Shown here: positions 1 through 64,000 of the stretch, one piece after another
Position numbering within the stretch: position 1 is the first letter of the stretch
How the letters are laid out: every line of letters begins with the position of its first letter
Notes under the pieces: generated by a model
Database searches by the model: none
Told to the model about the DNA's origin: nothing
The model's input: the letters and a program-made list of their open reading frames with translations, nothing else
Assembly (NCBI RefSeq): GCF_000470655.1
Contig: NC_021921.1
Coordinates: forward strand, 2,604,001-2,668,000
Reading direction: 5' to 3'
Length of the DNA: 64,000 bases
From: Halorhabdus tiamatea SARL4B
Lineage (GTDB): Archaea; Halobacteriota; Halobacteria; Halobacteriales; Haloarculaceae
Translations under genes and position numbers: made by a program

Positions 1-312
1 TCGACGGTAGTGGCGGTCTTCGAAGACGTCACCGACCGGATCGTCCTCGAGTACGATGCGGCTGTCGACCCGGAGACAGCCGACGGGACGACGCTTTCGT
101 TCGATGGGCGCGTTCTCGCCGACGAGGCCGTCTCGATCGACGGGGCGGCGTCAGTCACGGTCGTGACGGACGTCGTCGATCGCGTACTTGCGGCGGGAGA
201 AGTCACCGACGAAGACCTCCAGGTGGCCGCCGATCACGTCGCGACTGGGCAGCTTTCGGCAGACGCCTTCGAGCGAATCTGTGAACTGTGGGTCGACACT
301 GACGAACAGTGA
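1..312 (+). CDS. Unknown acidic protein, C-terminal part (5' end outside window)
   Basis: The reading frame is open from the first base, so this is probably the last ~103 codons of a longer gene; a GTG at position 10 could also start a 100-residue protein. The product is acidic, with a beta-type first half (repeated V/T and D/G) and a helical tail containing VLAAGEVTDEDLQVAADHVATG. I do not recognise a family. It ends 27 bases before the 3' end of the convergent nucleotidylyltransferase gene. Confidence 0.55.
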   Translation, partial: STVVAVFEDVTDRIVLEYDAAVDPETADGTTLSFDGRVLADEAVSIDGAASVTVVTDVVDRVLAAGEVTDEDLQVAADHVATGQLSADAFERICELWVDTDEQ

Positions 313-339
313 CCACCGAGCGAGTCGATCGGTTCCGCC

Positions 340-1521
340 TCAGCGGTCTCGGCGGACGCGTTCGCCCGGCTCGGTGGTGGCCCCGCCCGAGAGCGTGACG
401 CCGGGTTCGAGACTCGTATTGATCCCTGTTTTGACGCCGTCACCAGCGACGACGCCGAACTTGCGTCGCCCTGTCGAGACACGTTCGCCTTTGACGGTCA
501 GGGACACGTCAGCGCCGTCGTGACGGAGGTTAGCGACGTTCGTGCCGGCCCCGAAGTTGACGTCCTGGCCGAGGACGCTGTCGCCGACGTAGGAGAGATG
601 CGGGACGTTGGTCCCGCGGCGGAGGACGCTGTTTTTGATCTCGACGCCGTTGCCGACGTGGACGTCCGGGCCCAGATAGGTCGCGCCGCGAACGTAGGTG
701 TTCGGGCCGACCGACGCGCCTGCGCCGACGTAGACTGGCCCCTCGATCACGACGCCCGGTTCGATCGTCGCGCCGTCCGCGACGACGACCGTCCCTCGGA
801 GTTCGGCGTCGTCGCTGACCGTCCCCTGGATGTTCCCGTCGAGTTCCCCGAGCAGTGTCTCGTTTGCTTCGAGCAACTCCCAGGGGCGGCCGACGTCACG
901 CCAGCGGTCGAGGGTGACTGGCGTCACCTCGTGTTCGTCGATCATCTGGGCGACGACGTCGGTGATCTCGTACTCGCCGCGATCGCTCTCGGGGACGTCG
1001 AGCCACTCGATGGCCGCTTCCGGGAAGACGTACGCGCCGGTGTTCGCGAGGTTCGTCGGCGGCTCTTCGGGTTTTTCGACGATGTCGGTGACGACGCCGT
1101 CGGTGACGGAGACCACGCCGTAGTTCGAGGGGACCTCGACCTCGTAGGTCGCCAGCGCCGGCCCGTCGGCGAACAGTCGTTCGATCGCCGCCGGATCGTA
1201 GAGGTTGTCGCCGTTCAACACCGCAAACGCGCCATCGAGTTTCGAACGCGCGGCCCGCACGGCGTCTGCGGTGCCAGCCTGTTGCTCCTGGACGGCGAAG
1301 GTGACCGGGACGCCGCGATACGAGTCGCCGAAAAACGACCGGACCGCCTCGGCCTCGTAGCCCACCACGACGACGAGTTCCGAGGCCCCGGCGTCGACGG
1401 CTGCATCTGCGACGTGGGCGACTAGCGGCCGCCCGGCGACGGGGAGCATCGGTTTCGGTGTCGATTCCGTCAACGGCCCCATTCGGGTTCCCTGGCCGGC
1501 AGCGAGGACCACGGTTTGCAT
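340..1521 (-). CDS. Bifunctional sugar-1-phosphate nucleotidylyltransferase/acetyltransferase (GlmU-like)
   Basis: The 393-residue protein begins MQTVVLAAGQGTRMGPLTES, the NTP-binding signature of sugar-phosphate nucleotidylyltransferases, followed by TPKPMLPVAGRP. Residues 1 to about 230 form the nucleotidyltransferase domain (GDNLYD metal-binding region, EKPEEP). The C-terminal part is rich in hexapeptide-type repeats (GATIEPGVVIEGPVYVGAGASVG), a left-handed beta helix as in GlmU acetyltransferases. It probably makes an NDP-activated amino sugar or hexose for glycoconjugates; the exact substrate cannot be read. An upstream ATG adds 17 residues, but a TATA-like CATTAACAG on the opposite strand about 28 bases before the chosen ATG supports the shorter start. 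Confidence 0.85.
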   Translation of the reverse strand: MQTVVLAAGQGTRMGPLTESTPKPMLPVAGRPLVAHVADAAVDAGASELVVVVGYEAEAVRSFFGDSYRGVPVTFAVQEQQAGTADAVRAARSKLDGAFAVLNGDNLYDPAAIERLFADGPALATYEVEVPSNYGVVSVTDGVVTDIVEKPEEPPTNLANTGAYVFPEAAIEWLDVPESDRGEYEITDVVAQMIDEHEVTPVTLDRWRDVGRPWELLEANETLLGELDGNIQGTVSDDAELRGTVVVADGATIEPGVVIEGPVYVGAGASVGPNTYVRGATYLGPDVHVGNGVEIKNSVLRRGTNVPHLSYVGDSVLGQDVNFGAGTNVANLRHDGADVSLTVKGERVSTGRRKFGVVAGDGVKTGINTSLEPGVTLSGGATTEPGERVRRDR

Positions 1522-1543
1522 GCTCGATATGTTCACCGGCCCG

Positions 1544-1553
1544 TCATTAACAG
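1544..1553 (-). promoter_or_regulatory. TATA-like box of the nucleotidylyltransferase gene
   Basis: CTGTTAATG on the minus strand is centred about 28 bases upstream of the ATG at 1521, the spacing expected for a leaderless haloarchaeal transcript. Confidence 0.45.
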
Positions 1554-1601
1554 TGTCGGCTCGTCTTCGCAACGCCAGTCAGTCCTGACCGCAAACCATC
1601 G

Positions 1602-1609
1602 CGTTAATG
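1602..1609 (+). promoter_or_regulatory. TATA-like box of metG
   Basis: CGTTAATG is centred about 29 bases before the metG ATG at 1634, which favours that start over the upstream one at 1607. Confidence 0.45.
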
Positions 1610-1633
1610 AGTCCACTGGCGTTACCTCGTCGT

Positions 1634-3754
1634 ATGAGCCACGAGGAGTTCCCCACGGACAACCCCGCTGTGGTGACCTGCGGGTTGCCATACGCGAACG
1701 GCGATCTACATATCGGTCACCTGCGGACGTACGTCGGTGGCGACGTACTGACTCGCTCCCTGGAGAAACTCGGCCAGCAGACGGCCTTCGTCTCCGGATC
1801 GGACATGCACGGCACGCCGATCGCCGTCCAGGCGATCCAGGACGACATCGACCCCGAGGCGTTCGCCCTGGAGTACCACGAACAGTACAAGCAGACGTTC
1901 CCGCGCTTCGACGTCGACTTCGACAACTACGGCCACACCCACCAGGAGACCAATCGTGAGCTGACCCACGAGATCGTCGAATCGCTCGAACGCGAAGGCT
2001 ACGTCGAAGAACAGGCGATCAAGGTCGCCTGGGACCCCGCCGAGGATCAGCCACTCCCCGACCGCTACGTCGAGGGGACGTGTCCGTACTGTGGCGCGAA
2101 AGCGCGCGGCGACGAGTGTGACGAAGGGTGTGGTCGTCACCTCGAACCCGGCGAGATCGAGGACCCGGTCTCGAAGATCTCGGGCAACCCTGCGGAGTAC
2201 CGCGATCGAACCCACAAGTTCTTCACCGTCTCGAAGCTGGCCGACTATCTCTCTCAGTTTCTCGACCGTCTGGAGGGGACGCCGAACGCCCGCAACCAGC
2301 CCCGGCAGTGGATCGAAGAGGGACTACAGGACTGGTGTATCACTCGCGATTTGGACTGGGGCTTCGACTATCCGGACGACGAGGAGACCGTCGCGCCAGC
2401 CGAGCAACGAGAGGGAGCCGGTGAAACCGGCGAGCAGGACCTCGTTCTGTACGTCTGGGTCGACGCGCCGATCGAGTACATCGCCTCGACCAAACAGTAC
2501 ACCGACCGCGTGGGTGCCGAGACCTTCGACTGGGAAGACGCCTGGACGGACAGCGGCGAACTCGTCCACGTCATCGGACGGGACATCATCCAGCACCACA
2601 CGATCTTCTGGCCCGCGATGCTCCATGTCGCCGAGTACAACGAACCCCGGGCCGTGGTCGCCAGCGGGTTCATGAGTCTCGACGGCGACGCCTTCTCGAC
2701 CAGCCGAAATCGAGCGATATGGGCGCGTGAGTACCTCGAGGAGGGATTCCATCCCGACCTCCTCCGATATTACCTGACGACCGTCGGCGGGTTCCAGGAC
2801 GACATCGACTTCTCGTGGAATCGCTTCCGCGAGCGCGTCAACGGCGAACTCGTCGGGACGGTCGGCAACTTCGCCTACCGGTCGCTGCTCTTTGCCTATC
2901 GGAACTACGAGGGGACGCCAGAAGCCGAGGTCTCCACGGAAGTCGAGGACCGCATCGAGGACGCCATCGCGGACTTCGAAACGAGCGTCAACGATTACTC
3001 GATCCGAAAGGCAACCCAGGCGGCCGTCAAACTCGCGAGTTTCGGCAACGAGTACATCCAGCGCCACGAGCCCTGGAACCTCGCCGACGACGAAGCCGCG
3101 CCGGTCATCCGTGACTGTGTCCAGATCGCCAAGGCTGTCGCCGTGTTGCTCCAGCCGACGACCCCCGAGACGTCCCGGCGACTCTGGGAGCAACTCGGCG
3201 AAGACGGCGACGTCGCCGCCGTCACGCTCGACGCTGCCCTCGAAGCACCGCCGGCTACCTTCGGCGAGCCGACGGAACTGTTCGAGAAGATTCCCGAAGA
3301 GCGAGTCGAGGAACTCAACGAGAAACTCGAAGAACGCGTCGCGGAGGCGTCGAGCGATACCGACGCGGACGAAACCGAAAGCGACGACTCCACGGAAGAT
3401 CAGGAGACAGACATGGACCTCGAAGCACTCACCGAGGATCGAATCAGTTTCGACGACTTCCAGGAACTCGACATTCGCGTCGGCGAGATCGTCGAGGCCG
3501 AACCGATCGAGGACAGCGACGACCTCGTGCGTCTGGAGGTCGACATCGGCCTGGAGACTCGCCAGGTCGTCGCCGGGATCAAGCAACTCCACGACGTCGA
3601 GACGCTGCCGGGGACACGCGTCGTCCTGCTGGCGAACATGGAGAAAGCCGAGTTGTTCGGCTACGAGTCAAACGGGATGGTCCTGGCTGCGGGCGAAGAG
3701 GCCGATCTGCTGACGACGCAGGCCGACGCGCCGCTCGGATCGAAGATCCGGTAA
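1634..3754 (+). CDS. metG: Methionyl-tRNA synthetase with C-terminal tRNA-binding domain
   Basis: This 706-residue class I aminoacyl-tRNA synthetase charges tRNA-Met. The HIGH motif is at residues 26-29 (GDLHIGHL) and the KMSKS position is the variant FSTSRNRAIW. A zinc-binding insertion follows the Rossmann half, with cysteines in CPYCGAKARGDECDEGCG. An acidic linker rich in E, S, D and T (about residues 570-600) leads to a C-terminal OB-fold tRNA-binding domain starting near LDIRVGEIVEAEP, as in EMAP-II/Trbp111. The start at 1634 is chosen over 1607 because the synthetase fold begins at once and a TATA-like box sits at the right distance. Confidence 0.95.
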   Translation: MSHEEFPTDNPAVVTCGLPYANGDLHIGHLRTYVGGDVLTRSLEKLGQQTAFVSGSDMHGTPIAVQAIQDDIDPEAFALEYHEQYKQTFPRFDVDFDNYGHTHQETNRELTHEIVESLEREGYVEEQAIKVAWDPAEDQPLPDRYVEGTCPYCGAKARGDECDEGCGRHLEPGEIEDPVSKISGNPAEYRDRTHKFFTVSKLADYLSQFLDRLEGTPNARNQPRQWIEEGLQDWCITRDLDWGFDYPDDEETVAPAEQREGAGETGEQDLVLYVWVDAPIEYIASTKQYTDRVGAETFDWEDAWTDSGELVHVIGRDIIQHHTIFWPAMLHVAEYNEPRAVVASGFMSLDGDAFSTSRNRAIWAREYLEEGFHPDLLRYYLTTVGGFQDDIDFSWNRFRERVNGELVGTVGNFAYRSLLFAYRNYEGTPEAEVSTEVEDRIEDAIADFETSVNDYSIRKATQAAVKLASFGNEYIQRHEPWNLADDEAAPVIRDCVQIAKAVAVLLQPTTPETSRRLWEQLGEDGDVAAVTLDAALEAPPATFGEPTELFEKIPEERVEELNEKLEERVAEASSDTDADETESDDSTEDQETDMDLEALTEDRISFDDFQELDIRVGEIVEAEPIEDSDDLVRLEVDIGLETRQVVAGIKQLHDVETLPGTRVVLLANMEKAELFGYESNGMVLAAGEEADLLTTQADAPLGSKIR

Positions 3755-3818
3755 CTACTCCATTCCGACCTGTCGTTGCTGTCCAAGCCCTTTAGACGCG
3801 TGGTCCGGTAGAGACGGT

Positions 3819-4100
3819 ATGGCCGACGACGAGTGGAACGACGACGCGGTCGACGTCGCGGCGGGGGCGGGACCGTCCGACGACAGCACCGACGAGGACG
3901 CAGACGACGCCGAGGGGTGGCGTTTCTCCCTCGACGACCTCGAGGATGATGGAGGCGGCGACACAGACAACGACAGGGAGGCGAACGGCTTCTCACTGTA
4001 TGGCGAGATCGAAGCGGGATCGCCCTCGGCGGAGAACGCGCTGTTCGTCGCCGTCGGTCTCGCGCTCGGACTGGTCGTCGTCGCGGGACTCTTCTTGTAA
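3819..4100 (+). CDS. Small acidic protein with C-terminal membrane anchor
   Basis: The 93-residue protein has a very acidic soluble stretch of about 65 residues, then ENALFVAVGLALGLVVVAGLFL, one transmembrane helix at the extreme C-terminus (tail-anchored layout). It resembles short haloarchaeal proteins of the DUF7312 type; that name is from memory. A CCCTTTAGAC box about 25 bases upstream supports the start. Function unknown. Confidence 0.7.
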   Translation: MADDEWNDDAVDVAAGAGPSDDSTDEDADDAEGWRFSLDDLEDDGGGDTDNDREANGFSLYGEIEAGSPSAENALFVAVGLALGLVVVAGLFL

Positions 4101-4187
4101 GTCGCGTCCGACAGCGACAGCCGCGGCTGATCGCCGGATCGCACCACGAAACGAGACTGGGCGAGAGCCCGATAAAGACGGCCCGAC

Positions 4188-4538
4188 CTACTCTTCGTAG
4201 GCGAGGTTCATCAGCCACTGGGTGAACTGGCCGCTCTGTGGGTCGACTTCGTCGTCGCCGACGAACGGCGAGAGCATGTCACCGGCCATCAAAAGTGAGA
4301 AGTTCAGATCTTTGGCCGTCGGCGTCAGATAGTACGTGTTGTGGCCGTTGTAGACGGTTTGGGTCCGTTCGATGAACTCTTCCTCGGCCAGTGATTCGAC
4401 GATCCGCGAGCCCTTGCGTGAACTCACGTCGAGTTCCTTCCAGAAGTCGCTCTGGTGAATGCCACCGGTCGAGCGGACGAGTTCGAGGCCACGTCGTTCG
4501 TCCTCCGATAGGTCGGACTCCGACGATTCGGTGCTCAT
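4188..4538 (-). CDS. Winged helix-turn-helix transcriptional regulator
   Basis: The 116-residue protein contains GGIHQSDFWKELDVSSRKGSRIVESLAEEEFIER, a helix-turn-helix plus wing of the MarR/Lrp-like kind seen in many haloarchaeal regulators, followed by a C-terminal helical region (FSLLMAGDMLSPFVGDDE). It is convergent with the small membrane protein gene and divergent from the thiamine transport operon, 117 bases away, so it could act there; that is only inference from position. Confidence 0.75.
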   Translation of the reverse strand: MSTESSESDLSEDERRGLELVRSTGGIHQSDFWKELDVSSRKGSRIVESLAEEEFIERTQTVYNGHNTYYLTPTAKDLNFSLLMAGDMLSPFVGDDEVDPQSGQFTQWLMNLAYEE

Positions 4539-4626
4539 GTACGTACCTGGGGCAGGTCGGCGCTTAAACCTGACCTTCGATCACGTCTCTCCCTTCGGCC
4601 ACGGAAGGGGCGGCCCGACACGAGAG

Positions 4627-4636
4627 GTTTAATACC
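4627..4636 (+). promoter_or_regulatory. TATA-like box of the thiamine-type ABC operon
   Basis: GTTTAATACC is centred 24-27 bases before the two possible GTG starts (4655, 4658) of the binding-protein gene. Confidence 0.5.
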
Positions 4637-4654
4637 ACTCAGTCAAACAACCAA

Positions 4655-5737
4655 GTGGTGAAACGACGCGCGTTCCTTCGAACAGCCGGGGCCAGTGTCG
4701 TCGGGGCGACGGCGCTGGCCGGCTGTGCAGGCGAGGAGAGTACAGACACGACACCGAGCAGTTCGGGCGGATTCGCCGGCACCCTGCGGGTAGCGACGTA
4801 CTCGTCGTTCACCGGCGAGGGGGCCGCCGGGAACTGGCTGAAATCTGTCTTCGAGGCGGCCCACCCGGAGGTCACCGTCGAGTTTATGACCCCCGAGAAC
4901 GGCCTCAATCAGTATATCCTCCGCCAGCAGAACGGGGCCGACATCGACGCCGACCTCTACGTCGGCCTCAACACGGCCGAACTCGTCAGGGCCGACCAGG
5001 AAATCGAGACGCCGCTGTTCGAGTCAGTCGAATCGGACCTCGAACGCGCCGGTACCGTCAAGTCGGGGCTCCAGATCGACCCCGACGGCCGGGCGATCCC
5101 CTACGACACGGGGTACATCTCGCTGGTCTACGACGAGGGCGAGGTCGAGAATCCGGGGACCTTCGACGCGCTGACGAGCGACGCGTATCAGGGCGATCTC
5201 ATCGCCCAGAACGCCCAGCAGTCCGACCCCGGGCGAGCGTTCCTTCTCTGGACCATCGCCGAGAAAGGACCCGACAACTACCTCGAGTACTGGCAGGACC
5301 TCCTCGAGAACGACGTGACGATCCTCTCGGACTGGGAGCCGGCCTACGACGCCTACATGAACGAGGAAGCGCCGATGGTGGTCTCGTATTCGACCGATCA
5401 GGTCTTCTACCACGGCGACGACGTCGACATCCAGAAACATCAGGTCGGGTTCCTCAACGACCAGGGCTACGCGAACCCGGAGGCGATGGCGCTGTTCGCC
5501 GACGCCGACTCACCCGACCTCGGGCGGGCGTTCATGGACTTCGTCCTCTCATCTGAGGCCCAGGCCGAGATCGCTGTCCGGAACGTCCAGTTCCCGGCCG
5601 TCGAAGGCGTCGACCCCGGCGAGGAGTTCTCACAGTACGCCTACGAGCCACCCGAACCCGTCACGTTCGCCTACGACGAACTCGCCGGCAACGTCGACGG
5701 ATGGATTGAAGACTGGGCGCGCGAAATCGCGAACTGA
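4655..5737 (+). CDS. Thiamine-type ABC transporter substrate-binding lipoprotein
   Basis: The 360-residue protein starts with a Tat signal (KRRAFLRTAGASVVGATALAGC); the lipobox LAGC provides the anchoring cysteine. The mature part resembles periplasmic iron/thiamine-binding proteins of the ThiB family (TLRVATYSSFTGEG, IPYDTGYISLVYDEG, YSTDQVFYHGDD). It should bind substrate outside the cell and deliver it to the permease that starts two bases after its stop. The tandem GTG codons at 4655 and 4658 are both possible starts. Thiamine is the best guess for the ligand from family resemblance; a related cofactor is possible. Confidence 0.82.
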   Translation: MVKRRAFLRTAGASVVGATALAGCAGEESTDTTPSSSGGFAGTLRVATYSSFTGEGAAGNWLKSVFEAAHPEVTVEFMTPENGLNQYILRQQNGADIDADLYVGLNTAELVRADQEIETPLFESVESDLERAGTVKSGLQIDPDGRAIPYDTGYISLVYDEGEVENPGTFDALTSDAYQGDLIAQNAQQSDPGRAFLLWTIAEKGPDNYLEYWQDLLENDVTILSDWEPAYDAYMNEEAPMVVSYSTDQVFYHGDDVDIQKHQVGFLNDQGYANPEAMALFADADSPDLGRAFMDFVLSSEAQAEIAVRNVQFPAVEGVDPGEEFSQYAYEPPEPVTFAYDELAGNVDGWIEDWAREIAN

Positions 5738-5738
5738 G

Positions 5739-7532
5739 ATGGAACGCCCCTCGGTCGACCGTCTCGCGCTCCCGGCTGGCCTGGCAGTGACCCTCGCCGT
5801 CATCGCAGTCGTGTTCTACTACCCGGTCTCGCGGGTGCTCGTGGCCGCGGTCGATCCAGGCGGGACCGCCTTCGGGCCGATCCGGGCCGTTCTCGTCGAT
5901 CCGTTCTACCTGGGTATCGCCCATCACGCGTTTGCCGATCCACTCGGGGTTCCGGCGGGCGTTCTCGCCTGGTTCCGCGACGGCGTCCCGCTGTCCGCGG
6001 CGGACGGCGGTCTGTTCGGCTTTACGGCCTACCAGGCCGGACTCTCGGCGCTCGCCAGTGTCGTGCTGGGTCTCCCTGGCGCGTACGTTCTCGCGCGTTA
6101 CGAGTTCCCCGGCCGGAAGACGCTCCGGTCGCTGACGCTCGTCCCGTTCGTGTTGCCCTCGATACTCGTGGCAGTCGGCTTTCAGGCGATGTTCGGCGCG
6201 ACCGGTGTCGTGAACGACGTCCTCACGGCGGCCGGACTCGGTCGCATCGACGTCATGTTCACGCTCCCGATCGTGATCCTCGCTCACGCCTTCTACAACG
6301 CGCCGCTGGTGACGCGACTGGTGACGGCTGCCTGGGAGGGAATCGACGCCCGACAGACCGAGTCCGCGCGGGCGATGGGTGCGTCGCCGCTCCGGGCGTT
6401 CCGGGACGTCGTCGTCCCGCAGTTGGTCCCGTCCGTGCTGACCGCCGGCTTGCTCGCGTTCGTCTTCTCGTTTATGTCCTTTCCCATCGTGCTGGCGCTC
6501 GGCGGCCTCGAACTCCAGACCGTCGAAGTCTGGCTCTACGCGAAGGTCCAGTCGCTGGCCCTCGAGGAGGCAGCGGCGCTTGCCGTTCTGGAGACGGTCG
6601 TCTCACTCGGGCTGATGTACCTGTATCTCCGATTCGAGGCGGGACAGATCGTGGCTCGCGGGGATGGATCCCACAAGTCTCGCCGACCCTTACTCGCCGG
6701 TGTGAAGACGCTGACCGATCCGCGTCGACTCGCGATATTCGGGTACGGGATCGTCGCCGCGATCGTCTTTCTCGGCCCGGTCGTCAGTCTGGTCCTCGAG
6801 AGCGTCACCGGCCCGGACGGCGGGTTCACTCTCGCGTACTACGAATTTCTGCTGGCCCAACAGGCATCGGCCGCCGTCGGAACGGTCAAACCGCTCCCGG
6901 CGATCCAGAACTCGCTGCTTTTTGCCGTCGGGACGCTACTGCTCGCCGTGCCGATGGGCGTCATTGTCTCGATCGTCGCCACCCGCGAGGGGCGCGGCGG
7001 CCGACTGGCCGAAGCCCTCCTGAGCGCGCCGATCGCCGTCAGCGGGATCGTCGTCGGCCTCGGGTTGTTACAGACGCTCGTCTTCGGCGTCGAGATCCTC
7101 GGCCAGCGGTGGACTGTCACCGGGCCGGTCGCCGTCGTCGCGGCCCACGCCGTCGCGGCCTATCCGTTCGTCTCCCGGACCGTCACCCCGGCGCTCGCGG
7201 GCCTCGACGATCGACTCGCCGAGGCGGCCCGATCGCTCGGTGCGTCGCGCCTGCGGGCGCTTCTCACCGTGACGCTCCCGCTGATCGCCGCTTCTGTGCT
7301 CGCGGGTGCTGCCTTCGCCGTCGCGATCAGCATCGGCGAGTTCGACTCGACCGTGCTGCTCTCGGAGGGCGGCGGCAGCTACACCATGCCCGTCGCACTC
7401 GAACGATACATCGGCAACCGGTCGCTCGGGCCGAGTCTCGGTCCCGCGACTGCGATGGGGACCGTCCTCCTTGCGGTGACGGCCGTCAGCTTCGTCGTGA
7501 TCGACCGTGTCGGGGGCCGATACGATGGCTGA
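5739..7532 (+). CDS. ABC transporter permease, two fused membrane domains (ThiP-like)
   Basis: The 597-residue membrane protein has two copies of the binding-protein-dependent permease unit. The first EAA-like loop is ESARAMGASPLRAFRDVVVPQL and the second is EAARSLGASRLRALLTVTLP, each followed by hydrophobic helices. This fused double-permease layout is typical of ThiP and FbpB. ATG at 5739 follows the preceding stop directly; an earlier in-frame ATG lies inside the binding-protein gene. Its last 8 bases overlap the ATPase gene, so the three genes form an operon. Confidence 0.85.
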   Translation: MERPSVDRLALPAGLAVTLAVIAVVFYYPVSRVLVAAVDPGGTAFGPIRAVLVDPFYLGIAHHAFADPLGVPAGVLAWFRDGVPLSAADGGLFGFTAYQAGLSALASVVLGLPGAYVLARYEFPGRKTLRSLTLVPFVLPSILVAVGFQAMFGATGVVNDVLTAAGLGRIDVMFTLPIVILAHAFYNAPLVTRLVTAAWEGIDARQTESARAMGASPLRAFRDVVVPQLVPSVLTAGLLAFVFSFMSFPIVLALGGLELQTVEVWLYAKVQSLALEEAAALAVLETVVSLGLMYLYLRFEAGQIVARGDGSHKSRRPLLAGVKTLTDPRRLAIFGYGIVAAIVFLGPVVSLVLESVTGPDGGFTLAYYEFLLAQQASAAVGTVKPLPAIQNSLLFAVGTLLLAVPMGVIVSIVATREGRGGRLAEALLSAPIAVSGIVVGLGLLQTLVFGVEILGQRWTVTGPVAVVAAHAVAAYPFVSRTVTPALAGLDDRLAEAARSLGASRLRALLTVTLPLIAASVLAGAAFAVAISIGEFDSTVLLSEGGGSYTMPVALERYIGNRSLGPSLGPATAMGTVLLAVTAVSFVVIDRVGGRYDG

Positions 7533-8580
7533 CTCCACAACGACGCCAGGCGTCGAACTCGACGGCGTCTCCGTCTCCTTCGGCGACGTTCCCGCCCTGG
7601 CGGACGTGCGCCTGTCGATTCCGGAGGGCGAGTTCTTCACGCTCGTGGGTCCCTCCGGATGTGGGAAGACGACGACGCTGCGGACGCTCGCCGGCTTCGA
7701 GACACCGGCGTCCGGCACAGTTCGGATCGGGGGCACCGACGTCACCGACCAACCACCGGAGGACCGCGACGTGGGCATCGTCTTCCAGAACTACGCACTC
7801 TTCCCCCACATGACCGTCCGGGAGAACGTCGCCTACGGCCTTCGGTACCGGTCACCGCCCGGAGACGTAGACGGTGACGAACGGGTCACCGCGATGCTTG
7901 AACTGGTCGATATGGCCGAGATGAGAGCCCGGCAACCGACGTCGCTGTCCGGTGGCCAACAACAGCGGGTCGCCCTCGCTCGCGCGCTCGCTCCCGGGCC
8001 GGACGTCCTCCTGCTCGACGAACCGCTGTCGGCGCTCGACGCCCGATTGCGCGAACGCCTCCGGGTCAAGATTCGGGAGATCCAGCGGGAACTCGACATC
8101 ACGACGGTGTACGTCACCCACGACCAGGAGGAGGCCTTAGCGATCAGCGACCGGATCGCCGTCGTCAACGACGGCCGCGTCGAGCAGATCGGGACGCCCC
8201 GGGACGTCTATCACAATCCGGCGACCCGCTTCGTCGCGGCGTTCATGGGCGAGAACAACGTCTTCGAGGCGAGAGTCGAGAGCCGTGACCCGCCACGTGT
8301 CTCGGTCCACGGGACGACGCTGCCGTTGGAAGCATCGCTCCCGGACCGGGAACAGGTCACCGTCTGTGTCCGCCCCGAAGACGTCTCTCTCGGCGGTGGC
8401 GACGTCACCCTCTCCGCAAACGTCGAACACGTCGAGTTCCTCGGGGACGCCTCTCGTATCCACTGTACGTGGAACGGCCAGTCCATGCTGGTGAAGGGGC
8501 GGCGTGTGCCCGACGGCGGGACCGTCTCACTCGGCATCGACGCCGCGGACGTGACCGTCGTTGGCCGCCGGGAATCGTGA
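7525..8580 (+). CDS. ABC transporter ATP-binding protein (thiamine/iron/polyamine type)
   Basis: This 351-residue ATPase shows Walker A GPSGCGKTT, Q-loop FQNYALFPHMT, signature LSGGQQQRVALARAL and Walker B VLLLDEPLSALDAR followed by the H-loop VTHDQEEAL. The last ~120 residues form a TOBE-type regulatory domain (ENNVFEARVES, CVRPEDVSL). The start at 7525 overlaps the permease by 8 bases. It energises the importer encoded just upstream. Confidence 0.9.
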   Translation: MADSTTTPGVELDGVSVSFGDVPALADVRLSIPEGEFFTLVGPSGCGKTTTLRTLAGFETPASGTVRIGGTDVTDQPPEDRDVGIVFQNYALFPHMTVRENVAYGLRYRSPPGDVDGDERVTAMLELVDMAEMRARQPTSLSGGQQQRVALARALAPGPDVLLLDEPLSALDARLRERLRVKIREIQRELDITTVYVTHDQEEALAISDRIAVVNDGRVEQIGTPRDVYHNPATRFVAAFMGENNVFEARVESRDPPRVSVHGTTLPLEASLPDREQVTVCVRPEDVSLGGGDVTLSANVEHVEFLGDASRIHCTWNGQSMLVKGRRVPDGGTVSLGIDAADVTVVGRRES

Positions 8581-8655
8581 CGGTCAGCGCCGTCTCGAAC
8601 GACAGACCGCCGCCGAAATCACGGGACACTTGTCCGGCCAATCCCCAGAAACGGT

Positions 8656-9678
8656 ATGCCCGAGCGCGGAAAGATAGACACCGAGACGTTCGATGCCGTC
8701 ATCGCGTCCAACCTCGGAGCCGACCGCAAGGACGTAGAGATCGGCCCACAGCACGGCGTCGACTTCGGCGTGCTCTCGATCGACGATAGCGCACTCGTGG
8801 TGGCGACCGATCCCATCTCGATTCTCCCGTCCCTCGGCTTCGAGCGGGCCGGCCGACTGGCGCTCGACATCGTCCTGACGGATGTCGCTGTCTCCGGAGT
8901 CGCCCCAACCCACGCCACGGTCTCGCTGTCGTTGCCGACCGAGATGACCGACGGGGAACTCGAACGCACCTGGCGTGGGATGGCCGACCACGCCGCTGAC
9001 CTCGGCGTGAGCATTGTCTCCGGACACACGGCGCGCTATGAGGGTGTCGAGTACTCCTGGGTCGGCGGCGCGACCGCCCTTGGCGTCGGCGACCCCGACG
9101 ATGTCGTGCGACCAGACGGCGCGAACCCCGGTGACGCGATCGTCCTCGCGACCGGGCCGGGCGCGGAGACTGCGGGGCTGTTCGCGACGCTGTTCCCCGA
9201 CGCGCTGGACCTGCCGGCCGAGACAGTCGCGACCGCTCAGGAGCGGGTCGCGGACATCCTGGGCGTTGCCGACGCCACGACAGCGTCAGCCGCGGGCGAC
9301 CTCTCGGCGATGCACGACGCCACGGAGGGAGGGGTTCTCGGCGGCATGGCCGAGATGGCAACGGGTGGCGGCGTCCAGTTCGTCGTCGAGCGCGACCGCG
9401 CACCAGTTCAGCCAGGCGTCCACGCCGTCTGTGACGCGATCGACGTCGACCCGTGGACAGTCACCAGTGCCGGAAGCCTGATCGTCACGGCCCCGCCAGC
9501 CGCTGCAGAAGCGGTCGTTGCTGCCCTCGAATCACGTGGTACGCCAGCGGCGATCGTCGGTTCGGTTCAGGCGGCCGGCGAGCAGCAGTCGGGCGTCGTT
9601 CTCGACGGCGAACGCGTGGAACCGCCTGCAAGCGATCCAGCCTGGGACGCGATGGCGCGTCTCCAGCAATCCGAGTGA
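8656..9678 (+). CDS. AIR synthase-related protein (HypE/PurM-like fold)
   Basis: The 340-residue protein has the two-domain PurM/HypE/ThiL/SelD fold. The N-terminal half carries the metal/ATP-binding stretch ATDPISILPSLGFERAGRLALDIVLTDVAVSGVAPTHATVSLSLP, and the second half the conserved MHDATEGGVLGGMAEMA. The HypE C-terminal Cys needed for hydrogenase cyanation is absent (it ends ARLQQSE), so a HypE role is unlikely. It lies 75 bases after the thiamine-type importer on the same strand, which may hint at a thiamine link, but ThiL motifs are not clear. Confidence 0.75.
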   Translation: MPERGKIDTETFDAVIASNLGADRKDVEIGPQHGVDFGVLSIDDSALVVATDPISILPSLGFERAGRLALDIVLTDVAVSGVAPTHATVSLSLPTEMTDGELERTWRGMADHAADLGVSIVSGHTARYEGVEYSWVGGATALGVGDPDDVVRPDGANPGDAIVLATGPGAETAGLFATLFPDALDLPAETVATAQERVADILGVADATTASAAGDLSAMHDATEGGVLGGMAEMATGGGVQFVVERDRAPVQPGVHAVCDAIDVDPWTVTSAGSLIVTAPPAAAEAVVAALESRGTPAAIVGSVQAAGEQQSGVVLDGERVEPPASDPAWDAMARLQQSE

Positions 9679-9705
9679 GAACACAGACGGAAGTCCGGGA
9701 AGCGA

Positions 9706-11202
9706 TTACGCCTGGCGAATCCGTTCGATGACGCCGTCGCGGTCGACGGTGCCCGAGACCGTCCGAGGGATCGACTCGGCGACGGCGATCGACTTCGGGA
9801 CTTTGAACGCCGCGAGTTCGTCTCGGCAGGCCGTTTCGATGCCGTCGACGTCCGGATCGCTCCCGTTCTCGGGAACCACGAGTGCGCCGACGCGTTCGCC
9901 CCACTCCTCGTCGGAGATGCCGACGACGACCGACTCCGCGACGGCCGGATGGGACTCGATGACCGACTCGACTTCGCCGGGGTCGACGTTCTCGCCGCCG
10001 GTGACGATCTGGTCGTCGATCCGCCCCACGACGTAGAGCCGTCCGTCGGCGTCACGATACCCCAGGTCGCCCGTGTGGAGCCCCCGTTCGTCGAAGACTT
10101 TCCGGGTCTCCGCGTCGTCGAGGTAGCCTGGTGTGACGGTCGGGCCGTCGATGACGATTTCACCGGTCTCACCCGGCGCGGCGGACGCCTCGTCGTCGAT
10201 AATCGCGACTTTCGTGAACATGAGCGGCTGTCCGACCGTCCCCGGGTTCCCGAAGGCCTGGGTCGGCGTGGCGGTCGCGACCTGTGAGGCCGTCTCGGTC
10301 ATCCCGTAGGTTGGGAACGCAGGGACGCCGGCGTCCTCACTGCGTTCGATGAGGTCGCGTGGCGCGGCGGCCCCGCCGAGCAACACGAACCGGAGTGACT
10401 CGGGCGGGGACCACTCCGTATCGAGCAACCGGGACAGCATCGTCGGGACGAACGAGACGCCGGTCACGTCGAAGTCGATCATCGTCGTCGCCGTCTCGGC
10501 CGGCTCGAACTCCCGCTGGAGGACGACACTCGTCCCGTACAACGTCGATCTGATCAGCGGAGCCAGCCCGCCCATGTGGACCATGGGCACCGAGACGAGC
10601 CACCGGTCCTCGCGGGTGAGCCCCAGCCGGAACGCCGACGCGATCGCACTCGCAAAGAGGTTCGTCAGCGTGAGTTTCACGCCCCTGGGTTCGCCAGTCG
10701 TCCCCGAGGTGAACATGATCAGGTGTGTATCCGAGGGGTACCGTGCCCGTGGGGTCGTGCCGCCGTCGTAGGCCGGGAGCGATTCGACGCCGGCGACGTC
10801 GGTCTCGTCGACGGTAAAGAGCGGTGGCCCCTCGATGTCGGCGATCGCCCCGGCCGTCCGGTCGGTCGCGACCACGGCGTCGACTGCGGCCTTCTCCGCG
10901 AGAAACTCGAGTGTCTCGGCAGGTTCCCGTGTATCGAGCGGGACGATCGCCGTGCCGAGTCGCCAGGCTGCGTGCGTCGCGCGGACGAAGTCGATCCCGG
11001 TCTCCATGGCGATCCCGAGTCGGTCCGGCCGTCCCTCACAGACGGCGGCGATCCGACCAGCCAGCCAATCGGCGTCGTCGAACAGTTCCTCGTAAGTCCA
11101 GGTCCGTCCGGTCTCGGATTCGATGACTGCCGTCCGGTCCGGCGTCGAACTCGCACGGGCGGTCAGTGGATCGACCTGCGGCCAGGCGTCGAGCGTTCGC
11201 AT
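9706..11202 (-). CDS. menE: o-Succinylbenzoate-CoA ligase
   Basis: This 498-residue ANL-superfamily adenylating enzyme has the AMP-binding motif MFTSGTTGEPRGVKLT, a second motif PTYGMTETASQ and the hinge LHTGDLGYRDADGRLYVVGR. The family activates o-succinylbenzoate to its CoA thioester in menaquinone synthesis; position downstream of menC in the same direction supports MenE over a general acyl-CoA ligase. The start MRTLDAWPQ at 11202 is preferred to an ATG 24 bases upstream. It is the last gene of the men cluster. Confidence 0.85.
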   Translation of the reverse strand: MRTLDAWPQVDPLTARASSTPDRTAVIESETGRTWTYEELFDDADWLAGRIAAVCEGRPDRLGIAMETGIDFVRATHAAWRLGTAIVPLDTREPAETLEFLAEKAAVDAVVATDRTAGAIADIEGPPLFTVDETDVAGVESLPAYDGGTTPRARYPSDTHLIMFTSGTTGEPRGVKLTLTNLFASAIASAFRLGLTREDRWLVSVPMVHMGGLAPLIRSTLYGTSVVLQREFEPAETATTMIDFDVTGVSFVPTMLSRLLDTEWSPPESLRFVLLGGAAAPRDLIERSEDAGVPAFPTYGMTETASQVATATPTQAFGNPGTVGQPLMFTKVAIIDDEASAAPGETGEIVIDGPTVTPGYLDDAETRKVFDERGLHTGDLGYRDADGRLYVVGRIDDQIVTGGENVDPGEVESVIESHPAVAESVVVGISDEEWGERVGALVVPENGSDPDVDGIETACRDELAAFKVPKSIAVAESIPRTVSGTVDRDGVIERIRQA

Positions 11203-11286
11203 TTGACGGTATTGTGCGCCCGCCACACAAAAACGGCGTTACGATTCTCAGATTCTTCGAAGGTGTCGACCGGTCGCCTGCCGGCA

Positions 11287-12306
11287 CTACTCGAATTCGA
11301 CGCCGATTCCCGGCCCGTCTGGAACGGCGATTCGTCCCTCCTCGACTGGCGCGGGGTCGGGTGCGAGGTCCTCGCGAAGTCGATCGGCTGTCGCCAAGCC
11401 ACAGGCCCGCTCGATCCCCAGGCTCGCCGCCAGGTGGATGGCGGCCGTCCGGGCGACGACGCCGTCTACCGTCGTCGTGATCACCGGGTCGATCCCCCGC
11501 GCTCGCGCCTCGAGTGCCAGCGACCGCGTCCGGCGGACGCCGCCGAGTGCCATCGGCTTTAAAACCAGGACGTCCGCAGCGTCGGCAGCGGCGATTGCGT
11601 CGAGGCCGGTCGCTCGAAGCGATTCGTCGAGGGCGATCTCGACGTCACCACCCCGAAGCGCTGCGTGGCCCGGGAGATCATCGGCGGCCAGCGGCTGTTC
11701 GACGTAGGAGACGTCCACCGTCGCCAGTTCCTCGATCGCCCGACGCGTTTCTGAGAGTCTCCAGGCGGCGTTCGCGTCGGCGCGGATCGTCGCCGCCGGG
11801 CCGATCGCGTCCCGGACTGCCTGGATTCGAGAGACGTCCGCGTCGACCGATCGAGCGCCGACCTTGACCTTGACCGTTCCAAAGCCCGCGTCGACGGCCG
11901 CTGTTGCACGTTCGGCGGTCTTTTTGGCGGGTGCATCCCCGACAGTCGCGTTGACGGGGACGGACTCGCGCGGTGTCTGGCCCAGATATCTCGCCAGGGA
12001 CTGTCCGGCCACACGTGCCCGGCGGTCGGCGATCGCGAGGTCGAGTCCGTGTCGCGCCGCCGGCGTCGCCGTCGGGTCAAGATCGTCGAGTGCCGCCTCG
12101 ACCCCACAGTCGCTGACTATCGACGTCGCCGTCTCGAGAGCGTCCCGACACGCTTCGAGAGACTCCGTCCAGCCGGGGAGTGGCATCGCCTCGCCGATTC
12201 CTGGCGGCTCTTCGAGCGTGATCAGAAACCCCTCCCGGCGGTCGATCGTCCCTGCAGCCGTCGAGAGTGCGGACGAGAGCGGCAGCGAGACGGGTTCGAC
12301 GTCCAT
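11287..12306 (-). CDS. menC: o-Succinylbenzoate synthase
   Basis: The 339-residue enolase-superfamily enzyme dehydrates SHCHC to o-succinylbenzoate. Visible active-site elements are the base KVKVG, metal ligands in RADAN, YVEQP and IALDES, and the second base in VLKPMALGG. The same frame runs open into menA, but the true start is ATG at 12306, where TGATG couples it to the menA stop. Confidence 0.88.
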   Translation of the reverse strand: MDVEPVSLPLSSALSTAAGTIDRREGFLITLEEPPGIGEAMPLPGWTESLEACRDALETATSIVSDCGVEAALDDLDPTATPAARHGLDLAIADRRARVAGQSLARYLGQTPRESVPVNATVGDAPAKKTAERATAAVDAGFGTVKVKVGARSVDADVSRIQAVRDAIGPAATIRADANAAWRLSETRRAIEELATVDVSYVEQPLAADDLPGHAALRGGDVEIALDESLRATGLDAIAAADAADVLVLKPMALGGVRRTRSLALEARARGIDPVITTTVDGVVARTAAIHLAASLGIERACGLATADRLREDLAPDPAPVEEGRIAVPDGPGIGVEFE

Positions 12307-13259
12307 CAGATCACCGCCGGCACCGCGAGACCGACCGCGAACAGCGCCGCGTGGGCGACCATGACCTGCCCAGTCCGTTCGAGTGCCGGATCGAGGACGT
12401 CGCCGCCCGATTCCGTCAGGACGGTCCTCGTCACCGAGACGGCAAGGGGCAACGTCACGAGCGGGAGCAACGCCGGCAATCCGAAGTCGACATCGAACGC
12501 GAAGACGACCGGAACGACGTAGGCCGTTCCCATCATGAAGACGTATTCGAGGCGACTCAAACGGTCGCCCAGAATGACTGCGAGCGTGCGCTTGCCCGCC
12601 TTGCGATCCGTCTCGATGTCCCGGACGTTGTTCACGTTCAGGATGGCCGTCGAGAGCGTCGCAGCCGGAAGACTCGCGACCACGGCCGCGAGGCTGATGG
12701 TTCCGCTTGGCACCCACAGTGGAAAGAGGCCGGCCGTTGCCGTGGCTGCCTGGACGTAGTAGGTTCCGACGACGGCGAAGACGCCGAAGTAGACGAACAC
12801 GAACAGGTCCCCGAGGCCGTAGTAGCCGTAGGGGTACGGGCCGCCAGTGTAGAGGATCCCGGCGGCGATTCCGGAGAGCCCGATCAGGAGGATCGGCACG
12901 CCACCGATCGCCACGAGGTACAGCCCGACGACGATCGCCAGCCCGTAGGTGAAGACGATCGCGCGCTTGACCTCCGCGGGTTCGATCAATCCACTCGAGG
13001 TAACGCGAGTGAATCCTTCGCGTTCGTCCGTGTCGGCCCCCTTCACGGCGTCGAAGTAGTCGTTGGCGAAGTTGGTCCCGATCTGGATCAGGAGTGCGCC
13101 GACCAGTGCCGCAAGCGTCGGGAAGAGTGCGAAGACGCCGTCGTGGACGGCGACCCCGACGCCGACGATGACCGGGGCGGTTCCCGCTGGCAGGGTGTGC
13201 GGCCTGGCGGCCATCACCCACGCTTTTCGCTTCGAGACGTCTGCCGCTGGCCTACTCAT
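12306..13259 (-). CDS. menA: 1,4-Dihydroxy-2-naphthoate polyprenyltransferase
   Basis: The 317-residue membrane enzyme attaches the polyprenyl tail to dihydroxynaphthoate. It has UbiA-family features: about eight hydrophobic helices, the first Asp-rich motif in NFANDYFDAVKGADTDER and the second in NVNNVRDIETDRKAGKRTLA. An in-frame ATG 105 bases upstream was rejected because a TATA-like CCTTAAAC sits about 29 bases before ATG 13259. It overlaps menC by one base (TGATG). Confidence 0.92.
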   Translation of the reverse strand: MSRPAADVSKRKAWVMAARPHTLPAGTAPVIVGVGVAVHDGVFALFPTLAALVGALLIQIGTNFANDYFDAVKGADTDEREGFTRVTSSGLIEPAEVKRAIVFTYGLAIVVGLYLVAIGGVPILLIGLSGIAAGILYTGGPYPYGYYGLGDLFVFVYFGVFAVVGTYYVQAATATAGLFPLWVPSGTISLAAVVASLPAATLSTAILNVNNVRDIETDRKAGKRTLAVILGDRLSRLEYVFMMGTAYVVPVVFAFDVDFGLPALLPLVTLPLAVSVTRTVLTESGGDVLDPALERTGQVMVAHAALFAVGLAVPAVI

Positions 13260-13282
13260 CGTCTGGATTTGGGGCCTGTGTC

Positions 13283-13294
13283 CGTTTAAGGTAT
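13283..13294 (-). promoter_or_regulatory. TATA-like box of menA-menC-menE
   Basis: ATACCTTAAAC on the minus strand is centred about 29 bases before the menA ATG. It implies that menACE has its own promoter and need not be read through from menB. Confidence 0.5.
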
Positions 13295-13328
13295 CGGAGA
13301 CAGTCACTCGACAAACACGCAGATAGTC

Positions 13329-13407
13329 ATACTGCCGGCTGTACGTGCTAAAGATATTCGCCACACCAGGGTGGCGAATTCCTTCAGTCTGTTACAGCCG
13401 GCAGTAT
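13329..13407 (+). repeat. MITE-like nested palindrome, copy 1
   Basis: This 79-bp unit is bounded by perfect 15-bp inverted repeats (ATACTGCCGGCTGTA and its complement) and has an inner 9-bp inverted repeat, ATTCGCCAC / GTGGCGAAT. A second copy lies inverted at 16666-16745; over the shared ~58 bases I see one mismatch. No coding frame and no clear target duplication. It may be a non-autonomous transposon. Confidence 0.8.
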
Positions 13408-13420
13408 CAGCCCTGAGCAT

Positions 13421-13619
13421 ACGGCTCGCCCTGGCGAGCCGTTTCACTCGACCGAGCGATAGCGAGGCCCGAACGAAGAGAGAGCCTCGGAAGTGCGAAC
13501 GGCGACCAACGGGAGCCGTGAGCAGCGAGGTCGCGGTGTTTTTGGTCCAGCTTTTTGCAAGGTGCCTTCCCGCAGGCCGCCAACGGCGGCCGAGGAAAGG
13601 CACCGCAGTAAAAAGGTGG
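13421..13619 (-). repeat. Post-stop structured non-coding module, copy 1 (after menB)
   Basis: Read on the minus strand, this begins 4 bases after the menB stop: CCACCTTTTT, a hairpin (GGTGCCTT...AAGGCACC with inner GGCCGCC/GGCGGCC), the core AAAAAGCTGGACCAAAAA, a second variable region, then GAGTGAAACGGCTCGCC closing a perfect 10-bp stem (ACGGCTCGCC/GGCGAGCCGT). The same order of constant boxes occurs after hpt at 45044-45157. The 5' box can pair with the first half of the core (9 of 10 bases). Confidence 0.75.
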
Positions 13620-13622
13620 TCT

Positions 13623-14522
13623 TCAGTAGTGCCAGGGGTACTCGTCGAAGTTCGGTTCCCGTCCCTCGTTGAAGGCGTCCCGACCCTCTTTTGCTTCGTC
13701 GGTCATGTACGCGAGGCGAGTCGCTTCCCCCGAGAACACCTGCTGGCCGACCATGCCGTCCTCGGGGAGGTTGAACGCGTACTTGAGCATCCGCATGGCG
13801 GTCGGGGACTTGCCCTCGATTCGGCTGGCCCATTCGAGGGCAGTCTCCTCTAACTCCTCGTGGGGGACGACGTCGTTGACCATGCCCATGTCGGCGGCTT
13901 CCTCGGCGTCGTAGGTCTTCCCGAGGAAGAACACCTCGCGGGCCTTCTTCTGGCCGATCTGGCGGGCGAGATACGCCGAGCCGAACCCGCCGTCGAAACT
14001 TCCGACGTCGGGGTCCGTCTGGAGAAATTTGGCGTGTTCCTCGCTGGCGAGTGTCATGTCACAGATCACGTGCAGCGAGTGGCCGCCGCCGACCGCCCAG
14101 CCGGGCACGACCGCGACGACTGGCTTTGGCATGTGGCGGATCTGGCGCTGGACCTCCAGAATGTGCAGGCGAGGGGCCTCCTGGCCGTCACGTGCGTCCG
14201 CGTCACCGTCCTCCGCGTACTCGTAGCCGGCATCGCCGCGGATCGACTGGTCGCCGCCTGCAGAGAATGCCCAGCCGCCGTCTTTCGAGGACGGGCCGTT
14301 GCCGGTCAGCAGGACCGTGCCGACGTCGGTCTGGCGTTTGGCGTGATCGAGTGCGGCGGCGAGTTCGTCGACCGTCTCCGGCCGGAAGGCGTTGCGAACG
14401 TCTGGCCGATCGAACGCGATGCGGACAGCCCCGACGTCGCGTGCTCGGTGATACGTGATGTCGGTAAAGTCAAAGGACTCGATCGGATCCCAGCGAGCTG
14501 GATCGAACAACTCCGAAACCAT
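13623..14522 (-). CDS. menB: 1,4-Dihydroxy-2-naphthoyl-CoA synthase
   Basis: This 299-residue crotonase-superfamily enzyme cyclises o-succinylbenzoyl-CoA. MenB-type features are FSAGGDQSIRG (oxyanion hole), PGWAVGGGHSLHVICDMTLAS and the typical C-terminus EGREPNFDEYPWHY. The longer open frame upstream (to 14942) overlaps the divergent PRC-barrel gene and is not used. It lies upstream of menA on the same strand, separated by 363 bases of repeats. Confidence 0.93.
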   Translation of the reverse strand: MVSELFDPARWDPIESFDFTDITYHRARDVGAVRIAFDRPDVRNAFRPETVDELAAALDHAKRQTDVGTVLLTGNGPSSKDGGWAFSAGGDQSIRGDAGYEYAEDGDADARDGQEAPRLHILEVQRQIRHMPKPVVAVVPGWAVGGGHSLHVICDMTLASEEHAKFLQTDPDVGSFDGGFGSAYLARQIGQKKAREVFFLGKTYDAEEAADMGMVNDVVPHEELEETALEWASRIEGKSPTAMRMLKYAFNLPEDGMVGQQVFSGEATRLAYMTDEAKEGRDAFNEGREPNFDEYPWHY

Positions 14523-14591
14523 ACCTGGGCTCCGGGCGTCCTGGAGAAAAGCGTTCCCCGATCCTCGGGACGCCGGGCGTCTGACGTTCTG

Positions 14592-14604
14592 CCAAAAGTT
14601 AAGG
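14592..14604 (+). promoter_or_regulatory. TATA-like box of the PRC-barrel gene
   Basis: AAAAGTTAAGGG is centred about 29 bases before the ATG at 14628 and fixes that start. Confidence 0.45.
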
Positions 14605-14627
14605 GAGCCCCTCCCTACGGTCCGTGT

Positions 14628-14939
14628 ATGTCCATCGATCGAGACGCGACACCGCAGGAGATCACGTCGCTGGTGGGGCGAGAGGTGTATTCGAGCAACG
14701 GCGTCTACGTCGGCGAAGTCGAGGATCTGCGCCTCGATCTCGACGCCGAGGCCGTTACCGGTCTTGCCCTCCACCAGTTGAACAAGGAACTGTTCGACGC
14801 CGAGACGGCGAGTGCTCGTGGAGCGATCGTCCCCTATCGGTGGGTCCAGGCCGTCGGTGACGTCGTCATCATCAACGACATCGTCGAGCGCGTCCACGGG
14901 ACCGAAGCCGACGAATCGGGCGAAGACATCGTCGCCTGA
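14628..14939 (+). CDS. PRC-barrel domain protein
   Basis: The 103-residue protein is a single PRC-barrel domain: ITSLVGREVYSSNGVYVGEVEDLRLDLD with a later GAIVPYRWVQAVGDVVIIND. PRC-barrels occur in RNA maturation and photosystem proteins; small stand-alone haloarchaeal ones have no settled role. It is convergent with the DHH gene, 11 bases apart. Confidence 0.85.
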   Translation: MSIDRDATPQEITSLVGREVYSSNGVYVGEVEDLRLDLDAEAVTGLALHQLNKELFDAETASARGAIVPYRWVQAVGDVVIINDIVERVHGTEADESGEDIVA

Positions 14940-14950
14940 CACCGCGTTGC

Positions 14951-16408
14951 TCAGTTTCCGTTGGAGCCGTCGCTGCCTTCGACACCCATGGCCTCGAACA
15001 GCTTCGTTCGGACCGCTTCTTCAGTAAGCTCGAGCAAGGTGTCTCGGTTGCCATCGTCGGTCTCGATGCCGGTGAAGATCCCGAGTGGGATCTCGACGCT
15101 GGCGTCCGTCGAGTGGCCGGCAGTATCGCCGATGTCGCTGAAGGCCTCCGCCAGAACGTTGCCGATGTTCATCCGGATGTCTTTCGACCGGGCAGCCAGA
15201 TAGATCGTGTCGTCGGCGATGGCGAAGACTGCGGTGGTGGTGATCCCCTCGAGGTTGAGGAGCTGTTGGGCGGCCTGGGTGAGCGCCTCGCGATCCCGGA
15301 TGAAGCCGGCGTTCGAGACGAGGTGGCTCCCGCGTACCTCTCGGTTGCGGATCGCCTCCGCGAGGACGTCGAGCGTCTCCGGACTCATGCTCGGCGATTC
15401 GACCTGTTCTAAGGTGTCGTGGTCCGCGAAGGGATAGAGGTAGGCCGCCGCGGTCAGATCGGCCGGCGTCGTATCGCGCTTGAAGTCCAGTGTTTCGGCC
15501 CGAATGCCATACAGCAACGCCGTCGCGACTTCCTGTTCGAGACTGAGATCGTACTCCTGGACGTACTTGGTGAGAATCGTCGACGTGGCCGAGACGTTCG
15601 GCCGTACATCCGTGAATTCGGCTTCAGCCTCCGTCTCGACCTCATAGTGGTCGATGACGATGTCGATTTTCCCGTCGACGTAAGCGGAGGGATCACCGCT
15701 TTTGGCGTAATCGACCAGCGCAGTGGTATCGTACTCGGCCAGGTCGACTGATTGACTCGAGACGAGTTCCAGACCGAGCAGATTGACGAACGCTCGGTTC
15801 TCGTGGTGGCCGATCTCGCCCTCGTAGATGACGTCCGCTTCGACGTCGCGGTTCGCGGCGATCGCCTGGAGGGCGACGGCACTGGCGATCGAGTCCGGAT
15901 CCGGACCGCGGTGGATCAAGATTGCCATGCGTTCGTCGGTGGCGTCGATGACGGCGGCGAGTTGTCGAGCCTTGTGTTCGAGCTCGCCGGTCTCCAGTGC
16001 CCGAAGTGCCGAGTCGGCGATCACGGCCGAGGGATTGATGACGACGTTCGCGCCGAGTTCAGAGAGGTCGTCCGCGGAGACTGGATCTGACGCGCGGGCG
16101 ACGATAAACTGATCTTCGTTGTGTGCCTGGAGGTTTTCGACAGCGACCTCGTTGGCCGAAACGTCCGAGGAGAGGATCAACACGACGTCTCTGTCTGCCA
16201 GATTATCGACGATCGACTCGTCGCGAATATCAGCCGTTTCGGCGTTTAAGTCTTGGTCGCGGAGGGCCTCGACGCGACTTTCGTCGCGGTCGAGGATCAG
16301 GACGTCTTTGCCCTCCCGTTCGAGTTCCTCGGCTACGGCGTGGCCGACACTCCCACACCCCAAGATCGCATACGAAGACATCGTCGCCGTCGTGATGCCG
16401 CTGCTCAT
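14951..16408 (-). CDS. TrkA-N/DHH-family phosphoesterase fusion
   Basis: The 485-residue protein joins an N-terminal Rossmann TrkA-N domain (MSSYAILGCGSVGHAVAEEL, then VLILDRDESRVEALR) to a DHH phosphoesterase core (ILIHRGPDPDSIASAVALQAIA, VDYAKSGDP, IVIDHYEVETEAEAEF) and a C-terminal DHHA1-like domain (GSHLVSNAGFIRDREAL, AARSKDIRMNIGNVLAEAF). The family cleaves short nucleotides or cyclic dinucleotides; the Rossmann part may sense a nucleotide. Motif three reads DHY rather than DHH. Start 16408 is preferred to 16381 because TTATATT lies about 31 bases upstream. Confidence 0.82.
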   Translation of the reverse strand: MSSGITTATMSSYAILGCGSVGHAVAEELEREGKDVLILDRDESRVEALRDQDLNAETADIRDESIVDNLADRDVVLILSSDVSANEVAVENLQAHNEDQFIVARASDPVSADDLSELGANVVINPSAVIADSALRALETGELEHKARQLAAVIDATDERMAILIHRGPDPDSIASAVALQAIAANRDVEADVIYEGEIGHHENRAFVNLLGLELVSSQSVDLAEYDTTALVDYAKSGDPSAYVDGKIDIVIDHYEVETEAEAEFTDVRPNVSATSTILTKYVQEYDLSLEQEVATALLYGIRAETLDFKRDTTPADLTAAAYLYPFADHDTLEQVESPSMSPETLDVLAEAIRNREVRGSHLVSNAGFIRDREALTQAAQQLLNLEGITTTAVFAIADDTIYLAARSKDIRMNIGNVLAEAFSDIGDTAGHSTDASVEIPLGIFTGIETDDGNRDTLLELTEEAVRTKLFEAMGVEGSDGSNGN

Positions 16409-16435
16409 AGTGACGAAACCGAGGGATTCCAGACC

Positions 16436-16443
16436 CTTATATT
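16436..16443 (-). promoter_or_regulatory. TATA box of the TrkA-N/DHH gene
   Basis: AATATAAG on the minus strand is centred about 31 bases before ATG 16408. Confidence 0.5.
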
Positions 16444-16549
16444 GCCGCGGTCGTTCTCGCATCCGAAAACTACCATCCCCGAGGGCGATACTCGGCGAGC
16501 GAGCCGAAAGGAAACGTATTTGAATCGCCCGACGAAATCAGTGATGTCA

Positions 16550-16623
16550 GGGCCGGTAGCTCAGTCCGGCAGAGCGTCTGACTCTTAATCAGACGGTCAG
16601 GGGTTCAAATCCCTTCCGGCCCG
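16550..16623 (+). tRNA. tRNA-Lys (anticodon CTT)
   Basis: The cloverleaf is complete: acceptor GGGCCGG/CCGGCCC with discriminator G, D-arm GCTC...GAGC, anticodon stem TCTGA/TCAGA around loop CTCTTAA giving anticodon CTT, and T-arm AGGGG-TTCAAAT-CCCTT. No CCA is encoded and no intron is seen. A TATA-like CGTATTTGA lies about 32 bases upstream. Fragments of its 3' end recur just downstream. Confidence 0.95.
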
Positions 16624-16665
16624 TGATATTCTCGCGCCGCTCACTTTCGAGCGGCGCGTGTATTC

Positions 16666-16745
16666 ATACTGCCGGCTGTAACAGACTGAAGGAATTCGCC
16701 ACCCCGGTGTGGCGAATATCTTTACGAACTTACAGCCGGCAGTAT
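16666..16745 (-). repeat. MITE-like nested palindrome, copy 2
   Basis: This 80-bp unit is the inverted counterpart of 13329-13407, with the same 15-bp terminal inverted repeats and the inner ATTCGCCAC/GTGGCGAAT hairpin. It sits 42 bases after tRNA-Lys, between the tRNA and two tRNA fragments. Confidence 0.8.
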
Positions 16746-16752
16746 CATCAAG

Positions 16753-16767
16753 CGGAAGGGATTTGAA
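16753..16767 (-). repeat. Inverted fragment of the tRNA-Lys T-arm
   Basis: The complement of these 15 bases, TTCAAATCCCTTCCG, is identical to tRNA positions 16604-16618. Confidence 0.65.
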
Positions 16768-16826
16768 GTAGACGAGTCACAGCCCGGGAAGCGAGCGGAG
16801 CGAGCGACCCGGAATGTCTCGGCGTA

Positions 16827-16847
16827 GTTCACATCTCTTCCGGCCCG
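16827..16847 (+). repeat. Direct fragment of the tRNA-Lys 3' end (possible att scar)
   Basis: These 21 bases match 19 of 21 bases of the tRNA 3' end (16603-16623), including the final CTTCCGGCCCG. Such a direct repeat downstream of a tRNA is what an integrated element leaves, though only about 200 bases lie between and no integrase is present. Confidence 0.5.
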
Positions 16848-16915
16848 CTCATTCTGACGCTCGCAAATCCGCGAGCGCCTGTTGTGCGTCAGGAGTCACG
16901 TCCAGCGCGAGCGGT

Positions 16916-18090
16916 TCAGGAATCCGTTCGCGCAACGGAGTCAGCGACGTCGAGTAACGTCGATTTCGCGATACCGCTCCCGGCGACCGAGTAGCGCGCG
17001 TTCGACGTCGTCCAGGAGACGCGCAGTTCGGTTCCAAGATTGCGTAGCGTTGCGTTCTGGTCGCCTACCGTCACGACTTGGCCGTCCGTGCGTGGTTCGT
17101 ACCAGGTGAGATTACTCTTCGAGATCGAAAGGACAGCCGTCTCGTTCTCGTATTGAAGTCCGATGCTCCGGACTTGCGTGGTCCGGTTCGGGTCGCCTGC
17201 ACCAGTTTGAGCAATTCGGGGACGTCAACGTCCGGGACCGAAAACGACGCGACAGCGCGAAGCCCGGCGATGTCGACGAACTGTTGCTGGCGCGTGCTGT
17301 CGGCATCCGCGACCGTCACGTTCGCCGGCGGATCGAACGTGAACGTCTCCGCCGCGATCCCAGTATTGAATGACACGTTCCGGTAGGTGGTCGTCACCGA
17401 AACGGGATCGCCGTCACGGACGTACTCGGTCGTCCGCTTGAGTGGGAGATACCACTCCTGATCGATCCACAACGTCTGCTCGAAGTCCTGAACGACGCCG
17501 GCGGTCGTCGCGTTGGACTGGAGGTGAATCACGTGCGTTTCTCTGCCGTCGACGGTCTCGGCCCCCTCGTAGCTCACAGTCATCGACCCGGCGATTCCCC
17601 CCGTGCGGTCACTGCTTTCGGGCACGAACGGCAACGGGTCGACGTCGTGGGAGCCACTTGTCTCTCCTCCGCGCTCGACGATGGCGAACAGACGATCGAG
17701 TCGAGACGGGAGCGATCGGGACGTGTTCACACCTTCGACTCGTTTCGCTTCGGCACTGTCCGGCCGGTAGATCCACAACGTGTCTCCGTCCGCAATTCGA
17801 ATCTCTCGACCACTCGCGCCCTCCGTGACGTCTTCGATGCGATACTCACCCGTCCCTGGTCGACGGGCAACCTGGTCCAGCGAACGGGTGGTGCGATCGC
17901 CACGCTGAATGACAGTCAGTCGCTGCGCTTCGAACCCGTCCAGCGAATCGTACCGATCACTGACCGACTCGGTGAATTCTGGGGTCGCCCGGTCGCCGCT
18001 GAGCAGGACGCCGACGGCAACGCTACTCCCGATCAGCAAGACTGCAAAGGCGACGATCCAGGCGAGTCTCCGTGGCCGGGCGCGATCCAT
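16916..18090 (-). pseudogene. LolA-like/DUF4367 membrane-anchored protein, frameshifted
   Basis: The frame from ATG 18090 encodes a signal-anchor helix (RLAWIVAFAVLLIGSSVAVGVLLSG) and an outer-membrane lipoprotein-sorting-like domain (FEAQRLTVIQRGD, TLWIYRPDSAEAKRVEG, TLWIDQEWYLPLKRT). Near 17181-17190 this frame turns into basic nonsense, while the neighbouring frame continues the expected fold (VRSIGLQYENETAVLSIS, NLTWYEPRTDGQVVTVGD, LRVSWTTSNARYSVAG) for about 90 codons to a TGA at 16916-16918. One base is therefore missing or extra. Either the gene is a recent pseudogene or the sequence has an error. The unshifted product would be 339 residues with an aberrant tail, ending at 17071. Confidence 0.75.
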
Positions 18091-18310
18091 GTACGTGTGA
18101 ATGAAGTGCTAGGAGCGGCCCAATAGTCGTTTCGATCGGGTCAGAAAACACAAGACCGTCGGCGCTGTCGAGTCCGCGAGAGAATCCCGCCGTTCACGGC
18201 GGGCGTGAATCGCGTAAGCGCGGTTTGACAGTCCACGCGGTTCTGCCCGACCGAATACCCAACGGCACAAGAGTTATTGAGATTGGGTGTCTTGTATTTG
18301 GTGAGGCCAA

Positions 18311-18703
18311 ATGGAGTGTCACCTGCAATCCGGGTCGCACACGGTCTACGCGCTTCAATATCACTTCGTGACCGTCACGAAGTACCGCGCCGACATCCTC
18401 ACCGATGAGCGGCTGGAGCGCGTGGCTGAAGTCGCTCACGAGATTGCAGAGGACTTCGAGGCCGACATCAAGAACGTGGACGGGGGCACCGACCACGTTC
18501 ACATCCTGTTCACGACCAAACCCACCACCGACCTCACGAAGTTCATCAACTCGCTCAAGGGCGTCACATCCCGCCGGATTCGGCAGGAGTACCCTGAGGT
18601 GAAACAGACGCTCGAAGATGCGTTCTGGCAACCGGGGTATTTCCTCGCCACGACCGGTCAAGTGAGCATCGACGTGCTGATGGACTACGTGGAAAACCAG
18701 TAG
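18311..18703 (+). CDS. tnpA: IS200-like Y1 transposase TnpA
   Basis: The 130-residue protein is full length for the family. The HUH motif is H62-V-H64 in DHVHILF and the catalytic tyrosine is Y126 in the last helix (SIDVLMDYVENQ). The N-terminal YALQYHFVTVTKYR is characteristic. It nicks and rejoins single-stranded transposon ends at the subterminal hairpins. tnpB begins two bases after its stop. Confidence 0.93.
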   Translation: MECHLQSGSHTVYALQYHFVTVTKYRADILTDERLERVAEVAHEIAEDFEADIKNVDGGTDHVHILFTTKPTTDLTKFINSLKGVTSRRIRQEYPEVKQTLEDAFWQPGYFLATTGQVSIDVLMDYVENQ

Positions 18704-18704
18704 C

Positions 18705-19961
18705 ATGACCGCAACAACCACGAAAACGCTGGAGGCCACGCTCGCCCCGCCGACAGCCCACAAAGAGCGCAAACTGTGCGACCTGCTCGACACCTACCGC
18801 GCAGGACTCCATGAGGCGTTCGAGGCCGGGTGCGAGACGATGACCGCCACCAGTGACGTGGTGACGCCCTACGACCTGCCGTATCAGGCGAAGGCGGCCC
18901 TGTGTAACTACGTTCCGCAACTGCACGGAACCTACGATGCACAGGAGTTGGACGACGACCACCCGGTTCGACTCACCAACCAAGCCGCTGAGTTCGACCA
19001 CTCGGCGGAACGCGACTACGAGTTTACGTGGTGGGTACCACAGCCCGGTCGCGGCACCAACTTCTGGATACCACTCCGTATCAACCCCGCTCAAGAAGAA
19101 CTGTGGCACGACCTCGTGGACGGTGACGCGTCGGCAGGGCAACTCCGCCTGCAACGTCACCGCACGTCGTGGACGCTTCACGTCACCGTCGAGTTCCCGG
19201 TTAAAGAACCGGGCTATGAACCGACAGACAACCATGTAACACCAGTCGGCTTCGACATTGGCGAAGCACACCTGCTCGCGGGCTGTGCCTGCGAGCAGGG
19301 CACGCCGACCGACCCACTACTCATCAACGGTGGCCGCGCTCGCCACCTTCGCAAAGAGATGTTCACGACGCTCAAGCGCCTCCAAGAGCGCGAGGCCGCC
19401 GAGTGGCGGATTGACGAACGGTTCGACCACTACCAGAACGCACTCACAGACATCATCGAGAAGGCGTCTCGGCAGGCAATCGAGTACGCCTGCCGATTCG
19501 AGAAGCCTGTCGTCGTGCTGGAAGACCTCTCGGACATCCGCGAAGACCTCGATTACGGCGAGTGGATGAACCGACGCCTCCACGCATGGGCGTTCGCTCG
19601 CTTGCAGGAGCGCATTGAGGACAAAGCGCGAGAGTCTGGCATCCCGGTCGAATACGTCGAGCCGTCCTACACGTCGCAGACGTGTCACGAGTGCGGCCAC
19701 GTCGGGTATCGGGACGGCGACGAGTTCCGGTGTACGAACGAGGAGTGTTGGGTGTCGGAGTACCACGCAGACATCAACGCGGCGGTCAACATCACTGACC
19801 GCCACGACCCGTGGGGTGAGAGCCTGCCGCTGAAACCGGCGGGCGATGACATCCCACGGGATGGGAGCGCCTGTGACAGCGCCCCGACCCCCACCGAGCA
19901 GAGCCAACCACGGCAGATGACGCTCGGAGAGGTCGGGTCGGAACCCTCTGCCGGTAGTTAG
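18705..19961 (+). CDS. tnpB: TnpB RNA-guided endonuclease (IS605 accessory protein)
   Basis: This 418-residue TnpB has all three RuvC carboxylates: D184 in GFDIGE, E273 in VLEDLSD and D356 in YHADINAAVNI. The zinc finger has C327, C330, C343 and C348. TnpB proteins are guided by an RNA that overlaps the 3' end of the element, and cut DNA next to a transposon-adjacent motif, helping the element persist. All catalytic residues are present, so it is likely active. An acidic/proline tail of ~40 residues after the RuvC core may overlap the guide-RNA region. Confidence 0.92.
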   Translation: MTATTTKTLEATLAPPTAHKERKLCDLLDTYRAGLHEAFEAGCETMTATSDVVTPYDLPYQAKAALCNYVPQLHGTYDAQELDDDHPVRLTNQAAEFDHSAERDYEFTWWVPQPGRGTNFWIPLRINPAQEELWHDLVDGDASAGQLRLQRHRTSWTLHVTVEFPVKEPGYEPTDNHVTPVGFDIGEAHLLAGCACEQGTPTDPLLINGGRARHLRKEMFTTLKRLQEREAAEWRIDERFDHYQNALTDIIEKASRQAIEYACRFEKPVVVLEDLSDIREDLDYGEWMNRRLHAWAFARLQERIEDKARESGIPVEYVEPSYTSQTCHECGHVGYRDGDEFRCTNEECWVSEYHADINAAVNITDRHDPWGESLPLKPAGDDIPRDGSACDSAPTPTEQSQPRQMTLGEVGSEPSAGS

Positions 19962-20013
19962 CCGGTATTCCCATGTAGGGAAGCCGCGCCGTTCACGGCG
20001 CGGAGGATGTCAC
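19800..20013 (+). ncRNA. Probable TnpB guide RNA scaffold (omega/reRNA), extent estimated
   Basis: In TnpB systems the guide RNA covers the end of tnpB and the right end of the transposon, with the guide taken from DNA just outside. Here the right-end hairpin 19984-20003 and GAGGATGTCAC would be the scaffold 3' end, so the guide would start near 20014 (ACTGAGCACTCGG). The 5' limit is a guess. Confidence 0.4.
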
Positions 20014-20093
20014 ACTGAGCACTCGGAGGTGACTCCCCTCGGAAGAGATGCCGTGCAAGATACGCACGATGAAAAGATCATCTCACCGAACGA

Positions 20094-20107
20094 CTTATTA
20101 CATTTTA
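20094..20107 (+). promoter_or_regulatory. AT-rich promoter of the toxin-antitoxin pair
   Basis: CTTATTACATTTTA lies about 24-30 bases before ATG 20124; a second TATA-like GATATATTA at 20112 is too close for a leaderless start but could be an operator half. Confidence 0.45.
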
Positions 20108-20123
20108 CAACGATATATTACAC

Positions 20124-20447
20124 ATGCCGATCAACATCGATCGATTCGAGAGCGGTCCCGAGGACGCCCTCGATATTCAGGAGGGGACACAGCCACACAC
20201 TGTCCTCACATTCCTGGCAACCAACGACGGGCAGGCGTTCACACAGACCGAGATTCACGAAGCGACAGACATCCCCCGCGGGAGTGTCGGGGTCGTCCTG
20301 TCCCGTCTCGAAGACCGCGGACTCGTCCGACATCAGGGACGCTACTGGGCGATCGGGGACGATGAACGCCTCGCCTCGTACGGGGCACAACAGGCTGCCA
20401 GCTCCGCCTCGACGACAGACGACTATTACGGTGAGGCCGAGGAATGA
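20124..20447 (+). CDS. Winged-helix antitoxin/regulator (MarR-like)
   Basis: The 107-residue acidic protein has a winged helix-turn-helix: FTQTEIHEATDIPRGSVGVVLSRLEDRGLVRHQGRYWAI. Its stop overlaps the start of a PemK/MazF-like toxin gene (ATGA), the usual arrangement of a type II antitoxin that also represses its operon. It starts about 110 bases past the right end of the IS605 element. Confidence 0.78.
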   Translation: MPINIDRFESGPEDALDIQEGTQPHTVLTFLATNDGQAFTQTEIHEATDIPRGSVGVVLSRLEDRGLVRHQGRYWAIGDDERLASYGAQQAASSASTTDDYYGEAEE

Positions 20448-20785
20448 CGGAGCGTCAGTATGCTCGTGGGACGGTCGTGAAAGGACCGGACCTCCTGGGA
20501 TCCCACGAGTATCGACCCTACGTCTGCTTGAGTACTGATACCCCGCCGTTTCGAGACGAAGAAGCCGTCTATGCAGTCGTCACGACGACACGACGCTCGG
20601 CAGCGATTCCACTCGCCGACACGGACTTCACGAGTGGGGGACTCCCCCGGGAGAGTTACGTCAATCCGTGGGTCCTCGTCACGATCAAACACGCTGACAT
20701 TCACGAGATAGAAGGCCAACTGGTAGCGGACACTGTTGAACAGATTGCACGTGAAGCAGCGACTCACCTTGGTGAGCTGGACTGA
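20444..20785 (+). CDS. PemK/MazF-family toxin (putative mRNA interferase)
   Basis: The 113-residue protein has the MazF/PemK barrel pattern: an N-terminal GTVVKGPDLLGSHEYRPYVCLSTDT, a central VYAVVTTTRRSAAIPL and SYVNPWVLVTIKHADI. Members cut RNA at short sequences, sometimes as part of persistence or phage defence. Translational overlap of 4 bases with the upstream regulator makes a toxin-antitoxin pair likely. Confidence 0.78.
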   Translation: MTERQYARGTVVKGPDLLGSHEYRPYVCLSTDTPPFRDEEAVYAVVTTTRRSAAIPLADTDFTSGGLPRESYVNPWVLVTIKHADIHEIEGQLVADTVEQIAREAATHLGELD

Positions 20786-20991
20786 TAGTTCAGTTCGCTC
20801 ATTGTAATTTCCAAACCCTTGAATTCAATCGTCTCACGCCCTAAAGGACGATCTGTTCGACAGTCGGACGAGAGCCCTTCGCGCCCGTATGCATCCGAGG
20901 GGAAGAGCGGTCACCGGAAACAGGCACATGCCGGTTCCGTGTTTCTAGATCATCCAGGGTTCGAGGGTGCCAAATACGCGAATCGACTCGT
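20786..20991. other. Gap without a recognisable gene
   Basis: Between the toxin gene and the convergent DUF1028 gene I see no ORF with coding character and no clear repeat. A weak imperfect palindrome CGCCCTAAAGGACG near 20837 is the only structure. Confidence 0.4.
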
Positions 20992-21723
20992 TCACTCTTC
21001 TTGTGCAATGTCGTCCTCGTCGTACGCGTCCTCGTATCGTTCGCGAGCCATCTCGAAGCCGCGCTCGGCCTGCTCGAACGTCTCCCGGAGGGCTTCGATC
21101 GGTGTCTCGGTCGCGTCCACCCGGAGGTCGTTGTAATACGGCTCCATCGACCGGTCCTCCGTCGATTCGACGATCAGCGCGGCACTCTGGACGGGTAGAT
21201 CCTCACGCTTGTCCCCGCCTTCAGCGTGGCCAGCCGCCAGTGCGTCGATCAAGCGTGCCGCGAGGGCTTGATCGACATCGACCTCGGACTCGAAAGCGGG
21301 CGCGCTGTCTTCGTAGGTCGCGGCCACCTCTCCGATCACCGACTTGCCAGTCAGAAGGTTCCCGGCGACGGTGTAGTTCTCACCGACGCGATCGCCGTAC
21401 CACGGTTTGCATTCCTCGCCCGAGAAGGCGAACTCGCCGTCTGTGCCGACGCCGTGGAGCTGGCGCTGTGGACGCCCATCGTCGGCGTCGAGCAGCGCTT
21501 CGAGGGCATCATCGACGGCAAGGCCGTCGCCGAGATACGACACGCCTTTCCGCCCGAGTTCGACGTTGACGAGGCTCTGGGTCGCGACGGCCCCGTTCTC
21601 GCTGGCGAACGGACACAGCGTTCCGACCCCGGGAAGGCGGGTCGTCACGGCGACGCCGAATCTCGTCTGTTCGTTCCCGTCCTCGTCCGTATAGCGCTCG
21701 CGAACGCAGATGCTGAACGTCAT
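20992..21723 (-). CDS. DUF1028 family protein (Ntn-hydrolase-like)
   Basis: The 243-residue protein matches the DUF1028 pattern: MTFSICVRE, then FGVAVTTRLPGVGTLCPFAS, GAVATQSLVNVELGRKG, and VAGNLLTGKSVIGEVAATYE. The fold resembles N-terminal nucleophile hydrolases, but the reaction is unknown. The upstream region is divergent from gdh. Confidence 0.82.
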   Translation of the reverse strand: MTFSICVRERYTDEDGNEQTRFGVAVTTRLPGVGTLCPFASENGAVATQSLVNVELGRKGVSYLGDGLAVDDALEALLDADDGRPQRQLHGVGTDGEFAFSGEECKPWYGDRVGENYTVAGNLLTGKSVIGEVAATYEDSAPAFESEVDVDQALAARLIDALAAGHAEGGDKREDLPVQSAALIVESTEDRSMEPYYNDLRVDATETPIEALRETFEQAERGFEMARERYEDAYDEDDIAQEE

Positions 21724-21866
21724 GGCTAAGTGCTGTGCCGGCAGCGACGTCAGTGTTCGGTCCCGTGGACAGTCACGCGCCCGGCCGGTCGTGTTCAGGG
21801 CTTTCCGTCCTCGAACAGTTGACGATTCGGAACATGAGGATCCATGCGAATTACACGCATAACGAT

Positions 21867-21879
21867 GGACTTAACAATA
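21867..21879 (+). promoter_or_regulatory. TATA-like box of gdh
   Basis: GGACTTAACAATA is centred about 26 bases before ATG 21899. Confidence 0.45.
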
Positions 21880-21898
21880 CCCTCTCGGAAGTGGACGT

Positions 21899-23155
21899 AT
21901 GTCAAATTCGGTCAACCCGTACGAGAGCTTGCAGTCACAGATCGACGACGCGTCGGCGTACCTCGAGGCCGGCGACGACGTTCTGGAGAGCCTGAAACAG
22001 CCCCAGCGCGTGCTGGAGACGACTCTCACCGTCGAGATGGACGACGGCAGCTTAGAGACGTTCAAGGCGTTCCGATCGCAGTTCAACGACGCCCGCGGCC
22101 CGTACAAGGGCGGTATCCGATACCACCCGGGCGTCAACCGCGACGAGGTCAAGGCGCTGTCAGGCTGGATGGTTTATAAGTGTGCGACGGTCGGGATCCC
22201 GCTCGGCGGCGGCAAGGGCGGCATCGTCATCGACCCGAGCGAGTACTCAGAGAGCGAACTCGAACGCATCACGCGGGCGTTCGCGGTGGAACTCCGGCCG
22301 CTGATCGGCGAGGACCGTGACGTCCCCGCGCCGGACGTCAACACCGGTCAGCGTGAGATGAACTGGATCAAGGACACCTACGAGACCCTGGAAAACACGA
22401 CCGAACCCGGCGTCGTCACCGGCAAATCCCTCGACAGTGGCGGCAGCGAGGGTCGCGTCGAGGCGACCGGTCGCTCCTCGATGCTGGTCGCCCGCGAGGC
22501 CTTCGAGTACCTCGATCGTGACATCAGCGAGGCGACCGTGGCCGTCCAGGGCTACGGCAACGCCGGCTGGATTACCGCCGATCTGCTCGAGGATCTCGGG
22601 GCCTCGATCGTCGCCGTCTCCGATTCCTCGGGTGCGATCCGGACCGACGACGAGTTCGATCCACGCGCCGTCAAGGATCACAAGCGAGAGACGGGCAGCG
22701 TCGTCGGCTACGACGGGGCCGACGAGGAACTCACCAACGACGAACTCCTGACGCTGGACGTCGACATTCTGGTGCCCGCCGCACTCGAGAACGCTATCGA
22801 CGAGGAACTCGCGCAGGCGGTTTCGGCGGACGTCATCGTCGAGGCCGCCAACGGCCCGCTGACGCCCAAGGCGGACGAGGTTTTGGCCGACGAGGACGTC
22901 CTGGTCATTCCGGATATCCTGGCGAACGCGGGCGGCGTCACCGTCTCGTACTTCGAGTGGGTGCAGAACCGCCAGCGCAACTACTGGAGCGAGGAGCGCG
23001 TCAACGAGGAACTCGAAGACGTGATCGTGACTGCCTTCGACGACCTCGTGAGCGCCTACGAGAACGAGGACCTGCCGACGCTTCGGGTTGCCGCCTACGT
23101 GGTCGCACTCCGACGTGTCCTCTCGGCGAGCGAGCAGGCCGGCTACTGGGGCTAA
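21899..23155 (+). CDS. gdh: Glutamate dehydrogenase (Glu/Leu/Phe/Val family)
   Basis: This 418-residue enzyme interconverts glutamate and 2-oxoglutarate plus ammonia. The substrate domain has [22 protein letters not shown] and the catalytic lysine region [16 protein letters not shown]. The coenzyme domain has the Rossmann motif [17 protein letters not shown] and [24 protein letters not shown]. The C-terminus ([14 protein letters not shown]) is typical of haloarchaeal GDHs. NAD or NADP preference is not certain. Confidence 0.95.
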
Positions 23156-23234
23156 GTCGCTCTTTGGACGCGACCGTCGTCGGACTGACTGCCGACGCCC
23201 GTGCCGTTTTCCCGATCCGTCCCTTACCAGCGAT

Positions 23235-23726
23235 ATGGCAGTCTACGAGCGCTCGGTCCGCGTCGACGCCCCCTTCGAGGACGTCTGGGACTTTCACTCG
23301 ACGATCGACGGACTGGACGCCCTGACGCCGGGGTGGGTGAATCTTCGCGCCGAATCCGTCCGCGGCCCTGACGGCGAGGACGATCTCGATGAGATGATCG
23401 TTGGCACGACAGCGACGGTTTCACTGCGTCCGTTCGGCGTCGGGCCACGCCAGGAATCGACGACGCGGATCGTCGAGCGCGAGCGGACCGACAGCGATGG
23501 TCGAAAGACGGGCTACTTCGTCGACGAGATGTCCGGCGGCCCCTTCGCCCACTGGCGACACACCCATCGGTTCGAGGCGGTCCCGGGCGGAACGGAGATT
23601 ACCGACCACGTGGAGTACCAACTGGCCGGCGGTGATGTCGGTCGACTCGCGAGCCCGTTTGCCGTGGTCGGGTTCGCCCCGATGTTCCGGTACCGCCATC
23701 GAATGACGAAAAAGCTCCTGGAGTGA
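23235..23726 (+). CDS. SRPBCC/START-like ligand-binding protein
   Basis: The 163-residue protein begins MAVYERSVRVDAPFEDVWDFHSTIDGL, the hallmark of the polyketide-cyclase/START (SRPBCC) fold, and continues WRHTHRFEAVPGGTEITDHVEYQL. It should bind a hydrophobic ligand. The longer frame upstream overlaps gdh and is not used. Confidence 0.85.
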   Translation: MAVYERSVRVDAPFEDVWDFHSTIDGLDALTPGWVNLRAESVRGPDGEDDLDEMIVGTTATVSLRPFGVGPRQESTTRIVERERTDSDGRKTGYFVDEMSGGPFAHWRHTHRFEAVPGGTEITDHVEYQLAGGDVGRLASPFAVVGFAPMFRYRHRMTKKLLE

Positions 23727-23796
23727 GTGCGCTCGGCGGGCCGTCCTCGGCGCTGGCGACCCCAAGGGGTAAGCAGGTCCGAGCCGATCACCCGCC

Positions 23797-24705
23797 GTGA
23801 CGCGTTCGTTCGTCGACCGAATCGAGAGAGTCCCGCCGCTCGCCGGGCTGGCGGTCGCCGTGTTCGCGGTCTCGACCAGTGCCATTTTGATCCGGTGGAG
23901 TTCCGCTCCCTCGATCGTCGTCGCGTTCTACCGTGTACTCTTCACGACGCTGTTGCTCGCGCCTGTCGTGATCTGGCGAGAGCGAGGGTCGTTCCGGAAA
24001 CTCGCATGGCGTGACCTTGCCGGCGCGGCTCTGGCCGGGATCGCGCTGGCGATCCACTTCGCCGCCTGGTTCGAGAGCCTGGCGTGGACGAGCGTGGCTG
24101 CCTCGGTGACGCTCGTCCAGGCCCAGCCACTGTTCGTGGCCGCCGCCGCGCCGCTCGTCCTCGACGAGCGGGTCGGCCCCAGGACTGTCGCCGGGATCGT
24201 CGTCGCCGTCGCCGGAATTGCCGTCATGTCGGCGGCGGACTTGCTCGGCGCGGGCGTCCTCGGCCCGAACCCGCCCTACGGGAACGCACTCGCGCTGCTC
24301 GGTGCGCTCGCGATGGCCGGGTACGTCCTCGCCGGGCGGTCGATCCGCCAGCGACTGCCCCTGCTCCCGTACGTGACCGTCGTCTATACGGTCGCCGCAG
24401 TCACACTGCTCGGAATCCTTGGCTTTCAGGGTGCGCCGCTGGCCGGCTATCCGCCACGGGAGTGGCTGCTCTTTCTCGGCATGGCGGTCGGGCCGGGGGT
24501 GTTCGGCCACACGGTCGTTAACTGGGCGTTGGCCCACCTCGAATCGAGCGTCGTCAGCGCGTCGCTGCTGGGCGAACCCGTCGGCTCGACCCTGCTTGCG
24601 CTCGTGCTTCTCGGAGAGGTTCCGGGGGTCGCGACGGCCCTCGGTGGTGTCGTCGTGCTCTCGGGTATCGTGGTGGTCGCGCGTGCCCGTCAGCAGGAGT
24701 CCTAG
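23797..24705 (+). CDS. EamA/DMT-family membrane transporter
   Basis: The 302-residue protein has ten predicted hydrophobic helices in two EamA repeats, starting LAGLAVAVFAVSTSAILIRWSSAPSIVVAFYR and ending with SSVVSASLLGEPVGSTLLALVLLGEVPG. The family exports metabolites; substrate unknown. It uses a GTG start. It is convergent with the kinase gene, 5 bases apart. Confidence 0.88.
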   Translation: MTRSFVDRIERVPPLAGLAVAVFAVSTSAILIRWSSAPSIVVAFYRVLFTTLLLAPVVIWRERGSFRKLAWRDLAGAALAGIALAIHFAAWFESLAWTSVAASVTLVQAQPLFVAAAAPLVLDERVGPRTVAGIVVAVAGIAVMSAADLLGAGVLGPNPPYGNALALLGALAMAGYVLAGRSIRQRLPLLPYVTVVYTVAAVTLLGILGFQGAPLAGYPPREWLLFLGMAVGPGVFGHTVVNWALAHLESSVVSASLLGEPVGSTLLALVLLGEVPGVATALGGVVVLSGIVVVARARQQES

Positions 24706-24710
24706 AGGGG

Positions 24711-25508
24711 TCACCCGGTGGCGACTTTCTCGATCTCGCCTTTCACGGCCGCTGCGTCGAAGTCGTGATCCGGCCGGATCGTGACGAAATCCAGGAAGTC
24801 ACGGGCGGAAAGTAGGGTCTCTTCGTCGAAGACATCGACGGCGACCCCCACGCTCTCGGCCGGGCCGATCAGGGGTGCGAGGACGCCCAGCGCACACGCG
24901 ACGTCGTAGGCTCGTGCCTCGGCGATGTCGCCACGGACGTTCGTCGCGTCGATGAAGTACAGTTCTTCGCCGACCACGAGGACGTTCTCACTCCGGAGGT
25001 CGCCGTGAGCGAGTCCCGCCTGATGCATTCGATCGAGGGCGGCAAAGAGATCGGGGGCGAGTTCGTCGACCGTGGCGACGTCGACGTCTTCGAGCGTCCG
25101 GAAGTCGGGGACGTATTCGAGGACGAGCACGCCAAAGCCGTCGACCTCGAAGGCCTCCTTCGGTTCCGGCACGTTCACGTCGACCGACTGCATCCGCCGG
25201 GCCGCCTCGAATTCGTGCTCGGCCATCTCCAGGGGCGTCCCGAAGTGCTCGAAAAACCCCTCAGTCCCGCTGGTGAACGCACCGAGGTTCCGGCCGGTCG
25301 TCAACAGTGCGTGGACCAGCGAGTGCTGTCCCGAGATGACCTTCACGAAGTACCGGTCGTTGACGACCAGTGGCACCGAAAGCCAGTTGTTGGCGTCCAG
25401 AAACTCGACCCGGCCCGCCGACTCGTCGTAGCGATCCAGGACGGCCTCGACGATGGTTTCGAGCTGTGGCCAGGCGATCTGCCCGCGCAACAACCGACGG
25501 ACGGCCAT
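24711..25508 (-). CDS. RIO-like protein kinase
   Basis: The 265-residue protein has kinase features of the RIO type: an ATP-binding region ending YFVKVI (lysine), the hinge VLVLEYV, catalytic loop LAHGDLRSENVLV and metal-binding FIDATN in place of DFG. RIO kinases act in ribosome maturation and regulation. It lacks the long N-terminal winged helix of RIO2. It is transcribed with the GNAT gene upstream of it, with tandem repeats between. Confidence 0.8.
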   Translation of the reverse strand: MAVRRLLRGQIAWPQLETIVEAVLDRYDESAGRVEFLDANNWLSVPLVVNDRYFVKVISGQHSLVHALLTTGRNLGAFTSGTEGFFEHFGTPLEMAEHEFEAARRMQSVDVNVPEPKEAFEVDGFGVLVLEYVPDFRTLEDVDVATVDELAPDLFAALDRMHQAGLAHGDLRSENVLVVGEELYFIDATNVRGDIAEARAYDVACALGVLAPLIGPAESVGVAVDVFDEETLLSARDFLDFVTIRPDHDFDAAAVKGEIEKVATG

Positions 25509-25541
25509 ACTACAACGCAGTCACCCAGGGCCAAATGCTTT

Positions 25542-25618
25542 CTGTCGGCGCTCAGCGCTTACCCCGACTTTTTGTCGGCGCTCAGCGCTTACCCCGACTT
25601 GCTGTCGGCACTCAGCGT
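25542..25618. repeat. 30-bp tandem repeat, about 2.5 copies
   Basis: TGTCGGCGCTCAGCGCTTACCCCGACTT recurs at 25542 and 25572 with a partial, diverged copy from 25602 that includes the last codons and stop of the GNAT gene. Each unit can fold as CCGAC-(loop)-GTCGG, so it may work as a repeated terminator. It looks like duplication of the gene's 3' end. Confidence 0.8.
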
Positions 25619-26145
25619 TCAGCGTCGAACTCCTCGGCCAGCAGCCCGTATCGATACACGTCGACGCGTTCGCCACGGACGTGTGCGTGGTCGCGGAAGA
25701 CACCCTCGCGCTTGAATCCGACGGATTCGAGCACCCCCTGGGAGGCGTCGTTGCCGGCGTAGACATTCGCGTACACTTTCGCCAGGCGGTGATCCTCAAA
25801 GCCGTATCGAACGATCCGTTCGGCGGCGTCACGCGCGTAGCCGTTCCCCTGGGCGTCGGGGTGGAGGTAGTAGCCGAGTTCGGCGGTTCCCCAGACGTCG
25901 TTGATCCCGTTGAGACCGACTGTGCCGACTGGTTCGTCCTCGGCACAAACCAGCAGGTGGACGTCGTCGCTCTCGCCGAGGCTTTCGATCCACTCGCGTT
26001 CCTGGCTGTGGTTGAGCGGTTTATAGGCCCCCAGCGACGGCCAGACGTCAGGGTGGTTGATCGTCTCGGCGAGGAACGTGGCGTCGTCTTCCTCGATCGG
26101 TCGCAGCGTCACCGCCTCACCACGGAGGAAGGTGTGGCCCGGCAT
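25612..26145 (-). CDS. GNAT N-acetyltransferase (RimJ/RimL-like)
   Basis: The 177-residue protein has the GNAT acetyl-CoA motif in LGYYLHPDAQGNGYARDAAERIVRYGF and the motif B region AKVYANVYAGNDASQGVLESVGFKREGVFRDH, as in ribosomal-protein and other N-terminal acetyltransferases. Substrate unknown. Its stop codon lies inside the first unit (minus-strand view) of a 30-bp tandem repeat. Confidence 0.87.
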   Translation of the reverse strand: MPGHTFLRGEAVTLRPIEEDDATFLAETINHPDVWPSLGAYKPLNHSQEREWIESLGESDDVHLLVCAEDEPVGTVGLNGINDVWGTAELGYYLHPDAQGNGYARDAAERIVRYGFEDHRLAKVYANVYAGNDASQGVLESVGFKREGVFRDHAHVRGERVDVYRYGLLAEEFDAER

Positions 26146-26278
26146 ACGTGCGATCCTGCGTCGGAATTATACATGTCTTGTGATTTTGTTCAGAGAGTCT
26201 CGAAGTACACACCCAGCGGCTGCCGGCAGGACGACCCGGACCCGACACGCAAAAAGGGAACGCAGTCCGAGTCGACCC

Positions 26279-26965
26279 ATGGGGACGCCACTGGAGTCGC
26301 GCCCGGAACAAACCCAGACCGTGATCGATCGGCTGCACGAGGAATACCCCGACACGACTATCTCGCTGAATTTCTCGAACCGACTGGAGCTACTCGTCGC
26401 CGTCGTGCTTTCGGCCCAGTGCACTGACGAGCGCGTCAACGAGACGACGCCTGAACTCTTCGAGAAATACCAGACGCCCGAAGACTACGCCACAGCCGAC
26501 GAGGAAGTACTCGCCGAGGACATCTACGGCGTCACGTTCCACAACAACAAGGCGGGCTACCTGAAAGGGATCGGTGAGCTTCTCGTCGACGAACACGATG
26601 GCGACGTGCCCGATACGATGGACGAACTCACCGATCTCCCCGGTGTCGGGCGCAAGACCGCGAACGTCGTCCTCCAGCACGGCCACGACGTGGTCGAGGG
26701 AATCGTCGTCGACACGCACGTCCAGCGCCTTACGCGCCGCTTGGGGATTACGGAGGCCCAACGCCCCGAAGCAATCGAGAAAGACCTGATGGAAATCATT
26801 CCAGAAGCGGAGTGGCAGGACTTCACCCACCTCATGATCAGTCACGGGCGGGCAGTCTGTACGGCGCGGAATCCAGACTGTGCGGATTGCGAACTCGACG
26901 ATGTCTGTCCGTCGTCACGACTCGACAGCGACGTCGACCTCGCGAGCGGCGAGCCCTGGGAGTGA
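26279..26965 (+). CDS. nth: Endonuclease III (DNA glycosylase/AP lyase)
   Basis: The 228-residue base-excision repair enzyme removes oxidised pyrimidines. It has the helix-hairpin-helix LTDLPGVGRKTANVVL, catalytic lysine in the second helix region and aspartate in VVDTHVQRLTRRLG, and the 4Fe-4S cluster cysteines in CTARNPDCADCELDDVC. ATG 26279 gives the standard N-terminus; the longer frame overlaps the divergent GNAT gene. Confidence 0.94.
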   Translation: MGTPLESRPEQTQTVIDRLHEEYPDTTISLNFSNRLELLVAVVLSAQCTDERVNETTPELFEKYQTPEDYATADEEVLAEDIYGVTFHNNKAGYLKGIGELLVDEHDGDVPDTMDELTDLPGVGRKTANVVLQHGHDVVEGIVVDTHVQRLTRRLGITEAQRPEAIEKDLMEIIPEAEWQDFTHLMISHGRAVCTARNPDCADCELDDVCPSSRLDSDVDLASGEPWE

Positions 26966-26999
26966 CTGTCGACAGGGCGGGTCACTCCGGACGGCGAGG

Positions 27000-27497
27000 T
27001 CACCCCAGCGGCTGGTATTTGATCGCGTATCGAACGATCCCAGTCAGGAACGCGAGCAGCCAGAAGACTGTATAGCCGACGACGCCGATCCGGAGGCGAG
27101 CGCGCCAGTGCCCGAGATCCAGGTCCGCGGTCTCCGCTTCGAGATCGTCGAGGTCGAAGCTCGAGGCGCGACGGTAGGCGTCCGACGCCCACTTCGCCCG
27201 GAGGATGCGGACGATTCCGGTCGCGGCCAGCCCGAAGAAGGCGTAGGCCTGGAGTCCGAGAAAGGCGTGGACGACCGCGAAGCCGGTCAGCTGGCTCCAG
27301 AGCTTCGGGATCATCCAGCCCACGAGCGGGACGGTCGTCAGCGCGAGACCGAGACCGACGACCGCGAGATGTCGCCTGAGTACGCGCCAGGTGATCGGAT
27401 CGTGGACGATCATCAGCCACGCGCCGTACAGAAAGCAGGGAAGACTCAACGAGACGGCAACTACCACCAGCGTGGCGGTCGTCCCATCGGTGACCAT
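27000..27497 (-). CDS. Haloarchaeal four-helix membrane protein (DUF7321-like)
   Basis: The 165-residue protein has about four hydrophobic helices, with histidines in LMIVHDP, RRHLAVVG and AVVHAFLG that could face a cofactor. I recall such genes beside haloarchaeal Rieske/cytochrome b clusters (DUF7321). It lies on the strand opposite to the respiratory cluster, starting 159 bases before it, so the two may share a bidirectional control region. Function unknown. Confidence 0.65.
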   Translation of the reverse strand: MVTDGTTATLVVVAVSLSLPCFLYGAWLMIVHDPITWRVLRRHLAVVGLGLALTTVPLVGWMIPKLWSQLTGFAVVHAFLGLQAYAFFGLAATGIVRILRAKWASDAYRRASSFDLDDLEAETADLDLGHWRARLRIGVVGYTVFWLLAFLTGIVRYAIKYQPLG

Positions 27498-27655
27498 CGG
27501 GCCGTCCTTCGGCGGGCGGGGCTTAAAACGCGTCGGAGCCGGGAAGGCGGTCGGCCGTCCACAGGAGGCCCATCTGGTGCGCGCGAACGAGTGGGAGGCG
27601 TAGACGATGCCGTCAACAGAAATCGTAAGCGTCCGCGGGTCCTACGCGGCGGCGA

Positions 27656-28405
27656 ATGGCCCCGGCCGAGTCAACGAACGAAGCCACGGACGGTGACGAG
27701 GAGCCGTCGCTGTCAGACCTCCGTGAGCAAGTCGAGGAGAAATACGACTTCGAGGCCTTCGGCCCGGCCGAGATGGACGAGATGGACCGCGAAGAGTGGG
27801 AGGCTGCCTTCGACGCGGAGACGTGGATCACCGGCGAGAAACTACTCGACCGCCTCGAAGCCGACCTCCGCCAGCGCATCGCCGACCGGGACGTCTTCGC
27901 CCGGATCGAGCGCGAAGACGACCGGCTGGTGGCCTATTCGGACGAGAGTTACGCCGTCGTCTACCCGGACGGCTCCGTCGAAGGCGAGGGGACGGTCCGC
28001 CGGGACGTCGAACCGTCTGTCGCACTGTGTTCGATGGCGTCCTACGAGGTACCCGAGTCACCGGACGGTGACGTGCTCCCGGACCCCGACGAGGTTGCGG
28101 CAGGCGAGGGCGAACTCGGCAACGTCATGGTCCAGTTGCTCTCGATCGCCCAGCTGCTCGCGGGCGTCGTGTTGCTCGGATACGGCTTTCTCGGCAACGG
28201 GATCGCGCTGGTGGCCGGGTTGTTCCTGTTCGTCATCGGCCTGTTCCTTCTCGTGGTCGTCGCCAACGCTCGCCTCTCGGAGACGTTCCGCGCCGACGCC
28301 TACCGGACGCGACTCCAGGAGATGGGGGCACAGGGTGAGGACCGACCGGCGTTCGTCCCGGATCGGGCGGGCGAGCACGACGCCGAGCGACCTGACGGGG
28401 AGTGA
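27656..28405 (+). CDS. Haloarchaeal membrane protein (DUF7319-like)
   Basis: The 249-residue protein has a long acidic cytoplasmic part (about 1-155) and two transmembrane helices, LLSIAQLLAGVVLLGYGFLGNG and ALVAGLFLFVIGLFLLVVVAN, then a short charged tail. It precedes the halocyanin and cytochrome b genes on the same strand, and similar genes accompany that cluster in other haloarchaea, so it may be an accessory or assembly subunit. Confidence 0.65.
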   Translation: MAPAESTNEATDGDEEPSLSDLREQVEEKYDFEAFGPAEMDEMDREEWEAAFDAETWITGEKLLDRLEADLRQRIADRDVFARIEREDDRLVAYSDESYAVVYPDGSVEGEGTVRRDVEPSVALCSMASYEVPESPDGDVLPDPDEVAAGEGELGNVMVQLLSIAQLLAGVVLLGYGFLGNGIALVAGLFLFVIGLFLLVVVANARLSETFRADAYRTRLQEMGAQGEDRPAFVPDRAGEHDAERPDGE

Positions 28406-28498
28406 CCAGGTGACACCGTCACGATTCCCCGAAGGCAACCGGTAAAAGGCACCGTAATTGGCGCTTTTATGCGAACCCGAGCCCGAAGGCCGGTAGAG

Positions 28499-29131
28499 AT
28501 GCACAGACGGGACTTTCTTAGAACAGCCGGGACAGCCGCCGGCGGGGCAGCGGCCGCGGGGGCAGTCGGCTCCGCTGGGGCCCAGGAGGGCGGCGGTGCC
28601 CAGCCTGACTACGGCGGGTGGTTTTCCGACGTGAGCAACTTCTCCTCGACGGTGGACCGCCGCGGTGAGGACGAAGTCACGATCGAGGTCGGCGTCGAGG
28701 CCAACGGCAACTACTGGGGCTTTGGCCCGGCGGCGGTCTGGGTCGACCCCGAGACGACCGTGATCTGGGAGTGGACGGGCCGGGGCAACGCCCACAACGT
28801 CGTCGCCGACGACGACTCGTTCTCCTCGGGGTCACCTACTGCCGAGGCCGGCACGACCTACGAGCAGACCTTCTCCGAGGCCGGCATTCAGAAGTACTAC
28901 TGCAATCCACACCTCTCGGCCGGCATGAAGGGCGCTGTCGTCGTCGGCGAGGACGTCCCCACCGTGGCGGCCGACGCGGCAACGCCGGTCAACCCCGAGC
29001 ACATGGGCGTTCCCTTCCAGCCCCACTACGTCGGAATCGCCACGTTGCTCGGGATCTCCTCGACGCTGGCGTTCACGTTCTACCTCCTGAAATACGGCGA
29101 GTCCGCACACACCAGCGGGGGGAACAACTGA
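28499..29131 (+). CDS. Halocyanin (membrane-anchored blue copper protein), copy 1
   Basis: The 210-residue protein has a Tat signal (HRRDFLRTAGTAAGGAAAAGAVG) and one plastocyanin-like domain. Copper ligands are the His in GRGNAHNVV and Cys, His and Met in YYCNPHLSAGMKG. A C-terminal helix (VGIATLLGISSTLAFTFYLLKYG) anchors it on the outer face of the membrane. It should accept electrons from the Rieske/cytochrome b complex encoded just downstream. ATG 28499 is preferred to 28469 because it starts the Tat signal. The stop overlaps the next start (TGATG). Confidence 0.92.
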   Translation: MHRRDFLRTAGTAAGGAAAAGAVGSAGAQEGGGAQPDYGGWFSDVSNFSSTVDRRGEDEVTIEVGVEANGNYWGFGPAAVWVDPETTVIWEWTGRGNAHNVVADDDSFSSGSPTAEAGTTYEQTFSEAGIQKYYCNPHLSAGMKGAVVVGEDVPTVAADAATPVNPEHMGVPFQPHYVGIATLLGISSTLAFTFYLLKYGESAHTSGGNN

Positions 29132-29526
29132 TGTCCTCCGGGAGCACCTACGGTGACATTCACCGGTACGAACCGCCACGCGAGAGTGCGGCCGCGGCCG
29201 TCGCGATCGTCTTGCTGACGCTCGTCGAAATCGCGCTGGTCGGCGTGTTCACCTTCGGCCTCATCAGCGGCTGGGGGATTGCAAGCAACGACGGCGGGTT
29301 CGGGAACATGTTTCTCGGAACTGTCCTCGCGACGATGTTCGTCAACCTGGCGTTCATCCTGCTGCTGTATCGCAAGGAGTTCCTCCCGGACGTGATGATC
29401 GTCAAGAAGCGACGTCGCAAGTGGGAGGACCTCTACGTCCGCCAGGAGGACGAAGACGGCGAGTCGCTGACCGACGGCGCAACTGAGAGTTTCAAACGCG
29501 CGATCTACCCCTACTACAAACGATAA
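29131..29526 (+). CDS. Two-helix membrane protein of the cytochrome bc cluster (DUF7318-like)
   Basis: The 131-residue protein has two transmembrane helices (AAVAIVLLTLVEIALVGVF and FLGTVLATMFVNLAFILLLY) and a charged C-terminus rich in K and R. It overlaps the halocyanin stop by one base and ends two bases before the Rieske gene, so it is almost certainly co-translated with the complex. Function unknown. Confidence 0.75.
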   Translation: MSSGSTYGDIHRYEPPRESAAAAVAIVLLTLVEIALVGVFTFGLISGWGIASNDGGFGNMFLGTVLATMFVNLAFILLLYRKEFLPDVMIVKKRRRKWEDLYVRQEDEDGESLTDGATESFKRAIYPYYKR

Positions 29527-29528
29527 CC

Positions 29529-30398
29529 ATGGCACACGAAGACAAATATCCGGACGAATCAGGCCGCCGGCGCTTCGTCAAGGGCGTCGTCGGGTCGGCC
29601 GTCCTCGGAAGTGTCGCGACCGGCGGCGCGACTGCGGTCGGGCTCGCAACCACGCCCTCCGGCGTCGGTGGCGGGATCACGCCGTATATCGGCATCGCAA
29701 ACACCGACGGACCGGCTCCACGAGGGATGCCGATCATCCCGGTCGAAATCCAGGACGACGGCACGATCGCCGGCGTCTGGCCGGACACTGAAGAACGCAC
29801 TGTCCAGGGCCAGACGGTCACCGTCGCCGAGATGGACATGGGCGGGACGACCTACAGTTCGACGTGGTTCCAGTACTGTGGCGTCCAGACGTACGCGGGC
29901 ATCAGTCCCGACGCCGACCAGGACAACGTGTTTCGGTCTTCCTCTGGCACCTACGAGTGGCAGGACGACCTCGAGGACGGCCAGGCGCTCACCCTCGAAG
30001 ACTTCGACGATTACGAGGAGTGGGGCAACGACATCGGCGATTCCGGCGTCGGCAAGCCGGCCTCGGCGGGCTGGCGTTCGGAGGGCGACAACGTCCAGAC
30101 CATTCCCGTTCAGGTGCTTCGTAGCCCGGAAGTCTCGAAGATGATCGACGGCGAGGGCGAGTACAGCGAACTCTCGGGTGACGTCCGGTCGTTCCTCGAC
30201 GCCGCGACCGACAACGACGTGATGGCCTGGCTCAACAAGTGTACGCACTTCTGTTGTGTGCCGGGGTTCAAGGCCTACGGCGGGAGCGAACGCTTCGGTG
30301 CGGAAAACGAAGTCTACTGTCAGTGCCACCAGTCGGTGTACGACCCGTTCCAGCCAGTCCAGCGACAGTTCACGGCGCTGCCGCGCCCGGAGGAATGA
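29529..30398 (+). CDS. Rieske iron-sulfur protein of a cytochrome bc-type complex
   Basis: The 289-residue protein has an N-terminal twin-arginine anchor (SGRRRFVKGVVGSAVLGSVATGG) and a C-terminal Rieske domain with 2Fe-2S ligands in CTHFCCVPGF and CQCHQSVYDPF. The first box has H between the cysteines as expected, and the disulfide cysteines are present. It transfers electrons from menaquinol to an outer acceptor, here probably halocyanin. Confidence 0.92.
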   Translation: MAHEDKYPDESGRRRFVKGVVGSAVLGSVATGGATAVGLATTPSGVGGGITPYIGIANTDGPAPRGMPIIPVEIQDDGTIAGVWPDTEERTVQGQTVTVAEMDMGGTTYSSTWFQYCGVQTYAGISPDADQDNVFRSSSGTYEWQDDLEDGQALTLEDFDDYEEWGNDIGDSGVGKPASAGWRSEGDNVQTIPVQVLRSPEVSKMIDGEGEYSELSGDVRSFLDAATDNDVMAWLNKCTHFCCVPGFKAYGGSERFGAENEVYCQCHQSVYDPFQPVQRQFTALPRPEE

Positions 30399-30402
30399 CC
30401 TG

Positions 30403-31206
30403 ATGAGTCTCGAACGTCCCGACGATCACGACCACGACGCCTGGATGGACAAGCGGGACTTCTCCCGGGTCGAACGCATGTACCTGACAGTACTCATCTG
30501 GTTCGACAAGCGTCTTCGGATCGTCGATTACCTCGAGATCCTGGAGGGGCTCTATTACAAGGTCAACATGCAGATGCCAAAGAGCCACACCGAGCAGTAC
30601 GGGCTCGACAACAAGTTCTGGTACTGGTATCCCTTGTATGCGCTTGGCTCGTTCTCGACGCTCGCGTACATCGTCGCCGCGATCTCGGGAGCGCTGCTCG
30701 GCTTCTACTACACGCCGGGTGCGCTGAGTGCGTCCGGCGATCCGTCGATGGCCTACGAGTCGATCACGTTCATCATGACCGATCTGAACTTCGGGTTCAT
30801 GCTCCGGAGTATCCACCGGTGGGCAGCCCAGGTCATGGTCGCCGCCGTCTTCCTGCACATGCTGCGGGTCTACTTCACTGGCGCGTACAAGGAGCCCCGC
30901 GAACTCAACTGGCTGCTCGGCATCGTCCTGATCAGCCTGACGCTGCTGTTTGGGTACTCCGGGTACCTGCTACCCTGGGACCAGCTCGCCTTCTGGGCCG
31001 GCCAGATCGGCGTCGAGATGTCGCTGTCGATCCCACTCATCGGTGAGTGGGCCGCCCAGTTGATCTTCGGCGGGTTCACGCCGAACCCGTCGACGCTCCA
31101 GCGGATGTACATCCTCCACGTGTTCTTCCTGCCGTTCGTGGTGACGTCGTTGATCGCCGTTCACATCGCTATCGTCTGGATGCAAGGCATCGCCGAACCG
31201 CACTAA
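30403..31206 (+). CDS. Cytochrome b, N-terminal (b6-like) subunit
   Basis: The 267-residue membrane protein carries the four heme-binding histidines in two helices: SIHRWAAQVMVAAVFLHMLR and ILHVFFLPFVVTSLIAVHIA, with the Qo loop region GYSGYLLPWDQLAFW. It begins 4 bases after the Rieske stop. The split into b6 and subunit IV parts resembles b6f and Gram-positive bc complexes. Confidence 0.93.
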   Translation: MSLERPDDHDHDAWMDKRDFSRVERMYLTVLIWFDKRLRIVDYLEILEGLYYKVNMQMPKSHTEQYGLDNKFWYWYPLYALGSFSTLAYIVAAISGALLGFYYTPGALSASGDPSMAYESITFIMTDLNFGFMLRSIHRWAAQVMVAAVFLHMLRVYFTGAYKEPRELNWLLGIVLISLTLLFGYSGYLLPWDQLAFWAGQIGVEMSLSIPLIGEWAAQLIFGGFTPNPSTLQRMYILHVFFLPFVVTSLIAVHIAIVWMQGIAEPH

Positions 31207-31208
31207 TC

Positions 31209-32009
31209 ATGACTGAACACGATTCACCTGACGACGGAGTCAGCCAGCAACGGACTGCGGACGGTCCCGTCCGAGTCGACGGCGGCGAGACGGGGATCGT
31301 CCCCCCCGACGACGAGACGCCGACCTGGAGCGAGCGCAAGGAGCGTCGCCAGGGACTCGCCCGGACGACCTACGAATACTTCGAGCGCTCGCGCCGCGAG
31401 GACCAGGACCTTCGTGAAGAATCCGACTACGTCGAACGCGACGTACTCGGCTTTCCGACCTGGCCCCACGAGGTGGTCCGCAACCTCGCGCTGACGAGTT
31501 TCTTCGTCGGCATGTTGCTGTTCCTGGCGGCGGCACTCCCGCCACACATCGACGCACCGGCCAACTCCGGGGTCACGCCCCCGACGATCCTGCCGGACTG
31601 GTATCTCTACTGGTCGTTTGGCCTGCTGAAACTCGGGCCGCTGAACCCCGACCTGGCGCTGCTGGGCGGCCAGAAACTCATGGCCGATCGGACCTTCGGC
31701 GTCCTGGCGAACCTTGTCGTCGTCGGCGCGATCGCCGTCGTGCCGTTCATCAACAAGGGCAGCGCCCGCCGCCCGGTCGAACAGCCCTTTTGGGCGGCCG
31801 TCGGCGTCTTCGGCGTCATCCTCTCGGTGACGCTCGCGGCGCTGTCGATCAAGAACCTCCTGCCGCTGGACTCCCATCTCCTCTTTGACCTGACGTTCCT
31901 GTTGCCGTTCGTGGGGGCGACGATCACCTACGCGGCGCTGAAGTCGATGCGGGAGGGATACATGTTCGAACTCAACCGCCGGTACTACCGGCTTCGTCCA
32001 CCCAAATGA
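31209..32009 (+). CDS. Cytochrome b, C-terminal (subunit IV-like) subunit
   Basis: The 266-residue protein has an acidic, charged N-terminal extension of about 85 residues and then membrane helices with the Qo-site motif PDWYLYW in place of PEWY. It supplies the second half of cytochrome b. It starts two bases after the b6-like gene and overlaps the next gene by 4 bases. Confidence 0.9.
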   Translation: MTEHDSPDDGVSQQRTADGPVRVDGGETGIVPPDDETPTWSERKERRQGLARTTYEYFERSRREDQDLREESDYVERDVLGFPTWPHEVVRNLALTSFFVGMLLFLAAALPPHIDAPANSGVTPPTILPDWYLYWSFGLLKLGPLNPDLALLGGQKLMADRTFGVLANLVVVGAIAVVPFINKGSARRPVEQPFWAAVGVFGVILSVTLAALSIKNLLPLDSHLLFDLTFLLPFVGATITYAALKSMREGYMFELNRRYYRLRPPK

Positions 32010-32377
32010 CAATGACGTACGCAACTAACTCCGCCGGCAGGGCGACCGAATCGACGGCTCCAGAATCGAGTGCCGAAAGTGATCACCTCGAGGGCGCGGG
32101 AACCGACGACGCGGGCCGCCGAGACGTCGTCGTCCCGTTGCGGGTGTACAAGGCCGTGACGGTGTTCTCGACGCTGTTTGCGGTCCTCGCGATCGTCATC
32201 GGGTTCGTCGTCCTCGACGCGGCGACCAACCGTGGGATGGCTCCCGTCTCCGCCATCGACCCGCTGCTCTCGTTGCTCGGCCTCGGTGCGATCCTCTTCG
32301 GCGCGGTCGTCTACGCGTTCTCGACGCGATTCCGGACTGCAGGCATGGCTGACGAAGGAGGTGAGACCGATGGCTGA
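32006..32377 (+). CDS. Two-helix membrane protein of the bc cluster (DUF7315-like)
   Basis: The 123-residue protein has an acidic N-terminus and two helices (VTVFSTLFAVLAIVIGFVVLDAA and LLSLLGLGAILFGAVVYAFS). Overlaps on both sides (ATGA with the cytochrome gene, 8 bases with the next gene) place it firmly in the operon. Function unknown; perhaps a small structural subunit. Confidence 0.72.
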   Translation: MTMTYATNSAGRATESTAPESSAESDHLEGAGTDDAGRRDVVVPLRVYKAVTVFSTLFAVLAIVIGFVVLDAATNRGMAPVSAIDPLLSLLGLGAILFGAVVYAFSTRFRTAGMADEGGETDG

Positions 32378-32633
32378 CGAGTTCATGAAAGGGTTCGGGA
32401 TCCTGGTGACGGCCGGGCTCGGGTGGCTCGTCGTAGCCGGGTGGTACAAGACGCCATCCTTCCAGGGACCACAGCTGCTGGGAACGTACCCGGAGGACCC
32501 CGGTGTCTACACCCAGATCGCGATCGCCCTCGGCGAGGGGCTGTTCTACTTCGCCATTCTCGGCGCGCTCGCGTTCTGGGTCCTCATCCCCGTGATCAAT
32601 CAGGCCCGCGAGGCCTACGCCGAACGGAAATGA
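32370..32633 (+). CDS. Small two-helix membrane protein of the bc cluster (DUF7314-like)
   Basis: The 87-residue protein starts MADEFMKGFGILVTAGLGWLVVAGWY and has a second helix (EGLFYFAILGALAFWVLIPVI). It is the last gene of the operon and overlaps the preceding one. Function unknown. Confidence 0.72.
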   Translation: MADEFMKGFGILVTAGLGWLVVAGWYKTPSFQGPQLLGTYPEDPGVYTQIAIALGEGLFYFAILGALAFWVLIPVINQAREAYAERK

Positions 32634-32703
32634 GTCGCCTACAAAATCAGAGTGGGAGATGCTCTCGTGACTATCGGTTCGAGAAATGTAGCCGCGAATT
32701 CGT

Positions 32704-33141
32704 TCAGATGACAGCGTTCCAGGCCGGTGCGACGACGAAGAACAGCCCCTGGTAGCTGACGTAGCCGAGCACGAGTAGCGACGCCGTGATCGCCCCCTTC
32801 GGACGGTCGAGGGTGACCTCCCTGCGTGCCTCGGCCTTTCGGGCCTCGAACTCGAAGAAGTCAGTGAGAAAGAGCCCAAGTACGAGGATCGAGGTGACGA
32901 ACCCGCCGTGGTGGTGCAGTGTCAAGTAATAAAACGACGCCAAAACGAGCAGAATGTTCGAGACGACGTGGGGCGTGTATCGTGACATCGCGTCGGCACC
33001 GCTACGGTTCACTTGCTCGACGTGGTGCTTGTGCGCCAGCAATCGCGTGACGATGTTCAGAACAGCGAGTCCCAGCAGGAGATACACGACGGTACTCCCC
33101 AGGAGTGCGTCCAGTGGCCCAAACAGCGAGACGGATGGCAT
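32704..33141 (-). CDS. Haloarchaeal membrane protein (DUF7313-like)
   Basis: The 145-residue protein has about four hydrophobic helices and a histidine-rich loop (FYYLTLHHHGGF), plus HKHHVEQVNR. It is convergent with the bc operon. The start at 33141 fits a TATA-like CTCTAATG about 26 bases upstream better than an ATG at 33153. Histidine placement could suit heme or metal binding, but nothing proves this. Confidence 0.65.
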   Translation of the reverse strand: MPSVSLFGPLDALLGSTVVYLLLGLAVLNIVTRLLAHKHHVEQVNRSGADAMSRYTPHVVSNILLVLASFYYLTLHHHGGFVTSILVLGLFLTDFFEFEARKAEARREVTLDRPKGAITASLLVLGYVSYQGLFFVVAPAWNAVI

Positions 33142-33259
33142 GTCCGAGGCCACGGGAGGTGTTCATTAGAGTGTTTTCAAACCGGCACGCTTGGCGGCAA
33201 ATGCAAGCGTCCGAACGTCCCGGGTGCCGTCTCCGATCGAGTACGTCGCCGCATTGTCG

Positions 33260-34051
33260 TCACTGCGTGTCTCGAATCTGTTCTGAGTTAGCGTTGAACG
33301 GCAGGTCGCTCTCCGGCAGCGAGATCACGGGCAGTGGCTCGCCACGAACGAGCGAGAGTCGGTCTGTCGGGTCGAGGTGCCCGTACGTCCGATCGTCGAT
33401 CAGCAGCGACACCGGGGCTTCCTCGCGCTTGATCGACGCTGTCACAGCCGGGTCTCCCTCCGGAAGTGAGATTGTCCAGTGACCCTTCGTCGTCGAGAAC
33501 ATGCCGACCGGAACCACCGAGAGAGCCGCAGCCCCGGAGTCGAGAACTGCGCCGCCGACCCGTCGCGCGTAGCCACGACTGCCCGCCGGCGTCGCAATCA
33601 CGACGCCGTCAGCCCGGAACGTGGCCACCTCCCCTCTGGGCGTCGAAAGCGTATACTCCGAGATGTGGGCCGGCTCGCTCGTCACGAGCATGACGTCAGC
33701 CAGCGCCGTCTCGACGGAGTCGCCGTCGACGTGGACGTCCAGTGTCGGGGTATCCCGACGGACGTACTCGCCATCGCGAACCCGTTCGACGGCCGATTGC
33801 AGGCTGTCTGCCGGGACGCTCCCGAGTCCGCTGTCTACGGCGACCGGGAGAACCGGCGTCGTACATCCGTGCCGGACGAGATCCAGGACGGCGTCCTCGC
33901 CGACGGCGATCACGGCTGTCGCCGCCTCGTCGATCTCTGCGGGCGAGCCGGGGACGACCTGGACACCTACCGATCTGACAAGTTCGACGACCACACCTGC
34001 GTCGTCGCCGACGACAGTGACTGGCCCCTCGTGGCGCTCCTCGCTCATCAC
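33260..34051 (-). CDS. NAD kinase-like protein, probably degenerate
   Basis: The 263-residue protein keeps the C-terminal NAD-kinase signature FRADGVVIATPAGSRGYARRVGGAVLD, but the GGDGT motif is replaced by AVGEDAVLD and the NE motif is not recognisable (LVTSEPAHI). The phosphate-donor site may therefore be lost. It may regulate or bind NAD(P) rather than make it. It lies between the bc cluster and the second halocyanin. Confidence 0.7.
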   Translation of the reverse strand: MMSEERHEGPVTVVGDDAGVVVELVRSVGVQVVPGSPAEIDEAATAVIAVGEDAVLDLVRHGCTTPVLPVAVDSGLGSVPADSLQSAVERVRDGEYVRRDTPTLDVHVDGDSVETALADVMLVTSEPAHISEYTLSTPRGEVATFRADGVVIATPAGSRGYARRVGGAVLDSGAAALSVVPVGMFSTTKGHWTISLPEGDPAVTASIKREEAPVSLLIDDRTYGHLDPTDRLSLVRGEPLPVISLPESDLPFNANSEQIRDTQ

Positions 34052-34232
34052 CCGAACTCTCGCCGGTCGGGGGCAAAAACCCTCCGCACGAGGGGAATCT
34101 CTCGGCCGCTCCGTGGTCGCTGATTCGATCTGTATGCACGCGACCAGAGCGGTGTCCGAACTACCGGTCCCTCCGTCTCGGACCCACTGGGTGGACGGGC
34201 GAGCGCCAACCGGCGACTATTGTGGGGGCCAA

Positions 34233-34242
34233 CATATATACT
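34233..34242 (+). promoter_or_regulatory. TATA box of the second halocyanin gene
   Basis: CATATATACT is centred about 29 bases before ATG 34266, one of the clearest TATA boxes in the window. Confidence 0.6.
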
Positions 34243-34265
34243 ACCAGTGGGAGCAAACCGCCGCT

Positions 34266-34895
34266 ATGACCGACGACAGCGTCGAACTCTCGCGCCGTGG
34301 ACTCCTCCGTGCCGGCGGGGTAGCCGCCGGCGGGGCAGCGGCCGCAGGGGCAGTCGGCTCCGCCGCGGCACAGGAGGGCGGCAGCGGCCGGATCGATTAC
34401 GGCGGGTGGTTCTCGGACGTGAGTAACTTCTCCTCGACGGTCGATCGGCGGGGTGAGGACGAGATCACTGTCGAGGTCGGCGTCGAAGCGAACGGCAACT
34501 ACTGGGGCTTCGGCCCGCCGGCGGTCCGCGTCGATCCGGACACGACCGTGACCTGGGAGTGGACGGGGCGGGGCAACGCCCACAACGTCGTCGCCGACGA
34601 CGACTCGTTTTCCTCGGGGTCGGCCGTCGCGGAGGCAGGATCGACCTACGAACGCACGTTCACCGAAGCGGGCATCCACAAGTACTACTGCAATCCGCAC
34701 CTCTCGGCTGGGATGAAAGGCGCTGTCGTCGTCGGTGACGACGTCCCCACTGTCGAAGTCAGCGGCGACACGGGCCCGACCGTCCCCGAGAGCGCGAAGC
34801 TCGTGGGCGTGACCTCCGGATTTGCGATGACGGGCGTGCTCGGCCTGGCGTATTTCGTTATGAAATACGGCGGCGACTACGGCGACGTCGAGTGA
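34266..34895 (+). CDS. Halocyanin, copy 2
   Basis: The 209-residue protein has a Tat signal (SRRGLLRAGGVAAGGAAAAGAVG), a plastocyanin-like domain with copper ligands in GRGNAHNVV and YYCNPHLSAGMKG, and a C-terminal membrane helix (GFAMTGVLGLAYFVMKYG). The copper domain is nearly identical to copy 1 at 28499, while signal peptide, linker and anchor differ. It may be an alternative electron acceptor of the bc complex. Confidence 0.92.
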   Translation: MTDDSVELSRRGLLRAGGVAAGGAAAAGAVGSAAAQEGGSGRIDYGGWFSDVSNFSSTVDRRGEDEITVEVGVEANGNYWGFGPPAVRVDPDTTVTWEWTGRGNAHNVVADDDSFSSGSAVAEAGSTYERTFTEAGIHKYYCNPHLSAGMKGAVVVGDDVPTVEVSGDTGPTVPESAKLVGVTSGFAMTGVLGLAYFVMKYGGDYGDVE

Positions 34896-35031
34896 CGAGG
34901 GCGTTTTCACAGCCGATAACCCGTCGCGAACCTTTATACCGATTTGAACCCGATATACGCGTAAGCGCCGTCAATCGGGAGAATCCACAGGGGTTCGTTC
35001 GGTGACGGCGATGCAGATCAACGACCACAAC

Positions 35032-35463
35032 ATGAAACTCAAAACCTTCCTCTTCGACGACGAATCGGGCGTCTCACCAGTGATCGGCGTGATCCTGATG
35101 GTCGCCATCACGGTCATCCTGGCGGCCGTCATCGCGACGTTCGTCCTCGGCCTGGGCGAACAGATCAGCGATACTGCGCCGAGTGCGACGTTCACATATG
35201 ACTTCGACGATAGTGTGAATCCTAACACACTCACAGTCACTCACAATGGTGGTCAAAGTCTTTCCAGTTCTAATCTTAAAGTGAACGTAAATGGCACACA
35301 GATCACAAACGCAGGCGGTGATTATGGATATGATACCAATTGGCCTTCAGACGTATCCGCTGGGGGTTCTGCCGTTCTTCAGGGCATCCAACAAGACGAT
35401 GATGTCGAAATAATCTGGAGTTCGCCCGATGGCGACCAGAGCGCCATTCTGAGCGAGTGGTAA
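35032..35463 (+). CDS. Archaeal type IV pilin-like protein
   Basis: The protein begins MKLKTFLFDDESGVSPVIGVILMVAITVILAAVIATF: a short charged leader, a prepilin peptidase site before SPVIG and the conserved hydrophobic helix of haloarchaeal pilins. The ~90-residue outer domain is small, with many G, N, S and T residues. Its coding sequence after ~35,200 is more AT-rich than the leader, as if the head had a different origin. Two upstream ATGs (35002, 35011) are possible. Confidence 0.85.
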   Translation: MKLKTFLFDDESGVSPVIGVILMVAITVILAAVIATFVLGLGEQISDTAPSATFTYDFDDSVNPNTLTVTHNGGQSLSSSNLKVNVNGTQITNAGGDYGYDTNWPSDVSAGGSAVLQGIQQDDDVEIIWSSPDGDQSAILSEW

Positions 35464-35550
35464 ACACCGACTGACGCCCAGTCGATTTTCTTGATTTTCA
35501 GGTCAACTAGCGACAGTTCTCTGTCTCCAATCGCCACCGATTCCGGTACT

Positions 35551-35560
35551 CATATTATCG
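35551..35560 (+). promoter_or_regulatory. TATA box of trpB
   Basis: CATATTATCG is centred about 26 bases before ATG 35581 and rules out the longer open frame from 35491. Confidence 0.55.
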
Positions 35561-35580
35561 TCACCACGAACCACACACCA

Positions 35581-36744
35581 ATGTCGAACGACTCCGACGA
35601 TCCGGGGGCATTCGGCGACTACGGCGGTCGCCACGTGCCCGACCCGCTGAAAGAACCGCTCGCGCAACTCGCCGCCGCCTTCGAGGACGTCGCGCTCAGC
35701 GACGAGTTCCAGGCGGAGTTCCGCACGCTGCTGGAACACTACGCCGGCCGACCGACGCCGCTGTATCACGCCGAACGCCTCTCGGAGGCCTACGGTGCGG
35801 AGATCTACCTCAAACGCGAGGACCTGCTCCACGGCGGCGCACACAAGCTGAACAATACGCTCGGGCAGGCGCTGCTGGCGAAGAAGGCCGGCAAGGAGCG
35901 CCTGATCGCCGAGACCGGCGCTGGCCAGCACGGCACCGCGACGGCGATGGTCGGCGCAATGTTAGATCTCGACACCGAGATCTACATGGGCGAGAAGGAC
36001 GTCGCCCGCCAGCGGATGAACGTCTTCCGCATGCGACTGATGGGTGCGGAGGTCAAAGAGGTCTCCCGCGGCGGGAAAGGGCTCGCCGACGCCGTCGACG
36101 CGGCGCTGGAGGACTTCGCGAAGAACGTTGAGGATACGCACTATCTCGTGGGTTCGGTCGTCGGCCCCGACCCGTTCCCGCGGATGGTCCGGGAATTCCA
36201 GTCCGTGATCGGCGACGAGGCTCGCGAGCAGATTCGCGACCGGATCGGCGGGCTGCCGGACGCCGCCGTGGCCTGTGTCGGCGGCGGCTCGAACGCGATC
36301 GGGCTGTTCGACGCGTTCCGTGACGACGACGTGGCCTTCTACGGCGCGGAAGGCGGCGGCGAGGGGGCGGACTCGAATCGCCACGCTGCGCCGCTGGCGG
36401 ACGGCGAGGACGATGTCCTCCACGGCATGAAGACCCGCGTCATCGACGAGGAGACGGAGGTTCACTCCGTCTCCGCCGGACTGGATTACCCGGGCGTCGG
36501 CCCCGAGCACGCGATGTTCCGGGCCGTCGGCCGGTGTGACTACCGGGGCATCACTGACGAGCAAGCCCTGGAGGCCTTCCGGGAGTTGAGCATGCTCGAA
36601 GGGATCATCCCTGCCCTGGAGACGAGCCACGGACTCGCCCTGGCCAAACAGATCGCCGACGAACACGACACGATCCTGGTCAACCTGAGCGGGCGCGGCG
36701 ACAAGGACATGGAGACGGCTGCTGAACACTTCGATCTCGGGTAG
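35581..36744 (+). CDS. trpB: Tryptophan synthase beta chain
   Basis: The 387-residue PLP enzyme makes tryptophan from indole and serine. Visible motifs are the FGDYGGRHVPDPL N-terminus, the PLP lysine in HGGAHKLNNTLGQALL, the catalytic glutamate in ETGAGQHG and the phosphate loop CVGGGSNAIG. It looks like a TrpB1-type enzyme. No trpA or other trp gene lies beside it. Confidence 0.95.
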   Translation: MSNDSDDPGAFGDYGGRHVPDPLKEPLAQLAAAFEDVALSDEFQAEFRTLLEHYAGRPTPLYHAERLSEAYGAEIYLKREDLLHGGAHKLNNTLGQALLAKKAGKERLIAETGAGQHGTATAMVGAMLDLDTEIYMGEKDVARQRMNVFRMRLMGAEVKEVSRGGKGLADAVDAALEDFAKNVEDTHYLVGSVVGPDPFPRMVREFQSVIGDEAREQIRDRIGGLPDAAVACVGGGSNAIGLFDAFRDDDVAFYGAEGGGEGADSNRHAAPLADGEDDVLHGMKTRVIDEETEVHSVSAGLDYPGVGPEHAMFRAVGRCDYRGITDEQALEAFRELSMLEGIIPALETSHGLALAKQIADEHDTILVNLSGRGDKDMETAAEHFDLG

Positions 36745-36817
36745 TGTCTCGCGCGTCGATGTCGTTTCCGCGTTCGGGTGTAATGATTTTTCCACCCCCG
36801 TCACGAATTATTCGGAC

Positions 36818-37978
36818 ATGCTCGAAGACACGAACGTCGTCCTCGGCGTGACGGGCTCTATTGCGGCGGTCAAGACCGTTGAGTTGGCCCACGAACTCCG
36901 TCGGCGCGGAGCGACGGTCCGGGCAGTTATGACCGATTCGGCGACGAACATCGTCCATCCCTGGGCGGTCGAACTGGCGACAGACGGCGAGGTCGTCACC
37001 GAGATCGGCGGCGGCGTCGAACACGTCACCTTCTTCGGCGAGGATCCGTGGGGCGACGTGCTGTTGATCGCGCCCTCGACCGCCAATACGGTCGGGAAGG
37101 TCGCCGCCGCGATCGACGACACGCCGGTCACGACCTGCGCGACGACGGCTTTGGGGGCAGGTATCCCCGTCGTGATCGCGCCGGCGATGCACGAGCCGAT
37201 GTACGATCATCCGGGCGTCCTCGAGGCGATCGAGCGCCTCGAATCGTGGGGGGTGGCCTTCGCCGACCCGCGAATCGAGGAGTCGAAGGCCAAGATCGCC
37301 AGCGAGGAGGCGATCGTCCTGGAGACGGCGCGGGCGGCCGGGGATCGCCCGCTCGAAGGAAAAGAAATCGTCGTCACTAGCGGCGCGACCACGGAGTCGA
37401 TCGACGCGATCCGGACGCTGTCGAACCGCGCCTCGGGGACGACTGGCCGGGCCATCGCGAAGGCCTGCTACGTTCAGGGTGCGGACGTGACGCTGTTGCA
37501 CGACGGCCCGAACGTACCCTATGCAACGGTCGAACCGGTCGAGAGCGCGTCGAAGATGGTCGCTGCTGCCGAAGAGCGCGCAACCGACGCCGACGCGCTC
37601 GTCTCGGCGGCCGCGATCGGCGATTACACCGTCGAGAAACGCGAGGGAAAGATCCGGTCCGGCCAGGACGACCTGTCTCTGGAGCTGACGCCGACGCCGA
37701 AACTCCTCGATCGCGTCCGCGAGCGCGCGCCGGACCTGCCGATGGTGGGGTTCAAGCTGGAAGCCGACGCCAACGACGAAGAACTGACGTCGGCCGCGCG
37801 CGATCTGCTGTCACGAGTCGATCTGTCGCTGGTCGTCGCCAACGACGCCGGGGCTGCCGGGAGTGCGGAGACGCGAGCGCTGCTGGTCGGCTCGGAGACG
37901 ACTGAAGAGTTCCGGGGATCGAAAGCGTCACTCGGGACGCGGATCGCCGAGGAACTCGTGTCGGTGCTTCGGGAGTAA
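36818..37978 (+). CDS. coaBC: Phosphopantothenoylcysteine decarboxylase / phosphopantothenate-cysteine ligase
   Basis: The 386-residue bifunctional enzyme of coenzyme A synthesis has an N-terminal flavoprotein decarboxylase (VVLGVTGSIAAVKTVELAHELRRRGATVRAVMT, PAMHEPMYDHPG) and a C-terminal ligase (EIVVTSGATTESIDAIRTLSNRASGTTGRAIAKA, SAAAIGDYTVEK). Confidence 0.93.
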   Translation: MLEDTNVVLGVTGSIAAVKTVELAHELRRRGATVRAVMTDSATNIVHPWAVELATDGEVVTEIGGGVEHVTFFGEDPWGDVLLIAPSTANTVGKVAAAIDDTPVTTCATTALGAGIPVVIAPAMHEPMYDHPGVLEAIERLESWGVAFADPRIEESKAKIASEEAIVLETARAAGDRPLEGKEIVVTSGATTESIDAIRTLSNRASGTTGRAIAKACYVQGADVTLLHDGPNVPYATVEPVESASKMVAAAEERATDADALVSAAAIGDYTVEKREGKIRSGQDDLSLELTPTPKLLDRVRERAPDLPMVGFKLEADANDEELTSAARDLLSRVDLSLVVANDAGAAGSAETRALLVGSETTEEFRGSKASLGTRIAEELVSVLRE

Positions 37979-38025
37979 TCTGAGAGGCGACGTCAGTCGT
38001 CGTTCTGGTTGTCGAAATTCGAAAA

Positions 38026-38385
38026 TCAGTCGGCCTCTCCATGGTCGTCGACGTCATCGGGAGTCGGCCAGGAGACGCCTTCGACGAAGGGCACGCCGAT
38101 CTTCTGGGCCGACCGGGAGATCATGTGTGCGCCGGTCGGGGCCGTCAGAAACAGGAAGACGATCCCGACCAGCGACGTCAACCCGGCCCCGCGTGGCCCG
38201 AAGTAGACGAACCCGGCGAGGAACAGCGAGGCCGCGCCGAGCGTCGTCGCCTTGCTGGTCGCGTGCAGGCGGTTGTACACGTTCGGGAGCCGGAGCAGTC
38301 CGATCGTTCCCACCAGGAGGAAGAACGTCCCGGTGACGACCAGTACACCGACGACGACGGCCTGGAGTGTGTGGAGTGGCGTCAT
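38026..38385 (-). CDS. mnhG: Mrp-type Na+/H+ antiporter subunit G
   Basis: The 119-residue membrane protein has three helices and the MnhG pattern VGTIGLLRLPNVYNRLHATSKATTLGAA. It is the last of seven coupled genes; it overlaps mnhF by 4 bases. Confidence 0.92.
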   Translation of the reverse strand: MTPLHTLQAVVVGVLVVTGTFFLLVGTIGLLRLPNVYNRLHATSKATTLGAASLFLAGFVYFGPRGAGLTSLVGIVFLFLTAPTGAHMISRSAQKIGVPFVEGVSWPTPDDVDDHGEAD

Positions 38386-38672
38386 TGGATGATGTCCCCC
38401 TCAGTGACGAACCGTGCGACGGTGATCGTACTGATGAACCCGATGATCGCGAGGACGAGCCCAACGGTGACGAACAGCCCCGTGTCTGTCGTGAGTGCGA
38501 ACAGGATTGCGATGGCGACGACGTTCGTGCCGATGGTGTCCAGTGCGACGACGCGGTCGGGCACTGTCGGGCCCTGGATGACGCGATAGGCTGCAAGCAG
38601 CGTCACAGCGCTCGCGATGATCAGTGCCGCATCGAGCAGCGTGGTGAGTACAGCCGGGAGTTCACTTGCCAT
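38382..38672 (-). CDS. mnhF: Mrp-type Na+/H+ antiporter subunit F
   Basis: The 96-residue membrane protein carries RVIQGPTVPDRVVALDTIGTNVVAI, the MnhF signature. A longer open frame upstream lies in the mnhE tail and is not used. Confidence 0.92.
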   Translation of the reverse strand: MASELPAVLTTLLDAALIIASAVTLLAAYRVIQGPTVPDRVVALDTIGTNVVAIAILFALTTDTGLFVTVGLVLAIIGFISTITVARFVTEGDIIQ

Positions 38673-39282
38673 CGGGTTCACCTCCGTTCGTGTCCGCGTC
38701 GAGATCCGTGTCCGCGCTTGCGTCCGTGTCGGTCTCGTTACCCGCGTCCGGATCGGGAACCGGATCCGTGGGTGATCGTTCCTCGTCGAAGATCCGGAGC
38801 GCGTATCCTTCCCACTGGCGGATCGGTGCGACAACCAGCTCCCGATCCCGGCCGGCGATCGCGTGGACGTACAGCGAGTTTCGATCCGGATTGTAGTCCA
38901 TCGTGAGCGTCCCCGGAGTCAGCGAGATGCTGTTTGCGATCGTGGTGATCGCGGCGTCGGACTCGACGCGAAGCGGGATCTCGATCACGTCGGGTTCGAT
39001 CGGCATCGACGGGGCCAGTACCCGGTAGGCGACGTCGACGTTGGCCGTAATGAGTTCTGTCAGGAACAGCACGAGATAGATCACCGTCGCCGGGATCGAC
39101 CGGAGTAACCCCCCGATTGCGATGTCACTCGCGTAGAACCGCCGGAACAGGTACGCGATCGGCATCCCGATGGCGAGGCCGGACAGCGCGGCTCCGGCGA
39201 GTGGCATGGGAGCCAGTTCGACGCCGTTGACGAACAGCCAGAGGGCTGCCAGTGCCACACCGATGACGGGCCAGCGTCTCAT
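38662..39282 (-). CDS. mnhE: Mrp-type Na+/H+ antiporter subunit E
   Basis: The 206-residue protein has MnhE helices (WPVIGVALAALWLFVNGVEL) and the domain ANSISLTPGTLTMDYNPDRNSLYVHAI. The C-terminal ~35 residues are almost only D, T, E, N and P, an acidic tail beyond the usual family end. Overlaps mnhF by 11 bases. Confidence 0.9.
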   Translation of the reverse strand: MRRWPVIGVALAALWLFVNGVELAPMPLAGAALSGLAIGMPIAYLFRRFYASDIAIGGLLRSIPATVIYLVLFLTELITANVDVAYRVLAPSMPIEPDVIEIPLRVESDAAITTIANSISLTPGTLTMDYNPDRNSLYVHAIAGRDRELVVAPIRQWEGYALRIFDEERSPTDPVPDPDAGNETDTDASADTDLDADTNGGEPDGK

Positions 39283-40898
39283 TCTATCACCTCCGGGGCG
39301 ACGGCCTCGACGTAGCCTGTGTGGTCCGCGGCGGCGTGGGCCGCCGTCTCGGCCAGTCGATAGACCGGGTCGAAGCCGACGCCGAGCACGACGACCAGTA
39401 GCGAGAACCCGGCGACAATGGCGACGAGGACGGTCGGGCGATAGGCGTGGGTGACGGGCTCGGACTGTGGACCCCAGAACACGCGGCTCCAGGCCCGGGA
39501 CATGTAGACGATCGTCAGCACGGCACCGACCAGGGCCGCCCCCAGTGCCAGTTCGGCCAGTGGGACGCCGGCGGTGAGAGCTTCCCCGGCCGACTCGAAG
39601 ACCAGTAGCTTCCCGAAGAAGCCAGTCAGTGGCGGGATACCGATCAGCGCGATCGCGCCGAGGAAGAACGTCCCGCCGAGGATCGGCCGTCTGGAGGCGA
39701 GGCCACCAACTGCGCTGAACCGCGTCGAGCCGACGCTCTCCTGGATCACGCCACTGACCAGGAACAGCAGCGACTTCGCGATCGCGTGGTTCAGCGAGTA
39801 GACGAGGACGGCGATCAGCGAGACGATCCTGATTGACCCTTCCGTCCCAGCGGCAAGCGCGATGGCGAGGACGATGAACCCGACCTGCCCGATGCTCGAG
39901 TACGCGAGGACGCCGTCGAGGTCGTTGCGTGAGACGGCTCCCAGGCCACCGACAAAGATGCTGCCGACTGCCATGACGAACAGGACAGGGCCGAAGAAGT
40001 CGCTGAAGGCAGATCCCGACAGCCCGAGTTCGAGGCCGTCAGCCAGAGTCGCCCCACCGAGGACAGTGAACACCAGCCGGACGATCGCGTAGACGCCGAC
40101 CTTCTTCGTGACGCCGGCGAGCATGGCCGAGATCGGGGCCGGCGCGGCCCGATAGGCGGCCGGCACCCAGAACTGGAACGGGACGATGCCGGCCTTGAGT
40201 GCGAAGACGGCCAGCAAGATTCCACTCAACCCGAGCACCGGCGCGGGGTCGATGCCGTACTGGCTCGCGTGAGTGAGGCGGCGGGACATGTCAGCCATGT
40301 TGAGCGTCCCGGTCGTCGCGTAGAGGCCACCGATCGACACCAGCATGAGCGCACTCCCGAGCAGGTTGAGGACCGTGTACTGCAACGCCGCGCGTGTGTG
40401 TTCGCTCCGTCCGTAGAAGACGACGAGGACGTAACTCGGCATGAGCATGACCTCGAACCACACGAAGAGGTTGAAGATGTCGCCAGTCAGGAACGCCCCG
40501 GTGACGCCCGTCAGCATGAAGTGAAACAGCGAATGATACGCGACGCGCTGGCCGTAGTCGCTGATGTATCGTGCCGAGAACGCCAGTGCCGCGGCCGAGA
40601 CGATCGCTGCCAGGACGAGCATGAACGCCGAGAGTGCATCGGCCACCAGCGAGATACCGAACGGTGCCGGCCAGTTCGACAGCTGATAGGTCAGCGTCGC
40701 CGTCTCCTGGCTTGCCCCCGTGAGGATGTCGATCGAGAAGACTCGACTCGCGAGTGCGCCGACCGCGAGAACGTACCCGGCGATGCCGAGCAGGCTGATC
40801 GCCCGCTGGAGTCGGCCGTACCGTCTCGTCAGCAGCGTCAGGATCGCTGTCACCAGCGTGATCACGAGCGGTGCCACGACGACGTGTGCAGGCGTCAT
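39279..40898 (-). CDS. mnhD: Mrp-type Na+/H+ antiporter subunit D
   Basis: The 539-residue membrane protein belongs to the proton-pumping NADH dehydrogenase family (NuoN/MrpD). It has ~14 helices, with conserved GDIFNLFVWFEVMLMPSYVLV (glutamate) and lysines in LKAGIVPFQFW and ITMLAGVTKKVGVYA-like region. It likely forms an ion path with MrpA. Confidence 0.93.
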   Translation of the reverse strand: MTPAHVVVAPLVITLVTAILTLLTRRYGRLQRAISLLGIAGYVLAVGALASRVFSIDILTGASQETATLTYQLSNWPAPFGISLVADALSAFMLVLAAIVSAAALAFSARYISDYGQRVAYHSLFHFMLTGVTGAFLTGDIFNLFVWFEVMLMPSYVLVVFYGRSEHTRAALQYTVLNLLGSALMLVSIGGLYATTGTLNMADMSRRLTHASQYGIDPAPVLGLSGILLAVFALKAGIVPFQFWVPAAYRAAPAPISAMLAGVTKKVGVYAIVRLVFTVLGGATLADGLELGLSGSAFSDFFGPVLFVMAVGSIFVGGLGAVSRNDLDGVLAYSSIGQVGFIVLAIALAAGTEGSIRIVSLIAVLVYSLNHAIAKSLLFLVSGVIQESVGSTRFSAVGGLASRRPILGGTFFLGAIALIGIPPLTGFFGKLLVFESAGEALTAGVPLAELALGAALVGAVLTIVYMSRAWSRVFWGPQSEPVTHAYRPTVLVAIVAGFSLLVVVLGVGFDPVYRLAETAAHAAADHTGYVEAVAPEVIE

Positions 40899-41278
40899 TA
40901 CTCACTCACCTCCGAGAGATCGATCGTCCCGTGTTCCTCGTAGACTCTGAGTGTCAACACGAGCGCGAAGGCGGTCGTCCCGAACCCGATGACGATCGCC
41001 GTCAGCACCAGCGCCTGAACGAGCGGGTCGGTCGGCGTTCCGTGACCGCCTCCGTGGCTGACGATCGGGACGCTGCCACGGAGGCCGCCCATCGTCACGA
41101 GGTAGACGTTCGCCGCCTGGCTGATGATCGAGACGCCCCAGACGACCCGGACCAAGTCCCGGCGGAGGATCAGGAACGTCCCCAGCGCGAACAGCAGCCC
41201 CAGCGCCACAGCCAGGATGACCTGTGGCTCGCCTGTATTCGTCGCCCCGCCGGTCGTCGAAAGCAGTGTCTCGATCAT
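40898..41278 (-). CDS. mnhC: Mrp-type Na+/H+ antiporter subunit C
   Basis: The 126-residue NuoK-like protein has three helices (VILAVALGLLFALGTFLILRRD, DPLVQALVLTAIVIGFGTTAFALVLTLRVY). Its stop overlaps the mnhD start by one base. Confidence 0.92.
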   Translation of the reverse strand: MIETLLSTTGGATNTGEPQVILAVALGLLFALGTFLILRRDLVRVVWGVSIISQAANVYLVTMGGLRGSVPIVSHGGGHGTPTDPLVQALVLTAIVIGFGTTAFALVLTLRVYEEHGTIDLSEVSE

Positions 41279-41832
41279 TCGTTACCCACCACCGCGAGGA
41301 TCGTGAGGAGGCCACCGACGACCACGACGTACACGCCGAGATCGAAGACGAGTGCGCTCGCGATCTCGACCTCGCCGTAGATCGGGAGGTGTTCGAGGAA
41401 GACGACGGCCTGGGAGAGGAACGGATACCCGAAGACCAGCGCAGCCAGCCCGCCGCCGGCCGCGATCGCCAGGCCGATCCCGAAGACCTCGCCGAACTCC
41501 TTGGTGATCGACGCAGGGCTCTCGGCTCCCGTGTTGTCGACGTCGAGCGGGAACGACCGCGGCAGTACGGACCCGGACAACAGGTTTTCTTCGACGTAGT
41601 GCAGTCCGTAGATGATGTAGACGAGTGCGATCCCTGAAGTCGTCAACACGCCCGCGATGAAGCCACCGCCGGGCTGGTTGTGGCCCTGCAGCAGGAGTGC
41701 GATCGCCACCAACAGGATGATCGGGACGACGATGCGGACGACCGTCCGGGCGATGACCGTCGTATCCCCGTCGGTCACCTGCGGCGTGGCCGTCGTCTCG
41801 CCGTCACCCGCCGTGGGCGATTCCCCGCTCAT
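41275..41832 (-). CDS. mnhB: Mrp-type Na+/H+ antiporter subunit B
   Basis: The 185-residue protein has the MnhB features TVVRIVVPIILLVAIALLLQGHNQPGGGFIAGVLTTSG, then helices VYIIYGLHY and SALVFDLGVYVVVVGGLLTIL. It overlaps mnhA and mnhC by 4 bases each. Confidence 0.92.
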   Translation of the reverse strand: MSGESPTAGDGETTATPQVTDGDTTVIARTVVRIVVPIILLVAIALLLQGHNQPGGGFIAGVLTTSGIALVYIIYGLHYVEENLLSGSVLPRSFPLDVDNTGAESPASITKEFGEVFGIGLAIAAGGGLAALVFGYPFLSQAVVFLEHLPIYGEVEIASALVFDLGVYVVVVGGLLTILAVVGNE

Positions 41833-44246
41833 TGGGCTTCACCCCGCTGACGCATCGCGATCATGGTGATGATCGAGAGCGCGGCCATCGCGATCACGGA
41901 GATCTCCCCCATCGTGTCGAAGGCACGGAAGTCGACGAGGATGACGTTCACGATGTTGCTCCCGCCACCCCAGTCGAGTAGCGTCTGGCCGTGTTCTGCC
42001 GGGATGCCACCACGTTCGAGGAAATATTCGTAGATCGGTTGGCCCGGCGTTGCGGCCGTCGAGACGAGCACCGTCAGGAAGACAGTCACGCCGACGACTC
42101 CCGAGATGAGACTGTCCGTGAGGATCTGTCGGCGCTTCAGATCGCCGTAGAACTCCGGCAGCTTGTTCAACACGAGCAGGAACAACACGAGCACGAGCGT
42201 CTCGATGACCAGTTGGGTCAACGCCAGGTCCGGCGCGTTCGCCAGGATGTAGAAGATGGCGACCATGAACCCGAGGATCGACAGCGTCAGCACGCCGGCG
42301 ACGTGGGAGGGCGCACTCGTCACGGCCAGGGCCGCCACCACGGCGACCCCCAGCACGATGATGATCGGGACAGCCAGCGTGATCGAGGAGAGTGCCGGCA
42401 GGACGACCCCGGCAGCGACGTACCCACCGATCGTCAGTGCGGCGACGCCGACCAGCAGCCAGATCGCGTACGTTCGAATTCGACCGGTATGCAGGCGGCC
42501 GGCGACGACTCTCGTCCGGTCGAACCAGTCCATGATCCCGTCGTAGTACCAGTTCGGCGACAGCGGCTCGATCGACGCCAGCCGATCGACGACGGCCGCG
42601 AGGCGATCGTAGTAGGGATAGGCGACCGCGCCGACCCCGATCGTGATCGCGCTCATCCCCGCCGCCGGCGTGACTGACGTGGGGAGATGGTACCCGAAGT
42701 GCGGTTCGGAAGCCCCCGCCCCCTCGAGGATTCGGTTGATGAACGCCTCGAATCCACCGAGCGGGCCGAACTGAACGCCGGTCGTCGAAACGATACCGCC
42801 GAGGCCGATCAGGCCCGCCAGCGTGGCGAGGATAACCGGCGGCGCGAGCATCGGCAGGGGCGGCGAGTGGACGTTTTCGAGTGCGTCCGGTCGGTCGCCG
42901 AAGAACAGCGAGAGGAACTTGATCGAATAGAGGAACGTAAAGACACTCCCGAAGACCGCGACGGCCGGGAGGATCCACCACAGCCCACCGGCGTGCTCGG
43001 CGGCGTGGAAGGTCGCTTCGAAGAGCAGCTCTTTCGAGTAGAAACCGTTGAACGGCGGGATCCCGGCCATCCCCAGGGCAGCCACGACGGCAACGGCGGC
43101 GGTGATCGGCAGATCGCGCCAGAGCCCGCCGAGATCCGAGAGTAGACGACTGCCGGCCTCGTGAGCGACGATCCCTGCGACGAGGAACAGTGCCGCCTTG
43201 AACAGCGCGTGATTCAGGATGTGGAACGCCCCGGTCTCCGCGCCGTAGATCGACTGCAAGCCGAACCCGGCGACGATGAGTCCGAGGTGGGAAGCCGTCG
43301 AATACGCGAGCAGTTCCTTGATGTCGTCGGCCTTGATCGCGAGCATCGCCCCGACGGTCATCGTCAGGAGACCGAGACCGGCAAACAGGAGCTCCCACTC
43401 GGCCGAACCCAGCAGCGGCCGGAACCGGCCGACGAGGTACACGCCGGCTTTGACCATCGTCGCCGAGTGGAGAAACGCCGAGACCGGCGTCGGGGCCTCC
43501 ATGGCGTTGGGCAGCCAGATGTGAAGCGGCACCTGTGCGGACTTGGCCGCCGCACCGACCGCGAGCAGCCCCAGCACGGGCACGAATAGCCCCGCCGACC
43601 GAAGCCCCTCACGCATCGCCTCGGCGTTCGCGATCATCGACTCCTCGCCGCCGACCAGCCGGAACGAGGCCGTGCCCATGACGTCGGCCGAAACTGTCTG
43701 CAAGAGGAGGAACGCGATCAGCAGGAACAGCCCGCCGGCGACGGTGATGATCATCGCCTTCCGGGCGGCGTATTGGGAGTCCGGATCGTCCTGGTAGTGA
43801 CCGATGAGGACGAACGACGAGACGCTCGTGAGTTCCCAGAAGACGAACAGCGCGAGCAGGTCGGCGGCGAAGGCGACCCCGAGCATCGCGCCCATGAACA
43901 CGAGCAGCGTGGTGTAGAACTTCGCTTTCCCCGGTTCGTCGTGCATATACCCGCCCGAATAGGTGAAAATCAGGATACCGATCCCGCTGACGACGAACCC
44001 GAGCAACAGTGAGAGTCCGTCGACGTACAGGGCGAGCGAGACATCCAGCGATGGGATCCACGGTATCGAGACGACCCCCTCGGTTCCGTACTGGGTGCCG
44101 ATGAGGCCGAAGGCGACCGCCGCGACCGCCGCGCCGAAGTAGGCGACGCGATCGCCGATCAGGCGATAGACCAGCGGCGCGACCGCAGCAGCCAGAAACG
44201 GCACCAAAAGCACGACGAGGAGGACGCTCTGACTCGGTGATTGCAC
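41829..44246 (-). CDS. mnhA: Mrp-type Na+/H+ antiporter subunit A (MrpA, with MrpB-like C-terminal region)
   Basis: The 805-residue protein is the large subunit. Residues ~1-500 are a NuoL-like pump domain (VFWELTSVSSFVLIGHY, KSAQVPLHIWLPNAMEAPTPVSAFLHSATMVKAGVYL). The C-terminal ~200 residues contain a domain of MnhB/hydrogenase-4 type (LVIETLVLVLFLLVLNKLPEF, NVILVDFRAFDTMGEISVIAMAAL). It is first in the operon. Confidence 0.93.
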   Translation of the reverse strand: MQSPSQSVLLVVLLVPFLAAAVAPLVYRLIGDRVAYFGAAVAAVAFGLIGTQYGTEGVVSIPWIPSLDVSLALYVDGLSLLLGFVVSGIGILIFTYSGGYMHDEPGKAKFYTTLLVFMGAMLGVAFAADLLALFVFWELTSVSSFVLIGHYQDDPDSQYAARKAMIITVAGGLFLLIAFLLLQTVSADVMGTASFRLVGGEESMIANAEAMREGLRSAGLFVPVLGLLAVGAAAKSAQVPLHIWLPNAMEAPTPVSAFLHSATMVKAGVYLVGRFRPLLGSAEWELLFAGLGLLTMTVGAMLAIKADDIKELLAYSTASHLGLIVAGFGLQSIYGAETGAFHILNHALFKAALFLVAGIVAHEAGSRLLSDLGGLWRDLPITAAVAVVAALGMAGIPPFNGFYSKELLFEATFHAAEHAGGLWWILPAVAVFGSVFTFLYSIKFLSLFFGDRPDALENVHSPPLPMLAPPVILATLAGLIGLGGIVSTTGVQFGPLGGFEAFINRILEGAGASEPHFGYHLPTSVTPAAGMSAITIGVGAVAYPYYDRLAAVVDRLASIEPLSPNWYYDGIMDWFDRTRVVAGRLHTGRIRTYAIWLLVGVAALTIGGYVAAGVVLPALSSITLAVPIIIVLGVAVVAALAVTSAPSHVAGVLTLSILGFMVAIFYILANAPDLALTQLVIETLVLVLFLLVLNKLPEFYGDLKRRQILTDSLISGVVGVTVFLTVLVSTAATPGQPIYEYFLERGGIPAEHGQTLLDWGGGSNIVNVILVDFRAFDTMGEISVIAMAALSIITMIAMRQRGEAQ

Positions 44247-44271
44247 ACCTCAAATTACCCGGGAGGGGCGA

Positions 44272-44280
44272 CTTAATCCT
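44272..44280 (-). promoter_or_regulatory. TATA-like box of the mrp operon
   Basis: GGATTAAGT on the minus strand is centred about 30 bases before mnhA ATG 44246. Confidence 0.45.
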
Positions 44281-44438
44281 TCTCAAATCCCCCGATTTTG
44301 TCATTCGATGCGATGACCATCACGAAGGGCGTCAGTGCCGGTCACGTCCGCAACACTCGGTTTCGGATCTGCTCGATTCGGACGGTCAGCACCGTTCGAT
44401 AATCGGCTGAGAGGCCATCGGCTGGTCGATTACGTGCA

Positions 44439-44450
44439 GCTTTTAATTAC
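44439..44450 (+). promoter_or_regulatory. TATA-like box of hpt
   Basis: GCTTTTAATTAC is centred about 25 bases before ATG 44469. Confidence 0.5.
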
Positions 44451-44468
44451 GGGGGCAGTACCGCCGGC

Positions 44469-45038
44469 ATGGATCGGCTCAAACAGTCGTTGCTCGACGC
44501 TCCAGTTATCGAGAAAGAGGAGTACCAGTACTTCGTCCATCCGATCAGCGACGGCGTCCCGATGCTCCGTCCCGAACTTCTCCGGGAGATCGTGATTCGG
44601 ATTATCCGGAAGGCTGAACTCGAAGACGTCGACAAAATCGTTACCCCCGCGGCGATGGGGATTCACATCTCGACTGCCGTCTCGCTGATGACCGATATCC
44701 CACTGGTAGTCGTTCGCAAGCGTCAGTACGGACTCGAAGGCGAAGTCTCCCTCCAGCAGGTCACCGGCTACTCCGAGAGCGAGATGTACGTCAACGACGT
44801 CTACGAGGGGGACAAGGTGCTCGTTCTCGACGACGTACTCTCGACTGGCGGGACGCTCGCTGGGATCACGGGTGCCCTCGAAGAGATCGGCGCGGAGATC
44901 GTCGACATCGTCGCAGTCATCAAGAAGGTCGGCGGTGAGAACAAGATCGACGACTCCGACTTCGACGTCAAGACGCTGATCAACGTCGACGTCGAGGACA
45001 TGGAAGTCGTCATCGTCGACGAACAGGGCGACGGCTAG
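44469..45038 (+). CDS. hpt: Hypoxanthine/guanine phosphoribosyltransferase
   Basis: The 189-residue protein has the PRPP-binding loop [16 protein letters not shown] and the haloarchaeal-type N-terminus [31 protein letters not shown]. It salvages purine bases; adenine specificity cannot be excluded from sequence alone. A structured repeat begins 5 bases after the stop. Confidence 0.85.
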
Positions 45039-45043
45039 GACCA

Positions 45044-45157
45044 CCACCTTTTTCATCGTCAGGTCGCCTTCGGCGACCTCTCCTTGAAAAAGCTGGACCA
45101 AAAATATCTCGGCGCTCACTTCGTTCACGCCGAGTGAAACGGCTCGCTTCGCTCGCC
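45044..45157 (+). repeat. Post-stop structured non-coding module, copy 2 (after hpt)
   Basis: It reads CCACCTTTTT, hairpin AGGTCGCC-TTC-GGCGACCT, core AAAAAGCTGGACCAAAAA, second hairpin CTCGGCG...CGCCGAG, then GAGTGAAACGGCTCGC. Boxes and order match copy 1 after menB (13421-13619), but the hairpins differ in sequence and length. Confidence 0.75.
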
Positions 45158-45193
45158 GTACCGCTGTGTCATTGACCGCTCACCGCTGCTCGA

Positions 45194-45604
45194 TCACAGA
45201 TCCGTCTCGATCACGTAGCCCCACTTTTCGAAGTCCTGGCTCTCGTAGTACTCGTGGACTGCTCGGTTGTCCAGCGGTGACGCCAGCGCGACACTCTCAC
45301 AGTCCTGCTTGACGGCCCACGACTCGACGTGTTCGAGCAGCGCTCTCCCGATGCCCTCCCCGCGTCGTGGCTCGTCGACGACGAAATCGTACAGCCAGGC
45401 GTGGCGCTGATGATGGAGGAAGTCGTCGATCCGGACGCCGGCCACGCCCAGGAGCGTGCTGTCCTCGGACGCGCCAAACAGGTGGTAATCGTCTTCAGCC
45501 GTCCACGTCCGGATTTCCCCGCGCTTGCGATCCGTCCAGAGTTGCTTGAGGATGGGGATCGCTTCTTCGCGGTCCGATTCGTCGATCAGTTCCAGGATTT
45601 CCAT
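45194..45604 (-). CDS. GNAT N-acetyltransferase
   Basis: The 136-residue protein contains the acetyl-CoA loop VVDEPRRGEGIGRALLEHVESWA and a C-terminal YYESQDFEKWGYV, typical of single-domain GNAT enzymes. Substrate unknown. Confidence 0.87.
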   Translation of the reverse strand: MEILELIDESDREEAIPILKQLWTDRKRGEIRTWTAEDDYHLFGASEDSTLLGVAGVRIDDFLHHQRHAWLYDFVVDEPRRGEGIGRALLEHVESWAVKQDCESVALASPLDNRAVHEYYESQDFEKWGYVIETDL

Positions 45605-45658
45605 CGACCACAGACCGTCTGCGAAGGAAAATAAAACCGACGGTCACGCCACCTTCGA

Positions 45659-46045
45659 CTATCCCTTCTTGAAGCCGACCAGGAAACCACCGGTGAACCC
45701 AGCACCGACCGGAATCGTCGAGAGAACACTCATTACCCACGACGGGGGCTGGGCGGCTGCAGCGCCACCGGCTGTCGAGTTGTTGGCCACCCCGGTCGCG
45801 TTGGTCGCGATACCGGTCGCGTTGTCCGCAGCACCCGAGATCGCGTCCCAGTTGACTTCCAGGATGCCTCTCGTCTCTAAGAACTTGAACAGCGCAAGTT
45901 CCAGTCCGATAATGATCGCGATGAGTTTCGCGACTTTCTTGGCTGCGAACCCGATGACGCCACCGATAACTGCACCACCACCTACCTCGAGCCCGAGCTG
46001 TTGTGGATTGTCCAGCCCGAGTTGTAGCGGATTGAACTCTACCAT
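45659..46045 (-). CDS. FUN14-like membrane protein
   Basis: The 128-residue protein is glycine-rich and has hydrophobic segments GGGAVIGGVIGFAAKKVAKLIAIIIGLELALFKFLETRG and VPVGAGFTGGFLVGFKKG-like C-terminus, the FUN14 pattern. An A/N/T-rich stretch (about residues 70-100) separates them. Function in archaea unknown. Confidence 0.8.
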   Translation of the reverse strand: MVEFNPLQLGLDNPQQLGLEVGGGAVIGGVIGFAAKKVAKLIAIIIGLELALFKFLETRGILEVNWDAISGAADNATGIATNATGVANNSTAGGAAAAQPPSWVMSVLSTIPVGAGFTGGFLVGFKKG

Positions 46046-46096
46046 ACGCGATGGGTCACAGCCGTTAGTTAAGGCTCTTGTGGGAGGCCGTCCAGC

Positions 46097-47083
46097 TTAC
46101 GCTACCTGCTGGCTACCGGCCGATTTAGCCTCGAGGAGTTCCTTGTAGCGGTTGCGGATCGTGACCTCCGAGATGTTCGCGACCTCCGAGACTTCGCCCT
46201 GCGTGATCCGCTCGTTGCTGAGGAGCGCGGCCGCGTAGATCGCGGCGGCGGCGATTCCGACGGGGCTCTTCCCGCTGAGAACGCCCTCTTTCCGCGCTGA
46301 CTCGATCAGTTCGCGGGCCTGCCGGGAGACCTCCTCGCTCAGGTCCAGATCGGAGACGAACCGCGGGACGTAGCTCTCGGGGTCGGCCGGCTTGACTTCG
46401 AGGTTGAGCTCTCGGACGACGTATCGATACGTCCGCGTGAGTTCCATCCGGTCAATCCGGGAGACACGTTCGATCTCGTCTAAGCTGCGTGGGTTGCCGG
46501 CCTGCCGTGCGGCAGCGTATAGCGACGCGGTGGCGACACCTTCGATGGAGCGCCCCGGCAGGAGGTCCTCGTCGAGGGCGCGGCGATAGATGACGCTTGC
46601 TGTCTCGCGGACGTTCTCGGGCAGCCCGAGCGCACTCGCCATCCGGTCGATCTCGCCTAAGGCCTGCTTGAGGTTGCGTTCCTTCGAATCGCGCGTGCGG
46701 AATCGCTCGTTCCAGGTGCGCAAGCGCTGCATCTTCTCGCGCTGACGGCTGGACAGCGAGTTGCCGTAGGCGTCCTTGTTCTGCCAGCCGATGTTCGTCG
46801 AGAGGCCCTTGTCGTGCATCATGTTCGTCGTCGGTGCACCGACGCGGGACTTCTTGTCTTTTTCCGCGGAATCGAAGGCTCGCCACTCTGGGCCGGGGTC
46901 GATCTCGTCTTCCTCGACGACGAGTCCGCACTCCGAACACACGGTCTCGCCGCGTTCCGAGTCCGTTACCAGGTCGCCGCCACACTCCGGACAGACTTCC
47001 GTCTCGTCGTGGTCGAACTGTTCGTCCGCGGTGCGTTCGCCAGTCTGCTCTGCCGTTCGAGATTGTATTGTGGATTCACTCAT
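46097..47083 (-). CDS. tfb: Transcription initiation factor TFB
   Basis: The 328-residue protein bridges TBP and RNA polymerase. It has the zinc ribbon CPECGGDLVTDSERGETVCSECG, a B-finger/linker (RVGAPTTNMMHDKGLSTNIGWQNKDA) and two cyclin folds, ending in a helix-turn-helix (ITQGEVSEVANISEVTIRNRYKELLE). Haloarchaea carry several TFBs, so which one this is cannot be said. Start 47083 follows a TATA-like AATATTAAAG and gives the usual N-terminus. Confidence 0.95.
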   Translation of the reverse strand: MSESTIQSRTAEQTGERTADEQFDHDETEVCPECGGDLVTDSERGETVCSECGLVVEEDEIDPGPEWRAFDSAEKDKKSRVGAPTTNMMHDKGLSTNIGWQNKDAYGNSLSSRQREKMQRLRTWNERFRTRDSKERNLKQALGEIDRMASALGLPENVRETASVIYRRALDEDLLPGRSIEGVATASLYAAARQAGNPRSLDEIERVSRIDRMELTRTYRYVVRELNLEVKPADPESYVPRFVSDLDLSEEVSRQARELIESARKEGVLSGKSPVGIAAAAIYAAALLSNERITQGEVSEVANISEVTIRNRYKELLEAKSAGSQQVA

Positions 47084-47112
47084 GATGAGGGATGGTCGGG
47101 CACCAGCGAGAG

Positions 47113-47126
47113 ACAAATATTAAAGC
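47113..47126 (-). promoter_or_regulatory. TATA box of tfb
   Basis: GCTTTAATATTTGT on the minus strand lies 30-43 bases before ATG 47083, allowing a leader of about 10 bases. Confidence 0.5.
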
Positions 47127-47247
47127 GCTGATTTACCCTTCGTGAGATGAAGTAAGTGTCGAGAGTATTTAAACATTTGCCCAATGCTTATAACTATGCG
47201 GTTCCATGGCACTCGTTTCCATAGTTCTCGATCATTCAGAGATTGAC

Positions 47248-47532
47248 TCACACCGTAAAGAGGTGTCCCTCCTGGGGAACGTCGAAGAGTCCAATCCGCG
47301 CGCCGGCGTCGAGCCAGGCGTGGCCATAGGAGAAGGCCGCGAGGGCGTTGACGAGGTCGTCCTCGGCCCGGAAGTGGCGGCCGTCTTCGAGGTACGATCG
47401 AGCCATTTCTCGGAACTCCGCGGCAGCGTCTCCGAGCGGCGTTCCCTCAGGTGGTCGGACCGTCGCCGTTTCGAGAGCTTCGCTCAACAGTCGCTCGTAG
47501 CGGTCGGTCTTCTCGGCGAGATCGGCTGGCAT
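47248..47532 (-). CDS. DUF357 family protein
   Basis: The 94-residue helical protein contains EMARSYLEDGRHFRAEDDLVNALAAFSYGHAWLDAGARIGLF, the conserved core of archaeal DUF357. It lies 53 bases downstream of the AMMECR1 gene on the same strand. Function unknown. Confidence 0.82.
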   Translation of the reverse strand: MPADLAEKTDRYERLLSEALETATVRPPEGTPLGDAAAEFREMARSYLEDGRHFRAEDDLVNALAAFSYGHAWLDAGARIGLFDVPQEGHLFTV

Positions 47533-47585
47533 GGAGCAGTGTTCGCCCGGTCGGTTCCTCAGTCTGTCGGCTCCCCGCAGCTGGC

Positions 47586-48224
47586 TCAGTCCGAGGGCTC
47601 GGTTTCAGACTCGACGCCCGTATAATCATCGACAGTAATCCGTCCGTGAGGCGACTCCTCGGCAAACACCTGTGCGGAGAAGCGCTTGACGGTCGTTTCC
47701 GCCTGCTTCCAGGCGTCCGGCGGCAGTCCAGCCTTTCGAGCGGTTTCCCCGAGGAACTGCTCGGCCGTCCACTCCCGATCCGCGGCGACCTGGGGGAGCA
47801 GGAGTCCGCTCTGTCGCCCCCTCGTGAGGATCAAGCCGTCGCGACCCACGACGATGTCCCCCGGGCCGACGCCCGAAAGGGATTCCGGCGGCGTCAACAC
47901 ACTCATTGAGACGGTGATCGAATCGAGTTCGTCCGGCGAGACTGGCGGGAACCGTGGGTCTCCCGTCGCCGCTTCAGTCGCTGCGGCTTCGAGAGCGTCC
48001 GAAAGCGGTTGGTCGGGCAGCGGACGGCCAATACAGCCCCGCAACTCGCCGTCCGTCTTCAGCGTGACGAACGCGCCACGCTCCTCGCCGAGAACCGATA
48101 GCTCGGGGGTCTCTGGTGGCGACTCGTCAGTTACGATAGCCTCGACGACCGCCCGGGCGTATGCAAGGAGTCGCTTCCCAGTTTCGCTGTCGAGACCGGG
48201 GTAGTTCTCGCCCGTAGTCATCAA
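47586..48224 (-). CDS. AMMECR1-domain protein (TIGR00296 type)
   Basis: The 212-residue protein has the AMMECR1 signature GAFVTLKTDGELRGCIGRPLPDQPLSDAL, then ATGDPRFPPVSPDELDSITVSMSVLTPPE and VVGRDGLILTRGRQSGLLLPQVA. The conserved LRGCIG is intact. The family is universal in archaea without a known reaction. The second ATG (48221) may be the real start. Confidence 0.9.
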   Translation of the reverse strand: MMTTGENYPGLDSETGKRLLAYARAVVEAIVTDESPPETPELSVLGEERGAFVTLKTDGELRGCIGRPLPDQPLSDALEAAATEAATGDPRFPPVSPDELDSITVSMSVLTPPESLSGVGPGDIVVGRDGLILTRGRQSGLLLPQVAADREWTAEQFLGETARKAGLPPDAWKQAETTVKRFSAQVFAEESPHGRITVDDYTGVESETEPSD

Positions 48225-48323
48225 CAGAACTGTGGGAGTCGAATGCCCTACGCTACGTCCCCAAACATCGTGGGCCTTTAGGCAGGGCGAGGCCGGCTGA
48301 CAGAGTCCACCTCGCCGAAGACG

Positions 48324-50075
48324 TCAGCCGGACCACTCGGCGTCCGAGAGCGTCCGCTGGACGGCCTGCTCGCCGACAGCGGCGGCGAGCGTCTCGAACC
48401 CGCCACGCTCGCGCCGGTCGTCGGCGTCGGCCACGAGTCGCGAAACGATGAACTCCGGCGTCGAGCGCCCGACAGTCCCGAAGCGGGGCTGGTAATCGAC
48501 TTCAAGTTCGAGGTCCGTCGTCAACCCTTCGGCGAAGATGCCGTCGGTCCGGGCCGTCGCCGGCAGGGGTTCGAGGTCGTCGGCCAGGTGCGTGACGAAG
48601 ACGCCGAGCGCCGGCTGGTCGACGGTCAGCGTCACCAGTCCGTGCAGCAAATCAGCGGCGCTGCCGGGTTCGGTGATCGCTTCGAACTCGTCGACCAGCA
48701 TCAACGTTCGGCCCTCGTCGGTCAGCGGCGGGACGACCGTCCGGAGGGTCGATTCGAGCACGCCCGCGTTGAAACTCGCGTGCCGGCGGTGGAAGACGAC
48801 GGCGTCGACGACGCCGACCTCGGCGGCGTCGGCCGGCACGGGCAGTCCCATCTGTGCGAGCAACTGGACCTGCGCGAGTGTTTCGAGCAATGTCGTTTTC
48901 CCGCCACTGTTGGCCCCCGTCAGGACCGCGACGCGATCTCCCCGCGGCGGTTCGTTCCCGTCAGGCACGGACAGCGAGTGGTCGCCGATCCCGTAGGTTA
49001 CCGGCTGGACAGGGTGGTCTGCACCGACCAGTTCGAGGTTGCGGGCGTTTTCGACGGCGAGGACGCGGCCCTTGCGATACGTGGGTGCGGTGAGGTCGAA
49101 GGCGCGAGCGAACCGGGCCAGCGAGACGTCCCGCGCGATATCGTCGACGATCTCGACGGCGGCGTCGACATCCTCGCGGGCGAGTTCCAGACTGGCTTCG
49201 AGGCGCTCGCTGACGTCGGCCTCGCGTTCGGCGACGGCCTCGCGTCGGCCCGTCGCGAGGGTGCGAAGCGTCTCGGACACGAAGTCGGTCACGTCCGGCG
49301 CGTCGGCGACTATCGCCTCCCTGACGGCCCCGACGTCGACGCCGGTCTCGCCGACGACGTGATCGACGAATCGCTCGCGGAACTCCTCGCCGCCTCGGAC
49401 GCCAGCGTCGCGGATCGTGGCGATCACCGACTCGGCGTCGGCGGCCATGTCCTCGATCGCGCCGAGTTGGGTTCGGAGGTCGTCGAGACGGTCGTCGGCA
49501 CCCGTCGCGACGCCGTCCGCCTCGAGCGCGGCGAGCGCATCGGCCGCGGCGTCGAGCTGTTCGACGTCGAGGTCCGCGAGCGGCGCGAAGACACCTTCCG
49601 TGACGCCGGCCTCCCGCAGTGCCAGGGCGGTCCGAACGCCGGCGAGGTCGCCGCCCGCGACGCTGTCGTAGGCCTCGAAGGCCTCAGTGATGCTCTCCCG
49701 GGTCGCCTCGTCGAGTTCGTCCCAGACAGCCACGGCATCCATGACGGTTTCCAGTCGCGATTCCATCGCAGCCTGCGAGTCGAGGGGTGTGAGAAGGCGA
49801 ATGCTATCGGCGGCGTGGCGGGTCACGGCGTAGTCACTCGCCAGGTCGAGCACCGACTTGTACACCGACCGTGCGTCGCGGGTCGAAAGCACGTCCATCG
49901 CGCCGCCCTGGGCCCGGCGGAGGATCCGCGTCGCCCGCCCGCGGCTCAGCCCGGCCTCGGTCAGCGTTCGGAGATCGCCGGATTCGACGGCTTCGATCGC
50001 GGCTTCGACACCGATCGACTCGGCGAGGAGGTCACGGGTCTTCGGCCCGACGCCCCAGTAGTCCTCCAGATCCAT
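48324..50075 (-). CDS. MutS-like ATPase with N-terminal helix-hairpin-helix
   Basis: The 583-residue protein has a helix-hairpin-helix region at the start (DYWGVGPKTRDLLAESIGV), a long helical lever/clamp region and a C-terminal MutS-type ATPase: Walker A LTGANSGGKTTLLETLAQ, Walker B LMLVDEFEAITEPGSAAD and the trans motif VFVTHLADDL. The MutS mismatch-recognition domain (Phe-x-Glu) is not seen. It resembles archaeal MutS-related proteins closer to MutS2/MutS5 and may act in recombination rather than mismatch repair. Confidence 0.82.
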   Translation of the reverse strand: MDLEDYWGVGPKTRDLLAESIGVEAAIEAVESGDLRTLTEAGLSRGRATRILRRAQGGAMDVLSTRDARSVYKSVLDLASDYAVTRHAADSIRLLTPLDSQAAMESRLETVMDAVAVWDELDEATRESITEAFEAYDSVAGGDLAGVRTALALREAGVTEGVFAPLADLDVEQLDAAADALAALEADGVATGADDRLDDLRTQLGAIEDMAADAESVIATIRDAGVRGGEEFRERFVDHVVGETGVDVGAVREAIVADAPDVTDFVSETLRTLATGRREAVAEREADVSERLEASLELAREDVDAAVEIVDDIARDVSLARFARAFDLTAPTYRKGRVLAVENARNLELVGADHPVQPVTYGIGDHSLSVPDGNEPPRGDRVAVLTGANSGGKTTLLETLAQVQLLAQMGLPVPADAAEVGVVDAVVFHRRHASFNAGVLESTLRTVVPPLTDEGRTLMLVDEFEAITEPGSAADLLHGLVTLTVDQPALGVFVTHLADDLEPLPATARTDGIFAEGLTTDLELEVDYQPRFGTVGRSTPEFIVSRLVADADDRRERGGFETLAAAVGEQAVQRTLSDAEWSG

Positions 50076-50156
50076 GATTCCATGCTCTCCCGGGGATGCT
50101 TAAGGTGTTACTCCTTGAGGGGGCACACAACCTGATTCGACGGCACAGAGTCTAGG

Positions 50157-50408
50157 TTACACATTGTCGTCAACCCAGTTGCAGAACGCGTCAAAATCGT
50201 TCGCGCCAGCGCTCTCAGCGATCTCCTGAAGCGTTCCTGTCCGGAGTTCGCCGTCCAACGGGACGGTGACGCGTCGACGATCGTCCTCGTTCGTCGGATG
50301 TTGCTAATACAGCTGCGCGTGGTCACCGACCGTCCGACGCCACTCGAATCCGCCAGTATTGACGAGCACTTTGATGACGTCCATCCCCGAAAAGGTCCGT
50401 CGCCCCAT
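50157..50408 (-). pseudogene. hicA: HicA toxin remnant with internal stop
   Basis: Reading from ATG 50408 gives MGRRTFSGMDVIKVL...FEWRRTVGDHAQLY, then TAG (50304-50306), then QHPTNEDDRRRVTVPLDGEL and ANDFDAFCNWVDDNV to the final stop. This is the whole HicA fold, including GDHAQL for the catalytic GSH region; the TAG sits where a Trp codon (TGG) is usual. It follows the hicB remnant directly. Confidence 0.75.
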
Positions 50409-50549
50409 TTATTCGAGCACGTCCGGCGGGGTTTCGTTTCCGGTCACATTGTCGGCCGGATCGATTCCCAGTTCCCGTAACTCTTCGGTGGTCGGTTCGT
50501 GTCCGACCTCACCGGTCTGCAGTGCGATTGCTTTCGCATAAATAGTTGA
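50409..50549 (-). pseudogene. hicB: HicB antitoxin remnant, N-terminus missing
   Basis: In frame from 50549 to TAA at 50409 the sequence reads AIALQTGEVGHEPTTEELREL and ends GNETPPDVLE, the C-terminal part of haloarchaeal HicB. An in-frame TGA (50550-50552) and unrelated sequence replace the front of the gene. Its stop abuts the hicA ATG, so an original hicBA operon is clear. Confidence 0.7.
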
Positions 50550-50640
50550 TCACGCGGTGTCTTTGAGAGACACTGGAAACGGACGTGCCGCTCAGTCTCC
50601 AGCCGGCAGGATAAAATACCTCGCCTGACAACCCCGACCG

Positions 50641-51249
50641 ATGAGCGCACCCGAAGACGGGACGTGCCCGCGATGCGAAACGCCGCTCGGGGGCGCGGAT
50701 GAGTGTCCCAGTTGCGGGCTGACGATCCGGACCGCTGAGGACGGACTCACCTCGGCGGCGGCCGATGCGATCGTCGGGCGCACGCTGTCGAATGCGTCGG
50801 CTCGTCGACGACCGTCCGGCCGGAGGCTTCCGTATCCGTTCAGGCTGGCGACGGCACTGGCGATCAGCGTCCCGTTCGCGCCGCTGTCGTCGTTCGCGCT
50901 GACGAGTCTCATTCCGGCCCATCCGATCATCGTGATTCTCGTCGGCGTCCTGTCGTGGATGGCTCCGGCCGCCGCGCTAGCGCGGACGACTGTCCCCTCG
51001 TTGATCGTCGGCCGGGGATTGCTCGTTCTGGGCGCGGTCGTCGCCGTGACGCCGCTGGTCGTCGCCGCTGGCCGAGCAGTGATCGGCAGCGCCGCGGCGG
51101 TCGACCCACCTATCGAGTCCTCACAGACGGTGTACGGGTCGTTTCTGGCATTTGGGGTACTAATCTTGCTTGCTGGCGTTGCCGTCTCGCGAGTCGCCGG
51201 TCGGAAGCGGGACACCTGGCAGGACGCCAGCCCCCGCCATCGAGAGTGA
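50641..51249 (+). CDS. Zinc-ribbon membrane protein
   Basis: The 202-residue protein begins with a zinc ribbon (CPRCETPLGGADECPSCG) and continues with about four hydrophobic helices (ATALAISVPFAPLSSFALTSL, PIIVILVGVLSWMAPAAALA, LLVLGAVVAVTPLVVAAG, FGVLILLAGVAVSRV). Such haloarchaeal proteins have no known role. It is convergent with the helicase gene. Confidence 0.75.
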   Translation: MSAPEDGTCPRCETPLGGADECPSCGLTIRTAEDGLTSAAADAIVGRTLSNASARRRPSGRRLPYPFRLATALAISVPFAPLSSFALTSLIPAHPIIVILVGVLSWMAPAAALARTTVPSLIVGRGLLVLGAVVAVTPLVVAAGRAVIGSAAAVDPPIESSQTVYGSFLAFGVLILLAGVAVSRVAGRKRDTWQDASPRHRE

Positions 51250-51272
51250 TTTCAGCCGGGAACCGCCAGCTG

Positions 51273-54104
51273 TCACTCCCAGAACGATCGCGTCCGGGCG
51301 TACTCGCGTTCCCGGGCGAGGATGTCCCGGTAGAAGTCGTCCTCGTTCTCCCGGAGTTTGTTGATGATGCGGGCCGCGTTCGTCGGCCCGACGCCGCGCC
51401 CTGCCAGCGCAATGATGGCCTGCTTGCCGTGGCTCTGGACGAGATCGGCGGCCTGGTGGGCGCGCTTCGTCCGGCGCTCCTGCTCGTCGTCTTTCTCGTC
51501 GGCCTTGACTGCGGTGACGGTCTCCTCGTCCCAGGGGTTCAGCGCCGCGATCCGGGTCGATCCGCACTCCGGACACTGTGGCTGATCGCGCACTCGTTTG
51601 ACCGGCTTGGTGGTTTTGTAGGCCTCGCAGTGGACACAGAACAGGATGACGCGATCCGCCTGGATCCGCTCTTTCAGCGTTTGGATTACGCTCGCGTCGG
51701 CGTTCTCGGGGGCGAGGAGTTCCTTGCTGCCCGAGCGACCGCCGCGCCCGATCGCCGTCCGGCCGCCGACGGTTTCGAGGGCAACCTCGCCCGACTGAAT
51801 TTCCCGAAGTAACTCGCTCGTCCGGCCGATGTCGAGTTTTTCGTGGATCAACTCCCGGAGAGCTTCGTCGTAGATCGGCGTCCCCTCGAGTGCTTCGAGC
51901 AGTCGATCCCGTCCGAAGCGGTTGCTCCCCCGACCGCGCCAGTTCTTGAGCGCGCCGAACTTGGTGGCGACCTGCGCGAGTCGGAACTTCAGCGCGTCGG
52001 CGTTCTTCAGACTGAGTTCGATCAACCCCTTGACGTGGGCGGGATCAGTCGACTTCAAGACGTCCACGACGTCGCCGGCAGTCACGTTCCGGGGCACTTC
52101 CAGGGAGATCCGGTAGGGATCGACGTCAAGGCCGACCGACGAACCCGTCCGCTGGCCGAGCAGCGCCGAGAGGAGTCGACCGAGTGTCTCGTTGACCATG
52201 TGGCCGAAGGCGGCGTTGAGGACGACGTCCCGTCCCTCGAACTCGACGACGATCCGATTCGGGCCGGGCACCGGTCCCTCGTGGTACTCGATCTGTTCGA
52301 GCGCGGAGCGGATCGTCGCCTCGTCGGCATCATATCTTCCAGCGAGGTGTCGGGCGACGCTTTCGGGGTCGCCACCGGCGCGGAGTTGGTCGGCGGCGAT
52401 CTCCCGGATCTCGGCGACCTCCTGGGCCACGTCGTAAGGGACGGGGATCTCCTGGCCGGTCCAGGACGGCACTTCACCGGCGGGATCGCCGACCGGCGTG
52501 ACGTGGACCGTCTCGTCGTCCTCGTCGATCTCGGTGATGCGCCACATCTCGCCACCCTGGATGAACACCTCCCCCGGCGCGGCGAAGTTCACGACGAAGC
52601 GTTCGTCCAGCGTCCCGACCTGCCGGCCGCTCGTGCCGTCGGCGACGTCGTAGGTCGCCTCGTCGGGGATCATCGAGAGGTTGTGATAGAAGTACTGCCA
52701 GGTGCCCCGCCGCTTGCTGAGTTCGTCGGCGTCTTCCTCGAGCCAGACGACGCGGTTGTCGGCGAGTTCCCGCACGATCTCCCGGAAGACTGCCTCGGAG
52801 ATGTCGCCAAAGGGGTACGCCCGCGTGACGATCTCGTAGGCGCGGCGGGCGTCGGCCTCCCCCAGATCCATGACGACGCCCGCGATCTGGTTGGCGACGG
52901 TGTCCCGGCTCCCGTGGTGGATCGCGGCCGGTTCGACCTCGCCGGCCCGGGCCATGCGGGCGATCGCAAGCGCCTCGAAGGTTTCATCGGGGCTCGTGGT
53001 GACGATCGTCCCCGCGGACGTTCGATCCCGCCGATGGCCTGCCCGCCCGACGCGCTGGAGCAGCCGGGAGACCTGTCGGGGGCTGTTGTACTGGACGACG
53101 TGATCGACCCGCCCGACGTCGATCCCGAGTTCCATCGACGAGGTACACAGCAGCGCGTCCAGATCGCCGTCCTTGAACGCGTCCTCGACCTCGACGCGGG
53201 CGTCCGAAGCGAGCGAGCCGTGGTGGATGCCGACGTCCGTGCCGTACTCCTTGAGCCGCGAGCCCAGCGCCTCCGCAGTCTGTCGCGTGTTGACGAACAC
53301 CAGCGTCGACTCGTGGGTGTCGATCAGTTCGTCGATTTTCCTGACGTGGCTGGCGACCTCGGCATCGGTGACGATCTCGCCGGCGACGTTCTCGTCGCGC
53401 TCCTCGATCGAGGGGCGGACGACGTCGATCTCGATGTCGCTACCGGCGTCGATCTCGACGATCGAACACCCGCGATCGCCCGTGAGAAACCGCCCGACTT
53501 CTGCGGGATCGCCGACGGTCGCCGAGAGCCCGATCCGCTGGAACGGGCCGGCGAGTTCCCGGAGGCGTTCGAGGCCGACGGTCAGCTGTGCGCCGCGCTT
53601 GGCGGCCGCGAGTTCGTGGACTTCGTCGACGACGACGTGGGCGACGTCCGCGAGTCCCTCCCGGAGTTTCTCGCCGGTCAGGATCGCCTGGAGGGTCTCG
53701 GGCGTCGTGACGAGGACGTCCGGTGGGTTCTCGGCCTGCTGCTGGCGGCGATACTGGGTGGTGTCGCCGTGGCGGACGTCGATCTCGAGGTCGAGCGTCT
53801 CGCCCCACCACTCCAGACGATCCCGCATATCGCGATTCAGCGCCCGCAGCGGGGTGACGTACAGCGCGGCGATCCCGTCGGGCGGATTTCCCTCGATAGC
53901 GTCGAAGACCGGCAACATTGCGGTCTCGGTCTTGCCGCTGCCGGTGGGGGCGATCACCAGGGCGTCCGTCCCGTCGGCGATGGGCGGGATCGCGCGGCGC
54001 TGTGGCTCGGTCGGCGTCGTGAAGCCCCGATCGGACAGCGCCGACCGGACCGCGTCGCCGAGGTGGGAGAAGACGGCGTCACCCTTGCGCGTCGCCTCGC
54101 TCAT
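51273..54104 (-). CDS. lhr: Lhr-type ATP-dependent DNA helicase
   Basis: The 943-residue SF2 helicase has Walker A IAPTGSGKTETAMLP, Walker B VVDEVHELA, motif III SATVGD and motif VI QRVGRAGHRRDR, followed by the Lhr winged-helix and Lhr-core domains. A zinc-binding pair (CVHCEAYKTTKPVKRVRDQPQCPECG) near residue 850 and a C-terminal HhH-like segment (GRGVGPTNAARIINKLRE) follow. Lhr proteins act in DNA repair. Confidence 0.92.
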   Translation of the reverse strand: MSEATRKGDAVFSHLGDAVRSALSDRGFTTPTEPQRRAIPPIADGTDALVIAPTGSGKTETAMLPVFDAIEGNPPDGIAALYVTPLRALNRDMRDRLEWWGETLDLEIDVRHGDTTQYRRQQQAENPPDVLVTTPETLQAILTGEKLREGLADVAHVVVDEVHELAAAKRGAQLTVGLERLRELAGPFQRIGLSATVGDPAEVGRFLTGDRGCSIVEIDAGSDIEIDVVRPSIEERDENVAGEIVTDAEVASHVRKIDELIDTHESTLVFVNTRQTAEALGSRLKEYGTDVGIHHGSLASDARVEVEDAFKDGDLDALLCTSSMELGIDVGRVDHVVQYNSPRQVSRLLQRVGRAGHRRDRTSAGTIVTTSPDETFEALAIARMARAGEVEPAAIHHGSRDTVANQIAGVVMDLGEADARRAYEIVTRAYPFGDISEAVFREIVRELADNRVVWLEEDADELSKRRGTWQYFYHNLSMIPDEATYDVADGTSGRQVGTLDERFVVNFAAPGEVFIQGGEMWRITEIDEDDETVHVTPVGDPAGEVPSWTGQEIPVPYDVAQEVAEIREIAADQLRAGGDPESVARHLAGRYDADEATIRSALEQIEYHEGPVPGPNRIVVEFEGRDVVLNAAFGHMVNETLGRLLSALLGQRTGSSVGLDVDPYRISLEVPRNVTAGDVVDVLKSTDPAHVKGLIELSLKNADALKFRLAQVATKFGALKNWRGRGSNRFGRDRLLEALEGTPIYDEALRELIHEKLDIGRTSELLREIQSGEVALETVGGRTAIGRGGRSGSKELLAPENADASVIQTLKERIQADRVILFCVHCEAYKTTKPVKRVRDQPQCPECGSTRIAALNPWDEETVTAVKADEKDDEQERRTKRAHQAADLVQSHGKQAIIALAGRGVGPTNAARIINKLRENEDDFYRDILAREREYARTRSFWE

Positions 54105-54240
54105 TGGGCGCTAATTGGGCGCTGAGCCGATTAAACGCGTTGGAAGGTGTGTCCACAGGTGGCAATCCCGTGAGACAGGGGGTATCGGCTGAACACGCCT
54201 CCGGGGACACGTTCTTGCCTACCAAACTCATGGAGAACCT

Positions 54241-55011
54241 ATGTACCTCGCCGACGCCGCGTGGCCGGATCTCGAGTCGTACTTCGAGTCGGAGTCGATC
54301 GCACTCGTCCCGCTGGGGTCGACCGAGCAACACGGCCCCCACTTGCCGGAAGGCACGGATCACCTCATCGCCGAGGCGTTCGCCCGCGAGGCCGCCGACC
54401 AGACCGGATTCCTCCGGACGCCGCCGGTCCGGATCGGCGTCAGCCCACACCACCAGCAGTTCCCGGGGACGATGTCCGTCGATCCGCCCGCCTTCCGCGA
54501 CTACGTCGAGAGCTTTACCCGAAGTCTCACCACCCACGGCATCGATCGCGTGATCTACGTCAACGCCCACGGTGGCAACGTGGACCACCTCCGGGAGGTC
54601 GGCCGACGAGTCCGCGAGGACGGGACCGCGTTTGCGGTCGAGTGGATGTGGGACGAGAGCATTCCCGAACAGGTGAACGACGCCTTCGAACACAACGGTC
54701 CCCACGGCGGTCCCAAGGAGACCGCCCTTATCCAGCACCTCCATCCCGATCTCGTCCACGAGGACCGCCTCGAAGACGCACGCGATACCGGCCTAGTCGA
54801 AGTGAGCCAGGACGTGGGCCGCGTCCACGGGGCTCGCACGTTCTACGACTCGATCGAGAACAGTGAAAACGGGGTCTTCGGGGACCAGACCGAGGCGACC
54901 GCCGAGATCGGCGCGCAACTGTTCGACGCGGCCAGCGACGAACTCGTCGCACTCGCCGAGTGGCTGGACGAGCAACCGTTCGAGGATCTCATGCCGAGGG
55001 ATCACGTGTAA
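54241..55011 (+). CDS. Creatininase-family amidohydrolase (ArfB-like candidate)
   Basis: The 256-residue metal-dependent hydrolase shows VPLGSTEQHGPHLPEGTDHLIAEAFAREAA (metal ligands E, H, D), GVSPHHQQFPGTMSV, VNAHGGNVDHL and GPHGGPKETALIQHLHP. In archaea this family includes the FAPy deformylase ArfB of riboflavin synthesis. The arfC-type reductase 4 kb downstream makes that plausible here, though creatininase or mycofactocin-type roles remain possible. Confidence 0.8.
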   Translation: MYLADAAWPDLESYFESESIALVPLGSTEQHGPHLPEGTDHLIAEAFAREAADQTGFLRTPPVRIGVSPHHQQFPGTMSVDPPAFRDYVESFTRSLTTHGIDRVIYVNAHGGNVDHLREVGRRVREDGTAFAVEWMWDESIPEQVNDAFEHNGPHGGPKETALIQHLHPDLVHEDRLEDARDTGLVEVSQDVGRVHGARTFYDSIENSENGVFGDQTEATAEIGAQLFDAASDELVALAEWLDEQPFEDLMPRDHV

Positions 55012-55097
55012 ACCAGATCGTAGGCGGCGGTCATCTCGATCGGGGCATTCTGCCGTCTGGGACGGTTTGATACCGCAGAACACCACCATCGAATGCA

Positions 55098-55156
55098 GAA
55101 ATCCATATTTCGGAAATCTGCATTTCGGAAATCTGTATTTCAGAAATTTAGATTTC
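55098..55156. repeat. Four palindromic 15-bp iterons
   Basis: GAAATCCATATTTCG, GAAATCTGCATTTCG, GAAATCTGTATTTCA and GAAATTTAGATTTC follow each other without spacers. Each is a palindrome GAAAT-n5-ATTTC or close to it. They lie in an AT-rich strip before the truncated mgtC. Confidence 0.85.
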
Positions 55157-55181
55157 TTTATCGACTTCCACACCTAGTGGT

Positions 55182-55390
55182 TTGATACCAACTCACGCGA
55201 AACGACTAGACGATGATCGACCCGTCAACCGCGCCGTCGAGGTGATCGGTCGCCTCGCGCTGTCGTTCGGGATCGGCGCGCTCGTCGGCCTGGAACGCGA
55301 GCAGAGCGAGTCCGGCGGGACCTTCGCCGGGAGTCGGATGTTCCCGCTGATCGCGCTCTATGGAGCCCTCGTGGCCGGCTTCGTTGTGGT
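55182..55390 (+). pseudogene. MgtC/SapB-family membrane protein, N-terminal fragment
   Basis: The sequence LALSFGIGALVGLEREQSESGGTFAGSRMFPLIALYGALV is the N-terminal signature of MgtC/SapB proteins, which are normally far longer (several hundred residues). Homology ends near 55375-55390, and the frame then continues as meaningless sequence to 55478 antisense to the phosphoesterase gene. A deletion has removed the rest. The first residues are uncertain (ATG 55182 or a GTG at 55243). Confidence 0.7.
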
Positions 55391-55403
55391 TTCGTCCCGC
55401 TGC

Positions 55404-56177
55404 TCAAATTCGTCCGTACGGCCCGAGTCGCGTCCCATCCAGCAAATAGGCCGTCCCGTCCGCGAGCCCATCCGGTAAAAAGGGCGCGAGGAACGACTGC
55501 CCCTCGACGTTGATCCAGGTGCCCCCGGAGAGGTCGTTGAACGCCGGGAAGACGACGAGTTCGCCGTCGATCTGCCCACGGGCGTCGTCCGTCTGGTCGC
55601 CGTCGCCGTAGTGGTCCTCGAACGGCGCGGGGTCGATCGCTCCGCGGAGCCAGACGCGTTCCTTCCGTCGGCCGCCGACCTCGTCTTCGAGCCGGACGAC
55701 GGGGTGTTCGTGGCCGATGCAGACCGTCTCGGCGGCGAGGACGTCCGGCGCAGGCCAGGTGTGGCCGTGGGCGAATCCGACCGATCCCAGACGAACGCCC
55801 GACCCGTCGGTAATCGTCACGTCTTCGCGATCGGCAAGGAGGGACTCGATTTCGCCGTCGTGGTTGCCCTTCACGAGCGTGAGCGAGACACGATCAGTGA
55901 TCGCCGAAACGAGGCGATCGAGTTCCTCGCGTTCGTCCCGCTGTGGCGTCCCGATAGCGTGGCCCAGATCGCCCAGGACCACTAGCTGATCGGGATTCGT
56001 CTCGGCCACCAGCGAGAGCAACGTCTCGCGTCGATGGTCGGCCTGCGAGGCGAGTTCGACCCCCTCGCGACGCAATCCGGCTTCGATGCCGGCGTGGACG
56101 TCCGCGACCACAAGGGCACGGCCAGCCGGAACCTCGACGGTCGCCGCAGGCGCGCTGGGGACCGGTTCGACCGCCAT
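55404..56177 (-). CDS. rpe: Calcineurin-like phosphoesterase of the RPA operon
   Basis: The 257-residue protein has the metallophosphoesterase ligands in VVADVHAGIE, VVLGDLGHA, VKGNHDGEIE, GFAHGHTWP and CIGHEHPVV. In Haloferax volcanii a phosphoesterase gene of this type follows rpa1 and rpap1. Here too it overlaps the stop of the RPA-associated gene (TGATG). Its substrate is unknown. Confidence 0.87.
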   Translation of the reverse strand: MAVEPVPSAPAATVEVPAGRALVVADVHAGIEAGLRREGVELASQADHRRETLLSLVAETNPDQLVVLGDLGHAIGTPQRDEREELDRLVSAITDRVSLTLVKGNHDGEIESLLADREDVTITDGSGVRLGSVGFAHGHTWPAPDVLAAETVCIGHEHPVVRLEDEVGGRRKERVWLRGAIDPAPFEDHYGDGDQTDDARGQIDGELVVFPAFNDLSGGTWINVEGQSFLAPFLPDGLADGTAYLLDGTRLGPYGRI

Positions 56178-57850
56178 CAGATCGACTTGAGCCGGCCGTC
56201 GCTGGGCTCGTAACACCGGCCGTTCATCAATGCCTCCTGGATCGCGTCCTCGACCGCATCGGCGTCGACGCCGTGGGTGTCCTGGACGCGGTCGATGACC
56301 GCCTCGCGGTCGGCCCCGTCGCCGTCGTCGAGGGTGGCCATCGCGTCCATCGCTGCGTCCTCGATGTCGACGTCTGCCGGCTCCTCAGGACCGTCGTCAG
56401 TCTCGGCCTCGGACTGGTCTGCCGGCGTTGGCTCCCCAGCCGACTCCGTCTCTGTCTCGGCCTCGGTCGACGTCTCCGCTGCCGGTTCGGCGGCTCCGGA
56501 CGCCGTCGCCCCCGTGTCCGCGGACACCGCGGCGTCCTCGGTTTCTGCGCCCGATTCGATCGGATCCTCGGGCGTCTCGATACCGGCTTCGCCCGGCTCG
56601 TCGACCTCGGTGCCGGACGTGAACTCGGTCCCGAACTCGTCTTTGATCTGCTCGCGTTCCTCCTCGTCGAGTTCGAACTCGCCATCGAAGTCTTCGAGGT
56701 CGGTGCTGTCCTCACCTGGCTCGTCGGTCGAGGGTACCGTCTGTGCTTCTGCGGCGTCGGTGCTGGTCTCGCTCCCCACGTCACCGGTCTCGGTGGCAGA
56801 TTCGGCTTCAGCGGTCCCGTCGCTGTCGGCTTCGTCGCCCTCGAGTGGGTCACTCTCTGTCGACACCCCAGCTGTGGACGCAGACGCGCTCTCTTCAGTG
56901 GTCGCCGTTGGGTCACTTTCCTCTGTCGTCGGGGCGGTGTCGTCGGTCGATTGCGACTCGTCAGTTGTCGACGTCGACTCGTCGGTCGTCGCTGTCCCCG
57001 CTTCGGCCGTAGGCGTTGTCTCGCTCTCCGTCGCCGGACCCTCGACCGATTCGCCCCGATCGCCGGCTGTCCCCTCCGGTTCGCTGACCGATGCCGTCTC
57101 GGCAAGCACTGCCAGATCGGCGTCGCCCCCCTCGTCGGGGGACAGCGACAGCGATTCGACCTCGTCGCGCTCGTCCGCGACGACTTCGAGCGCCGACGTG
57201 GCGAGGGTTCGCAACGCCGCCAGGTATCCCGGTGTCGTCCCGTAGTGCTCTACGGCGAGCGGAACCCCGGCTGCAAGTCCCGGTTCGACACCTCGCTCGT
57301 CCAAGGCGGCCCGGAGTTCGTCGCCGCGGACGTCCAGCTCCATCGCCGTCGCCATCGTCCCGACGCGTTCGAGCGTCGCCTCGGCGGCCCCGACCGTCCA
57401 GCGATCCCGGGTCACCTCGTCGACCTCGTTGAGACTCTCCGGACGGATCGAGGTGTAGACGATGTCGCTATCATCGGGCTGGAAGGTCCGGGCCTTACCG
57501 GTCACGGCGACGTAAGCCGGCGGCTCGGCGCGTTCGAGGAACGTCTGGGCGTCGGGCTGGTACTGGCCGGCGTAGACCACGAACGTCCCCGTCGGATCGG
57601 CGATGCGCGCCCGGAGGACGTCCTCGCCGGCCGGGCTGACCTCCGTCAGGACGCCGACGGCGAACAGGCGATTGACACGCGCGCCGGTCGGCGTCACGAC
57701 GTAGTTGGGTGCGCGATCGGCGTCGCTTTCGGAGTAATCGAAGTCGCTGTCGTCGAATTCGGCCGCGAACACCCGATAGGCGACTTCGCGCCGCCCCGGA
57801 CTGTCGTCCCCGCCGTCGTCAGCATCGCCGTCATTGTTCTCGGCGCTCAT
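56177..57850 (-). CDS. rpap1: RPA-associated protein with long acidic linker
   Basis: The 557-residue protein starts with an OB fold (VNRLFAVGVLTEVSPAGEDVLRARIADPTGTFVVYAGQY, to about residue 160), a helical region (to ~220), then about 250 residues almost entirely D, E, S, T, A and G, and ends in a winged-helix-like domain (DREAVIDRVQDTHGVDADAVEDAIQEAL). It is the partner of RPA1 in haloarchaeal ssDNA-binding complexes and overlaps rpa1 by 4 bases. The disordered stretch is unusually long for the family as I know it. Confidence 0.85.
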   Translation of the reverse strand: MSAENNDGDADDGGDDSPGRREVAYRVFAAEFDDSDFDYSESDADRAPNYVVTPTGARVNRLFAVGVLTEVSPAGEDVLRARIADPTGTFVVYAGQYQPDAQTFLERAEPPAYVAVTGKARTFQPDDSDIVYTSIRPESLNEVDEVTRDRWTVGAAEATLERVGTMATAMELDVRGDELRAALDERGVEPGLAAGVPLAVEHYGTTPGYLAALRTLATSALEVVADERDEVESLSLSPDEGGDADLAVLAETASVSEPEGTAGDRGESVEGPATESETTPTAEAGTATTDESTSTTDESQSTDDTAPTTEESDPTATTEESASASTAGVSTESDPLEGDEADSDGTAEAESATETGDVGSETSTDAAEAQTVPSTDEPGEDSTDLEDFDGEFELDEEEREQIKDEFGTEFTSGTEVDEPGEAGIETPEDPIESGAETEDAAVSADTGATASGAAEPAAETSTEAETETESAGEPTPADQSEAETDDGPEEPADVDIEDAAMDAMATLDDGDGADREAVIDRVQDTHGVDADAVEDAIQEALMNGRCYEPSDGRLKSI

Positions 57851-59118
57851 GCGTCCACCTCCGCGAGGATCTCGCGGGCACGATCGGCGGGGTCGTCATC
57901 GCGGGCAGCGAATTCGGTGGCGTTGAGCGTCGCGCCGAAGTCATCGACGCTCAACGATCCACGGACGCGGAACGCCCGACCGACGATGGCTTCCCGGATC
58001 GCGTCAGTCACCACGTCGCGGTCCATCGCGTCACGGGCGTGTTCCCGGGCGTCCTCCAGTCCGCCGCCGTAGACCGCCGCAGTCAGTTCCTCGTCGAGGA
58101 CAGCGGTGACGGTCCCCGTCCCGTCGTCGACGATCGCCTTCGTCCGGAGGTCGTCCTCGCCCTCGACTGCGCCGTGGCTCCGACACTGGCCGTTCTGGAC
58201 GACCCGACCACATTCGGGACAGCGCTCGATGAGTCCCGAGCCGTCCCGGACGGCGATCGCCGTGCCGGTCACCTCCACGTCGAACAGACCGCCGCCCTCG
58301 ACGGCCTCGCGGATGGCCATTCGGGGGGCGTCGTCGGTTGCCTCGACCGTCCGGTCGAGTGCCGTGACGGTCGAGAACTCGGAGACGTTGATCGCCGGCG
58401 CGCCGCGGAACTCCCTGACGAAGGCGTCCTCGATCCGGATCGACGCCCCTTCCTCGATCTCGGCGTGTGGGTCCCAGTCGGTAAAGGGGAGTCGAGCGGT
58501 CTCGTCGGCGAGGACGCCGCTCAGGATCTCGGTCTCGCCGTCGCGGCCGTCGATGATCTTGCGTTCGCGTTCGAGCACCGCCACCTCGGCGTTGACGCCC
58601 CGGTCTCCCGGTGCGAGCTCCGCGAGCGTGCGGTCGCCGCCGATCTCGTCGGAGACGTCGATCGCGTCGTCGCTGAGGCGGACGGTCGTGCGCTCGCCGA
58701 GGTTCAGTTCGGGCTCGCCGTCCCACTCACGGACGCCAGCGTTCTCGATCCGGACGACGTCGCCGGGCTCGACGCCGAAGTCCTCCCAGGCAGTGTAGGA
58801 GATTTTGCCCGTTCCGTCGGCGAACTCCCCCTCGTGGATGACGTGATCGGACCCCTGATATCTGATCGAGCGGGTGCCGACCGTCAGGAAGACGCCGGTC
58901 ACGGAGACGGCGTCGTCGTCAGTCGAGACGTCGACGACGTCGGCTTCGGGGATCGAGCCGCCACCGTCGTCGGTGTCGCCGTACTTCCGGCGCAAACTCT
59001 GCACTGCTTCCTCCAGCGGAACGCTGTAGGAGACGAGATTCTCCAGGTCTTCTTTGACCTCCGCTTTGTCGACACCGAGGTCGGAGGCGAGCTCCTCGGC
59101 TCTGTCTTCGACGGACAT
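57847..59118 (-). CDS. rpa1: Replication protein A, RPA1-type (single-stranded DNA-binding protein)
   Basis: The 423-residue protein has an N-terminal helical region, three OB-fold-like stretches (VSVTGVFLTVGTRSI, VNAEVAVLERERKIIDG, FDVEVTGTAIAVRDG) and a zinc finger with C300, C303, C312 and H315. It coats single-stranded DNA in replication and repair. ATG 59118 follows TTTTTACCC by about 28 bases; the longer upstream frame overlaps the divergent reductase gene. Confidence 0.92.
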   Translation of the reverse strand: MSVEDRAEELASDLGVDKAEVKEDLENLVSYSVPLEEAVQSLRRKYGDTDDGGGSIPEADVVDVSTDDDAVSVTGVFLTVGTRSIRYQGSDHVIHEGEFADGTGKISYTAWEDFGVEPGDVVRIENAGVREWDGEPELNLGERTTVRLSDDAIDVSDEIGGDRTLAELAPGDRGVNAEVAVLERERKIIDGRDGETEILSGVLADETARLPFTDWDPHAEIEEGASIRIEDAFVREFRGAPAINVSEFSTVTALDRTVEATDDAPRMAIREAVEGGGLFDVEVTGTAIAVRDGSGLIERCPECGRVVQNGQCRSHGAVEGEDDLRTKAIVDDGTGTVTAVLDEELTAAVYGGGLEDAREHARDAMDRDVVTDAIREAIVGRAFRVRGSLSVDDFGATLNATEFAARDDDPADRAREILAEVDA

Positions 59119-59142
59119 AGTCGTCCGTTCGACCGCAGCGGG

Positions 59143-59151
59143 TAAAAAGAC
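59143..59151 (-). promoter_or_regulatory. TATA-like box of the rpa1-rpap1-rpe operon
   Basis: TTTTTACCC on the minus strand is centred about 28 bases before ATG 59118. Confidence 0.45.
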
Positions 59152-59227
59152 ACCCGTCGGTTGCCGTGACCGTTTTCGGCCCCGGGCTGGCGAAAGTGAC
59201 TTTTCGTTCCCACGAGAAACACGGACG

Positions 59228-59890
59228 ATGCACGTCGTCGTCAACGCCGCGATGAGCGCGGACGGCAAACTCTCGACCCGGGAGCGCGAGCCGATCGCGA
59301 TCAGCGGCGGGACGGACTTCGATCGCGTCGACGGACTCCGGGCCGACAGCGACGCCGTCATGGTCGGCGTCGGGACTGTGCTGGCTGACGACCCCTCGCT
59401 CACGGTCGACGATCCCGACCGGATCGCCGCCAGACGCGGCCGGGGGAAATCACCACAGCCCGCCCGCGTCGTTGCTGACTCCCGCGCCCGGACACCGCCT
59501 GACGCCCGCGTGCTCGACGACGAGGCCGAGACGTACCTGCTGGTGGGTGAACGCACTGCCTCGGAGAAGGTCGAGCGCCTCGATCGTGCCGGAGCGACGG
59601 TGATCGCCACTGGCCAGGCACGCGTCGATCTGCCTGCGGGCCTCGACGCACTCGAGTCACGCGGGATCGACCGACTCATGGTCGAGGGTGGCGGCGAACT
59701 CATCTTCTCGCTGTTCGATGCGGGGCTCGTCGACGAACTCTCGGTGTTCGTCGGGCCGATGGTCATCGGCGGACGTGACGCGCCGACGCTCGCCGACGGC
59801 GACGGGTTCCTCGAGGAGTTCCCGGACCTCGAACTGATCGGCGTCGAGAGAATGGACGGCGGCGTCCTGTTGCAGTGGGACGTCGCCTGA
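59228..59890 (+). CDS. arfC: 2,5-Diamino-6-ribosylamino-pyrimidinone 5'-phosphate reductase
   Basis: The 220-residue protein is a RibD-C-type reductase: MHVVVNAAMSADGKLSTRER, AVMVGVGTVLADDPSLTV and LMVEGGGELIFSLFDAGLVDEL. Without a deaminase domain and in an archaeon, it fits the reductase step of archaeal riboflavin and F420 flavin synthesis. Confidence 0.9.
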   Translation: MHVVVNAAMSADGKLSTREREPIAISGGTDFDRVDGLRADSDAVMVGVGTVLADDPSLTVDDPDRIAARRGRGKSPQPARVVADSRARTPPDARVLDDEAETYLLVGERTASEKVERLDRAGATVIATGQARVDLPAGLDALESRGIDRLMVEGGGELIFSLFDAGLVDELSVFVGPMVIGGRDAPTLADGDGFLEEFPDLELIGVERMDGGVLLQWDVA

Positions 59891-59918
59891 GAACAGTGGG
59901 AGGATTCAGCACAGCGCT

Positions 59919-60212
59919 TCAGTGGCTGTGTTCGATCAGGTCCTCGTATCGCGTGCCGAAGCGCTCCTCGAAGCGGTCCATCGTCGCGGCCTCGATCGCC
60001 TCGAGTTGCTCGTCCGGTTCGCCCTGGCCGTGATGGACGGCGGAGTGCACGCGCTGGGCGAACCCGAACATCGCGATGTCGGCGACGACAGTGGGCGTCG
60101 ACTCGTCGCCCTCCGTCAGCAGGTCGATCAGGTCGACCGGAATCTCCATCTCGTCGGTCGCGTCGTCGGTTTCGAGCGTTACCGTCGTCGTCTCCAGATC
60201 TTCGGCTGCCAT
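59919..60212 (-). CDS. Haloarchaeal hypothetical protein (DUF7545-like)
   Basis: The 97-residue acidic protein contains VTLETDDATDEMEIPVDLIDLLTEGDES and FGFAQRVHSAVHHGQGEPDEQLEAIEAATMDRFEERFG. No membrane helix. Similar short proteins occur across haloarchaea; function unknown. Confidence 0.7.
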   Translation of the reverse strand: MAAEDLETTTVTLETDDATDEMEIPVDLIDLLTEGDESTPTVVADIAMFGFAQRVHSAVHHGQGEPDEQLEAIEAATMDRFEERFGTRYEDLIEHSH

Positions 60213-60239
60213 GGCACGTCGTTCGGCGACCCGACTTAA

Positions 60240-60668
<429 letters not shown>

Positions 60669-60742
60669 CCGGTGCTCACTCGCAGTCGTTGCCCTCCCTG
60701 TGAACGGAAACGGTTTTCCTGAGCGCTCCCGCACGTCTCGAC

Positions 60743-61702
60743 ATGCGCGTCTCCGTCGTCCTCTGTACGCACACGCTCGACCGCTACGACGACTTCACCG
60801 AGGCGGTCGACAGCGTCCGCGCTCAGACGTACGACGACGTCGAACTCGTCCTCGTCAGCGACGGTAGCGATGCGGTCTTCGAACAGTTCCGCACTGACTT
60901 CGGCGAGGACGACGACGCGACGTTGGTGAAGCTTGCGGAGAACCGAGGCTTGCTCGAAGCCCGCAATGCCGGTGCCGAGGCGGCCTCGGGTGACGTCGTC
61001 GCGTTCCTCGACGACGACGCGATCGCCGCGCCCGACTGGATCGAACGTCTCGTCGCAGCCTACGAGGAGCGGGACGCACTCGCCGTTGGCGGGAAGATGA
61101 CTCCGGAGTGGGTGGCGGGCAAGCCTTCTTTCCTCCCGGAGGAGTTCTACTGGCTCGTCGGCGTGACCCATCGTGGATTTGGACCCGACGGCGATATGGA
61201 TGCAGCGGGGGAGGTGCGGAACACCTTCGGATCGAATATTTCGTTTCGCCGAGACGTTTTTCTGGATCTCGACGGGTTCGATCCTCGGGTAGGTGGGCGA
61301 AAAGGGGATGCGAATCTCCAGGCCGAAGAACCGGAACTGGGATCGCGATTGCAGGCGCACTACGGCGAAGGTGTCTGGTACGTCCCCGACGCCGAAGTCG
61401 CCCACAAGGTCTTCGAGTACCGGACCAGGCTGTGGTGGCTACTCGATCGCGCGTTCTGGCAAGGCTATTCGAAACGCGCGATGGAAGTACTGGTCGAAGA
61501 CGACGGTGGCGAGGAAGGAGCCTTTCTTGGGGCACTGATTAAGGAATTTGTTCCCTCTCGGCTGTCCGGGCTGTTCAGGGAACCATCGCGTGAGAGGGGG
61601 ATGCAATTTCTGATGTTGTTTGTGTTGACCTCTGTAGTCGGGACTGGATATCTCTATGGGATGAAGAGGTATCGCTCACGACAGACTTTTTGTCTCTGCT
61701 AG
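60743..61702 (+). CDS. Family 2 glycosyltransferase (AglG-like)
   Basis: The 319-residue enzyme starts MRVSVVLCTHTLDRYDDFTEAVDSVRAQTYDDVELVLVSDGS, with the DXD region VAFLDDDAIAAPDW and a C-terminal hydrophobic segment (MQFLMLFVLTSVVGTGYLYG). It resembles haloarchaeal AglG, which adds a hexuronic acid to dolichol-linked glucose in N-glycosylation. The last ~150 bases are more AT-rich than the front. Confidence 0.85.
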   Translation: MRVSVVLCTHTLDRYDDFTEAVDSVRAQTYDDVELVLVSDGSDAVFEQFRTDFGEDDDATLVKLAENRGLLEARNAGAEAASGDVVAFLDDDAIAAPDWIERLVAAYEERDALAVGGKMTPEWVAGKPSFLPEEFYWLVGVTHRGFGPDGDMDAAGEVRNTFGSNISFRRDVFLDLDGFDPRVGGRKGDANLQAEEPELGSRLQAHYGEGVWYVPDAEVAHKVFEYRTRLWWLLDRAFWQGYSKRAMEVLVEDDGGEEGAFLGALIKEFVPSRLSGLFREPSRERGMQFLMLFVLTSVVGTGYLYGMKRYRSRQTFCLC

Positions 61703-61715
61703 TCCGGATGAACGT

Positions 61716-62837
61716 ATGGACAAGGGCTCGCTTGATGGTCTCGATATCGCTGTCGCTCATTGGCATGTCAATGCTTGGGGCGGGGCAGAGTACCTGGTTA
61801 CGAAGCTTGCAGACTCAGTCAACGTAGATACGGTATATACACTTGGTGAGCCCGATCCAGACCATACTAATCCCTATGGTGAGATTGAATTTTATGACGT
61901 TACGCCAAGTCTTGATTACTCGATTGTTCGTCGACTTCAGCAACAAGCAGGTCGCCTCTGGGAATACGCTCAATGGGAAGATGTAGATTGGCGTGATTTT
62001 GGCAATCCGGATGTCTTAATCACGTCAGGTGCAACGACGCGGGCGATCATCACACCTGACGACACTTTACATATCAACTACTGTCATTCACCGCCTCGGT
62101 GGTTTTACGATCTTTACCACGACCGCAAGGACGGCCTCATGGGACAGTTGGCTCGCCCACTTATCCGTTATCTTCGGATGCGAGATATAACAATCGACTC
62201 TCGAGTTGATCACTATTTTGTTAATAGCCCCATCATCGAACGACGCCTTTGGAAGTTCTACAAACGGGAGTCGGAAGTGTTGTACCCACCACTCAATCTC
62301 GAACGGTACCGCAACGACGGCGATGACCGGTTTTTTCTCCATCTTGGCCGTCTAGACGAGGAGAAAGGCGTCCCAGCAGTCGTCAAGGCCTTCGAAAGCC
62401 TGGACGAGCAGCTAGTAATGGCCGGTGGTGAGGGCGATATCGATGAGTCTGTCAGAAAGCGAATTGACCGCGCAGCGACTATCGACTATCGCGGATTCGT
62501 CGACGACGAGGAGAAATACAACCTACTCGCGAGGTGTACCGCTGTCGTGTTCAACGGGCGCAACGAAGACTTCGGCATCGTCCCTGTTGAGGCGAACGCT
62601 AGCGGGAAGTTCGTTCTAGCACGTGATGAAGGATTCCCCAGTGTGTTCGTTGAGGACGGCGTGAACGGCTATCTTCATGACGGAACGGCCAACGGAATTC
62701 AGTCTGTGGTAGAGGCGTATGAGTTCCGAAATGACATAGATAAACCATTTCTTTCGGAGTTCACCGAATCGACGTTCCGGAATCGTCTCAAGAATCACCT
62801 TATCGAGTGGAACACGTCGTTTAGGGAGCGCATCTAG
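61716..62837 (+). CDS. Family 4 glycosyltransferase
   Basis: The 373-residue enzyme begins SLDGLDIAVAHWHVNAWGGAEYLVTKLADS and has the GT-B donor-binding motif HLGRLDEEKGVPAVVKAFE and an E-x7-E motif in NEDFGIVPVEANASG. Codon use and base composition are clearly more AT-rich than in the rest of the window, a sign of transfer. It likely works in surface glycan assembly with the preceding gene. Confidence 0.87.
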   Translation: MDKGSLDGLDIAVAHWHVNAWGGAEYLVTKLADSVNVDTVYTLGEPDPDHTNPYGEIEFYDVTPSLDYSIVRRLQQQAGRLWEYAQWEDVDWRDFGNPDVLITSGATTRAIITPDDTLHINYCHSPPRWFYDLYHDRKDGLMGQLARPLIRYLRMRDITIDSRVDHYFVNSPIIERRLWKFYKRESEVLYPPLNLERYRNDGDDRFFLHLGRLDEEKGVPAVVKAFESLDEQLVMAGGEGDIDESVRKRIDRAATIDYRGFVDDEEKYNLLARCTAVVFNGRNEDFGIVPVEANASGKFVLARDEGFPSVFVEDGVNGYLHDGTANGIQSVVEAYEFRNDIDKPFLSEFTESTFRNRLKNHLIEWNTSFRERI

Positions 62838-62838
62838 A

Positions 62839-62922
62839 ATGGTTCGGATTGGTGTCATCAATGCACGGGTCGGAGTTGTCAAGAGCGGCGGAACCGAAAC
62901 ATTCCTCCGCGAGATGCTGTAG
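62839..62922 (+). pseudogene. Glycosyltransferase N-terminal fragment cut by an insertion
   Basis: ATG 62839 starts MVRIGVINARVGVVKSGGTE and a few more residues before a stop at 62920-62922: 27 codons with the typical GT4 N-terminus (GG-x-ET). The rest of the gene is missing, and an ISH3-type transposase gene follows, so the transposon probably interrupts it near 62917. Confidence 0.7.
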
Positions 62923-64000
62923 AGGTTAAGTCACCGCCCGATATCATCTGTTAATATGGCATATGGTCGGTACTTCCCAACCGGCGTAATCGGTGCAATT
63001 GAATCGCCGAGTTAACCACGAGAAAGTGTCTGGATCTAGATGTGTTCAAAATCCTCGATCCAGACGGGTACCTTTCGGCATCGGACGTCAAAGATGTAGC
63101 GGAAGAAGTCATTGCTCCACTCCCGTTGCCGGGTGTCGAGGGGAGCCCCCTCGACCCCGGCGACATCTGGCTCGTCGTCATCTTGGCCTGCGTCAATCAG
63201 ACCTCGATTTGGGAAACCTGCAACGATACCAACGGAACGCCGTCTGACGACACCGTCTTCACATGGCTCCATTCCCTTGACCGGGACTGGCTTGAGTTCG
63301 TCGCTAACCTCCTACTTAGACGGCTCGCTATGACGATTCTCGACCGATCAGGGTCGAGAATCGTCTCCATCGACTTCATTGACAATCCCTACCATGGCGA
63401 GCACTACGCCGACGAAGGCGAACTCTGCTCGATGGCCCCCAAGGACGGGACAACTACCTGCTACCGCTATTGCACGGCATACGTCGTCTCCAAGGAGAAG
63501 CCGGTGACGTTGGCGATGACCTATGTCCGCAGCGACGAAGACGAGGCCGACGCGGTCGAGCGCGTGCTCGCCCGCGTCGAGAACTACCCCTTCGAGATCG
63601 ACCTTCTGCTTGCCGACAGCGGCTTCTACAACGAACGCGTCATCCGCCGTGCTCGTGATATCGCCACAACGGTCGTCCACGTGCCCAAGAAAGGTGAGCG
63701 GATGAAGGACAAACTCGACGTCCACAAGTCGTACATGACGACCTATCGCATGTACAAGGACAGCGAGCGGGAACTGCGCTTCCCGCTCGCGGTCGCTGTC
63801 TCCTACCAGAACGGTGATCGCGGCAAACACGGTGAAGTTGTTCGGGGCTACGTCGCGTGCGGCGCTACTGATCGCTCGGCCAAGCAGGTCGAACGCCTCT
63901 ACAGGAAGCGGTCAGGCATCGAAACAACCTACCGCTTGCTGCGGGAAGCACGCGGGATCACGACGACGCGTGATCCCGTCGTGCGGTTTGCGATCATGTT
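62917..64000 (+). mobile_element. ISH3-family insertion sequence, left part (continues beyond window)
   Basis: The region begins where the glycosyltransferase fragment loses coding character and contains a long transposase frame to the window edge. The exact left terminal repeat cannot be set without the right end. Confidence 0.65.
63042..64000 (+). CDS. ISH3-type DDE transposase, 3' end outside window
   Basis: An open frame runs from a stop at 63000-63002 to the last base. It encodes DVFKILDPDGYLSASDVKDV, then LDPGDIWLVVILACVNQTSIWE, the DDE residues in IVSIDFIDNPYHGEH, LLLADSGFYNERV and the conserved YRKRSGIETTYRLLREARG. GTG 63042 is the first plausible start in frame. The upstream ATG at 62956 (AYGRYFPTGVIGAIE) lies in the next frame and may be the true N-terminus, separated by a one-base shift near 63010. 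Confidence 0.85.
   Translation, partial: MFKILDPDGYLSASDVKDVAEEVIAPLPLPGVEGSPLDPGDIWLVVILACVNQTSIWETCNDTNGTPSDDTVFTWLHSLDRDWLEFVANLLLRRLAMTILDRSGSRIVSIDFIDNPYHGEHYADEGELCSMAPKDGTTTCYRYCTAYVVSKEKPVTLAMTYVRSDEDEADAVERVLARVENYPFEIDLLLADSGFYNERVIRRARDIATTVVHVPKKGERMKDKLDVHKSYMTTYRMYKDSERELRFPLAVAVSYQNGDRGKHGEVVRGYVACGATDRSAKQVERLYRKRSGIETTYRLLREARGITTTRDPVVRFAIM

Follow-up and report, generated by a model that had tools for sequence, protein, structure and literature searches.

In the haloarchaeon Haloquadratum walsbyi, small repeats known as SMRs include SMR-A, which is about 110 bp long and present in up to 54 copies, and their mobilisation is unexplained (PMC3119063). REP sequences are palindromes of 20-40 bp with an unpaired tetranucleotide, GTAG or CGTC, at one end (PMC3733652), and in Haloferax volcanii a T5C tract terminates transcription with an efficiency of about 95% (PMC7237163). 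The hairpin family described here, which was first noticed after the hpt and menB genes of Halorhabdus tiamatea SARL4B, shares features with each of these. Like SMRs, PATEs and MITEs, it is short, non-coding, multi-copy, palindromic and transposase-free (PMC3119063). It also resembles REPs and BIMEs, extragenic palindromes that keep their structure above their stem sequence and sometimes overlap stop codons, for which roles in termination or RNA stability have been proposed and which are thought to be mobilised in trans (PMC3733652). A T5 tract shortly past the stop codon is shared with haloarchaeal T-tract terminators (PMC7237163).

SMRs and PATEs do not duplicate their targets, which are other mobile elements (PMC3119063). 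The hairpin family, by contrast, is directed at the ends of genes, where it generates duplications of tens of bp, and its inverted ends can vary as long as they still pair. Its size and inverted ends fit the SMR definition (PMC3119063), but the target duplications that are present do not. Compared with REPs it is longer (60-230 nt, not 20-40), has two conserved T/A boxes, occurs in tens of copies and not in more than 100, and is associated with duplicated gene tails. The REP tag was not found at its ends, which read XYACC...GTATGC or ...RYC-A5; CGTC occurs only inside the P2 hairpin of some copies. Ordinary T-tract terminators function without a conserved paired partner, ACC-AAAAA or P3 and P4 hairpins. 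MITEs are defined by inverted repeats shared with an autonomous transposon and by a short fixed duplication; the duplication here is variable. Integron attC sites are imperfect palindromes with a variable middle that lie just after stop codons and are recognised by shape. In contrast to these, no R/L box core, integrase or cassette array was seen in the hairpin family, and its units duplicate gene tails only.

The window (the whole 64,000-nucleotide stretch of DNA that was analysed) holds just two copies of the family, and both are present where the preliminary description had placed them. The plus-strand copy follows hpt, which encodes a hypoxanthine/guanine phosphoribosyltransferase, and extends from CCACCTTTTT at 45044 to about 45158; the minus-strand copy follows menB and runs from 13619 down to 13417. 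In the window copies, P1 is a CCACCTTTTT/AAAAAGCTGG stem around the variable hairpin P2, followed by ACC-AAAAA and the hairpins P3 and P4. The features are listed below, where R1 is a covariance model of P1-P2-core built from 12 copies in the window genome.

45036-45038, plus strand: stop codon TAG of hpt (ORF 44469-45038; ORF list and match to HPT_Archaea NF040646)
45044-45053, plus strand: 5' strand of P1 in the hpt copy, CCACCTTTTT (R1 match at contig positions 2649044-2649104)
45054-45086, plus strand: P2 of the hpt copy, a variable hairpin with an internal loop (fold and P2 covariation)
45087-45104, plus strand: core of the hpt copy, AAAAAGCTGGACCAAAAA, comprising the 3' strand of P1 (AAAAAGCTGG) and the conserved unpaired ACC-AAAAA (sequence, core search and R1 match)
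45108-45134, plus strand: P3 hairpin of the hpt copy, CTCGGCG...CGCCGAG (fold)
45135-45158, plus strand: GAAAC linker and P4 hairpin (CGGC...GCCG) of the hpt copy (sequence and fold)
45194-45604, minus strand: convergent GNAT acetyltransferase ORF, stop codon at 45194-45196 (GNAT annotation of a similar sequence)
13623-13625, minus strand: stop codon TGA of menB (menB family match)
13610-13619, minus strand: 5' strand of P1 in the menB copy, CCACCTTTTT (sequence and R1 match)
13557-13609, minus strand: P2 hairpin of the menB copy, long form (sequence and fold)
13539-13556, minus strand: core of the menB copy, AAAAAGCTGGACCAAAAA (sequence, core search and R1 match)
13446-13538, minus strand: P3 region of the menB copy, with several hairpins (sequence and fold)
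13417-13445, minus strand: GAAAC-P4-GTATGC module of the menB copy (pattern match at contig positions 2617417-2617445)

The gap of 4-5 bases between stop codon and element that had been claimed for both copies holds for hpt (5 nt) but not for menB (3 nt). Among the boxes reported as shared, CCACCTTTTT and AAAAAGCTGGACCAAAAA are exact in both copies, whereas GAGTGAAACGGCTCGC is common to the hpt and menB copies but not to the family as a whole, in which only GAAAC, a hairpin and GTATGC are kept in this region. We also confirm that the 5' box and the core can pair at 9 of 10 bases.

Across the family the order from 5' to 3' is XYACC-T5, P2 with its internal loop, A5-(G/T)CT-Y'X', (A/G)(C/T)C-A5, usually P3, GAAAC, P4 and GTATGC. 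P1 can be generalised as XYACC-T5 paired with A5-NCT-Y'X', enclosing P2 and followed by RYC-A5 and usually by P3 and P4. All 17 core matches in the window genome are preceded by XYACC-T5 at the right place (one with TTTTC). The pattern GAAACG-N(10-40)-CGTATGC occurs 9 times in this genome and 8 of these occurrences adjoin a core; thus, the P4 module is part of the element. Branched variants of the element, with additional hairpins exactly at the P1 bulge, were seen at three loci (L217, L242 and L247), and in L247 CCACC pairs with GGTGG in place of GCTGG.

A search of the 3.15-Mb window genome for the core with up to 3 mismatches recovered 17 matches (8 exact, 9 near), against 3 for a reversed-pattern control, and the covariance model recovered 22 copies at E<=0.01 and 28 at E<=1. 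This copy number is far beyond chance. R1 also matches 52 of 59 relatives at E<=0.01, with 1 to 49 copies each, and across the Halobacteriales sampled the copy number ranges from 0 to 50 per genome. In a phylum scan with stricter filters, 39 of 53 Halobacteriales genomes match R1 at E<=1e-4, and most genomes drawn from one genus (g24) have no R1 match. Hosts include Haloferax, Halorussus, Halococcus, Natrinema, Haloarcula, Halogeometricum and others. The haloarchaeal pattern had 0 matches among 2.9 million viral contigs, and a plasmid search with the hpt region recovered just hpt and GNAT homologues. When the whole window was searched with Rfam 15 (4227 covariance models), tRNA alone matched; for 10 element loci at E<=1, only tRNA and one sub-threshold tmRNA match were returned. 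Literature searches with the core strings and for haloarchaeal terminators, repeats and REPs found no description of the element family, and the core did not turn up in the text of 5.39 million papers; the family is apparently previously undescribed.

Pairing in P1 was assessed in an independent sample, collected with a sequence pattern that leaves positions X and Y free. Both positions are complementary in 76 of 79 haloarchaeal copies, against 28.1 expected; 20,000 shuffles gave a maximum of 44, so that none of them reached the observed level. After reduction to one copy per genus and type, 46 of 49 copies are complementary. Four P1 pair types occur (CC/GG, GC/GC, CG/CG and GG/CC), and several genera have two or more of them. 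For 82 distinct copies, in an alignment fitted to the covariance model, the covariation score is 0.261, against 0.071 +/- 0.007 when shuffled and at most 0.051 when slid, and 14 base pairs show double changes. These results lend good support to selection for base pairing or to some equivalent process that acts on the hairpin. The selection on structure that the preliminary description had anticipated from two copies is borne out by both P1 (76 of 79) and the score on the 82 copies.

Such pairing could also be kept purely by mutational mechanics, that is, by template-switch repair of palindromes and gene conversion, with neither function nor mobility. The fast turnover of the hairpin arms and the sharing of one subtype by copies within a genome are in line with this. 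Template switching, however, should erase the mismatch beside T5, and this mismatch persists in most copies: 66 of 82 are unpaired at model pair 5-159, and in the Halorhabdus copies C4-C70 is unpaired. Quasi-palindrome repair as the sole cause is rejected on this ground. Mutational mechanics also leave the spread to new gene ends, and the position there, unaccounted for, and we consider them a very improbable explanation overall.

Another explanation is that the element is a small RNA, or an RNA-protein binding module, which derives from 3' ends and serves trans regulation or RNA stability (for example, through U5-A5 pairing or triplex protection). The covariation is RNA-like, the ACC-AAAAA is conserved and unpaired, and G-T mismatches outnumber A-C mismatches in P2 by 45 to 22, as would be the case if the sense strand functioned as RNA. 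In P3, however, there is no bias (20:20), the P2 excess may be due to a single T-G pair that recurs in a P2 subtype (judged by eye), and P1 is equally kept where only antisense transcription is expected, all of which makes a small RNA improbable.

The position of the element relative to genes was classified at 123 loci; genes were called by a codon model that had been trained on the upstream genes, and tRNAs by ARAGORN. Class A loci (70 of 123) start -1 to 15 nt past a sense stop codon or tRNA end, and class B loci (26 of 123) have a convergent gene whose stop codon is no more than 100 nt from the core; together, gene 3' ends host about 78% of the loci. About 14 of the remaining 27 are downstream of a tRNA gene. 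The host genes in the window genome include hpt, menB, phoU, argF, leuA, nuoI, sufS, secY and CDC48, plus tRNAs. In Halobellus, the gene for DNA polymerase D hosts a class A copy, and similar C-terminal sequence flanks the class B copies L089 and L200. Placement after stop codons, as first described, is thus tight but too narrow as a rule, as it extends to tRNA 3' ends, to the far side of convergent genes and to predicted tRNA introns of other archaea. Random position combined with a lack of covariation had been named as the outcome that would speak against a structured module, and we found neither.

At several tRNA-linked loci a duplicated tRNA 3' end lies ahead of the element (seen directly at L011, L258 and L261). 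At L011 and L056 (upstream of the element), L258 and L261, a hairpin-rich stretch of about 90 nt, GGGAACG..AACGAGCG..GAGTGACCG, separates the tRNA gene from the element. This stretch is followed by the duplicated tRNA 3' end and is perhaps a second gene-end element family.

Co-directional neighbours of class A copies begin at least 122 nt beyond the core, so these copies mark the ends of transcription units, outside tight operons. Such positions would suit a bidirectional terminator or 3'-end element, in which the plus-strand T5 ends the transcripts of the left gene and the minus-strand TTTTTGGTCCAGCTTTTT those of the right gene, the hairpins aid termination or protect the RNA, and inheritance is mainly vertical. 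Many convergent gene pairs have one stop on either side of the element, the T5C tract is an efficient terminator in H. volcanii (PMC7237163), and orthologous copies persist at menB, phoU, secY and argF while their sequence changes under pairing. However, P1 cannot form in a transcript that ends at the first T5, yet it covaries strongly, and the entire element, including the antisense T tracts, is retained at menB, where a convergent gene is absent in the window genome. A pure bidirectional terminator fails on these two points. Furthermore, other archaea have sense T5 copies inside tRNA genes, and termination alone leaves the duplicated gene tails and empty sites unexplained. We therefore regard this explanation as rather unlikely as a full account. 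A terminator or 3'-end role of resident copies is plausible, given T5C termination in H. volcanii and the fit of placement and retention.

Duplicated gene tails accompany many copies. A direct repeat of the gene tail is present at 58 of 206 loci, its left copy ending no more than 10 nt from the element. At class B loci, the last tens of bp of the convergent gene are directly repeated to the left of CCACC, and this repeat ends 0-6 nt from the element. In a looser search, the distance between repeat end and element was 0 or 4 nt for almost all of the strongest repeats, which argues against a chance origin. In many cases the duplication starts at the stop codon or within it (L302, L315, L321, L332, L334 and L368); it is variable, roughly 30-60 bp in the shorter, single-unit cases and longer in tandem units. 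Arrays of tandem units, each an element plus a gene tail, occur in G003 (three units), L303, L332 and L355. The G003 array (L089, G003:C1:2265331-2265690) has three tandem units of 146-147 bp, each consisting of the element and the last ~39 bp of the neighbouring gene, and this tail resembles DNA polymerase D.

Empty and filled sites were found within one genus, at the end of an SDR-like gene. Two genomes (G338 and G253) lack the element there and read ...gccgtagccaaacagcg...TCACACCGTCTCGGG (stop codon TCA, then the gene). In G336, G206, G345, G358, G341 and others the site is filled and carries a 44-bp duplication starting at the stop codon; in G336 the same left flank is followed by this 44-bp copy of the gene tail, then by acac and the element, and finally by the intact gene tail. 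Judged from this sequence comparison, the arrangement is an insertion with a target duplication of ~44 bp. It is common to at least ten species, in which the P2 hairpins differ. A second locus, L227, had no clean empty site when compared across its genus.

In many loci the duplication leaves the gene whole on one side of the element, and the data suggest a mode of spread by insertion at gene ends without breaking the gene. Of the three possibilities raised in the preliminary description (terminators, a processing or stability element, a mobile cassette), a mobile cassette at 3' ends is best supported, by the duplicated tails, the empty and filled sites and the tandem arrays. With moderate confidence, we assign the hpt and menB copies to a Halobacteriales family of non-autonomous, shape-recognised miniature mobile elements that insert at gene ends and duplicate the gene tail. 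The variable duplications of tens of bp do not match the described haloarchaeal small-element classes (PMC3119063), which counts against mobility, and neither a transposase nor an enzyme-encoding donor copy was found. Similarly, stop-codon gaps of 0-6 nt are tighter than the tolerance of harmless insertions alone would give.

Of seven Halorhabdus genomes, six have the menB copy, as do G008, G013 and G039, and P1 has undergone compensatory changes among them. This distribution marks the copy as old; its P2 has been replaced between species. The menB gene is also the host at L354, by C-terminal sequence. Copies of the menB type that are kept across families look like host function and not parasitism. 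Other recurrent hosts are phoU (Halorhabdus and Haladaptatus), secY (Halorhabdus and G038) and argF (Halorhabdus and, by C-terminal sequence similarity, Halorientalis, Natrinema and G011). Among the phoU copies of five Halorhabdus genomes, P1 switches between CC/GG and CG/CG and whole P2 hairpins are exchanged, whereas the flanking genes are 83-87% identical. Five copies in G039 have the same P1/P2 box sequence but differ in their hairpin tips and in P3/P4, so fresh jumps of the whole element were not caught. At the hpt locus the copy is intact in the window genome only; G002 has a degenerate copy, and in the close relative G006 the hpt and GNAT ends are about 10 nt apart. With a degenerate copy and a short junction, gain and loss are inseparable, and hpt was ruled out as a clean empty/filled pair.

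For a mobile family of this kind, an enzyme or repair route would recognise the P1/P2 hairpin and insert further copies where genes end, and gene conversion may homogenise the copies of a genome. Resident copies could be tolerated, or kept as compact suppliers of 3' ends; their T5 tracts on both strands would be able to act as haloarchaeal terminators, with the hairpins shielding the RNA end.

Elsewhere in the phylum, many weak R1 matches correspond to a minimal form of 28-34 nt (for example, CAACCTTTTTGCAAGCAAAAAGCTTGACCAAAAA) that has A-T at the varying pair and keeps the C-C mismatch. In G112 (a 1 Mb genome) and G064 it lies within tRNA introns predicted by ARAGORN or in the D-loop of tRNA-Leu; the intron hosts are Tyr, Thr and Gly and the ARAGORN-called Thr, Arg and Met genes. 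It is also found directly 3' of tRNA ends in G112 and G082. Minimal-form loci are L483, L487, L490, L495 and L502 (G112), L518 (G064) and L459 (G082), and the tRNA-Leu D-loop copies occur in both orientations. Sense copies place T5 inside the tRNA gene, which argues against an obligatory terminator role of T5 there. Of the 21 tRNAs found in the sampled DNA of the small-genome relatives, 16 have predicted introns. Tandem repeats were also seen: L324, at a contig end of Candidatus Aenigmatarchaeota (DPANN), has a 38-nt tandem repeat with a minimal core 2 nt past a stop codon, and L511 and L520, in AT-rich genomes of the same phylum (G176 and G272), have 27-nt tandem units, CAACCTTTTTAGGAAAAAGCTTGACCA, and runs of TTGACCAAAAA.

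Tentatively, a class of mobile elements recognised as RNA or as a hairpin may span much of Halobacteriota, with a minimal form, XYACC-T5-loop-A5-GCT-Y'X'-ACC-A5, that homes to gene ends and forms or invades tRNA introns in small-genome relatives. If so, one element would lead two lives, as a tRNA intron and as a gene-end cassette, and the shared core in predicted tRNA introns would tie the gene-end elements to how archaeal tRNA introns spread. The haloarchaeal family itself is widespread, absent from our Rfam and literature searches and marked by unusually clear covariation, and it offers a route to study both how small elements spread without gene damage and how archaeal genes end.
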